Shown here: piece by piece, positions 1-40,620 of the stretch | Numbering within the stretch: the first letter of the stretch is position 1 | How the letters are laid out: every line of letters begins with the position of its first letter | Translations under genes and position numbers: made by a program | Source of the DNA: an uncultured Fusobacteriaceae bacterium | Lineage (GTDB): Bacteria > Fusobacteriota > Fusobacteriia > Fusobacteriales > Fusobacteriaceae | NCBI GenBank assembly: GCA_947072665.1 | Contig: CAMTIW010000008.1 | Span: forward strand, 1 to 40,620 | Direction: 5' to 3' | DNA: 40,620 bases | The notes under the pieces: model-generated | What the model saw: only the letters and a program-made list of their open reading frames with translations | Databases searched by the model: none | Told to the model about the DNA's origin: nothing

Positions 1-34
1 GAAGCTGCCTGGGAGAATAGGAATTTGCCAAGCT
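1..34 (+). rRNA. rrf: 5S ribosomal RNA, 3' end only
   Basis: The first 34 bases match the conserved 3' portion of bacterial 5S rRNA: a CUGGGAGAAUAGG segment (the usual form is CUGGGAGAGUAGG) followed by a UUGCCAAGC ending, which pairs with the 5' end of the molecule to close helix I. A T-run follows at once and then a hairpin terminator. The 5' two thirds lie outside the window. The identification rests on motif recall; the exact 3' end is uncertain by one or two bases. Confidence 0.8.
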
Positions 35-48
35 TTTTTATTGTAAAG

Positions 49-83
49 AAAAGAGGAAATCTTAAAGGATTTTCTCTTTTTTT
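49..83 (+). terminator. Intrinsic terminator behind 5S rRNA
   Basis: A 13-bp stem (49-61 with 68-80, containing one G-U pair) with a 6-base loop runs straight into a tract of seven T. It would end the rRNA operon transcript before the amidohydrolase gene. Confidence 0.8.
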
Positions 84-186
84 GTATATTATTTCATTAA
101 AGATGTAATATTAGAAAATATAATAACTTTTGATTTATTTTATTCGTCAAATTTAAATTATTGTGTAATAAACTGTATTTTTATAG

Positions 187-192
187 TATAAT
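187..192 (+). promoter_or_regulatory. Possible -10 box upstream of the amidohydrolase gene
   Basis: A perfect TATAAT lies 63 bases before the start codon at 256. No convincing -35 box sits at 16-18 bases; TTGTGT at 161-166 is 20 bases away. The ribosome-binding site GGGGGA is at 245-250. Confidence 0.35.
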
Positions 193-255
193 ATACAAAG
201 TTTAATTTAATTAAGCTAAATATAGGGAAATCTATAATAATAATGGGGGAATAAA

Positions 256-1644
256 ATGAGAAAATTTTTATCAGTTTTAGTAATTTGTATAATGGGTATA
301 ATATTTAATAAAAAAACTTTTTCAGTTGAAAAAGTTGATATTGTAATAACTAATGGAACAGTTTTAACGATGAATAGTGAAAAAGAAGTAATAGAAAATG
401 GAGTAGTTATAGTAAAAAATAACAAAATATTAGAAGTTGGAAAGAAAGGAATAGAAAAGAAATATAGTGCTAAAAAAATAATAGATGCCAATGAAGGAAT
501 TATTATGCCAGGAATGATAAATACTCATACCCACGTATCTATGAGTGTTTTTAGAAGTCTAGCTGATGATGTTCCAGATAGATTAAATAGATATTTATTC
601 CCTCTTGAAAAGCAAATGGTATCTCCAGAAATGGTATATTTAGGTGCTATTCATGGCTCTATTGAAATGGCAAAATCAGGAGTAACAACAATAACAGATA
701 TGTATTATTTTGAAGATAAAGTAGCAGAAGCAGTGAAAAAAATTGGAATTAGAGGTGTACTTGGAGAATCAGTTATAAAATTTCCAGTGGCAGATGCGAA
801 AGAACCTTTTGGAGGAATAGAGTATGCTAAAAAATTTATAGAGAAATATAAAAATGACGAGTTAATAACCCCAGCTTTTGCACCACACGCACCACACACT
901 AACGATACGAAACATCTACAAATTATAAATAAGTTATCCAAAGAATATAATGTTCCAGTTCTAATGCATGTAGCTGAAACAGAAAAAGAAAGTGAAATCT
1001 ATAAAAATAAATATAATATGAGTCCTGTTGAATATTTAGATTCTATTGGAGTATTAGATGAAAGATTTGTTGCTGCACATTTAATTTTTGTAAATGATAA
1101 AGATATAGAAATTCTTAAAAAAAGAGATGTTGGAATAGCTCATAATATGGTTGCTAATATAAAATCAGCCAAGGGAATTTCACCAGCACTAAAGATGCAT
1201 GATAAAGGATTAAGAGTAGGTTTGGGAACAGATGGACCTATGAGTGGAAATACTTTGGATATAATTGGACAAATGGGCTATGTTGCTAAATTACATAAGT
1301 TAGATACAGGGGACAGAGCTGCATTGCCACCTATTAAAGCAGTTGAAATGGCAACTATAGGTGGAGCAAGAGCACTTCATATGGAAGATAAAATAGGAAG
1401 TTTAGAGAAGGGGAAACTTGCAGATATAGTAATTGTAGAAACTCAATCACCTAATATGGTGCCAATATATGATGCATATTCAGCACTTGTATATTCTGCC
1501 AATGCTTCTAATGTAGAAACAGTTATTGTGAATGGAAAAATTATAGTAGAAGATAAAAAACTTAAAACATATGATGAAAAATTATCAAGAAAAAATATGA
1601 ATGAATTTAAGGATAAAGTTATTAAAATAGCTGAAACTTTATAA
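256..1644 (+). CDS. Amidohydrolase of the MTA/SAH deaminase family with an N-terminal signal-like segment
   Basis: This 462-residue metal-dependent amidohydrolase resembles 5-methylthioadenosine/S-adenosylhomocysteine deaminase (MtaD) and related chlorohydrolase-type enzymes. Visible active-site elements are the HTH metal motif (His91, His93), APHAPHT near 209-215, HVAET (His238), AAHLIF (His275) and GTDGP (Asp326). The composite beta-sandwich domain is formed by residues 27-85 and the C-terminus. Residues 1-24 are basic then hydrophobic (LSVLVICIMGIIF) and look like a signal peptide or anchor, which cytosolic MtaD enzymes lack, so export to the periplasm is inferred. The gene stands alone, with a terminator before and after. 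The substrate cannot be fixed from sequence; an aminated purine nucleoside or another cyclic amidine is possible. Confidence 0.82.
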   Translation: MRKFLSVLVICIMGIIFNKKTFSVEKVDIVITNGTVLTMNSEKEVIENGVVIVKNNKILEVGKKGIEKKYSAKKIIDANEGIIMPGMINTHTHVSMSVFRSLADDVPDRLNRYLFPLEKQMVSPEMVYLGAIHGSIEMAKSGVTTITDMYYFEDKVAEAVKKIGIRGVLGESVIKFPVADAKEPFGGIEYAKKFIEKYKNDELITPAFAPHAPHTNDTKHLQIINKLSKEYNVPVLMHVAETEKESEIYKNKYNMSPVEYLDSIGVLDERFVAAHLIFVNDKDIEILKKRDVGIAHNMVANIKSAKGISPALKMHDKGLRVGLGTDGPMSGNTLDIIGQMGYVAKLHKLDTGDRAALPPIKAVEMATIGGARALHMEDKIGSLEKGKLADIVIVETQSPNMVPIYDAYSALVYSANASNVETVIVNGKIIVEDKKLKTYDEKLSRKNMNEFKDKVIKIAETL

Positions 1645-1663
1645 GAAATAAATATATTTTCAT

Positions 1664-1699
1664 AAAAAGGTCCACAAATTTTATTTGTAGACCTTTTTA
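1664..1699. terminator. Bidirectional terminator between convergent genes
   Basis: Hairpin with arms AAAAAGGTCCACAAA and TTTGTAGACCTTTTT (one mismatch), flanked by A-rich and T-rich runs. It can serve both the amidohydrolase gene on the plus strand and the TetR gene that ends at 1712 on the minus strand. Confidence 0.8.
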
Positions 1700-1711
1700 T
1701 TTTTTGTGGAT

Positions 1712-2383
1712 TTAATTTTTTAATAAATATGCCTTATATAGCTGTTTGAGTGCTCTCATACAGCTTCTTTTAATTCTATCATTTTCTTTTAAATGCTTAG
1801 TTTTAGTAGCTTTTTCTAGATAACCTTTATATATATATATTTGAGTTTGATTGAGCATATTTACATGGGATGGTGAGATATATTTTTCTTTTACCATTTT
1901 TAAAAGTAAATATTTATTTCTTTCTTCTAGATTTAGTTTTAAAAGCATGGGATAAAATTTAGAGGAGAGGTCTTTTATATTTTCAGGAAAAAATTTATAA
2001 AAATCTTTTATTTCATAGTATTCTTCCATTTTATCTTTATGAAATTCAAATGATGAAAAAAAGATAGAATAAAAAATTTCAGGATTTTCAAAGGAACAAC
2101 TACAAAAAAAATCCCAAACTAAAATATTTTCCTCCAAACTATTTTTTGGATTTCCAACATATATTTCTAAATTTTCATTATAGTATCTTAAAAATTTTAA
2201 ACTGGATAAAAAAATTAAATCATCAAATTTTTTAAAGTGCGAGTAAATTGTTCCGCTAGTGTAACCAGCTCTGGCAGAAACTTTTCTGATGGAGATACCA
2301 GATAATCCTTCCTCCTCTAACATTTGTGATGTAGTTTCTATTAAAATACGTTTGACATTATGTATATATTTCTGTTCTTTCAT
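1712..2383 (-). CDS. TetR/AcrR-family transcriptional regulator
   Basis: A one-component DNA-binding regulator of 223 residues. The N-terminus carries a typical TetR helix-turn-helix (GLSGISIRKVSARAGYTSG then TIYSHFKKFDDLI); the remainder is a helical ligand-binding and dimer domain with no recognisable ligand specificity. I chose the start at 2383 because GGAG lies 8 bases upstream; an in-frame ATG at 2422, 13 codons earlier, has no ribosome-binding site. The gene is divergent from the reductase-transporter cassette, and a 12-bp palindrome sits in the shared control region, so it probably controls that cassette. This is inferred from position only. Confidence 0.88.
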   Translation of the reverse strand: MKEQKYIHNVKRILIETTSQMLEEEGLSGISIRKVSARAGYTSGTIYSHFKKFDDLIFLSSLKFLRYYNENLEIYVGNPKNSLEENILVWDFFCSCSFENPEIFYSIFFSSFEFHKDKMEEYYEIKDFYKFFPENIKDLSSKFYPMLLKLNLEERNKYLLLKMVKEKYISPSHVNMLNQTQIYIYKGYLEKATKTKHLKENDRIKRSCMRALKQLYKAYLLKN

Positions 2384-2468
2384 AAGTTCAACTCCAAGTA
2401 TATTTTTAATATATTTTATCATTTTATGTTCTAAAAGTACAATTTATGTAAAAAAATAAAAAATAAAT

Positions 2469-2497
2469 TTGACATTTAACCTTAAATAAAGTATAAA
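2469..2497 (+). promoter_or_regulatory. Promoter of the reductase-transporter cassette
   Basis: TTGACA (2469-2474) and TATAAA (2492-2497) are separated by exactly 17 bases. This is one of the best sigma-70-type matches in the window. It lies 43 bases before the grdI-like start codon. Confidence 0.75.
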
Positions 2498-2507
2498 TTT
2501 ATTAAGG

Positions 2508-2519
2508 TAATCGCGATTA
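2508..2519. promoter_or_regulatory. Candidate operator palindrome for the divergent TetR regulator
   Basis: TAATCGCGATTA is a perfect 12-bp palindrome placed just downstream of the -10 box, about where transcription would start, and 20 bases before the coding region. Its CGCG core is unusual in this AT-rich sequence. The position suits a repressor operator; assignment to the neighbouring TetR protein is inferred. Confidence 0.5.
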
Positions 2520-2539
2520 ATAAAAATATGAGGTGAGAC

Positions 2540-3865
2540 ATGAAATTAGAATTTGGAAATTTTTATGTGAAAGATGTTAAGTTTGGCGAAGAAAATTCTT
2601 ATATTAAGGGAATACTTACAATTAATAAAATGGAAGCTTTAAATCTTATTAAAGAAGATGAGCATATTATATGGGCTGATATAGTAATAGCACGCCCTGG
2701 AGAAAGTAAAAGAATAGTTCCAATAAAAGAAGCTATTGAAGCGAGAGTTCGACTTGATGATAAAACTATTTTTCCAGGAGTAATTGGAGATTTAAGGCAG
2801 TGTGGTGAAGGAAAAATTTATACATTAAAAAATATGAGCGTAATGGGTGTTGGAAAACATTGGGGAAGTTTTGGAGACGGAATAGTAGATATGAGTGGAA
2901 AAGGAGCCAGTTATTCATATTATTCTAAACTTATAAATATATGTCTTGTTGCAGATACAGATGAAGAATTTGAAAGAAACGAACAACAGAAAAAAAATAA
3001 AGCAATAAGATGGGGTGCTATGAAACTTTCTGAATATATAGGGAAAATTGTGAAGGACTTAGTTCCTGAAACAACAGAAATTTTTGAATTAGAGCCTATA
3101 ACTAAAAGAAATGAAGAAGTTCAAAAGCTACCAAGTGTAGTCTATGTTATGCAACCACAGTCACAAATGGAAGAGTTGGGATATAATGATCTTTTATATG
3201 GTTGGGACATGAATAGAATGTTACCAACATTTATGCATCCTAATGAAATTTTTGACGGAGCGATAATTGGCGGTTCATTTATGCCTTGTTCTTCTAAATG
3301 GTCAACTTATGATATGCAAAACTGCCCAATGATAAAAGAACTTTATAAAGAGCATGGAAAAACAATTAATTTTTTAGGTGTAATTATGTCAAACTTAAAT
3401 GTTTCTTTGGAACAAAAAAACAGAGCTGCTTTATATGTGGCACAAATAGCTAAATCTTTGGGAGCAGACAGTGCTATTTTAGCAGAAGAAGGATATGGAA
3501 ATCCTGATGCAGACTTTATTGCATGTTTTGTGGCTCTTGAAGATGCAGGGGTAAAGACAGTTGGAATTACAAATGAATGTACAGGGAGAGATGGTCGTTC
3601 ACAACCACTGGTAGCATTAGATGAAAAAGCTAACGCTATAGTATCTTGTGGTAATGTTTCTCAACTTTTAGAACTTCCTCCTATGGAAGAGGTAATAGGA
3701 GAACTTGAATCCATTGGAAGGGATGGTCTTGCTGGTGGATGGGAAGGAGATGAAAAATTAGGTCCTTCTGTAAGAAAAGATGGTTCTATTATTATTGAAA
3801 ATAATTCAATGTTTTGTGGTGATATGGTAATTGGTTGGTCTAAAAAAATAGTTAAAGAGTTTTAG
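2540..3865 (+). CDS. grdI: Glycine/sarcosine/betaine reductase component B, alpha/beta proprotein (GrdE/GrdG/GrdI family; betaine type likely)
   Basis: This 441-residue protein matches the proprotein family that is cut into alpha and beta subunits of component B in Stickland-type reductases. In the known family, cleavage at an internal Cys creates a pyruvoyl group on the beta subunit that binds the amine substrate. Here Cys250, in FMPCSSKWSTYDMQNCP, occupies the corresponding place, and the following block (INFLGVIMSN, EEGYGNPDADFI, TNECTGRDGRSQPL) is typical of the beta part. The gene starts 43 bases after a strong promoter and is followed after 10 bases by the selenoprotein subunit. A BCCT transporter downstream favours betaine over glycine or sarcosine as substrate; this is context, not proof. 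Component A and C genes are absent here. Confidence 0.85.
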   Translation: MKLEFGNFYVKDVKFGEENSYIKGILTINKMEALNLIKEDEHIIWADIVIARPGESKRIVPIKEAIEARVRLDDKTIFPGVIGDLRQCGEGKIYTLKNMSVMGVGKHWGSFGDGIVDMSGKGASYSYYSKLINICLVADTDEEFERNEQQKKNKAIRWGAMKLSEYIGKIVKDLVPETTEIFELEPITKRNEEVQKLPSVVYVMQPQSQMEELGYNDLLYGWDMNRMLPTFMHPNEIFDGAIIGGSFMPCSSKWSTYDMQNCPMIKELYKEHGKTINFLGVIMSNLNVSLEQKNRAALYVAQIAKSLGADSAILAEEGYGNPDADFIACFVALEDAGVKTVGITNECTGRDGRSQPLVALDEKANAIVSCGNVSQLLELPPMEEVIGELESIGRDGLAGGWEGDEKLGPSVRKDGSIIIENNSMFCGDMVIGWSKKIVKEF

Positions 3866-3875
3866 GAGGAAAAGA

Positions 3876-5192
3876 ATGAAAAAAGGAATTCTTTATATTA
3901 ATCAATTTTTTGCTGGAATAGGTGGAGAAGATAAAGCTGATTTTTCTCCAGAAATAAGAGAAGGAGTTTTTGGACCTGGAATAGCTTTTAATAAATGTTT
4001 AAATGATGTAGAAATCTCTCATACTATAATATGTGGAGATAATTTTATGAGCTCTCATACAGATGAGGCAATAAAAATAATATTTTCATTAATTAAGGAT
4101 TTAGAATTTGATTTTTTCTTTGCTGGTCCAGCATTTCAAGCGGGAAGATATGGTGTAGCTTGTGGAACTATAGGAAAAATTATAAAAGAAAAATATAATA
4201 TTCCTATTTTTTCATCTATGCATAAGGAGAATCCTGGTGTTGATATGTTTAAAAAAGAATTTATTATTTTTAAAGGGGGAAGAAGTGCAGCCTCTATGAA
4301 GGAAGATATTCAGGTAATAGCAAATTATGTGAATAAATTAACTACCTATGAAAAATTAGGAGATGCAGAGGAAGAAAATTATTTTGGTCGTGGAATTAGA
4401 TATCAAATTGATGAAGAAAATAATAGAGAAACTGGGGCAGTACGTGCAGTTAAAATGTTATTGAAAAAAATATCAGGAGAGGATTATACAACAGAGCTTC
4501 CTATACCTAAATTAGAAACAGTTCCAATTGCACCGCCTATTAAGGATTTAAAACGTTCAAAAATAGCTTTAATTACTACTGGAGGTGTTGTTCCTTTAGA
4601 TAATCCAGATAGAATTCAATCTGCTTCAGCAACTAGATGGGGTATGTATGATATAAGTAAATTAGATAAATTAGAAACTAAAGTATATAAGACAATACAT
4701 GCTGGGTATGACCCTTCAGCTATAGATAAAAATCCTGATTTGTGTGTTCCTTTAGATGCTCTTAGAGCTTATGAAAAAGAAGGTAAAATAGGGGCGATAG
4801 ATGATTATTTTTATACAACAGTTGGAACAGGGACTACAGAAGCTGAGGCAGTAAGAATGGCGAAAGAAATAATTATTCATTTAAAAGAACATAATGTGGA
4901 TGGTGTTATTTTAACTTCCACTTGAGGAACGTGCACTCGTTGCGGAGCAACGATGGTAAAAGAAATTGAAAAAGCTGGTTTTCCAGTTGTACAAATGGCT
5001 AATTTAATCCCTGTAGCTAAAAGTGTAGGGGCCAACAAAATAGTCCCAACAATCTCAATTCCTTATCCTTTAGGAGACCCTAATACTTCTATAAGTGAAC
5101 AGTGGAAATTAAGATATCATAGAGTAGGAGTTGCTTTAGATGCTTTAACAACAGATATAAAAGAACAGACAGTATTTAGTGTGAAAATTTAA
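3876..5192 (+). CDS. grdH: Reductase component B gamma subunit, selenoprotein (GrdB/GrdF/GrdH family) with UGA-encoded Sec350
   Basis: The reading frame is interrupted by one TGA (4923-4925) and continues unchanged to 5192. Around it the protein reads LTST-U-GTCTRCGATMVKEIE, the hallmark selenocysteine site of component B selenoproteins, so UGA is read as Sec350 and the full protein is 438 residues, normal for the family. A perfect 7-bp hairpin begins 12 bases after the UGA and fits a bacterial SECIS. In known systems the Sec of component B attacks the substrate bound to the pyruvoyl subunit and passes a carboxymethyl group to GrdA. A caller that treats UGA as stop would wrongly give two genes, 3876-4925 and 4953-5192. 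Ribosome-binding site AGGAGG precedes the ATG. The betaine assignment depends on the adjacent transporter. Confidence 0.9.
4923..4953 (+). promoter_or_regulatory. Selenocysteine UGA codon and SECIS-like hairpin
   Basis: UGA at 4923-4925 is followed by arms TCGTTGC (4937-4943) and GCAACGA (4947-4953) with loop GGA. All seven pairs are perfect, and the loop lies 18 bases from the UGA, inside the range known for bacterial SECIS elements bound by SelB. The hairpin is also coding (SRCGAT region), as expected for bacteria. Confidence 0.8.
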
Positions 5193-5200
5193 TTAGATTT

Positions 5201-5237
5201 AAAAGAAGACCTCTTTGAATTAAAAGAGGTTTCTTTT
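5201..5237 (+). terminator. Hairpin between selenoprotein and transporter genes (terminator or attenuator)
   Basis: Arms AAAAGAAGACCTCTTT and AAAAGAGGTTTCTTTT pair with one bulged or mismatched base around a short loop. The right arm ends in TTTT but then continues into AAAAAGGGGGG, the ribosome-binding site of the next gene, so termination is probably partial and would lower transporter expression relative to the reductase subunits. Confidence 0.55.
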
Positions 5238-5252
5238 AAAAAGGGGGGATAG

Positions 5253-6728
5253 ATGGATAAAAAATATAGTAATACAGTTTTTTTTGTATCAGTTATTATC
5301 TCTGTAATAATAGTACTTTGGGGACTACTAGCACCACTAAATTTTCAAGAAGTTGCAAATTGGTTATTTTATGTAATATCTAAGCAATTTGGATGGTTTT
5401 ATATTTTATCAATGGCAATATTTATTTTTTTCTCACTATGGTTAGCATATTTTAGTAGGTTTCGAAACATAAAATTAGGGAAAGATGATGAGAAAGCTGA
5501 ATATTCAACATTTTCATGGTTTGCAATGCTTTTTTCAGCAGGAATGGGAGTAGGATTAATTTTTTGGGGAATAGCAGAACCTATAAATTATTTTTTAAAT
5601 CCATTAAATGAAGTTCCAGGAACAAGAGAGGCTGCTATGTTTGCTTTTAATAAATCTTTTTTGCACTGGGGAGCTCACCCTTGGGCAGCTTATTCAATTA
5701 TAGGAATGGCACTTGCTTATATACAATTTAGAAAAAATAAAAAAGGATTAATTAGTTCTTTACTTATACCGTTGTTTGGTGATAATTTTGGGAATACTAT
5801 TTTTGGAAAAGGGATAGATATTCTTACTGTAATAGCAACAATTGCAGGAATAGCAACTTCTTTGGGACTAGGAACTTATCAAATTAATAGTGGTCTTAGT
5901 TTTATATTTGGAATTCCAAATTCTAGTTTGACTCAAATTTTAATTATTATAATAACTACTGTTATAGTTATTATATCTGTTTCAACCCCATTAGAAAAAG
6001 GAATAAAGCTTATTTCAAACTTAAATATTTATTTTGCTATTCTACTTTTAATATTTTGTTTTGTATTTGGACCAACATTAGATATAATTAATACTTTTGT
6101 TGATGGATTAGGACTTTATTTTTCAAATTTTATGACAAATACATTTTCTATAGGAGCTTTTGAAGATAATTCTTGGTATGGTTCGTGGACTCTATTTTAT
6201 TGGGCATGGTTTATAGCATGGGCACCTTTTACCGGAATGTTTATAGCAAGAATATCTAAAGGAAGAACAATAAAAGAATTTGTTACAGGAGTATTAATAG
6301 CACCTGCTTTAGTTTCATTTATATGGTTTTCTATATTTGGAAGAATAGGGATAAATTCTTCACTTGTCATTATGGAGAAAGCTATAAAATCAACACCAAC
6401 AGCTTATTTTATAGTAATGGAACAATTTTCATGGGGGACAGCAGTCAGTATATTTACTATTATTTTGCTATTTACATTTTTTATAACTTCAGCTAATTCA
6501 GCAACTTATGTACTTGGAATCTTAAGCTCAGATGGAGATTTAAATCCAACGAATAAGAAAAAAATTATTTGGGCTTTACTTCAATCTGCTTTTGCTATGT
6601 CTTTGATGATTGGAAGTGAGAATGGATTGCAAATGTTACAAACGGCGTCAATTACATTAGCTTTACCTTTTGCATTTATAATGATTCTTTGTATAGTATC
6701 GTTTATGAAAGAATTGAATAAAGAATAA
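5253..6728 (+). CDS. BCCT-family betaine/carnitine/choline transporter
   Basis: A 491-residue polytopic membrane protein of the betaine-choline-carnitine transporter family, with about 12 hydrophobic segments. Recognisable signatures are the glycine-rich FSAGMGVGLIFWGIAEP near residue 95 and the WTLFYWAWFIAWAPFTGMFI block near residue 315, whose aromatic residues form the substrate cage in BetP-like proteins. The GMGVG stretch resembles that of sodium-coupled betaine carriers. It lacks the long N- and C-terminal osmosensing tails of BetP. It follows the component B genes in the same direction, so it probably imports their substrate, most likely glycine betaine; carnitine or sarcosine cannot be excluded. 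A run of six G (5243-5248) is its ribosome-binding site. Confidence 0.9.
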   Translation: MDKKYSNTVFFVSVIISVIIVLWGLLAPLNFQEVANWLFYVISKQFGWFYILSMAIFIFFSLWLAYFSRFRNIKLGKDDEKAEYSTFSWFAMLFSAGMGVGLIFWGIAEPINYFLNPLNEVPGTREAAMFAFNKSFLHWGAHPWAAYSIIGMALAYIQFRKNKKGLISSLLIPLFGDNFGNTIFGKGIDILTVIATIAGIATSLGLGTYQINSGLSFIFGIPNSSLTQILIIIITTVIVIISVSTPLEKGIKLISNLNIYFAILLLIFCFVFGPTLDIINTFVDGLGLYFSNFMTNTFSIGAFEDNSWYGSWTLFYWAWFIAWAPFTGMFIARISKGRTIKEFVTGVLIAPALVSFIWFSIFGRIGINSSLVIMEKAIKSTPTAYFIVMEQFSWGTAVSIFTIILLFTFFITSANSATYVLGILSSDGDLNPTNKKKIIWALLQSAFAMSLMIGSENGLQMLQTASITLALPFAFIMILCIVSFMKELNKE

Positions 6729-6730
6729 AA

Positions 6731-6771
6731 AAAATAACTATTCAGATATAATTTTTCTGAATAGTTATTTT
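6731..6771. terminator. Bidirectional terminator between transporter and xth
   Basis: A perfect 16-bp stem (6731-6746 with 6756-6771) around a 9-base loop, flanked by A-runs on the left and T-runs on the right. It ends both the plus-strand transporter transcript and the minus-strand transcript whose last gene stops at 6774. Confidence 0.88.
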
Positions 6772-6773
6772 TT

Positions 6774-7529
6774 TTAAAACTTCAAAACCAGCTCAACAGG
6801 ACAATGATCAGAGCCTAAAATTTCATTATGAATTTTTGCTAATCCTATATTTTCTTTTAAAGAATCAGAGACGATAAAGTAATCGATTCTCCAACCTGTA
6901 TTTTTCTCTCTAGCATGAAATCTATAAGACCACCAAGAGTAAGCACCTTCTAAGTCAGGATAAAGATATCTAAAACTATCTGTAAAACCAGAGGATAGAA
7001 GAATTGACATCTTATCTCTTTCTTCATCAGAGAAACCTGGATTTCGTTTATTTGCTTTAGGATTTTTAAGGTCAATTTCCTTATGAGCAACATTTAAATC
7101 ACCACATAAAACAACAGGTTTAGATTGGTTAAGTTTTAATAAATGATTTCTAAATTCATCTTCCCAATCCATTCTATCATCAAGTCTAGCCAGTGCTTCT
7201 TTTGAATTAGGAGTATATACATTTACTAAAAAGAATTTTTCAAACTCCAAGGTTATAACTCGCCCTTCTTTATCATGATGTTCTATACCTAAGTCATATT
7301 TAACAGAAAGAGGCTCTGTTTTTGAAAAAATAGCTGTTCCAGAATATCCTTTTTTTTCTGCTGAATTCCAATATTGATGATAGCCAGGGAAATCTAAAAC
7401 TATTTGCCCTTCTTGACATTTTGTTTCCTGAATTGAAAAAAAATCTGCATCTATCTCTTTAAAGAATTCTAAAAATCCTTTTTGAGCACAAGCTCTTATT
7501 CCGTTTACATTCCATGATATAAATTTCAT
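6774..7529 (-). CDS. xth: Exodeoxyribonuclease III / AP endonuclease
   Basis: A 251-residue enzyme of the exonuclease III family, which cuts DNA 5' to abasic sites and trims 3' ends in base-excision repair. All family blocks are present in order: MKFISWNVNGIRA at the N-terminus, SIQETKCQ with metal-binding Glu35, VYTPNS, GDLNVAHKEIDL, WRIDYFIVS and the C-terminal LGSDHCPVEL with the catalytic Asp-His. The length is normal. It is the last gene of a minus-strand run, 18 bases after an unrecognised gene, and ends inside a bidirectional terminator. Confidence 0.95.
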   Translation of the reverse strand: MKFISWNVNGIRACAQKGFLEFFKEIDADFFSIQETKCQEGQIVLDFPGYHQYWNSAEKKGYSGTAIFSKTEPLSVKYDLGIEHHDKEGRVITLEFEKFFLVNVYTPNSKEALARLDDRMDWEDEFRNHLLKLNQSKPVVLCGDLNVAHKEIDLKNPKANKRNPGFSDEERDKMSILLSSGFTDSFRYLYPDLEGAYSWWSYRFHAREKNTGWRIDYFIVSDSLKENIGLAKIHNEILGSDHCPVELVLKF

Positions 7530-7547
7530 ATTTCTCCCATTATTATT

Positions 7548-8120
7548 CTATTCATAATCTATTAAATATTTAATTAAATCAACTTCTGGTCTAGGAGATT
7601 CCATATCTTCATCAACATAGTGAGCACCTTGTTCAAAAGCAATTTCAACCAATCCTTTATATTCACCAATATAAGGGATTTCTATTTTAGTTATTCCAAA
7701 ATTAAGTCCGATTTGATGAAGTTCTGTTAAAAATTTTTGTAGTTCATCAATAGAATATTTACCTCTATTTATATAGTCGGTAAATAAAACAATTATATTT
7801 TGTATTTTTTCTAGACTTTTATCTTTTTTACCATATAAAACATAAAGTTTATCAAGTAGGTCATTTAAAGATATTTTCATATCTTGAGGTAGTTCATATT
7901 TGCTGTAATTCCAAGATATTTGTCTTGGAAAAGTTTCAGAAAAATAGTATTCCAAAAGTTCTTTTCCTGTATCAAAGGCTCTTACCGTAGATAAACTTAA
8001 CCATTCTTTATCGTGTTTTTCATATTCTATATCAAGAGATAGTATTTTATTCAAATCATTTTCATCTTCAAATATATATTTTTCACTATTCCAAGTTATA
8101 TATTCTTGCTCCAAAATCAT
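7548..8120 (-). CDS. Hypothetical protein, 190 residues
   Basis: I do not recognise this family. The protein is acidic, has no signal peptide or membrane segment, and is rich in Tyr, Glu, Leu and Ile. A helical centre (SLEKIQNIIVLFTDYINRG) is followed by a mixed C-terminal part containing IEIPYIGEYKGLVEIAFEQ. The ORF is credible: GGAGG lies 6 bases before the ATG, codon use matches neighbours, and it is tightly followed by xth. A TATAAT box on the minus strand (8170-8175) lies 50 bases upstream, so it may have its own promoter. No function is proposed. Confidence 0.7.
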   Translation of the reverse strand: MILEQEYITWNSEKYIFEDENDLNKILSLDIEYEKHDKEWLSLSTVRAFDTGKELLEYYFSETFPRQISWNYSKYELPQDMKISLNDLLDKLYVLYGKKDKSLEKIQNIIVLFTDYINRGKYSIDELQKFLTELHQIGLNFGITKIEIPYIGEYKGLVEIAFEQGAHYVDEDMESPRPEVDLIKYLIDYE

Positions 8121-8169
8121 ATTTCCTCCAAGTCATTTTTACGAACTAATTATTTTTTATTTTCTTCAT

Positions 8170-8175
8170 ATTATA
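8170..8175 (-). promoter_or_regulatory. Possible -10 box upstream of the 190-residue hypothetical gene
   Basis: TATAAT on the minus strand in the 117-base gap between two co-oriented genes. No good -35 box lies 17 bases upstream (TAGTTT), so this is tentative. Confidence 0.35.
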
Positions 8176-8237
8176 CTCTAATAATAGAAAAAAAACTAGA
8201 ATAAGCTTAGGAATATTAGATGAAGTTCATATATTTT

Positions 8238-8531
8238 CTAAACCATTCTTACCATATGCAAGATAACTCCAGCTAAAAATTCTTTGTAATGGTTATCTTT
8301 TGCAGCATATAGGTGGTCTATTAGTATCTTAACGTCTTCTTTTACTTCAGAATTAGGAATTTCTGCATATATATTTTGCAATTCACCAGAAAATTGTTCC
8401 ATAAATAAATCAAAAAAACTAAATCCCATAGCTAATTTTATTCCTGCTGATTCATCAAAAGAATCACAAGCGGATAAAATTACATCTATTCTCTTTTCTC
8501 TGTCACTGATTTTTATATTATTATTTTTCAT
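8238..8531 (-). CDS. Hypothetical protein, 97 residues
   Basis: I do not recognise this family. It is a small, probably all-helical cytoplasmic protein with a polar N-terminus (KNNNIKISDREKR) and an amphipathic remainder. It is preceded by AAGGAGGA about 11 bases before its ATG and lies 34 bases downstream of the AroB-Ppx fusion gene, so it is likely co-transcribed with it. Nothing in the sequence ties it to shikimate or polyphosphate metabolism. Confidence 0.65.
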   Translation of the reverse strand: MKNNNIKISDREKRIDVILSACDSFDESAGIKLAMGFSFFDLFMEQFSGELQNIYAEIPNSEVKEDVKILIDHLYAAKDNHYKEFLAGVILHMVRMV

Positions 8532-8565
8532 TTTTATACACTTCCTCCTTAAATTTTATTTTATC

Positions 8566-10587
8566 TTAGAAAAATATTGTAGCACCCTCTAAATTATCTA
8601 CTTCTGAAACAATAATATTATCTTTTTTTAAAATTTTCATAAGGAATAAAAGAATCATTGTTCCTGCAATAACAAATTCAGCTCTTTTAGGCTCCAGTCC
8701 AATAATATTTTTTCTTTCCTCTAAAGTTTTACTTTTAAATAGTTCTAAATTAGCTTCTATTATTTCCTTTGTTAAATTAAAAAGATTAATTTGTTCACTG
8801 TTGTAAACCTGCATTTTTTTAAAAATAGTGACATGAGTTGTAACAGTAGCTGCAACTCCTATAAGTGAAAAATTAGAAAATGAAATATTATTCAAGGAAG
8901 AAAAACTTTCTTCTAGCCAATCAGAACATTTTTGTATATTTTCATTACTATAAACTCCATGAGAAAAGAATTTTTCGGTAGCTCTAACAGCACCAACATC
9001 AAAACTTTTAATAAATTCCAACGCTCCTTTTTCCCCCATGGAAATTTCAGTGCTTCCTCCTCCTATATCTAGGATTGCAATTTTATTTTCTGAAAAAATA
9101 CTACTTATACCAGTAAAACTTAATGTTGCTTCTGTTTCTCCAGAGATACATCTTATATTAATACCTTGATTTCTAACATTTTCCATAAAAATCTCTCTGT
9201 TGGAAGCATCTCTTACTGCAGAGGTAGCAAAAGCTTCGATGTCTGTTGCACCATAAGAAATTGCAATATTATTAAAGTTTTTTATAGCTTTTATTGTTCT
9301 ATCCATAGCTTCATTATTCAAGTAATTAGAAGAATCAACCCCTTGACCCAAAGAGGTTATTTCCATGTCTTTGAATAAAGATTTAATAATTTTATTTTTA
9401 AAGTTTGAGTGTTGAGAATAGTTATCTTCCGTTACTTCAGAAATAAATATTCTTGCAGAATTTGTTCCAATATCTAAAACTGCTTTTATTTTAGAATTTA
9501 TTTCAGTACAGAAAAGTTGATTAAATTCACTTATTTGCTCTTCATTTAATGTTATATTTTTTAATTTCCCAAAATTTTCAAAAGTTATAAAATTTAATCC
9601 TGAGGTGCTATTTTTTTTATCTTTCTTCATGAAATTTATAAGAGTATCATCTTTTATATATACTGGTTGGGAATTTATTTTATATTTCTCAAAAAGGTTA
9701 AGAACTTCTTTTTTTATTTTTAAGAGATTAGAAAGAATAATATTATCGTCCTTATTAAGGAATTCTGTAAGAGTTATTTCAAAAATAATTCCCTTAGCAA
9801 CTCCTTCTCCGTGTGGCATATTTTTAAATCTATATATGGATTCCAAAGCATGTCCATAGGTATGACCAAAATTTAAAATAGCTCTGACTCCTTTTTCTTT
9901 TTCGTCATTTTCAACTATTAATTTTTTTATCTCACAAGAATATCTTATCATTTTTATCAATAGTTCATTATTTAAATTTAAAATTTCATCTGCATTAGAG
10001 GTTAGAAAATCAAAATAATCTCTATTATTTTTTATTAAAGAATGTTTTATAACTTCACCCATTCCAGAAATAAATTGCTGTTTTTCTAAAGTTTCTAGAA
10101 ATTTTGTATCTATAATAACAGCTTTTGGTTGATAAAAAGCACCTATTAAATTTTTACTATCTCTATGATTGATAGCAACTTTCCCTCCAATACTTGCATC
10201 TACTTGTGCTAATAAAGAAGTTGGAATTTGAATGAAATCAATCCCCCGCATATATGTTGCTGCAATATACCCCCCCATATCACAGATAACACCACCACCC
10301 AAAGAAAGAATAAGTGAGTTTCTAAAAAAGTTATTATCTTCCATAAAGTCATATATTTTTTCAATATTATCGTAGTTTTTATATTCTTCACCATCAGGAA
10401 GTTGAAAATATTTTGCATTGGGGATAAGGTTTAAAATATCATTTTTATATAATGCTCCAACCTTATCATTACTTAATAGCAGTATAGAGTCATACTTTTC
10501 TATATATTTTTTTAGTCTAATTAAAGAGTTATAACCTATATAAATATTATAATTTTGTTCTTTTAAAGCAATATTTAAAATATCCAT
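8566..10587 (-). CDS. aroB: Fused 3-dehydroquinate synthase (AroB) and Ppx/GppA phosphatase
   Basis: One continuous 673-residue frame joins two enzymes. Residues 1 to about 360 are 3-dehydroquinate synthase, the second shikimate-pathway step: LSLGGGVICDMGG binds NAD, then IPTSLLAQVDASIGGK, and metal ligands lie in GEVIKH (Glu178), FGHTYGHAL (His242) and MPHGEGVA (His259). From about residue 366 a complete Ppx/GppA domain follows, with KAVLDIGTNSARI, ATSAVRDASN, GETEATLSF and ILDIGGGSTEIS, the phosphate-loop motifs of exopolyphosphatase/pppGpp phosphatase. I chose the start at 10587 because AGAGGA precedes it; an ATG five codons earlier lies upstream of that ribosome-binding site. No stop or frameshift separates the parts. 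The second domain is short-type (about 308 residues), and its substrate is unknown. Confidence 0.9.
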   Translation of the reverse strand: MDILNIALKEQNYNIYIGYNSLIRLKKYIEKYDSILLLSNDKVGALYKNDILNLIPNAKYFQLPDGEEYKNYDNIEKIYDFMEDNNFFRNSLILSLGGGVICDMGGYIAATYMRGIDFIQIPTSLLAQVDASIGGKVAINHRDSKNLIGAFYQPKAVIIDTKFLETLEKQQFISGMGEVIKHSLIKNNRDYFDFLTSNADEILNLNNELLIKMIRYSCEIKKLIVENDEKEKGVRAILNFGHTYGHALESIYRFKNMPHGEGVAKGIIFEITLTEFLNKDDNIILSNLLKIKKEVLNLFEKYKINSQPVYIKDDTLINFMKKDKKNSTSGLNFITFENFGKLKNITLNEEQISEFNQLFCTEINSKIKAVLDIGTNSARIFISEVTEDNYSQHSNFKNKIIKSLFKDMEITSLGQGVDSSNYLNNEAMDRTIKAIKNFNNIAISYGATDIEAFATSAVRDASNREIFMENVRNQGINIRCISGETEATLSFTGISSIFSENKIAILDIGGGSTEISMGEKGALEFIKSFDVGAVRATEKFFSHGVYSNENIQKCSDWLEESFSSLNNISFSNFSLIGVAATVTTHVTIFKKMQVYNSEQINLFNLTKEIIEANLELFKSKTLEERKNIIGLEPKRAEFVIAGTMILLFLMKILKKDNIIVSEVDNLEGATIFF

Positions 10588-10619
10588 TCTATTTCCTCTC
10601 ATTATTTTTTATTTGTATT

Positions 10620-10628
10620 ATTTTACCA
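10620..10628 (-). promoter_or_regulatory. Possible extended -10 promoter of the AroB-Ppx gene
   Basis: Reading the minus strand, TGG precedes TAAAAT, an extended -10 arrangement like the one before pta (36078-36086). No good -35 box is present. Confidence 0.4.
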
Positions 10629-10673
10629 TATCTTTAGATTATATAGTAGACTCAATATTTTTTATTTAAAAAA

Positions 10674-10703
10674 AAGAGTTAGTACTTTTCAGCACTAACT
10701 CTT
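10674..10703 (-). terminator. Intrinsic terminator behind selU
   Basis: Arms AAGAGTTAGT and ACTAACTCTT (10674-10683 with 10694-10703) form a perfect 10-bp stem that continues inward past one mismatch. On the minus strand it runs into a T-tract, so it ends the 2-selenouridine synthase transcript. Confidence 0.8.
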
Positions 10704-10716
10704 AAAGATTACTTCT

Positions 10717-11760
10717 TTAACCTATATTGTTCTCAGGAGAATATTTTTCTCCTAAAAGATTTATAATTTTTTCAGTTCCTTCTTCTATTGTTTCGTAGAA
10801 TAACTCCTCTCTAAACTCATATTTATCTATACTCTTTTGATAGAGAGCATCATAATAACTAGTCATAAGTTTTTCAGAGATTAAAGGTAAATTACCCTCT
10901 TCAAGAAGGACTAAAAGTTCATCTACATATGAATGAGGTGCATATCTTTTTATTCTTAATATACATTCTTTGATTTCTAGAGAAGTAGTATTAGTATAAT
11001 CTCCCAAAACAATGTTTACTCTATGAGACATTGGGGTATCAACAAAGATATGTCTTCCATTTAAAAGTGAATGAAAAATACATTCGGGGACATAAACATT
11101 ACCTATTCTTTTACTTTCACTCTCTGCGATTACATATTTAGGTTTATTATTTTTAAAGAATTCATAGAGAAGGGATTCAAATCTCTTTTGACTTTGTGGT
11201 CTTTTTTCACAAAGTGCACCAAAGAAAGAACCTTTATGATCTGCAAATTTTTCTAAATCTAAAACACTATAACCTTTGGATTCAAGGGAATTTAAAAGTT
11301 TTGTTTTACCAACACCAGTTTTACCATGAAGAATAATATATTCTACTCCTTCATTTAAAATAGGAAGTTCTTTAGTTATAAATTCACGATAATTTTTATA
11401 ACCACCATCTAATTTGACTACTCTGTAACCAACAGAAGAAAAAAGAGCAGTCATTGATCCACTTCTCATTCCTCCACGTGCGCAGTAAAAAACAATTTTT
11501 TTTGTCTGTTTTGAAATTTTATTTATTTCTTTAAAAATTTCAGGTAATCTTTTTGAAACTGATTCAATACCTAAAAGTTTTGCAATTTCAGGTGATTCTT
11601 GTTTATAGGCAGTTCCTACAATTGCCCTTTCATCATCTAGAAGAAGTGGGATATTTATAGCACCCGGAATTCCTTCTGCTTGGAACTCTGCTGGAGTTCG
11701 AACGTCCACTAAAATATAACTTCTTTCTTTTATTAACTCTTCATAAGAGATTGTCTTCAT
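10717..11760 (-). CDS. selU: tRNA 2-selenouridine synthase (SelU/MnmH)
   Basis: A 347-residue enzyme that replaces sulfur by selenium in 2-thiouridine at the wobble position of some tRNAs, using selenophosphate. An N-terminal rhodanese domain (LVDVRTPAEFQAEGIPGAINIP) carries the loop Cys93 in FYCARGGMRSGSM, followed by a P-loop domain with GKTGVGKTKLL (146-156). This rhodanese plus P-loop arrangement is diagnostic for YbbB/SelU. The length agrees with the family. GGAGG precedes the ATG. The gene is alone between a terminator and the divergent recQ. With the selenoprotein at 3876-5192 it shows that the cell uses selenium for both protein and tRNA. Confidence 0.93.
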   Translation of the reverse strand: MKTISYEELIKERSYILVDVRTPAEFQAEGIPGAINIPLLLDDERAIVGTAYKQESPEIAKLLGIESVSKRLPEIFKEINKISKQTKKIVFYCARGGMRSGSMTALFSSVGYRVVKLDGGYKNYREFITKELPILNEGVEYIILHGKTGVGKTKLLNSLESKGYSVLDLEKFADHKGSFFGALCEKRPQSQKRFESLLYEFFKNNKPKYVIAESESKRIGNVYVPECIFHSLLNGRHIFVDTPMSHRVNIVLGDYTNTTSLEIKECILRIKRYAPHSYVDELLVLLEEGNLPLISEKLMTSYYDALYQKSIDKYEFREELFYETIEEGTEKIINLLGEKYSPENNIG

Positions 11761-11809
11761 AAAACCTCCAAAAATTTGTAGTAATTATATATGTTAAAAT
11801 ATATCTATT

Positions 11810-11826
11810 AGTGTATATTTTACACT
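11810..11826. promoter_or_regulatory. Small inverted repeat upstream of selU
   Basis: AGTGTA and TACACT flank TATTT in the gap between the divergent selU and recQ genes, about 50 bases before the selU start. It overlaps where a -35 box would fall relative to a TATAAT on the minus strand (11784-11789). An operator role is possible but weakly supported. Confidence 0.3.
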
Positions 11827-11912
11827 GAAATATAAAAAAATAAAAGTTTTTTATTATTTTAAAATGAAAAATAAAAAAAAATTATAAAGTTAGGCGTAGT
11901 TTGAGTCAATAT

Positions 11913-11941
11913 TTGGTATCTATTGTAAAATATGATATACT
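11913..11941 (+). promoter_or_regulatory. Possible promoter of recQ
   Basis: TTGGTA (11913-11918) and TATACT (11936-11941) are separated by 17 bases and lie 51 bases before the chosen recQ start. Confidence 0.45.
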
Positions 11942-11991
11942 TTCTTAAAGAAAAAAATAAAATTCATGATGAAATTTATTATAGGAGAAAA

Positions 11992-13869
11992 ATGTTAAAA
12001 AAAGCAAAAGAACTATTAAAATCAATATACGGTTATGACGATTTTAGAGAGGGACAAAATAATATAATAGAATCAGTTTTAGATGGTAGAGATACAATGG
12101 GGATAGTAGCTACTGGTGGTGGGAAATCCATTTGTTATCAAATCCCAGCTCTTTTATTTAATGGAGTAACTGTTGTTATATCTCCTCTTATATCACTTAT
12201 GAAAGATCAAGTTGATGCATTAAAAATTTTAGGGATAAGAGCAGCATATATAAATTCCAGTTTGAAAAAAGAGGAATATAGAGATGTTTTTTCAGGGCTT
12301 AGAACTAAAAAGATTAAAATTCTTTATGTATCACCAGAGAGATTAGAAAATAAAAATTTTATTGAATTTATGAAAACAATAGAAATTTCTTTAATAGCTG
12401 TGGATGAAGCACATTGTATATCACATTGGGGTCATGATTTTAGAAAGACCTATCTTGAGATACCTAAATTTAAAGATATATTTAAGAAAAAAATTCAAAT
12501 GTTAGCATTAACAGCAACAGCTACAAATGAAGTTAAAGAGGATATAATAGATAAGTTAAAATTAAAAGAGCCAAATGTTTTTATAGATGGTTATGATAGA
12601 GGAAATATATTTTTTAAAGTAGAAAGAGGTAAAGACCCAGAACCATTTATTGTGAATTATTTAAATAGTAATAAAAATAAATCAGGAATAATTTATGCAA
12701 GTACAAGAAAAGAAGTAGATAATCTATATGCGTATTTAACTTTAAAAAAATTTTATGTGGGAAAATATCATGCAGGACTTAGTGATGAGGATAGAAAAAT
12801 AGTACAAGAAGATTTTGTAAAAGATGAACTTCAAATAATAGTAGCAACAAATGCTTTCGGGATGGGAATAGATAAATCAAATGTTCGATTTATAATACAT
12901 AGAAATATTCCTAAAGATTTAGAAAGCTATTATCAAGAAGTAGGAAGAGCTGGAAGAGATGGTGCACCAGCAGAGGCTATACTCTTATTTTATGAGGAAG
13001 ATGAAGGAATTCAGAAATATTTCATAGAAAATAATACTGATATTGATTTTAAACATAAAAAAAATAAACTAGAAAAATTGGATAAAATGATAGAATATGC
13101 CTATTTAGAGAGTTGTTATAGAGAATATATATTGAAATATTTTGGTGATAAAAGAATCAGAAGTTATTGTGGAAACTGCAATAACTGTTCAAAAATTAAA
13201 GATATTGAGAACTCAACAATAGAAGCTCAAAAAATATTCTCCTGTATTGGAAGGACAAAAGAAACTATTGGAATTTCAACTTTAGTGAATATTTTACAGG
13301 GTCGGGCTGATACTAAATTAGAAAAAAAAGGCTACCAGAACCTTTCAACATTTGGAATTATGAAAGACTGTAAAAGAGTTTGGCTAGAAGAATTTGTAAA
13401 TTTTTTGATCTCAGAAAAATACTTAATTCAAAGTGCAGGAAGCTTTCCAGTTCTACATTTAACAACAAAAGCATTAACTGTTGTAAGGAGTTTAAGAAAA
13501 GTTGTGAGAAGGAGAGAAGAGAGAGTTACTTTTGATTATTATAAAGATCCAATATTTACTAAACTTCTAAATCTTAGGAAAGAGATTGCAGAAGAAGAAA
13601 AAGTAGCGCCTTATATTATTTTGTCAGATTTGACTCTTATGGAAATGGCAGAAAAGATGCCTCTGACTAGGTGGGATATGCTCAAGATAAAAGGTATAGG
13701 AAACCAAAAATTTAAAAACTATGGAGAAAAATTTTTAGAAGTAATTAATGAGAAAGCGAATATAATTTATAATTATGATAAGGATAAATTAGAGGAATTA
13801 AAAAAAGAATTGAAAATTAATCATTCTCTTGTGGAGTTAGATAGAATTTTAAAGAGAATTTTAGAATAA
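11992..13869 (+). CDS. recQ: ATP-dependent DNA helicase RecQ
   Basis: A 625-residue 3'-to-5' DNA helicase for recombination and fork repair. It has helicase motif 0 (FREGQ), Walker A TGGGKS (41-46), the DEAH box (138-141) within DEAHCISHWGHDFR, ALTATAT, and motif VI in QEVGRAGRDG. A zinc module follows with Cys residues in ESCYREYIL and YCGNCNNC, then the RQC winged helix and a C-terminal HRDC domain. The start at 11992 has AGGAG 4 bases upstream; the longer frame from 11932 adds 20 residues without a ribosome-binding site and overlaps the promoter candidate. Confidence 0.95.
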   Translation: MLKKAKELLKSIYGYDDFREGQNNIIESVLDGRDTMGIVATGGGKSICYQIPALLFNGVTVVISPLISLMKDQVDALKILGIRAAYINSSLKKEEYRDVFSGLRTKKIKILYVSPERLENKNFIEFMKTIEISLIAVDEAHCISHWGHDFRKTYLEIPKFKDIFKKKIQMLALTATATNEVKEDIIDKLKLKEPNVFIDGYDRGNIFFKVERGKDPEPFIVNYLNSNKNKSGIIYASTRKEVDNLYAYLTLKKFYVGKYHAGLSDEDRKIVQEDFVKDELQIIVATNAFGMGIDKSNVRFIIHRNIPKDLESYYQEVGRAGRDGAPAEAILLFYEEDEGIQKYFIENNTDIDFKHKKNKLEKLDKMIEYAYLESCYREYILKYFGDKRIRSYCGNCNNCSKIKDIENSTIEAQKIFSCIGRTKETIGISTLVNILQGRADTKLEKKGYQNLSTFGIMKDCKRVWLEEFVNFLISEKYLIQSAGSFPVLHLTTKALTVVRSLRKVVRRREERVTFDYYKDPIFTKLLNLRKEIAEEEKVAPYIILSDLTLMEMAEKMPLTRWDMLKIKGIGNQKFKNYGEKFLEVINEKANIIYNYDKDKLEELKKELKINHSLVELDRILKRILE

Positions 13870-13888
13870 TATAATTTAGGAGGATATT

Positions 13889-15049
13889 TTGATAGAATTT
13901 TTTATTGCAAAAAAGCAAATGTTAGACAGAAAAAAACAAAGTTTAATTTCTATATTAGGGATTATGATAGGCATAGTGGTATTAACTGTATCTATTGGAA
14001 TATCTAACGGTCTAGATAAAAATATGATACAAAGTGTTTTGTCAATAAGTAGCCATGTACTTTATCAACCATCTTTACCTATAGAAAATTATAAAGAGTT
14101 AAAAATAGAAATAGAAAAAATTCCTGGGGTTAAAGGGGTTGTGAACAGTATTCCTATACAAGGGATTATTAAATATAAAAGTTTAAATAAAGAATATGTA
14201 TCAGGAGTAAAAGTACAAGGTTTTGATTTAGCCACTGCATCTAGAGCTATGGATTTAGAAAAAAAAATAATATTAGGGAAGATAGATACTAAACCTAATA
14301 CAGTATTGATAGGAGAAGAACTATCTATAAATTCAGGTGCCATGGTGGGAGATACTTTAACATTAATATCTCCAGATGGAAAAGACATTAATTTAATAGT
14401 TTCAGGAATATTTAGAACAGGTTATTATGAATATGATGTAAATGTTATCATGATAAATTTAAAGACTTCTCAATATATATCTTATATTGGGGATACAACT
14501 AGTGAGTTAAATATTATGTTAGATAATCCATATAATGCTGATAAAATTTCAAAGGAATTATTTGAAAAATATGGAATGATAACAAGAACTTGGGGGGAAT
14601 TAAATAGAAATTTACTTTCAGCACTAACTCTTGAAAAAACAGTTATGATAATTGTTTTTTCATTGATTGTAGTAATTGCAGGTTTTGTAGTATGGTCAAC
14701 TTTAAATATGATAGTGAGAGAGAAGATTAAAGATATTGGAATATTAAGAGCTATGGGGTTTTCAAAACATAATATAATGAAGATTTATTTAATGCAGGGC
14801 TTAACTTTAGGGAGTATAGGAATATTTTTAGGAATAATGTTCTCATTAGTAATTTTATGGTATATAAAAAATTATTCTATACCAGGAGTAAGTTCTATTT
14901 ATTATATTCAGAAAGTTCCAATAGAAATATCTATAAAAGAAATTATAATAATTGTAACTTCAAATTTTATAATAATATTTCTTTCTAGTGTATTACCAGC
15001 TTATAGAGCGTCAAGTTTAGAAACCCAGGAGGCATTAAAATATGAATAA
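13889..15049 (+). CDS. LolC/LolE-type ABC transporter permease (FtsX superfamily)
   Basis: A 386-residue inner-membrane permease. One N-terminal membrane helix (about 20-40, SLISILGIMIGIVVLTVSIG) is followed by a long extracytoplasmic domain (about 45-245) and three C-terminal helices ending in a FtsX-like domain (LPAYRASSLETQEALKYE). The N-terminus, with the SNGLD segment after the first helix, resembles LolC/LolE lipoprotein-releasing proteins more than MacB, which would carry a fused ATPase. It begins with TTG at 13889; AGGAGG ends 5 bases before. It overlaps the ATPase gene by 8 bases. With one permease gene the complex would be a homodimer, like LolF. Export of outer-membrane lipoproteins is inferred. 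Confidence 0.82.
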   Translation: MIEFFIAKKQMLDRKKQSLISILGIMIGIVVLTVSIGISNGLDKNMIQSVLSISSHVLYQPSLPIENYKELKIEIEKIPGVKGVVNSIPIQGIIKYKSLNKEYVSGVKVQGFDLATASRAMDLEKKIILGKIDTKPNTVLIGEELSINSGAMVGDTLTLISPDGKDINLIVSGIFRTGYYEYDVNVIMINLKTSQYISYIGDTTSELNIMLDNPYNADKISKELFEKYGMITRTWGELNRNLLSALTLEKTVMIIVFSLIVVIAGFVVWSTLNMIVREKIKDIGILRAMGFSKHNIMKIYLMQGLTLGSIGIFLGIMFSLVILWYIKNYSIPGVSSIYYIQKVPIEISIKEIIIIVTSNFIIIFLSSVLPAYRASSLETQEALKYE

Positions 15050-15728
15050 AAAAATAGTTTTAAAACTAGAAAATGTAAATAAAATTTATGAAGGAAATAT
15101 TGAAGATATACATATTATAAGAGATTTAAATGTGGAAATAAATGAAGGTGATTTCATATCTATAATGGGTAAATCTGGAAGTGGAAAGTCAACACTTCTT
15201 AATTTAATAGGACTTTTAGATAAACCTAATAGTGGTAAATTATTTATTGACGGTATTGACACTACCCAAGCAAGTGACTTAGAAAAAAATATGATAAAAA
15301 ATGAAAAGTTAGGCTTTGTATTTCAATTTCACTATTTATTAAAGGAGTTTACAGCTTTAGAGAATGTTATGTTACCAGGTCTTTTAAAGGATTATAGTAA
15401 AAAAAATGAAATTAAAGAAAGAGCATTAAAATTATTAAAAGATGTAGGCTTAGAAGATAGAGCTTTGCATAGACCAACAGAGCTTTCTGGTGGAGAAAAA
15501 CAACGAGTTGCAATAGCAAGAGCTATGATAAATTCCCCTAAAATTATTTTGGCAGATGAACCAACAGGAAATTTAGATGAAGAAACTAGTGAAAAAATCC
15601 ATGAAATATTCAAAAAAATAAATAAAGAGTTTAACCAAACAATAATTGTAGTGACACACTCTAAAGAACTTGCCAGTATAACAGATAAAAGTTTGATTTT
15701 AAAAAAAGGAAAAATAGAAACCTTGTAG
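15042..15728 (+). CDS. lolD: LolD-like ABC transporter ATP-binding protein
   Basis: A 228-residue ATPase of the LolD/MacB/FtsE class. Walker A is GKSGSGKST (43-51), the signature is LSGGEKQR, and Walker B is IILADEPTGNLDEET, followed by the switch His in VVTHSKE. The Q-loop reads GFVFQFHYLLKEFTALENV, which is close to LolD proteins. It starts inside the end of the permease gene, so translation is coupled and the two products surely form one transporter. Powering release of lipoproteins from the inner membrane is the likely role; a MacB-like substrate cannot be ruled out. Confidence 0.88.
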   Translation: MNKKIVLKLENVNKIYEGNIEDIHIIRDLNVEINEGDFISIMGKSGSGKSTLLNLIGLLDKPNSGKLFIDGIDTTQASDLEKNMIKNEKLGFVFQFHYLLKEFTALENVMLPGLLKDYSKKNEIKERALKLLKDVGLEDRALHRPTELSGGEKQRVAIARAMINSPKIILADEPTGNLDEETSEKIHEIFKKINKEFNQTIIVVTHSKELASITDKSLILKKGKIETL

Positions 15729-15850
15729 AATAAATAGTTATCAAGATTAATAATCATAGAGAAAATTTATATTTTAAGTATAAAAGGAGGTTTTTTAAAA
15801 AGAATCAACTAGTTTGTGTAGTTAAATATAGAGTTTAAGGAGTGATAATT

Positions 15851-16417
15851 ATGAAAATGGTAATTCATGGAAGACATCTGACTATAACACCTGCAATGAG
15901 AGAGTATGCTGAAGAAAAAATAGGAAGAGTTAAAAAATATTATGAAAACATTTTAGAAATAGATGTGACTCTTTCAGCAGTAAAGTTAAAAACAGGTCAC
16001 TATCATACAGTGGAAGCCTTAGTTTTTGTAAATGGAGCAACTATTAAAGGGAGTTCCACAGAACCAGATTTGTATGCTGCTATAGATGATGTTTCAGATA
16101 TATTAGAAGCTCAAGTTAAAAAAAGAAAAGAAAAAAAAGATGAAGAAAAATATATAAATGAAGAAAAATATATAAATAGTGTGAGAGAATTAAAAGTTGT
16201 TTCTAAAGAAGGTGGATTGAATAAAGAAATTTCAAAAACTGTAGTTAGTACTTCCCTTTCACCTAGACCTATGAGTTTAGAAGAGGCTATTTTACAACTT
16301 GAGTGTTTAAAAAGAAGTTTTTATGCTTTTATAAATGCTGAAACAAGAGAGATGAACGTGGTTTATCACAGAGAAGATGGAGATTATGGACATATAGAAT
16401 CTTCCACAAGAGATTAA
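15851..16417 (+). CDS. hpf: Ribosome hibernation promoting factor, long form
   Basis: A 188-residue long-type HPF that dimerises 70S ribosomes into inactive 100S particles. Residues 1-95 form the ribosome-binding domain (VIHGRHLTITPAMREYAEEKI). A charged linker follows and then the C-terminal dimerisation domain from about residue 135 (RPMSLEEAILQLECLKRSFYAF). The ATG at 15851 has AAGGAG 8 bases upstream; a GTG at 15842 abuts that ribosome-binding site and is unsuitable. The linker contains a perfect 18-base tandem duplication (16142-16177) that repeats EEKYIN. A strong terminator follows. Confidence 0.93.
   Translation: MKMVIHGRHLTITPAMREYAEEKIGRVKKYYENILEIDVTLSAVKLKTGHYHTVEALVFVNGATIKGSSTEPDLYAAIDDVSDILEAQVKKRKEKKDEEKYINEEKYINSVRELKVVSKEGGLNKEISKTVVSTSLSPRPMSLEEAILQLECLKRSFYAFINAETREMNVVYHREDGDYGHIESSTRD
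16142..16177 (+). repeat. In-frame 18-bp tandem duplication in the hpf linker
   Basis: GAAGAAAAATATATAAAT occurs twice in direct succession without mismatch, encoding EEKYIN twice (residues 98-109). The lack of divergence suggests a recent duplication or slippage event. Confidence 0.9.
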
Positions 16418-16421
16418 AATT

Positions 16422-16454
16422 AAAAGGGTAGCTTTTAAAAGCTACCCTTTTTTC
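16422..16454 (+). terminator. Intrinsic terminator behind hpf
   Basis: Arms AAAAGGGTAGC and GCTACCCTTTT (16422-16432 with 16441-16451) around TTTTAAAA, followed by more T. It isolates hpf from the cobalamin run. Confidence 0.9.
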
Positions 16455-16502
16455 TAATCTATATTTTTCCATATAGAAAATTTAGAGAAATACAAAAAAA
16501 TA

Positions 16503-16511
16503 TGTTATAAT
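16503..16511 (+). promoter_or_regulatory. Extended -10 promoter of the cobalamin operon
   Basis: TGT-TATAAT gives a perfect -10 box with the TGn extension, 49 bases before cobU. The -35 region is poor (TAGAGA). The space between the hpf terminator and cobU is about 100 bases, too short for a standard cobalamin riboswitch, and none was seen. Confidence 0.6.
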
Positions 16512-16559
16512 CTAATGAAAGAAATTCAAAAAAATACTTTAAAATTAATGTGAGGAAAA

Positions 16560-17150
16560 ATGGGGAAAATTATTTATGTAACAGGTGGGGCAAGAAGTGG
16601 GAAAAGTTTTTATGCTGAAAAATATATAAGAAATCAAGCTAAGAAAATTAGAATATACCTAGCCACAGGAATAGCTTTTGATAATGAGATGAAAGAGAGA
16701 GTTAAAAGTCATAAGATTCAAAGAGGTAGTGATTGGATAACAATAGAACAATATAAAAATTTGGATAGTCATTTGGAAAAGATTTTGGAAGAGTTGAAAA
16801 AAAGTAATGAAAAAAAACAAGAGGTTATAATTTTATTAGATTGTTTAACAAATATGGTTTCCAATATGATGATAATGGATGTAGAAAGAGATTGGGATAA
16901 CTTATCTCAAAATGAGATAAAAAAAATTGAATCGGATATAAAAATACAACTAGAAAACTTATTGATTTTTATAGAAAATAATAATCTTACATTAGTTGTA
17001 GTATCCAATGAGGTTGGTATGGGAATCGTACCTGAAAATTCTTTAGCTAGATACTTTAGAGATATAGCTGGCAGGATGAATCAATTAGTTGCACAAAAAT
17101 CTAAAGAGGCTTATTTACTTGTTTCTGGTATAGAAATAAAGTTGAAATAA
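16560..17150 (+). CDS. cobU: Adenosylcobinamide kinase / adenosylcobinamide-phosphate guanylyltransferase
   Basis: A 196-residue bifunctional CobU/CobP enzyme. It phosphorylates adenosylcobinamide and then transfers GMP, making the GDP-cobinamide used by CobS. The P-loop GGARSGKS is at 9-16, then YLATGIAFDNEMKERVKSHK, LLDCLTNMVSNM, and the C-terminal VVSNEVGMGIVPENSLARYFRDIAG, all family signatures. It is the first gene of a compact run (cobU-cobS-cobC-cobT) that performs the last steps of cobalamin assembly and can also salvage cobinamide. Confidence 0.95.
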   Translation: MGKIIYVTGGARSGKSFYAEKYIRNQAKKIRIYLATGIAFDNEMKERVKSHKIQRGSDWITIEQYKNLDSHLEKILEELKKSNEKKQEVIILLDCLTNMVSNMMIMDVERDWDNLSQNEIKKIESDIKIQLENLLIFIENNNLTLVVVSNEVGMGIVPENSLARYFRDIAGRMNQLVAQKSKEAYLLVSGIEIKLK

Positions 17151-17172
17151 TATAAAGTGGAGGAATTAAAAG

Positions 17173-17931
17173 ATGAAAGGATTAATACAACTTTTTAAAT
17201 TTATGACAAGGTTACCGATTTATGATAAAGGAGAATTTAATTCTGAAGAATTAGGGAAAAGTATGAAATTTTTTCCATTAGTTGGAATAATTATAGGAAT
17301 AATAATGTATTCAATACATAGTTTATTATCAATATATATAAACTCATCAATTCTAATTGCAACATTAATTGTTGTAAGCTATGTTATATTAACAGGTGGT
17401 TTACACCTAGATGGACTTTCAGATACATTTGATGGAATTTTTAGTTACAGAAGTAAGCAAAGAATGTTAGAAATTATGAAGGATTCAAGAATAGGAGCTA
17501 ATGGTGCTATTACCATAACACTTTATTTTATTTTAAATATAGTACTTCTATCAGAGTTAGAAACAATTGAAGTTCCAATGGGAGCATTTATTCTTATCTA
17601 TCCTGTTGTAGGTCGAATGTGTAGTGTTATAAATTGCGCTACCGCTCAATATGCCAAATCCAGTGGAATGGCAAAATCCTTTGTAGATAATACAAATATA
17701 AATGATTTTCTAATATCTTTCGCCATTACAATAGGCTATACTTATTTTGTTTTAAGTTATTTTTCTTTAAATTTTAACTATTTGTTAATAGTTCCAATTA
17801 TTTGTATATTAGGTTATTATTTTGCTAAGTTAATGACTAAGAAAATAGGTGGAATAACAGGAGATACTTTAGGTGCTGTATTAGAATTAAGTCAAATAAT
17901 AATGTTATTTTTGGTATATTTTATTAGATAG
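17173..17931 (+). CDS. cobS: Adenosylcobinamide-GDP ribazoletransferase (cobalamin synthase)
   Basis: A 252-residue integral membrane enzyme that joins GDP-cobinamide to alpha-ribazole (or its phosphate). The family starts with FKFMTRLPI, and the acidic metal site is GGLHLDGLSDTFDGIFS near residue 76, followed by KDSRIGANGAI. Several hydrophobic helices fill the rest. It lies 22 bases after cobU with GGAGG as ribosome-binding site. Confidence 0.94.
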   Translation: MKGLIQLFKFMTRLPIYDKGEFNSEELGKSMKFFPLVGIIIGIIMYSIHSLLSIYINSSILIATLIVVSYVILTGGLHLDGLSDTFDGIFSYRSKQRMLEIMKDSRIGANGAITITLYFILNIVLLSELETIEVPMGAFILIYPVVGRMCSVINCATAQYAKSSGMAKSFVDNTNINDFLISFAITIGYTYFVLSYFSLNFNYLLIVPIICILGYYFAKLMTKKIGGITGDTLGAVLELSQIIMLFLVYFIR

Positions 17932-17944
17932 GGAGAAAAATTTC

Positions 17945-18547
17945 ATGGGAAAATTAATTTTAGTTAGACATGGGGAGACAAAACATAATAAAGATAAAGT
18001 TTTTTATGGTTGGACAGATGTAGTTTTAAATGAAACAGGAAAAATTCAAGCTGAAAAAGCTAAAAAAATCATGTTGAATTTAGATTATGATAAAATATTT
18101 ACAAGTCCACTTTTGAGAGCCTATGAGACAGCTAAAAAAATAAATGTGAAAAATTTAGAGTTAGTAGAAAAAGAAGAACTGAAAGAACTAAATTTCGGCA
18201 TATTTGAAGGTTTTAATTACCAAGAGATACTAGAAAAATATCCAAAAGAAGCAAAAATAGCATTTTCTGATTGGAAGAATTATAACTATAAAACTGGTGA
18301 AAACCCTAGACAGCTACAAAAAAGAGTTTTAAAATTAATTGAAAAAGAGATTGATTTAAAAAATGAAGTTACTGTTTTAGTTACTCATTGGGGAGTTATA
18401 AGCTGTTTGTTAAGTTATTATTTTTCAAAAAATTTAGAAGGATATTGGAAATATAATGCTAAAAATGGAAGTATTTGTATAATTTCATTTACTGAGAGTG
18501 GTTTTCCAATATTAGAAGGATTCAATATAGGGGAAAATAATGAATAA
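17945..18547 (+). CDS. cobC: Histidine phosphatase, probable alpha-ribazole phosphatase
   Basis: A 200-residue member of the histidine (phosphoglycerate mutase-like) phosphatase family. The phosphohistidine motif LVRHGETKHN is at 6-15, followed by FTSPLLRAYETA, LNFGIFEGF and VTHWGVIS with the second catalytic His. Its position between cobS and cobT supports removal of phosphate from alpha-ribazole phosphate or cobalamin phosphate. By sequence alone it could be a generic member of the family. It overlaps cobT by 8 bases. Confidence 0.85.
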   Translation: MGKLILVRHGETKHNKDKVFYGWTDVVLNETGKIQAEKAKKIMLNLDYDKIFTSPLLRAYETAKKINVKNLELVEKEELKELNFGIFEGFNYQEILEKYPKEAKIAFSDWKNYNYKTGENPRQLQKRVLKLIEKEIDLKNEVTVLVTHWGVISCLLSYYFSKNLEGYWKYNAKNGSICIISFTESGFPILEGFNIGENNE

Positions 18548-19592
18548 ATTAAAAAAATGTATAGAAGAAATAGAAGAAGTAGATGTTTTAGCTAAGATAA
18601 GAGCTGGGAAATGGCTAGATTCAAGAATGAAACCAATAGGCAGCTTAGGATTTTTAGAAAAGCTGGGAATAAAAATATCTGGTATAACAGGTAATGAATT
18701 TTATGAAATAAAAAAATCTTGTCATATTGTTGCAGCTAGTGATAATGGCGTTGTGGAAGAGGGAATTTCAGGCTGTCCTACAGAATACACTGCTATAGTT
18801 TCTGAGGCTATGTTACAAGAAATAGCGGCAATTGGTATTATTTCAAAAAATTTAAATGTGGACTTAAAAGTTGTAGATATTGGAATAAATGGAGATATAG
18901 TAAGAAATTATCCAAATTTATACAGAAAAAAAATAAGCTATGGCACTAAAAATTTTACAAAAGAATTTGCCATGACTAGAAGCCAAGTTATAGAAGCAAT
19001 AGAAGTAGGAATTGATTTAATAGAAGAACTATCAGGTTCTTATGATATTTTTTCCAATGGAGAAATGGGAATTGGGAATACTACCACAAGTTCAGCTATA
19101 TTATATTCTCTTACAAAAAATAATTTAGATGAATTAGTAGGACGTGGTGGCGGTTTATCTGATATAGCTTTAATAGAAAAAAAAAGAGTAATAAAAGAAA
19201 GTTGTGAAAAATATAATACATTTGAAATGAATCCAATAGATATAATGGCAGCAGTGGGGGGCTATGATATAGCTTGTATGGTTGGAATGTATTTAGGTGC
19301 AGCAGCTAATAAAAAACCTATGTTAACAGATGGTTTTATTTCCTCGGTAGCAGCTATTGTTGCAAGTAAAATAGAGCCCAAAGTAAAAGATTATATTATT
19401 GTGACTCATAAAAGTGAAGAACCTGGTATGAATATAATTTTAAAGGAGTTAAATTTAAAGGCACCTTTAAATATGAATATGAGATTAGGAGAGGGGACAG
19501 GAGCAATTTTTGTCCACCCAATGGCTAAATGTGCCATGGAAATAATAAGAACAATGAAAACAAAAGAGGAAGTATATAAGATAATTCTTTAG
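18540..19592 (+). CDS. cobT: Nicotinate-nucleotide--dimethylbenzimidazole phosphoribosyltransferase
   Basis: A 350-residue enzyme that activates the lower-ligand base of cobalamin to alpha-ribazole phosphate. Family motifs include KPIGSLGFLEKLG near the N-terminus, ASDNGVVEEGIS, NGEMGIGNTTTSSA and the C-terminal MRLGEGTGAI, where Glu318 is the expected catalytic base. The length is normal. It is translationally coupled to cobC by an 8-base overlap. Confidence 0.95.
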   Translation: MNKLKKCIEEIEEVDVLAKIRAGKWLDSRMKPIGSLGFLEKLGIKISGITGNEFYEIKKSCHIVAASDNGVVEEGISGCPTEYTAIVSEAMLQEIAAIGIISKNLNVDLKVVDIGINGDIVRNYPNLYRKKISYGTKNFTKEFAMTRSQVIEAIEVGIDLIEELSGSYDIFSNGEMGIGNTTTSSAILYSLTKNNLDELVGRGGGLSDIALIEKKRVIKESCEKYNTFEMNPIDIMAAVGGYDIACMVGMYLGAAANKKPMLTDGFISSVAAIVASKIEPKVKDYIIVTHKSEEPGMNIILKELNLKAPLNMNMRLGEGTGAIFVHPMAKCAMEIIRTMKTKEEVYKIIL

Positions 19593-19604
19593 AGGAGGAA
19601 CCTT

Positions 19605-20408
19605 TTGGATAATGGACATCGAAAAAGATTGAGAGATAAATATCTAAACCAAGGATTTTTAGGATTCTATCATGATTATGAGAAATTGGAGTTTTTATTA
19701 ACTTTTACTATTTTTCAAAAAGATGTAAAACCCATAGCCAAAAACCTTATAGAAACTTTTATTACTATTGAAGGTGTTCTTAAAGCTGATGCTAAAGAGT
19801 TAAAAAAAATAAACGGTTTAGGTGAGATTTCAATTTGTTTCTTAAAGTTTATAGCAGATTTGAATAGTGATATATTTAAAACTCATAGTAAAATAAATAC
19901 AATAACTATGAATAATAAAAATGAGGTCATAGCATATTTAAAAAATGAGATAGGTTTTGAAGATAGAGAGAATTTTATAGTTTTATATTTAAATTCAGCT
20001 AATCAATTATTAAATAATAAAGACTTGGAAAGTGATGTATTGTTTAAAGGAACTTTAGATAGAAGTGCTATTTATCCAAGAGAAATTATAAAGAAGATAT
20101 TTGAACAATATGAAGCCATTGAAGAGAATATTCAAGGGAAAATAATGAATAAATTAGAAAATAAAGAGATAATTTTAGATAAACAAATGAAAAAAATTAT
20201 AGATGAAGCTTTTAGATACAAAGCTAAATCAGTGATTATTTCACATAATCATCCAAGTGGAAATATAAACCCTTCCAAAGCGGATATAGATATTACAAAA
20301 AATATGAAAAAAATATTAAATATGGTAGATATAAGATTATTAGACCATATAATAGTAACCAAGGAAGCTTATTTTAGTTTTTTAGAGGAAGGTTTGCTTG
20401 AGTTTTAG
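19605..20408 (+). CDS. RadC-like JAB/MPN-domain protein with an insertion
   Basis: A 267-residue protein of the RadC (UPF0758) family, whose cellular role is unsettled. The N-terminal helix-hairpin-helix region contains KKINGLGEISICFLKFI (67-83). The C-terminal JAB metal-binding site is intact: HNHPSG with His214 and His216 and Asp227 in SKAD. Between PREIIKKI and EAFRYKAKSVIISHNHP there is an extra, mostly charged segment of roughly 30 residues (about 167-199) that I do not expect in standard RadC. The start is TTG at 19605 with AGGAGG 6 bases upstream. It lies 12 bases after cobT. Confidence 0.85.
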   Translation: MDNGHRKRLRDKYLNQGFLGFYHDYEKLEFLLTFTIFQKDVKPIAKNLIETFITIEGVLKADAKELKKINGLGEISICFLKFIADLNSDIFKTHSKINTITMNNKNEVIAYLKNEIGFEDRENFIVLYLNSANQLLNNKDLESDVLFKGTLDRSAIYPREIIKKIFEQYEAIEENIQGKIMNKLENKEIILDKQMKKIIDEAFRYKAKSVIISHNHPSGNINPSKADIDITKNMKKILNMVDIRLLDHIIVTKEAYFSFLEEGLLEF

Positions 20409-20418
20409 GAGGAATGAA

Positions 20419-21354
20419 GTGGAAGAGTTTAAAGAAGAAAATAAAGAATTAGAAAATAAAGAATTAGAAGCTAAAATGGAGTCTTATAATGTTCTAGGAG
20501 TTATGTTTGAAGTTACTAAAAAAAGATATTATTTTGAAATTGTAGACAATGAAATATATAAAAAAGGTGATAGAGTCGTTGTAGATACTGTAAGAGGAAA
20601 AGAGATTGGATTGGTCTATGGAAAACCAATGATATTACCAGAGAGAATGTTAGTTCTTCCTCTTAAACCTGTATTAAAAAAAGCAGTGGAAGAAGAAATT
20701 CTTTATTATGATAAATTAAAGTTAGAATCCAAAGAAGCTTATAAAGTATGTAAAAAAAAGATTGTAGATCACAAGTTACCTATGAAATTAATAGAAACAG
20801 AATATACTTTTGATAAAACAAAACTTATATTTTATTTTACTGCAGAAGGTAGAATAGATTTTAGAGAACTTGTAAAGGACTTGGCACTAATATTCAAAGT
20901 GAGAATAGAACTGAGACAAATAGGTGTTAGAGATGAAGCGAGAATACTGGGGAATATTGGAATTTGTGGAAAAGAATTATGTTGTAGAACTTTTATAAAT
21001 AAATTTGATTCAGTATCAATAAAAATGGCAAGAGACCAAGGGTTAGTAATTAATCCTGCTAAAATATCTGGTGTTTGTGGAAGATTGTTGTGTTGTATAA
21101 ACTACGAATATTACCAATATGAAGAGGCACTTAGAAGCTATCCAGCTGTACATCAAAGTGTAAAAACAGAATTTGGAGATGCAAAAGTATTGAGTATCAG
21201 TCCATTAAATGGATTCTTATATGTAGATACAGCAGCCAAAGGAATAATGAAACTTAAAATAGAAGAGATAACATTCAATAAGAAAGAAGCATCTAAATTA
21301 AAAAATACAACTACACCAGATGAAAAAGTACATAAAATTCTTGAAAAGGAGTAA
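20419..21354 (+). CDS. ricT: PSP1-domain protein, RicT/YaaT-like
   Basis: A 311-residue protein with a PSP1 domain. In Bacillus the homologue RicT (YaaT) forms an iron-sulfur complex with RicA and RicF that affects RNA processing; here only the RicT-like part is seen. Two Cys-rich blocks typical of the family are present: GICGKELCCRTF and SGVCGRLLCCINYEYYQYEE. The start is GTG at 20419, 6 bases after AGGAGG; an upstream TTG in the same frame overlaps the previous gene and precedes that ribosome-binding site. The charged N-terminus carries a perfect tandem ENKEL duplication. It is followed after 2 bases by the methyltransferase gene. Confidence 0.85.
   Translation: MEEFKEENKELENKELEAKMESYNVLGVMFEVTKKRYYFEIVDNEIYKKGDRVVVDTVRGKEIGLVYGKPMILPERMLVLPLKPVLKKAVEEEILYYDKLKLESKEAYKVCKKKIVDHKLPMKLIETEYTFDKTKLIFYFTAEGRIDFRELVKDLALIFKVRIELRQIGVRDEARILGNIGICGKELCCRTFINKFDSVSIKMARDQGLVINPAKISGVCGRLLCCINYEYYQYEEALRSYPAVHQSVKTEFGDAKVLSISPLNGFLYVDTAAKGIMKLKIEEITFNKKEASKLKNTTTPDEKVHKILEKE
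20437..20466 (+). repeat. In-frame 15-bp tandem duplication in the PSP1 gene
   Basis: GAAAATAAAGAATTA occurs twice in succession with no mismatch, encoding ENKEL twice in the charged N-terminal extension. Confidence 0.88.
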
Positions 21355-21356
21355 AA

Positions 21357-22019
21357 ATGAGTGATATAACAGATTTATTTCAAGGTTATAAACTGATTCA
21401 AGAAAAAGATGGCTTTAGATTTTCTTCAGATGCAATTGTATTAACTGAATTTATTGGGGATTTAAAAGAAAAAAAAGTTTTAGAAATAGGAACTGGAAAT
21501 GGAATTATCCCTATTTTACTAAAAATTCAAGATAAAATAGATTTTATAACGGCTCTAGAGGTTCAAAACTCAGTATCAGAATTAGCTAAAAAAAATATTG
21601 AAATAAATAATTTAGAATCTAATATAGAAATTATAAATATAGATGTAAAAGATTATGAAAAAAGTAATTTTTATGATACTATAATATCCAACCCTCCATA
21701 TATGAAAGTAGATGGAAAAAATATAAATAAAAATGATAAGAAAACAATAGCTAGACATGAGATAAAATTGGAGTTAAAAGATTTAATTGTTCATGGAAAA
21801 CGCCTTTTAAAACCAAGAGGTAGTTTTTATATGGTTCATAGAACTCATAGACTTCCTGAAATAATAGTTGAACTTAATAAAAATAATATGTTTTTAGAAA
21901 AATTGAAATTTGTTTATCATTGTGAAGGGAAAAAATCAAATTTAGTTTTAATAAAAGCAAATAAAGGAAAAAATATTATATTAGAAGTTGAGGAACCGCT
22001 ATATTTAGAGAGGAAATAA
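21357..22019 (+). CDS. SAM-dependent N6-adenine tRNA methyltransferase, TrmN6/YfiC-like
   Basis: A 220-residue class I methyltransferase. The SAM-binding motif is VLEIGTGNGIIPILL, and the catalytic motif NPPYMK marks it as an amino-group (N6-adenine) methyltransferase. The opening LFQGYKLIQEKDGFRFSSDAIVL is characteristic of the YfiC/TrmN6 group, which modifies A37 of tRNA-Val. The exact tRNA target is not shown by sequence. It is the last gene of the run that starts at cobU and is followed by a perfect hairpin. Confidence 0.85.
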   Translation: MSDITDLFQGYKLIQEKDGFRFSSDAIVLTEFIGDLKEKKVLEIGTGNGIIPILLKIQDKIDFITALEVQNSVSELAKKNIEINNLESNIEIINIDVKDYEKSNFYDTIISNPPYMKVDGKNINKNDKKTIARHEIKLELKDLIVHGKRLLKPRGSFYMVHRTHRLPEIIVELNKNNMFLEKLKFVYHCEGKKSNLVLIKANKGKNIILEVEEPLYLERK

Positions 22020-22024
22020 TATTG

Positions 22025-22056
22025 TAAAATACCTCCATGTAAATGGAGGTATTTTA
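22025..22056 (+). terminator. Perfect hairpin between methyltransferase gene and uvrB
   Basis: TAAAATACCTCCAT (22025-22038) pairs perfectly with ATGGAGGTATTTTA (22043-22056) around GTAA. The T-run is inside the stem and no T-tail follows, so termination may be partial. It may instead protect or process the transcript. Confidence 0.6.
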
Positions 22057-22073
22057 ACACTTGGGGTGAGATT

Positions 22074-24056
22074 ATGTTTAAAATATTTTCTAAATATAAA
22101 CCTACTGGAGATCAACCAGAAGCAATAGAAAAAATAAGTAAAAATATTATAAAGGGAGTAAAAAACCAAACTTTGTTAGGAGTAACAGGATCGGGAAAAA
22201 CCTTTACCATTGCAAGTGTTATACAAAAAGTACAAAGACCTGCTTTAATATTAGCTCCCAACAAAACATTAGCAGCACAACTCTATGAGGAATATAAAAA
22301 ATTTTTTCCAGAGAATGCTGTGGAATATTTTGTATCTTATTATGACTATTATCAACCAGAAGCCTATATAGCATCAACAGATACATATATAGAAAAAGAT
22401 TCTTCTGTAAATGAAGAGATAGATAAACTGAGAAACTCTGCAACAGCTGCACTTATTCATAGAAAAGATGTTATAATAGTAGCGTCAGTCTCAGCAATTT
22501 ACGGATTGGGTTCTCCAGAAATATATAGAAAAACAACAATTCCAATAGATTTTAAAACAGGTATAGAAAGAAAAAACCTTATTCAAAAATTAATAGCATT
22601 GAGATATGAAAGAAATGATATGAGTTTTGAAAGAGGTAAATTTAGAATTAAAGGTGATGTGATAGATATTTATCCTTCATATATGGAAACTGGCTATAGA
22701 CTTGAGTATTTTGATGAAGAATTGGAATGTATATCGGAAATAAATACTCTTACAGGTCAAAAATTAAAAAAAAATTTGGAGAGAATTGTTATCTACCCAG
22801 CTACACATTATATAACAGAAGAAGGTTCAAGTGAACGAATAATAAATCAAATAGAAGAAGATTTAAAAGTTGAAGTTGAAGATTTTATGAAACAAGGAAA
22901 ACTTTTAGAGGCTCAAAGATTACAGCAAAGAACTATGTATGATATAGAAATGATAAAAGAGATTGGTTATTGTAAAGGGATAGAAAATTATTCTAGATAT
23001 TTATCAAATAGAGAGCGAGGTTCCATGCCAGAAACCTTAATAAATTATTTCCCAAAGGATTTTGTTGTTTATATTGATGAGTCACATGTTGGAATACCAC
23101 AGATAAGAGGGATGTATAATGGTGATAAAGCTAGAAAAACAAATTTAGTAGAAAATGGTTTCAGATTAAAATCTGCACTGGATAACAGACCTTTAATGTT
23201 TGAAGAGTTTCGGCATTTAATAAATCAAACAGTTTTTGTATCAGCAACACCAGGAGATTTTGAATTAGAAGTGTCCCGAGAAAATATTATAGATCAACTA
23301 ATAAGACCAACTGGGATAATAGACCCACCAATAGAAGTTAAATCAACTAAAAATCAAGTGGATGACCTTTTTGATCAAATAAAAATAGAAATAAAAAAAG
23401 GAAATAGGATACTGGTAACAACTTTAACTAAAAAAATGGCAGAAGAATTAACTGAGTATTATACAAGTTTGGGTATTAAAGTGAAATATATACATTCAGA
23501 TATAGATACCCTAGAAAGAATAAGTATTATAAAATCTCTCAGAAGAGGAGAGTTTGATGTTCTTGTAGGAATAAATTTATTAAGAGAAGGGTTAGATATT
23601 CCAGAAGTTGCCTTAGTTGCAATATTGGAAGCGGATAAGGAAGGTTTTTTAAGAAGTAGACGTTCACTAATACAGACAATAGGAAGAGCTGCTAGAAATA
23701 TAGAGGGAAGAGTTATTTTATATGGAGATAAAATAACTGACTCAATGAGAAATGCCATGGAGGAAACTGAAAGAAGGAGAAAAAAACAAAGAGAATATAA
23801 TTTATTTAATAATATAGATCCTAAAAGTATTATTAATGAAATAGGTGAAGATATTATAAATTTAGATTACGGACTTCCCGTTGAAGATTTAAGAACTATA
23901 GATGAAAAAGTATTTACTTCAAAAAAAGATATAGAGAAAATTATTTTAAAATTAAGTAAAGAAATAGATATTTTAGCAAAAGAACTTAATTATGAGTTAG
24001 CCATAAAAAAAAGAGATGAAATGTTTAAATTGAAAAAATTATTTTTAGATTTTTAA
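22074..24056 (+). CDS. uvrB: UvrABC system protein B
   Basis: A 660-residue helicase-like damage-verification subunit of nucleotide excision repair. Walker A is GVTGSGKT (36-43), and the beta-hairpin region reads VSYYDYYQPEAYIASTDTYI. Other signatures are YIDESHVGIPQIRGMYNGD, VSATPGDFELE, LLREGLDIPEVALVAILEAD and QTIGRAARN. The C-terminal UVR domain (ELNYELAIKKRDEMFKLK) that contacts UvrC is present. The length is standard. uvrA and uvrC are not in the window. Confidence 0.97.
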   Translation: MFKIFSKYKPTGDQPEAIEKISKNIIKGVKNQTLLGVTGSGKTFTIASVIQKVQRPALILAPNKTLAAQLYEEYKKFFPENAVEYFVSYYDYYQPEAYIASTDTYIEKDSSVNEEIDKLRNSATAALIHRKDVIIVASVSAIYGLGSPEIYRKTTIPIDFKTGIERKNLIQKLIALRYERNDMSFERGKFRIKGDVIDIYPSYMETGYRLEYFDEELECISEINTLTGQKLKKNLERIVIYPATHYITEEGSSERIINQIEEDLKVEVEDFMKQGKLLEAQRLQQRTMYDIEMIKEIGYCKGIENYSRYLSNRERGSMPETLINYFPKDFVVYIDESHVGIPQIRGMYNGDKARKTNLVENGFRLKSALDNRPLMFEEFRHLINQTVFVSATPGDFELEVSRENIIDQLIRPTGIIDPPIEVKSTKNQVDDLFDQIKIEIKKGNRILVTTLTKKMAEELTEYYTSLGIKVKYIHSDIDTLERISIIKSLRRGEFDVLVGINLLREGLDIPEVALVAILEADKEGFLRSRRSLIQTIGRAARNIEGRVILYGDKITDSMRNAMEETERRRKKQREYNLFNNIDPKSIINEIGEDIINLDYGLPVEDLRTIDEKVFTSKKDIEKIILKLSKEIDILAKELNYELAIKKRDEMFKLKKLFLDF

Positions 24057-24092
24057 AATATTTTATTAGAAATAGGTGGTGTATATTAAAAC

Positions 24093-25301
24093 ATGATTGA
24101 AAAAATATATTCAGTAACAGAATTTAATAAAATGTTAAAAAAGAATATAGAAGATAATCCAATATTTAATAATTTTTTTTTAAAGGGTGAATTATCAAGT
24201 ATTTCATATTATAAGAGTGGTCATTTATATTTTAATTTAAAAGATAAGGATGCTCAAATAAAATGTGCTGCTTTTAACTATAAATTTAAAAAAATTCCTG
24301 AAGATTTAAAAGAAGGTGACGAAGTTAAAATATTTTGTGATGCTGGAGTTTATGAAAATAGAGGAGAGCTCCAAATTTTAGTAAGGCATATAGAGAAAAA
24401 AAACAAAATTGGAGCACTTTTTTTAGCATTAGAGAAATTGAAAAAAGATTTAGAGTCAGAAGGGTATTTCTTATTGAAACATAAAAAGAAATTACCTATA
24501 TACCCTAAAAATATAGGTATTGTTACAGCTTATACTGGAGCAGCTCTTCAAGATATAATAAAAACAATTAGAAAAAGAGATGAAAGAATTAATATATATA
24601 TATATCCTGCTAAGGTTCAAGGAATAGGAGCTAAGGAAGAGATAGTAGAAGGGATAAGAACTCTTAATAGAATAGAAGAATTGGATTTTATAATAGCTGG
24701 TCGTGGTGGTGGAAGTATAGAAGATTTATGGTGTTTTAATGAAAAAGAAGTTGCTTTGGAATTTTTTCATTCTAAAAAACCAATTATTTCAGCTGTGGGT
24801 CATGAATCGGATAATTTATTATCAGATTTAACTGCTGATGTGAGAGCAGCAACTCCTACACAGGCTGTGGAACTCTCAGTTCCAGAAAGAAAAATATTAG
24901 TAAAAGACCTAGAAGAAAGAAAAAAAAGAACAATTAGGGTTATAAATGCTATAATTAATAATAGTAAAAAAGAATTGGCAAAATTAAAAGAAAGTTATTA
25001 CTTGAAAAATTTCCCAAAAGAAATAAATAGATTGAGCCAGGAAATTGTAAATAGAGAAAAAAATTTACATGAACAAGTAATAAAAATTATAAAATTGAAA
25101 GAAAATTTTCTACAGGTGAGAACAGAAAGAATTATCGGATTAAATCCAATGAAAATATTATCTAATGGCTACTCTATTACCACTCTAAAAGAACATTCTA
25201 TAAAAGATATTAGAGAGTTAAAATTAGGTGATTTGATAGAAACAAAGTTAAAAATAGGAAAGATAAGAAGCATAATAAAAGAGGTGATAAAAGATGCTTA
25301 A
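24093..25301 (+). CDS. xseA: Exodeoxyribonuclease VII large subunit
   Basis: A 402-residue large subunit of ExoVII, a single-strand-specific nuclease. An OB-fold N-terminus (FFLKGELSSISYYKSGHLYFNLKD, positions 28-51, shown here only by its flanks FFLKGE and YFNLKD) precedes the catalytic region with TAYTGAALQDI, AGRGGGSIEDLW and SAVGHESDNLLSDLTAD. A coiled-coil segment and the C-terminal LSNGYSITT block follow. The usual small-subunit gene xseB does not come next; a TPR gene overlaps its end by 8 bases. The ribosome-binding site (GGTGGT) is weak and distant. Confidence 0.95.
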   Translation: MIEKIYSVTEFNKMLKKNIEDNPIFNNFFLKGELSSISYYKSGHLYFNLKDKDAQIKCAAFNYKFKKIPEDLKEGDEVKIFCDAGVYENRGELQILVRHIEKKNKIGALFLALEKLKKDLESEGYFLLKHKKKLPIYPKNIGIVTAYTGAALQDIIKTIRKRDERINIYIYPAKVQGIGAKEEIVEGIRTLNRIEELDFIIAGRGGGSIEDLWCFNEKEVALEFFHSKKPIISAVGHESDNLLSDLTADVRAATPTQAVELSVPERKILVKDLEERKKRTIRVINAIINNSKKELAKLKESYYLKNFPKEINRLSQEIVNREKNLHEQVIKIIKLKENFLQVRTERIIGLNPMKILSNGYSITTLKEHSIKDIRELKLGDLIETKLKIGKIRSIIKEVIKDA

Positions 25302-25872
25302 AAAATTTTTTTTCATTGTAATAAATTTATTATTTATTACAATAGGAACTTATTCTCAAGGACCAGTTAACGATAAAGAAATAAATAGATTAGAAAATAC
25401 ACTTATGGAACAATCTTTAGTTACTCAGGATAAAGAAGTAAATTTTATAATAGGAGATAAGCTTTTTAAAATGGGGAAATATGATAGTGCTTTAAATGTA
25501 TTTAAAAAAAATCTAGATGAAAATAAAAATCTTTTTGGAGCAGCAACAAGTGCTAGATTTATAAATGATAACAGAAATGCAGTTAAATATTATACTCAAT
25601 TAATAAATAGAGAGGGGAACATAAATGAAGCTTATTTCGGGAGGGCTTTAGCTTATAGAGAGTTAGAAGAGTATGAAAAAGCTATAAAAGATTTAAATGA
25701 ATATTTAGAAAAAAATGATTCTAATGAGTACGCTTATGCTGGTCTTGGAGATTTATATATTTTAATAAATAAAAACGATGAAGCTAAAAGAGTATTGGAA
25801 AATGGCAATGGAAGATTTCCTAATTCCACACTAATAAAAAGTTTATTGGTGAAGGCCTATAAAAAAAATTAA
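25294..25872 (+). CDS. Secreted or periplasmic tetratricopeptide-repeat protein
   Basis: A 192-residue protein with an N-terminal signal peptide (KKFFFIVINLLFITIGTYSQ, about 1-22). At least three TPR-like helix pairs follow: DKLFKMGKYDSALNVFKKNL, AYFGRALAYRELEEYEKAIK and AYAGLGDLYILINKNDEAKR. Such repeats bind other proteins. It overlaps xseA by 8 bases and precedes dprA, but neither neighbour reveals its partner. It is probably a periplasmic assembly or scaffold protein; no specific role is claimed. Confidence 0.85.
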   Translation: MLKKFFFIVINLLFITIGTYSQGPVNDKEINRLENTLMEQSLVTQDKEVNFIIGDKLFKMGKYDSALNVFKKNLDENKNLFGAATSARFINDNRNAVKYYTQLINREGNINEAYFGRALAYRELEEYEKAIKDLNEYLEKNDSNEYAYAGLGDLYILINKNDEAKRVLENGNGRFPNSTLIKSLLVKAYKKN

Positions 25873-25915
25873 AAACTAACTTTGAAATAATAAAATTTCA
25901 TAGGGAGGAAAAAAT

Positions 25916-26980
25916 GTGGAATGGTATAGACTTAGATGTGTAGGATTAAGTGACTCAAAGATAAATTTACTTTTAAAATTAACACAAGATTATTATGAAA
26001 TTTTCAAACTAGACAATGAACAGTTGGTAAAATATCTTAAATTTACTCAGGAAGATTTAATAAAATTAAGAAAATCAAGAGATGTTGACTTAAAAAAAGA
26101 ATTAGATTATTTAAATGAGAGACAAATTAAATTAATTTTTATTTATGATGAAGATTATCCAACGAATTTAAAAAATATAAGTCAGCCTCCTATTTTTCTT
26201 TATTGTAAAGGAGATACAAAAATACTGAATAGTTTTAGTATAGCAGTAGTTGGAACAAGAAATGCAACTGGTTATGGAAAAATTGCTTGTGAAAAGTTTA
26301 CAATAGGATTGGTAGAAGCGGGAATTACTACTGTAAGTGGAGTTGCTTTGGGAATAGACACGGTATGCCATACTAAGACTTTAGAAAAAAAAGGGATTAC
26401 AATTGGGGTAATAGGAAGTGGTTTAGATATTATCTATCCCAAAGAAAATAAATGGTTATGGGAAGAAATTCCTAAAAAGGGGATACTAATTTCTGAGTTT
26501 CCTTTGGGTACAGAACCTATGCCCTATAATTTTCCACAGAGAAATAGAATTATTGTGGGACTTTCAAAAGGAGTTTTGATTGTAGAAAGCAAAGAAAAAG
26601 GTGGAAGTTTAATTAGTGCAGAAATTGCTCTAGAAGAAGGACGAGATATATTTGCCATTCCAGGGGAAATTTTTTCTATGTTTTCAGTTGGTTGTAACCA
26701 GTTAATAAAAAATAGTCAAGCAAAATTAGTGACTAAAGTAGAAGATATTTTAGACGACTATGATATTAAAGTTAAGAACAAAGTTCAAGTATTAAATTTA
26801 AAACTTAATGATCTTGAAAAGAAAGTTTATGAAGCATTGAATACTACTAAAAATTTAGATGAAATTATTTTAAACGTGGGAATGAAGGCTCCAGATGTGC
26901 TGTCAATACTCATGGATTTAGAAATAAAAAAACTTATATTAAGTGTTTCTGGGGGCAATTACAGAAAGAACCCTTTATAA
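25916..26980 (+). CDS. dprA: DNA-processing protein DprA (Smf)
   Basis: A 354-residue DprA that loads RecA on incoming single-stranded DNA in natural transformation. The Rossmann-like core has VVGTRNATGYGK, SGVALGIDTVCH, VIGSGLDIIYPKEN, FPQRNRIIVGLSKGVLIVES and SLISAEIALEEGRDIFAIPG. A C-terminal winged-helix domain (about 290-354) is present. The start is GTG at 25916, 7 bases after AGGGAGG; the ATG two bases earlier is in another frame that closes after nine codons. Other competence genes are not obvious here, apart from a pseudopilin-like gene at 32776. Confidence 0.95.
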   Translation: MEWYRLRCVGLSDSKINLLLKLTQDYYEIFKLDNEQLVKYLKFTQEDLIKLRKSRDVDLKKELDYLNERQIKLIFIYDEDYPTNLKNISQPPIFLYCKGDTKILNSFSIAVVGTRNATGYGKIACEKFTIGLVEAGITTVSGVALGIDTVCHTKTLEKKGITIGVIGSGLDIIYPKENKWLWEEIPKKGILISEFPLGTEPMPYNFPQRNRIIVGLSKGVLIVESKEKGGSLISAEIALEEGRDIFAIPGEIFSMFSVGCNQLIKNSQAKLVTKVEDILDDYDIKVKNKVQVLNLKLNDLEKKVYEALNTTKNLDEIILNVGMKAPDVLSILMDLEIKKLILSVSGGNYRKNPL

Positions 26981-26984
26981 AAGC

Positions 26985-27014
26985 TTGACAAAGTAATGGA
27001 AAATAAACTATAAA
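26985..27014 (+). promoter_or_regulatory. Promoter of topA
   Basis: TTGACA (26985-26990) and TATAAA (27009-27014) are separated by 18 bases and begin just after the dprA stop codon. This gives topA and the genes behind it a transcript of their own. Confidence 0.7.
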
Positions 27015-27050
27015 GTAGATATAAAAATTAATTTGTTAGGAGAGGATATT

Positions 27051-29372
27051 TTGTCTAAGAAAAAATTAGTGATAGTAGAGTCACCTGCTAAAGCAAAAAC
27101 AATAGAAAAAATTTTAGGAGAATCATATCATGTAACTGCATCATTTGGTCATGTACGTGATTTACCTAAAACAACCTTAGGAATAAAAATAGAAGAAAAC
27201 TTTAAACCAAATTATTCTATATTAAAAGATAAAAAAGAGTTAGTTAATAGTTTGAAGGCTATGGCTAAAAAATCATCAAAAGTATATTTAGCTTCAGATC
27301 CAGATAGAGAAGGAGAAGCAATTGCATGGCACATAGCCAAAGCTCTAAAATTAGATGAAAATGAATTGAATCGTATTGAATTTAATGAAATTACAGAGTC
27401 AGCAGTGGGAGACTCTATAAAAAATGTAAGAAAAATAGATATGGAAATGGTAAATGCCCAACAAACAAGAAGAATTTTGGATAGAATAGTAGGCTATAAA
27501 ATAAGTCCAATGCTTTGGAGAACAATATCAGCCAATACAAGTGCAGGAAGAGTTCAGTCTGTAGCACTTAAATTAATTTGTGATTTAGAAGATATAATAA
27601 AAGTTTTTGTTCCAGAAAGATATTGGACAGTTGCAGGAGAATTTCAAGATGACTTAAAACTCTCTTTAAATAAAGTTGATGATAAAAAATTTGATATTTT
27701 AAAAGATGAGTTGGCTGTTAGAGAATTAGAAAAAATTGAAAAAAATACTGAATTTATAGTAACTACTTCCAAGGTAACAAAAAGAACTAAAAATCCACCA
27801 CAACCACTTAAAACTAGTACATTGCAACAATTATCTTCATCATATTTAGGGTTTTCAGCAACAAAAACAATGAGAGTGGCACAAGGATTATATGAGGGAT
27901 TAACAATTGATGGAGAACAAAAAGGTTTGATAACATATATGAGAACCGATTCTGTGAGAATATCAGAAGAAGCAAAATCTATGGTCAAAGAATTTATAAC
28001 AAATACCTATGGTATAGAATATATTGGTATGGAAAAAGTATCTAAAACCAAACAAAAAATTCAAGATGCCCACGAAGCAGTAAGACCTTCAGATGTTAAA
28101 TTAGAACCAGAAAAAATAAAAAAATGGTTGGATAATGACCAATTTAAACTATATAAATTAATATGGGATAGATTTGTTATTTCTCAAATGGCAAGTATGA
28201 AGTATGATCAATTTGAAGTTATTTTAAACAAAGGCAGATTTGATTTTAGAGGAAGTTTAAACAAAATAATATTTGATGGTTACTATAAAATATTTAAAGA
28301 TGAAGATGAATTACCTCTTGGAGATTTTCCAGATATAAATATTGGTGATATAAAGAAAATTCAAAAGATTAATGTTAAGGAAGAATATACGAAACCTCCA
28401 GCTAGAATGACAGAATCCTCCCTGGTAAAAAGATTGGAGCAAGAAGGGATAGGAAGACCATCCACTTATGCCAGTATAGTTGAAACTCTTAAAAAAAGAG
28501 ATTATGTAGCACTGGAAGGGAAAAGTTTTATTCCCACAGAATTAGGTTATTCTGTGGAAAAAGAGTTACAAGAGCATTTTCCAAATATTATGAATATAAA
28601 ATTTACAGCAGAATTAGAAAATAGATTGGATATGATTGCTGCAGGCGAACTTATTTGGACAGATGTTTTAGCTGAATTCTATGGAGAATTATCTGTATAT
28701 TTAGAAAAATATCAAGAAATTTTAGATGAAGAGGAAAAAAGAAGAATAACTTCAGATGTTAGTTGTGAATGTTCTGATGAGCCCATGGTTATGAAAACAG
28801 GTATTTTTGGAAAATATTTGATTTGTGAAAATGAAGCTTGTAAAACAAAAGTTACTTTGAAAGGAATCGATATATCTAAAGAGCAAATTATAGCAGGACA
28901 TCTTTTGGTTAAAGAACAAATAGATATCAGAAATAAATTAAGAAATGGAAAACCTACTGATGTATATACAGAAACTGGAAGTAAATGCCTTTTAAAATTA
29001 GGGCGATTTGGAAGTTATTTAGAAAGTGAAAATTTTAAAGATGATGGTATTAGATTATCACTACCAGGAGAAATAAAAAAACATATAATAAACGGAACAC
29101 TGGAAGAAAAAGATGGTATCTCTCTAATAAAAGATATGTTAGACAAAATATTGGAAGAAGAAAATGCCATTTTAAAATCTGCAGGTGCTTGTGAAAAATG
29201 TGGGAAGCCTTTTAAAATAAATAGAGGTAGATGGGGTAAATTTTTAAGTTGTACTGGATATCCAGAATGTAAAAATATAAAAAAATTAGATAATTCTGGA
29301 AATATAGTGGAATCACTTAATAAAAAAAGTACAAAAACAAAAGTTAAATCAGAAAAAAATAAAGGACAATAA
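27051..29372 (+). CDS. topA: DNA topoisomerase I
   Basis: A 773-residue type IA topoisomerase that relaxes negative supercoils. The Toprim domain has [17 protein letters not shown] and [13 protein letters not shown]. The active-site Tyr296 lies in [14 protein letters not shown], with [10 protein letters not shown] and [12 protein letters not shown] further on. The C-terminus carries zinc-ribbon-like modules, the last one intact with CEKCGKPF and SCTGYPEC; an earlier one reads CECSDEPM and CENEACKTK. The start is TTG at 27051 with AGGAG 8 bases upstream, giving [14 protein letters not shown] at the N-terminus as in homologues; an upstream in-frame TTG at 27033 lies before that ribosome-binding site. 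Confidence 0.96.
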
Positions 29373-29386
29373 CTGAGGAGTATTTA

Positions 29387-30697
29387 ATGAAACATGAAGT
29401 AATAGTAGTAGGAGCAGGATTAGCAGGAAGTGAAGCAGCTTATCAATTAGCAAAAAGAGGAATAAAAGTAAAACTATATGAAATGAGACCCATAAGAACA
29501 ACAGAAGCTCATACAAGTGATAAATTTGGTGAGTTAGTTTGTAGTAACTCACTGGGAGGAGACCATTTAGGAAATGCTTCTGGGCTAATGAAGGAAGAAC
29601 TTAGACAACTAGGTTCAAAACTTATTGAAATTGCTGATAAGCATCGTGTTCCAGCAGGACAAGCATTGGCTGTGGATAGAGAAGGGTTCTCAGAAGATAT
29701 AACAAGGACTTTAGAAGGGATTGAAAATATTGAAATAATAAGGGAAGAATTAATAGATATCCCCAAGGATAAAATAGTGTTAATAGCTTCTGGACCACTA
29801 ACATCTGAAAATTTATCTAAAAAAATAGCTGAATTAACTGATTCAGATTACCTTTATTTCTATGATGCAGCAGCACCAATTGTTACTTTAGAATCAATAG
29901 ATCAAGAGAAGGTTTATTATCAATCGAGATACGACAAAGGTGATGGAGAATATATTAACTGTCCTATGAATAGGGAAGAATATAAAGTTTTTTATGAAGC
30001 ATTAATTGGAGCAGAAAGAGCTCCTTTAAAAGTATTTGAAGAGGAGAAACTTTTTGAAGCTTGTATGCCAGTGGAAAGAATGGCTAGCAGAGGGGAAAAA
30101 ACATTATTATTTGGTCCTTTAAAACCTAAAGGACTTACAAATCCTAAGACAGATAGATGGGATCATGCAGTTGTTCAATTAAGACAGGATGATAAAGATG
30201 GAAGATTATATAATTTAGTTGGATTTCAAACTAATTTAAAATTTGGAGAGCAAAAAAGAGTATTTTCTTTAATTCCAGGATTAGAAAATGCTGAATTTGT
30301 AAGATATGGAGTTATGCATAGAAATACATTTATAAATTCAACAAAAGTATTAAATCCGACTTTAAATATGAAAAAAAATGAAAATATATATTTTGCAGGA
30401 CAAATAACAGGTGGAGAAGGATATGTGTGTGCAATAGCAACAGGTCTTATGGCAGCCATAAATATATCTAATAAATTAGAAGGAAAATCAGAGTTTGTTT
30501 TAGACGATAGATCAGCAATTGGCTCAATTATTAAATATATAACAGAAGAAAAGAAAAATTTTCAACCTATGGGCCCTAATTTTGGAATAATTAAATCATT
30601 AGAAGAAAGAATTAGGGATAAAAAAGAAAAGTATAAAATAATTTCAAATATAGCTTTAGATTATTTAAATCAAGAGATAAAGAAAGTATTGAAATAA
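29387..30697 (+). CDS. trmFO: Folate-dependent tRNA uracil-54 C5-methyltransferase
   Basis: A 436-residue FAD enzyme that makes ribothymidine at position 54 of tRNAs with methylenetetrahydrofolate as carbon donor. It has the dinucleotide-binding [15 protein letters not shown], the family block [25 protein letters not shown] (key parts YEMRP and [10 protein letters not shown]), and the C-terminal [19 protein letters not shown]. topA-trmFO-recombinase order is also found in Firmicutes such as Bacillus. The start lies 14 bases after topA. Confidence 0.95.
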
Positions 30698-30731
30698 AGA
30701 ATAATTTTCAAGAATAAATTAGGGGGATAAA

Positions 30732-31607
30732 ATGTTAAATTTAGAATTACTTTTTAAAGAGTTCATATATTATTTAGAATATGAAAAGGAGAGAAGTCTA
30801 AATAGTATTAAATCATTTAAAAGTGATTTAAAACAGTTTGGTGAATTTTTATCCACAAGAGAAGAATTGGAGAAATTAGAAGATATAACAAGATTTACAA
30901 TAAGAAGTTTTATAAATTGGATACAAAAACAAAATGTTGGAAAAAGATCATCCAATAGGAAACTATCCACACTGAGAGCTTTTTTTAAATATCTTGTAGA
31001 TATAGAAAAAATAGATAAAAACCCTGCATTACTTGTTGATTTTCCAAATTATGAAATAGAAACTCCAGATAGATTATCTTTAAAAGAAATAGAAGAAATA
31101 AGGGAATCAATTTTTAATTTTACAATTAATGGGCAAAGGGACAGACTTATTTTTGAACTTCTTTATTCTTCAGGAATAACTTCGCAAGAACTTTTATCCT
31201 TGGGAGAAGGAGTTTTTAATTTGGGTATAAGAGAACTTAAAGTTATTAATGGAAAACATAGTCGAACAGTCTTTTTTAGTGAGAGAGCAAGAGAAAGTTT
31301 TGAGAGATATGTAAGTGTTAAAAAGGAAAAATACAAAGAAAAATATAATAAAGATATACTTTTTGTAAATTCTTCTGGAACAAGATTAAGTGATAGATCT
31401 TTGAGAAGAATTATTGAAAAATACGCAAGAAAAGCAGGTATAAAAAGAGAAATTAGTCCTTATATATTTAGACATACCTTTGCAGTTTACATGTTGGAAA
31501 AAGGAATGGATATACATTACTTAAAAGAGTTAATGGGACATTCATCCGTTGAGGTTACAAAAATTTATGAAGTGTTAATAAAAAAACATATTAATATAAA
31601 TTTTTAA
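30732..31607 (+). CDS. XerC/XerD-like tyrosine recombinase with altered catalytic residues
   Basis: A 291-residue protein with the full two-domain Xer architecture: an N-terminal SAM-like core-binding domain (1-105) and a C-terminal catalytic domain. Against the Xer set Arg-Lys-His-Arg-His-Tyr I read Thr150 (in SSGITSQELL, where homologues have GLRxSEL), Lys175, Tyr244 (in SPYIFRH, usually SPHxLRH), Arg247, His270 (LMGHSS) and Tyr279 (KIYEVL). The nucleophile and four residues fit, but the first Arg is lost and the His is replaced. The frame is intact and codon use normal. It follows trmFO as codV/xerC does in Bacillus, so it may descend from that gene; dif resolution activity is doubtful. 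Confidence 0.85.
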   Translation: MLNLELLFKEFIYYLEYEKERSLNSIKSFKSDLKQFGEFLSTREELEKLEDITRFTIRSFINWIQKQNVGKRSSNRKLSTLRAFFKYLVDIEKIDKNPALLVDFPNYEIETPDRLSLKEIEEIRESIFNFTINGQRDRLIFELLYSSGITSQELLSLGEGVFNLGIRELKVINGKHSRTVFFSERARESFERYVSVKKEKYKEKYNKDILFVNSSGTRLSDRSLRRIIEKYARKAGIKREISPYIFRHTFAVYMLEKGMDIHYLKELMGHSSVEVTKIYEVLIKKHININF

Positions 31608-31644
31608 ATAAAATTATTTAAAGAAATAAGGAGACGAGAAATAA

Positions 31645-32760
31645 ATGAAGAAAAATTGTGTAGGATGTGGAATAGGATTACAAGCTGAATATCCCAATAG
31701 AGATGGGTATTTACAAGCAGATGTCTTAAATTCAAAAAGAGAACATCATTATTGTCAAAGATGTTTTAAGATAAAAAATTATGGAAAAAATATTGCTTCA
31801 GAATTAAGTAGTGAAGATTATAGGAAAGAAGTAGCTATAGCTTCAGATTCAGCTGAATTAGCCTTAGCTGTATTTGATATAATAGATTTCGAAGGATCTT
31901 TTGATGATGAAATATTGGATATTTTAAGAGAAAAAGAATCTATTATCATAATAAATAAATTGGATTTGATTCCTGATGATAAGCATCCTTCTGAGGTTGC
32001 AAATTGGGTAAAGGGTAGACTTGCAGAAGAAGGAATTGCACCACTTGATATAGCTATTGTTAGTACAAAAAATTCATATGGAATAAATGGAATTTATAAA
32101 AAAATAAATCATTTTTTCCCAAAAGGTGTTGAAGCTGTTGTTTTAGGAGTTACAAATGTTGGGAAATCAAGTATTATAAATAGATTAATTGGTGCAAAAA
32201 CTATAACAGTTTCAAAATATCCAGGTACTACATTGAAAATAAATAAACAAACAATTCCTCAAACAAATATAACATTATTAGATACTCCTGGTCTCATACC
32301 TCATGCAAGAGTTTCAGATTTAGTGTGTGAAGAGTGTACTCTAAAAATAATACCATCTGGAGAAATATCTAGAAAAACTTTTAAACTTGATAAAGATAGA
32401 GTTATATTTTTAGGAGATTTAATTAGTTTTAGAGTTGTGAAAATAGAAGAAGCAAAACCAATTATTTCAATATATGCTTCTCAAAACGTAAATTTTTTAG
32501 AGACAAATGTTGAGAAGCAAAAAGAATATTTAGAAAATAAAAGAGTGGATATATTGGGAATACCTTGTGATAAATGTATTGATAAATATAAAAGTCAAAA
32601 ATTTAAAAAAGAATTAATAACACTTGAAACAGGTGAAGAACTTGCTTTTAAAGGATTGGGATGGATAACTGTAAAAAGAGGACCACTACATGTAGAGGTT
32701 ACAATGCCAGAAGTTATAGAGTGTATAATTAGAAAAGCTTTTATTGTTCCTAAAAGATAG
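31645..32760 (+). CDS. yqeH: Circularly permuted GTPase, YqeH-like ribosome biogenesis factor
   Basis: A 371-residue GTPase of the YqeH family involved in 30S subunit assembly. An N-terminal zinc finger (Cys5, Cys8, Cys37, Cys40) precedes a GTPase domain with permuted motif order: G4 NKLD (104-107) first, then G1 GVTNVGKS (168-175) and G3 DTPG (213-216). The C-terminal half is the family-specific domain. The order of motifs is decisive. It is preceded by AAGGAG. Confidence 0.93.
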   Translation: MKKNCVGCGIGLQAEYPNRDGYLQADVLNSKREHHYCQRCFKIKNYGKNIASELSSEDYRKEVAIASDSAELALAVFDIIDFEGSFDDEILDILREKESIIIINKLDLIPDDKHPSEVANWVKGRLAEEGIAPLDIAIVSTKNSYGINGIYKKINHFFPKGVEAVVLGVTNVGKSSIINRLIGAKTITVSKYPGTTLKINKQTIPQTNITLLDTPGLIPHARVSDLVCEECTLKIIPSGEISRKTFKLDKDRVIFLGDLISFRVVKIEEAKPIISIYASQNVNFLETNVEKQKEYLENKRVDILGIPCDKCIDKYKSQKFKKELITLETGEELAFKGLGWITVKRGPLHVEVTMPEVIECIIRKAFIVPKR

Positions 32761-32775
32761 ATTTGGAAGTGAAAT

Positions 32776-33258
32776 ATGCAAGTAAAAGAGAGTTATAAGT
32801 TTTTAACCGAGATAATAATTGCTATTTTAGTTGTTTTTCTAGCTGTTTTTTATGGATTTTATTATAAGATAAATGATTTAAAAGATGCCAATAGAGCAGA
32901 AAGAACAAGTATTAATTTAATAAAATTGAGAATTGCACTGGAAGAGTATTATAAATTAACAGGAACTTATCCTGATTTAACTAGAAGTAATGTTCGCAAT
33001 AATTTATCTCTACTAGATTTTGAAGCGGAGAATGGTTTGAAGATATCATTTGCTAAAATATATGGAAAAAATGAAATTTCTTTTACCGAATCTACAAAAA
33101 AATTAAAAAATAATAATGAGATTTACGATATATCAAATTTTGAAGTAGGAACTATGAATGGTGGTTGGAACTATAATTTTAAAGAAAAAACAGGAGAGAT
33201 TCATGCAAATCTCCCTGAGAATGCCTATGGACAAAATATAATTTGGTATAAAGAATAA
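32776..33258 (+). CDS. Pseudopilin-like membrane-anchored protein
   Basis: A 160-residue protein with one N-terminal membrane helix (about 10-30, FLTEIIIAILVVFLAVFYGF) and a soluble domain. The helix carries a Glu shortly after a Phe, and the region LIKLRIALEEYYKLTGTYPDL matches the alpha-helix plus GxYP pattern of type II secretion GspG and type IV pilins; the C-terminal NGGWNYNFKEKTGEI resembles their end strand. The usual Gly before the Phe (prepilin peptidase site) is missing, the residue there being Lys8, so processing is uncertain. It lies 15 bases after yqeH and no other pilus gene is adjacent. It could be a minor pseudopilin or just a pilin-fold protein. Confidence 0.6.
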   Translation: MQVKESYKFLTEIIIAILVVFLAVFYGFYYKINDLKDANRAERTSINLIKLRIALEEYYKLTGTYPDLTRSNVRNNLSLLDFEAENGLKISFAKIYGKNEISFTESTKKLKNNNEIYDISNFEVGTMNGGWNYNFKEKTGEIHANLPENAYGQNIIWYKE

Positions 33259-33286
33259 AAAAATGGAACTATGAAAGGAGAACATA

Positions 33287-34678
33287 ATGAAATATGATAT
33301 AATTTTTATGGGTGGCGGACAAGCTGGAGTTTTCGGAGCCTATGAAGCTATAAAATTAAATCCCAAAGCTAAAATATTAGTATTAGACAAAGGGAAAATG
33401 TTGAAACAAAGGGTCTGTCCAAAAGAGAAGCTAGGTTACTGTGTAAAGTGTCCAACTTGTGCAATAATATATGGAGTAAGTGGAGCAGGTGCTTTTTCAG
33501 ATTCTAAATTTAATATGGATTATAGAGTTGGTGGAGATGTACATACAGTAGTAGGAAAAAATTTGGTAAATGAAACAATAAATTATGTTGTTGATATATA
33601 TAAAGAGTTTGGATTTAGCGAAAAACCCACTGGTCTTGTATATAATGTTAAAATGGAAGAGATAAAAAAAAGATGTATAGAAAATGGTGTTCAACTTGTG
33701 GATACTCCAACTATGCACTTGGGAACAGATGGCTCTCGTGAACTTTATGGAAGACTTTTAGAAACCTTACTAGAGAAAGGTGTTGAATTTATAACGGAAA
33801 GAACTTTAGAAAATTTTGTTATTGAAAATGGTAGAGTTAATGGAGTTAAAGTTAAATATAAAAATCAAGAAGAGATTTATAGCTCTGAAAATATAGTTGT
33901 AGCCATTGGAAGAAGTGGTGCTAAACAACTTAAAGATATATGTATGGAACAAGAAATAAAATTTGAAAATGGAGCCATAGATGTAGGTGTTAGGGTAGAA
34001 GTTCCAGATATAATAATGAAGGATATAAATGAAAATTTTTATGAAGCTAAAATGATTTATTATACACCTATTTATAAAGACAAAATGAGAACTTTTTGTA
34101 GCAATCCTAGTGGATTTATAGCAGCAGAAAAACATGATGATGATGTTATATTGGCTAATGGTCATTCATATAAGGATAAAAAATCTACTAATACAAACTT
34201 AGCTTTACTTTGTACAAAGACTTTTACTTATCCTTTTAACCAACCATTTGAATATGCAACCTCTATTGCGAAGATGACATCTATGTTGACAGGTGGCAAA
34301 TTAATGGTTCAGTCTTATGGAGATTTAAAAGCCGGTCAAAGATCGACAGATCAAACTTTATCTAGATTAAATGTGGTACCTACAACAGATGACTACGTGG
34401 CAGGAGATATTGCTCTTGCATGTCCTAAAAGAATATTGGATAATATAATGCAATTTATAGAGGTACATGATAAAATAACTCCAGGTTTTGCCTCAAGTGA
34501 TCTTTTACTTTATTTTCCTGAAATAAAGTTTAGAAGTACAAGAATAGAAATTGATAAAAATATGGAAACTAGTGTAAAAGGACTTTATGCAGCAGGAGAT
34601 GGTTCAGGATACGGTTCTGGATTAAATATAGCCGCTGTAATGGGAATATTAGCAGTTAGAAGCATATTGAAAAAATAA
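33287..34678 (+). CDS. FAD-dependent oxidoreductase, uncharacterised dehydrogenase type
   Basis: A 463-residue flavoprotein with an N-terminal dinucleotide-binding motif (IIFMGGGQAGVFGAYEA, Gly-rich loop at 9-14) and a C-terminal FAD motif (GLYAAGDGSGYGSGLNIAAVMG). A Cys-containing block near residues 42-60 (RVCPKEKLGYCVKCPTCA) precedes GVSGAGAFSDSKFN, as in the group of conserved FAD-dependent dehydrogenases of unknown substrate. The four clustered Cys might bind a metal or cluster, but this is speculation. It is the last gene before a strong terminator. Confidence 0.82.
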   Translation: MKYDIIFMGGGQAGVFGAYEAIKLNPKAKILVLDKGKMLKQRVCPKEKLGYCVKCPTCAIIYGVSGAGAFSDSKFNMDYRVGGDVHTVVGKNLVNETINYVVDIYKEFGFSEKPTGLVYNVKMEEIKKRCIENGVQLVDTPTMHLGTDGSRELYGRLLETLLEKGVEFITERTLENFVIENGRVNGVKVKYKNQEEIYSSENIVVAIGRSGAKQLKDICMEQEIKFENGAIDVGVRVEVPDIIMKDINENFYEAKMIYYTPIYKDKMRTFCSNPSGFIAAEKHDDDVILANGHSYKDKKSTNTNLALLCTKTFTYPFNQPFEYATSIAKMTSMLTGGKLMVQSYGDLKAGQRSTDQTLSRLNVVPTTDDYVAGDIALACPKRILDNIMQFIEVHDKITPGFASSDLLLYFPEIKFRSTRIEIDKNMETSVKGLYAAGDGSGYGSGLNIAAVMGILAVRSILKK

Positions 34679-34680
34679 AA

Positions 34681-34723
34681 AAACAAAAGGTATTCTAATT
34701 TATTTTTAGAATACCTTTTGTTT
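34681..34723. terminator. Strong terminator behind the FAD protein gene
   Basis: A perfect 18-bp stem (34681-34698 with 34706-34723) around a 7-base loop; the right arm ends in GTTTT. It closes the run that started at topA. Confidence 0.88.
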
Positions 34724-34747
34724 TATAGGTATTAAAATTATAGTTTC

Positions 34748-34776
34748 TTGAATTAGAACAATAAATATGGTATATT
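34748..34776 (+). promoter_or_regulatory. Promoter of ftsY
   Basis: TTGAAT (34748-34753), 17 bases, then TATATT (34771-34776) with TGG directly before it as an extended -10. It lies 35 bases before the ftsY start, after the strong terminator. Confidence 0.65.
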
Positions 34777-34810
34777 TAATAATATATATTATAAGTTAAG
34801 GAGATGAAAA

Positions 34811-36025
34811 ATGGGTTTTTTTAATAAACTATTTGGTAAAAAATCAAAAAAAGAAATAGAAAATGAAGAATTAAACAAAAAAATCGAACTTGCTCTTACA
34901 GAAGAAAAAAATCAAAAAAAGAAAGAAAAAAATGAAGAAGGTTATGAAAAAGAGATAAGAGATGAGGCGAAAGATGATATTATAGAATCTGAATTAATTG
35001 AAGAATTAGATAAAGGAATAGAAACAATAGATGATTTTGAAAATGAAAAAGTTGAACAAGAAGAAGAGGAAGAAAAAGAGAAGGAAGAGGAAATAGTTAT
35101 CAAAAAAAAGAATAATTTTTTTGAGAGTTTAAAAAATAAACTTTATAATTCTAGAAAGGGACTTTTTGGAGTTATAAAGAATTTTTTTGTAGGAAGAACA
35201 GTAATTAATGAGGAAATGTATGAAGAATTAGAAGAACTTTTAGTACAATCAGATATAGGACTAAGCATGACTACTAAAATAATAGAATCTCTAGAAAAAG
35301 AAGTAAAGTTAAATGGTGTAAAAAATCCTGAAGAAGTTTACCCTTTATTAAAAGAAGTTATGAAAAAATTTTTAATAACTGAAGGAACAACTATTGTTCT
35401 AAAAGAAAAAGAAATGAACATTATTTTAGTTGTTGGAGTTAATGGAGTGGGAAAAACAACAACAATAGGGAAAATGGCATCAAAATATAGAGATATGGGT
35501 AAAAAAGTTGTTATAGGAGCAGCAGATACTTTTAGAGCTGCTGCTGTGGAGCAAGTTGAAGAATGGGCAAAAAGAGCAGGAGCAGAAATTATAAAATCGA
35601 GTAAAGATGGTGGTGACCCTGGAGCCGTAGTTTTTGATACTCTTAAGAGAGCGGAAGAGATAGGAGCTGATGTAGTAATAATAGATACAGCTGGAAGACT
35701 TCATAATAAAAATAATTTAATGGATGAGCTTTCTAAAATAAATAATATTATAAAAAGAAAAATAGGAGATAAATTCTATGAATCACTTTTAGTTATAGAT
35801 GGAACAACAGGACAAAATGGTTTAGCTCAAGCAAAAGTTTTTAATGAAGTGACCAGGTTAACAGGATTTATAGTAACAAAATTGGACGGAACAGCTAAAG
35901 GTGGTGTTCTATTCAGTATTTCGGAAGAGATAAAAAAACCTATAAAATATATAGGTGTAGGTGAAAAAATTGAAGATTTAAGAGAATTTAATGTGAAAGA
36001 ATACATAGAAGCAATTTTTGATTAA
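34811..36025 (+). CDS. ftsY: Signal recognition particle receptor FtsY
   Basis: A 404-residue SRP receptor GTPase that docks ribosome-SRP complexes at the membrane. The first 100 residues are highly charged and mostly acidic (KVEQEEEEEKEKEEE near 80-94), as in other FtsY A domains. The N domain runs from about 105 to 195. The G domain contains G1 GVNGVGKT (209-216), then AADTFRAAAVEQ, DTAGRLHNK, TKLDGTAKGG and the closing GVGEKIEDLREF. Confidence 0.96.
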   Translation: MGFFNKLFGKKSKKEIENEELNKKIELALTEEKNQKKKEKNEEGYEKEIRDEAKDDIIESELIEELDKGIETIDDFENEKVEQEEEEEKEKEEEIVIKKKNNFFESLKNKLYNSRKGLFGVIKNFFVGRTVINEEMYEELEELLVQSDIGLSMTTKIIESLEKEVKLNGVKNPEEVYPLLKEVMKKFLITEGTTIVLKEKEMNIILVVGVNGVGKTTTIGKMASKYRDMGKKVVIGAADTFRAAAVEQVEEWAKRAGAEIIKSSKDGGDPGAVVFDTLKRAEEIGADVVIIDTAGRLHNKNNLMDELSKINNIIKRKIGDKFYESLLVIDGTTGQNGLAQAKVFNEVTRLTGFIVTKLDGTAKGGVLFSISEEIKKPIKYIGVGEKIEDLREFNVKEYIEAIFD

Positions 36026-36057
36026 AATAAATTTTTAAATAATATTATGGAAGTTTA

Positions 36058-36086
36058 TTGTAAAAAAAAGTTTAATTTGGTAAAAT
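36058..36086 (+). promoter_or_regulatory. Promoter of pta-ackA
   Basis: TTGTAA (36058-36063), 17 bases, then TAAAAT (36081-36086) preceded by TGG. It lies 68 bases before the pta start and just after ftsY. Confidence 0.6.
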
Positions 36087-36104
36087 ATAAATCAGTTACA
36101 GATT

Positions 36105-36129
36105 AAACTATTATCAAAAGTAATAGTTT
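36105..36129 (+). promoter_or_regulatory. Leader hairpin before pta
   Basis: AAACTATTA (36105-36113) and TAATAGTTT (36121-36129) pair perfectly around TCAAAAG in the predicted 5' leader of pta, shortly before AAGGAGG. It may be an operator or an mRNA structure affecting translation; no T-tail follows. Confidence 0.45.
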
Positions 36130-36153
36130 GTTTAAATATAAGGAGGAATTAGA

Positions 36154-37152
36154 ATGGGAATTATCCGTAGAATTAAAGAAAAATCAAAATCTTTAGGGAA
36201 AAAAATTGTTTTACCTGAAGGGACAGATGAGAGGGTAGTAAGAGCAGCATCAATTATTGCAGCTGAAGAACTTTTAACACCAATCATAATAGGAAATGAG
36301 GAAGTGATAAAATATATAGCAAAAAAAGCAAGAGTTTCATTGGAAGGAACAGTAATTTTAGATCCAAAATATTTTGATAAAATAGATGCTTATGCAACAA
36401 AATTAGCCGAGTTAAGAGCTGCCAAAGGAATGACTTTTGAAAAAGCTAAAGAACTTCTTTTGGGAGATGTTAACTTTTTTGGTGCTATGATGGTAAAAAT
36501 GGGAGATGCTGATGGAATGGTTTCTGGTTCAGAATCACCAACTGCTAATGTACTAAGAGCAGCAATACAAATAGTGGGAACTAAATCAGGAATAAAAACA
36601 GTTTCTTCTGTTGTTCTTATGGAATTATTATTAAATCAAGATCAATATGGAGAAGTTTTGGTATTTGGAGACTGTGCAGTTATTCCAGTTCCAACAGCAG
36701 AACAGTTAGCTGATATAGCAACTGGAGCAGCAGAAACAGCAAGAACAGTTGCAGGAATAGATCCTAAAGTAGCATTACTTTCTTTTTCAACAAAAGGTTC
36801 TGCAAAACATGAATCAGTTGATACTGTTATAGAAGCAGGAAGAATATTAAGAGAGAGAAATGTTACATTTGAATTTGAAGAAGAATTACAAGCAGATGCA
36901 GCTCTAGTTGAATCTGTTGGATTATTAAAATCTCCAAATTCTAAAGTTGCAGGAAAAGCAAATATTATGATATTCCCTAACTTAGCCTCTGGGAACATAG
37001 GATATAAATTAGTACAAAGATTAGCCAATGCGAAAGCTTATGGACCATTATTACAAGGGTTAGCAATGCCAATTAATGATTTATCTAGAGGTTGTTCTGT
37101 GGAAGATATAGTGAACGTAGCAGCCATAACAGCTGTTCAATCAGAAGTTTAA
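36154..37152 (+). CDS. pta: Phosphate acetyltransferase
   Basis: A 332-residue short-form enzyme that interconverts acetyl-CoA and acetyl phosphate. Family blocks include KIVLPEGTDERVVRAA near the N-terminus, MVSGSESPTANVLRAA, AVIPVPTAEQLADIA, LSFSTKGSAKHE and the C-terminal NIGYKLVQRLANAKAYGPLLQG. The long-form N-terminal domains of enterobacterial Pta are absent. It forms a pair with ackA, 49 bases downstream, in the pyruvate-to-acetate route that also uses the PFOR encoded after them. Confidence 0.96.
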   Translation: MGIIRRIKEKSKSLGKKIVLPEGTDERVVRAASIIAAEELLTPIIIGNEEVIKYIAKKARVSLEGTVILDPKYFDKIDAYATKLAELRAAKGMTFEKAKELLLGDVNFFGAMMVKMGDADGMVSGSESPTANVLRAAIQIVGTKSGIKTVSSVVLMELLLNQDQYGEVLVFGDCAVIPVPTAEQLADIATGAAETARTVAGIDPKVALLSFSTKGSAKHESVDTVIEAGRILRERNVTFEFEEELQADAALVESVGLLKSPNSKVAGKANIMIFPNLASGNIGYKLVQRLANAKAYGPLLQGLAMPINDLSRGCSVEDIVNVAAITAVQSEV

Positions 37153-37201
37153 TATTATAGTTTATAAAAAAATAAAAATATATAAAATTAAGGAGAAAAA
37201 A

Positions 37202-38407
37202 ATGAAAGTATTAGTAATTAATTGCGGAAGTTCATCATTAAAATATCAACTTTTAAATCCATCAACAGGGGAATTGTTTGCAATAGGTCTTTGTGACAGA
37301 ATAGGGATAGCTAATTCTAAATTAGAGTATGAAATTCCAGCAACAGATTTTGAATTAGAAATAAATCAAGATTTGCCAAATCACAAAATAGCGTTAGAAT
37401 TAGTTGTAAAAACAATAACAGATAAAGAACATGGTGTTGTAGCTTCAATTGAAGAAATAGATGCTATTGGACATAGAATTGTTCATGGTGGAGAAAAATT
37501 TGCTTATTCTGTTATGCTAGATGAGACTGTTTTAGCTGCAATAGAAGAAAATAATGAATTAGCACCATTACATAATCCAGCTAACTTAATGGGTGTTAGA
37601 ACTTGTATGGAATTAATGCCAGGAAAACCAAATGTTGCTGTATTTGATACTGCTTTTCATCAGACAATGCCTGCAAAAGCATTTATGTATCCTTTACCAT
37701 ATGCAGATTATACAGAATTAAAAGTTAGAAAATATGGATTCCACGGAACTTCTCATTTATTTGTTTCAAATGAAATGAATAGAATAATGGGAAATCCAGA
37801 GCATTCTAAAATAATAGTTTGTCATTTAGGAAATGGAGCTTCTATAACAGCAGTTCAAGATGGGAAATCTGTAGATACATCTATGGGTCTTACACCTTTA
37901 CAAGGGTTAATGATGGGAACTAGATGTGGGGATGTAGATCCTGCAACTGTTTTATTTATTAAAAATAAAAGAAATTTAACAGATAAAGAAATGGATGATA
38001 GATTAAATAAACAATCAGGAATATTAGGTATTTTTGGAAAATCATCTGACTGTAGAGATATGGAAAATGGAATTAAGGCTGGAGATGAAAGAGCTATTTT
38101 AGCAGAAGATATGATGATATATAGACTTAAATCTTACATAGGTGCTTATTCAGCTGCTATGGGTGGATTAGATGCAATATGTTTTACAGGTGGAATAGGT
38201 GAAAATTCAGCAGCAATAAGAGAAGGAGCTGTAAAAGGTCTAGAATTTATAGGTGCTAAAATTGATACTGCAATAAATTCAACTAGAAAAAAAGGTATAG
38301 TAAAATTATCTACAGAAGATTCAAGAGTATTAATTTACAAAATACCAACTAATGAAGAATTAGTAATTGCAAGAGATACTTATAAAATTGTAAATGAAAA
38401 TAAATAA
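37202..38407 (+). CDS. ackA: Acetate kinase
   Basis: A 401-residue kinase that makes ATP from acetyl phosphate and ADP. Signatures are VINCGSSSLKYQLL at the start, GHRIVHGGEKF, AVFDTAFHQTMP with the catalytic Asp, RKYGFHGTSH, CHLGNGASITA and CFTGGIGENS. The length is standard. It can also convert the acetyl phosphate released by betaine or glycine reductase, linking it to the cassette at 2540-6728. Confidence 0.97.
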   Translation: MKVLVINCGSSSLKYQLLNPSTGELFAIGLCDRIGIANSKLEYEIPATDFELEINQDLPNHKIALELVVKTITDKEHGVVASIEEIDAIGHRIVHGGEKFAYSVMLDETVLAAIEENNELAPLHNPANLMGVRTCMELMPGKPNVAVFDTAFHQTMPAKAFMYPLPYADYTELKVRKYGFHGTSHLFVSNEMNRIMGNPEHSKIIVCHLGNGASITAVQDGKSVDTSMGLTPLQGLMMGTRCGDVDPATVLFIKNKRNLTDKEMDDRLNKQSGILGIFGKSSDCRDMENGIKAGDERAILAEDMMIYRLKSYIGAYSAAMGGLDAICFTGGIGENSAAIREGAVKGLEFIGAKIDTAINSTRKKGIVKLSTEDSRVLIYKIPTNEELVIARDTYKIVNENK

Positions 38408-38423
38408 AAAATAAATAAAATAA

Positions 38424-38470
38424 CAAGTGTTTATCTCATTTATTTTTTCTTAATAACAGATAAACACTTG
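38424..38470. repeat. 13-bp inverted repeat overlapping the PFOR promoter
   Basis: CAAGTGTTTATCT (38424-38436) and AGATAAACACTTG (38458-38470) are exact inverted copies separated by 21 bases. The right arm contains the first bases of the TTGACA at 38468. As a hairpin it could end the ackA transcript, but no T-run follows the right arm, so a regulatory function is equally possible. Confidence 0.65.
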
Positions 38471-38496
38471 ACAAATTTTGAAAAAAATTTAATAAT
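38468..38496 (+). promoter_or_regulatory. Promoter of the PFOR gene
   Basis: TTGACA (38468-38473) is followed after 17 bases by AATAAT (38491-38496); TAATAT at 19 bases is an alternative -10. The predicted leader is about 80 bases, mostly A and T, ending in AGGAGG before the ATG at 38583. Confidence 0.55.
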
Positions 38497-38582
38497 ATAA
38501 CGGTAAGGTTTTTTTTACTTTATAAATTCGTTTTTTAATTATTCACAAAAAAATTTAAATATAGTTCTTTAGGAGGAAAAAC

Positions 38583-40620
38583 ATGGCAATTAAAATGAAA
38601 ACTATGGATGGAAATGAAGCTGCAGCTTGGGCATCATATGCCTTCACAGAAGTTTCAGGAATTTATCCAATTACACCATCTACACCAATGGCAGAGTATA
38701 CTGACGAGTGGGCAGCAAGAGGACATAAAAACCTTTTTGGAATGCCAGTAAAAGTTGTAGAAATGCAATCAGAAGCAGGAGCAGCAGGAGCAGTTCATGG
38801 ATCATTACAAGCAGGAGCATTAACAACTACATACACAGCATCACAAGGTCTTTTATTAAAAATACCTAATATGTATAAAATGGCAGGAGAGTTATTACCT
38901 TCTGTTATTCATGTTTCAGCAAGAGCATTAGCAGCACAAGCACTTTCTATATTTGGAGATCACCAAGATATATATGCAGCTAGAATGACAGGATATGCAA
39001 TGTTAGCAACAAACTCAGTACAAGAAATAATGGACCTTGCAGGAGTTGCGCATTTAGCAGCTATAAAATCAAGAATTCCATTCTTACATTTCTTTGATGG
39101 ATTTAGAACTTCTCATGAAATTCAAAAAGTTGAAGTTATGGATTACTCAGTATTCGATAGATTATTAGATAGAAATGCAGTGGCAGAATTCAGACAAAGA
39201 GCTTTAAATCCTGAGCATCCAACAACAAAAGGAACAGCTCAGAATGATGATATATATTTCCAAACTAGAGAAGCTTCAAATAAATTCTATGATGCAGTAC
39301 CTGATATTGTAGCAGAATATATGAATGAAATTTCAAAAGTTACTGGAAGAGATTACAAACCATTCAATTACTATGGATCACCAACAGCTGAAAACATAAT
39401 AATAGCTATGGGATCAGTAATAGAAGCAGCAAAAGAAACTGTAGATTATATGAATACAAATGGAGAAAATGTAGGATTAATGACAGTTCACCTATACAGA
39501 CCTTTCTCGGCTAAATATTTCTTCGATCAATTACCAAAAACTGTAAAGAAAATAGCAGTTTTAGATAGAACAAAAGAGCCAGGAGCATTGGGAGAACCTT
39601 TATATCTTGATGTAAGAGCATTATTTTATGGAATGGAAAATGCACCAGTAGTAATAGGTGGAAGATATGGACTTTCTTCTAAAGACACAACACCAGCACA
39701 AATCGTTGCAGTATATGAAAACTTAGCAAAAGCAGAACCAATGAATGGATTTACAGTTGGAATAGTTGATGACGTTACTTTCAAATCTTTACCAGTTGGA
39801 GAAAATTTAGTAGTAACTAAAGCAGATGTAAGAGAATGTCTATTTTATGGTTTAGGAGCTGACGGAACAGTTGGAGCTAATAAAAACTCAATAAAAATAA
39901 TTGGAGATAGAACTAACATGTATGCACAAGCTTACTTTGCATATGATTCAAAAAAATCTGGTGGAGTTACAAAATCTCACCTAAGATTTGGAAAAGACCC
40001 AATTAGATCTACATACCTAGTAACAACTCCTAATTTTGTTGCTTGTTCTGTACCATCATACCTAACAAAGTATGACATGGTTGGAGGATTAAGAAACGGT
40101 GGAACTTTCTTACTTAACTGTATCTGGGATAAAGATGAGGTAGTAAACCATTTACCAACAGATGTAAAGAGAAATCTTGCAAAAAAAGGAGCTAAATTCT
40201 ATATCTTAGATGCAAATAAACTTGCAAGAGAAATTGGATTAGGTGGAAGAACAAATACAATAATGCAAGCTTCATTCTTTAAACTTGCTGATATTATTGA
40301 CTTTGCAGAAGCTCAAAAATATATGAAAGAATTTGTAGAAAAAACATACGGGAAAAAAGGTGCAGAAATAGTAGCAATGAATAACTCTGCAATAGATAAA
40401 GGAGCAGCAGAATTAGTAGAAGTAATAGTTGATCCAGCTTGGGCTAACCTGACTGATGAAGTAGCAGCAGTTGCAACTGGCTGTACAGGATGTGGATGTG
40501 GATGTGGTGATTCATCTGATTCAACAATACTTGATACTTTTGTTAAAAATATAGCTGAACCTATAAATGAAATGGAAGGATATTCTTTACCAGTTTCAGC
40601 ATTTAATGGTTATGAAGATG
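38583..40620 (+). CDS. nifJ: Pyruvate:ferredoxin (flavodoxin) oxidoreductase, N-terminal part
   Basis: The frame opens at 38583 after AGGAGG and runs off the window with no stop, giving 679 residues of a protein usually near 1,190. The enzyme oxidises pyruvate to acetyl-CoA and CO2 and reduces ferredoxin. The N-terminal domain is clear: MKTMDGNEAAAWASYAF, YPITPSTPMAEY, EAGAAGAVHGSLQAGA and TYTASQGLLL, then HVSARALAAQALSIFGDHQD and FFDGFRTSHE. Further on come LYRPFSAKYFF, LDRTKEPGALGEPLY, FYGLGADGTVGANKNS and RFGKDPIRSTYLV. At Cys634, 637, 639 and 641 there is a CTGCGCGC cluster before LPVSAFNGYED, where I do not expect cysteines. The ferredoxin-like and thiamine-diphosphate domains lie beyond the window. 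It follows ackA, matching the acetate pathway. Confidence 0.95.
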   Translation, partial: MAIKMKTMDGNEAAAWASYAFTEVSGIYPITPSTPMAEYTDEWAARGHKNLFGMPVKVVEMQSEAGAAGAVHGSLQAGALTTTYTASQGLLLKIPNMYKMAGELLPSVIHVSARALAAQALSIFGDHQDIYAARMTGYAMLATNSVQEIMDLAGVAHLAAIKSRIPFLHFFDGFRTSHEIQKVEVMDYSVFDRLLDRNAVAEFRQRALNPEHPTTKGTAQNDDIYFQTREASNKFYDAVPDIVAEYMNEISKVTGRDYKPFNYYGSPTAENIIIAMGSVIEAAKETVDYMNTNGENVGLMTVHLYRPFSAKYFFDQLPKTVKKIAVLDRTKEPGALGEPLYLDVRALFYGMENAPVVIGGRYGLSSKDTTPAQIVAVYENLAKAEPMNGFTVGIVDDVTFKSLPVGENLVVTKADVRECLFYGLGADGTVGANKNSIKIIGDRTNMYAQAYFAYDSKKSGGVTKSHLRFGKDPIRSTYLVTTPNFVACSVPSYLTKYDMVGGLRNGGTFLLNCIWDKDEVVNHLPTDVKRNLAKKGAKFYILDANKLAREIGLGGRTNTIMQASFFKLADIIDFAEAQKYMKEFVEKTYGKKGAEIVAMNNSAIDKGAAELVEVIVDPAWANLTDEVAAVATGCTGCGCGCGDSSDSTILDTFVKNIAEPINEMEGYSLPVSAFNGYED

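Follow-up and report, generated by a model that had tools for sequence, protein, structure and literature searches.

A Predicted Betaine Reductase Selenoprotein Gene (grdH) with an In-Frame UGA in an Uncultured Fusobacteriaceae Bacterium

A gene interrupted by a single in-frame TGA in the genome of an uncultured Fusobacteriaceae bacterium (assembly GCA_947072665.1) is very probably grdH, encoding the selenoprotein subunit of betaine reductase component B. By analogy with the known family, its UGA would be read as selenocysteine (Sec), and we hold this explanation as a whole with high confidence. The gene is located in the window, i.e., the whole stretch of 40,620 nucleotides analyzed here (contig CAMTIW010000008.1), which is one contig of a draft genome comprising 228 pieces and about 85% complete. 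Betaine reductase of anaerobic bacteria converts glycine betaine to trimethylamine and acetyl phosphate; trimethylamine, in turn, is food for sediment methanogens and a precursor of TMAO in animals. Overall, this is an ordinary betaine reductase selenoprotein gene, similar to dozens of its relatives and offering little surprise, and the understanding of selenocysteine decoding is unchanged by it. Its significance is rather that a full betaine-to-trimethylamine reductive pathway would be placed in an uncharacterised fusobacterium, along with a caution for annotation practice, as routine gene calling shortens such selenoproteins (here, at residue 349).

Table 1. Coordinates of grdH, its recoding signals and the surrounding cassette in the window.
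Feature	Position	Strand	Details
TetR-type regulator, divergent from grdI, probable cassette regulator	1712..2422	-	PF00440
grdI, betaine reductase component B alpha subunit (unprocessed type)	2540..3865	+	441 aa; PF09338 602 bits
grdH, betaine reductase component B selenoprotein subunit (predicted)	3876..5192	+	438 aa; Sec at residue 350
In-frame TGA, predicted selenocysteine, opening residue of UxxCxxC	4923..4925	+	TGA kept in relatives; sole bridged TGA
Bacterial SECIS, Rfam RF01990 (SECIS_4)	4926..4963	+	stem 4937-4943 with 4947-4953; apical loop GGA
BCCT betaine transporter (OpuD type)	5253..6728	+	PF02028 592 bits; NF047988 591 bits

Results

An Open Reading Frame Bridged by a Single TGA

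Translation of the grdH region with TGA as selenocysteine (U) yields 438 residues with a single internal TGA at codon 350 and a terminal TAA (5190-5192). This bears out the sequence-only reading, in which one continuous frame was broken only by the TGA at 4923, with TST before and GTCTRCGATM after it, a context with which the sequence agrees; the predicted selenocysteine opens the motif U350-GT-C-TR-C (UxxCxxC). Truncation of the protein by automatic gene calling had been anticipated as well, and the standard ORF list indeed contains a 349-aa truncated ORF only.

When all TGAs on either strand of the window (n = 1,297) were scanned for an open frame of 80 or more codons upstream and 50 or more downstream, a single one was returned, the TGA at 4923, flanked by 357 open codons on the upstream and 88 on the downstream side; at the base composition of the window, a stop-free run of 88 codons has p ~3e-4. 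Of the 1,297 TGAs, 16 are followed at a distance of 8-20 nt by a perfect 7-bp hairpin. Because the TGA at 4923 is the only one with a long frame on both sides, the combination of TGA, hairpin and frame is not attributable to chance.

The same data address the possibility of an altered genetic code, in which TGA would stand for tryptophan or another standard residue. In keeping with such a code, none of the 34 genes examined (window 1-38407) ends in TGA (26 end in TAA and 8 in TAG). On the other hand, TGG encodes tryptophan 62 times in 31 window genes, no other long frame of the window is bridged by a TGA, TGA serves as the stop codon of selA and of one more gene in this genome, and the position of the TGA is that of the catalytic selenocysteine of the family. 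The TGG usage and the TGA stops elsewhere in the genome led us to reject an altered code, to which we assign a negligible probability, and the selenocysteine reading was retained.

Conservation of the TGA and Selection Downstream of It

A scan of GTDB genomes retrieved 166 relatives, the best 80 of which (spanning Bacillota, Fusobacteriota and Actinomycetota) were kept. In all 80 of these, TGA is present at the same codon, and in 78 it occurs within the motif T-U-GTCTRC (L033 and L085 have one adjacent substitution). A relative that at first appeared to have no TGA (G005) proved to be truncated by a contig end. Relative to three fusobacterial sequences, identity amounts to 84-89% after the TGA vs. 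64-78% before it, with dN/dS values of about 0.07-0.10 and 0.15-0.19, respectively; purifying selection persists beyond the grdH TGA.

These observations bear on whether the locus could represent a pseudogene or a sequencing error, i.e., a nonsense TGA followed by a decaying downstream part. Although a fragmented draft of about 85% completeness is a source in which such defects would be conceivable, the sequence downstream of the TGA shows purifying selection and exceeds the upstream part in conservation, and a SECIS element is present. A sequencing error removing the TGA, named beforehand as a finding that would overturn the selenoprotein assignment, is excluded by the presence of a TGA at the same site in 80 of 80 kept relatives. 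With the TGA conserved and selection extending past it, the pseudogene or error reading was rejected as extremely improbable.

SECIS Element

The perfect 7-bp hairpin noted earlier at 12 bases downstream is real: seven perfect pairs form a stem (Table 1) beginning at the 12th base past the TGA. A scan with bacterial SECIS models, proposed as a check, showed that the SECIS_4 covariance model matches directly 3' of the TGA with 54.0 bits, above the gathering score of 38 bits (window-wide E 4e-10), in an alignment that spans the full model. The grdH UGA is, hence, followed immediately by a SECIS hairpin, as is characteristic of a bacterial selenoprotein gene. It is this covariance-model match, not folding, that is decisive, the folding energy of the hairpin alone being mildly significant (z -1.76) and unconvincing by itself. 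Among the relatives, compensatory changes in the stem affect two pairs in four sequences, while the two outermost pairs are frequently lost; since the same bases encode a conserved protein motif, we treat these pair counts as limited support.

Assignment of the Protein to GrdH

A comparison of the joined 438-residue protein with the GrdB, GrdF and GrdH models, also suggested beforehand, revealed matches with the best fit to GrdH. Both PF07355 (507 bits, cut-off 22) and TIGR01918 (650 bits, cut-off 65) cover the whole joined protein, and the GrdH model NF040795 (771.1 bits, full length) outscores all others, with the ranking of GrdH (771), general family (650, i.e., 121 bits behind), sarcosine GrdF (559) and glycine GrdB (480). 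The product thus combines profile scores above cut-off with a UGA in UxxCxxC, the features of a Grd-type component B selenoprotein; the original view of the TGA as the Sec site of such a protein is supported by the family models, the SECIS element and the relatives. A search for solved structures resembling the product by sequence found none.

With respect to the curated naming cut-off of NF040795 (775), the joined protein is 4 bits short. The nearest relative (L021, another Fusobacteriaceae bin, 78% identical) scores 728 and is also below 775, whereas two clostridial members tested exceed the cut-off. The shortfall is read as a probable mild divergence of the fusobacterial branch.

A Conserved Cassette with GrdI and a BCCT Transporter

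The arrangement of a divergent tetR followed by grdI-grdH-BCCT is conserved in Fusobacteriota and Bacillota, with a BCCT gene 3' of grdH in almost every relative checked and a TetR homologue at the same position in most of them. By analogy with the known family, the TetR-type protein probably regulates the cassette; a promoter scan of this DNA gave hits no more numerous than in shuffles. An AT-rich hairpin with T-rich flanks (5197-5241) between grdH and the BCCT gene is possibly a terminator or a processing site. Upstream of the cassette, the window also encodes a TRZ/ATZ-type amidohydrolase (256-1644), which scores below every equivalog cut-off and for which no homologue near the cassette was found in the relatives checked.

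In an alignment of the window's GrdI with GrdE and PrdA of the same genome, Phe occupies the position of their pyruvoyl-forming cysteine (for the pyruvoyl groups that PrdA and GrdE derive from cysteine, see PMC9908766), and this processing column is Ser-Phe or Ser-Tyr in each of the 78 relatives whose motif could be read. GrdI proteins devoid of the processing cysteine have been published (PMC10838667), and grdH has just such an adjacent partner, as would a GrdHI pair.

The gene context, together with the profile scores, points to betaine reductase rather than another Grd protein. Alternatively, the gene may encode a selenoprotein B of the same family acting on sarcosine, glycine or a different quaternary amine, as might be suggested by a GrdH score slightly below the curated cut-off and by the substrate diversification of this family (e.g., fluoroacetate reductase in Synergistota; PMC10838667). 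We consider such a substrate improbable, given that the GrdH model scores more than 200 bits above GrdF and about 290 bits above GrdB, that the adjoining transporter is of the betaine type and conserved, that a GrdI without the pyruvoyl-forming cysteine fits a substrate without a primary amine, and that a separate GrdB/GrdE pair of the same genome scores as glycine reductase.

Selenocysteine Machinery of the Genome

The sequence-only reading had also called for selA, selB, selC and selD. Three of these were found: selA, selB and selD, as expected in a genome with bacterial selenoprotein genes, occur together on contig C10, all above curated cut-offs, with selB truncated by the contig end. For selC (tRNA-Sec), no hit reached the threshold in the assembled contigs, the weak hits being tRNA-Leu, tRNA-Ser and similar. 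The two other genomes of the genus each contain a clear tRNA-Sec gene (62.7 and 67.1 bits), located some 1-2 kb past the portion of selB that was matched. Since selB is cut at the contig break and the same-genus selC genes lie just beyond it, the missing selC is best explained by an assembly gap at this point.

Two further observations concern selenium. SelD itself appears as a selenoprotein, its N-terminal active-site motif (RCSIGG-U-ANKIGPEVL; L134:2943-3947, contig C10, minus strand) containing an in-frame TGA. A tRNA 2-selenouridine synthase (MnmH) gene on the minus strand of the window (10717-11760), about 5.5 kb from grdH, points to a second use of selenium.

Partner Enzymes and Proposed Mechanism

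Contig C6 carries a complete glycine reductase operon (grdX-trxA-grdE-grdA-grdB-grdC-grdD; L135:6106-12892), and contig C11 one for D-proline reductase with prdC, prdA, prdB and proline racemase (L136:3544-10347). GrdA, GrdB and PrdB contain in-frame TGAs at the expected places, and SECIS_4 is also found at the GrdB site. The GrdA, GrdC, GrdD and thioredoxin that GrdHI would share are, thus, encoded in the genome (contig C6), and phosphotransacetylase and acetate kinase are encoded within the window (36154-38407).

The scheme that follows is modeled on the known family with regard to its catalytic steps, substrate and regulation as well as the actual insertion of selenocysteine. By binding the SECIS hairpin, SelB would recruit selenocysteyl-tRNA to the UGA (4923), and the 438-residue protein with its UxxCxxC center would result. 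Glycine betaine, presumably imported by the BCCT transporter, would be bound by GrdHI, where the GrdH selenolate would attack the C-N bond with trimethylamine as the leaving group. The carboxymethyl group would then be transferred to the selenocysteine of GrdA and freed by GrdCD as acetyl phosphate, from which acetate kinase would yield acetate and ATP, with thioredoxin as the likely electron source.

Discussion

Comparison with Known Systems

Among the closest described counterparts is the GrdH/GrdI pair of amino-acid-fermenting clostridia (e.g., C. sticklandii CLOST_1057). The C. sticklandii GrdH has its selenocysteine at 352 of 440 residues (PMC3091704), a length and position similar to those observed here (438 and 350), and the family models, SECIS element, betaine-transporter cassette and GrdI without the processing cysteine are all common to both. 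In contrast, the host analyzed here groups with Fusobacteriaceae, and its grdHI cassette and grdXAEBCD genes are on different contigs. Cassettes of grdHI with a BCCT transporter and a TetR regulator have been described in sediment bacteria (Ca. Betaina; PMC6716910), and grdHI cassettes are also known from cold-seep Oceanirhabdus and others, with grdH orthologues associated with Fusobacteriia (PMC8547467). The BCCT-type transporter and TetR-type regulator are shared by these marine and sediment cassettes and the present one, but here the selA and thioredoxin genes are located elsewhere in the genome rather than beside the cassette. Within the genome, GrdB (C6) and PrdB (C11) belong to the same family and have an in-frame TGA at the same motif; the grdH product is about 50% identical to the former and 27% to the latter, and they are paired with GrdE and PrdA, which, unlike GrdI, belong to the cysteine-processed type.

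Distribution and Origin of the Cassette

The nearest named relatives by grdH are Fusobacteriaceae, and the product shares 61-68% identity with the retrieved members from Bacillota. Within Fusobacteriaceae, any relative of the protein is found in 8 of 47 good-quality genomes, and close GrdH relatives (at least 65% identity) in 3 of 14 genera. In the tree, the lineage of the window and that of Psychrilyobacter appear as two separate fusobacterial groups and not as one clade, though the strongly supported branches allow a single origin. It is conceivable, and we suggest it tentatively as the somewhat less probable course, that these two lineages of Fusobacteriaceae gained the cassette from Bacillota on separate occasions. 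If this holds true, fusobacteria with separately gained cassettes would represent independent producers of trimethylamine from betaine.

Apart from the cassette, we note that in a single 678-aa ORF on the minus strand of the window (8566-10602), a Ppx/GppA phosphatase domain is combined with 3-dehydroquinate synthase (AroB), a pairing that looks unusual.
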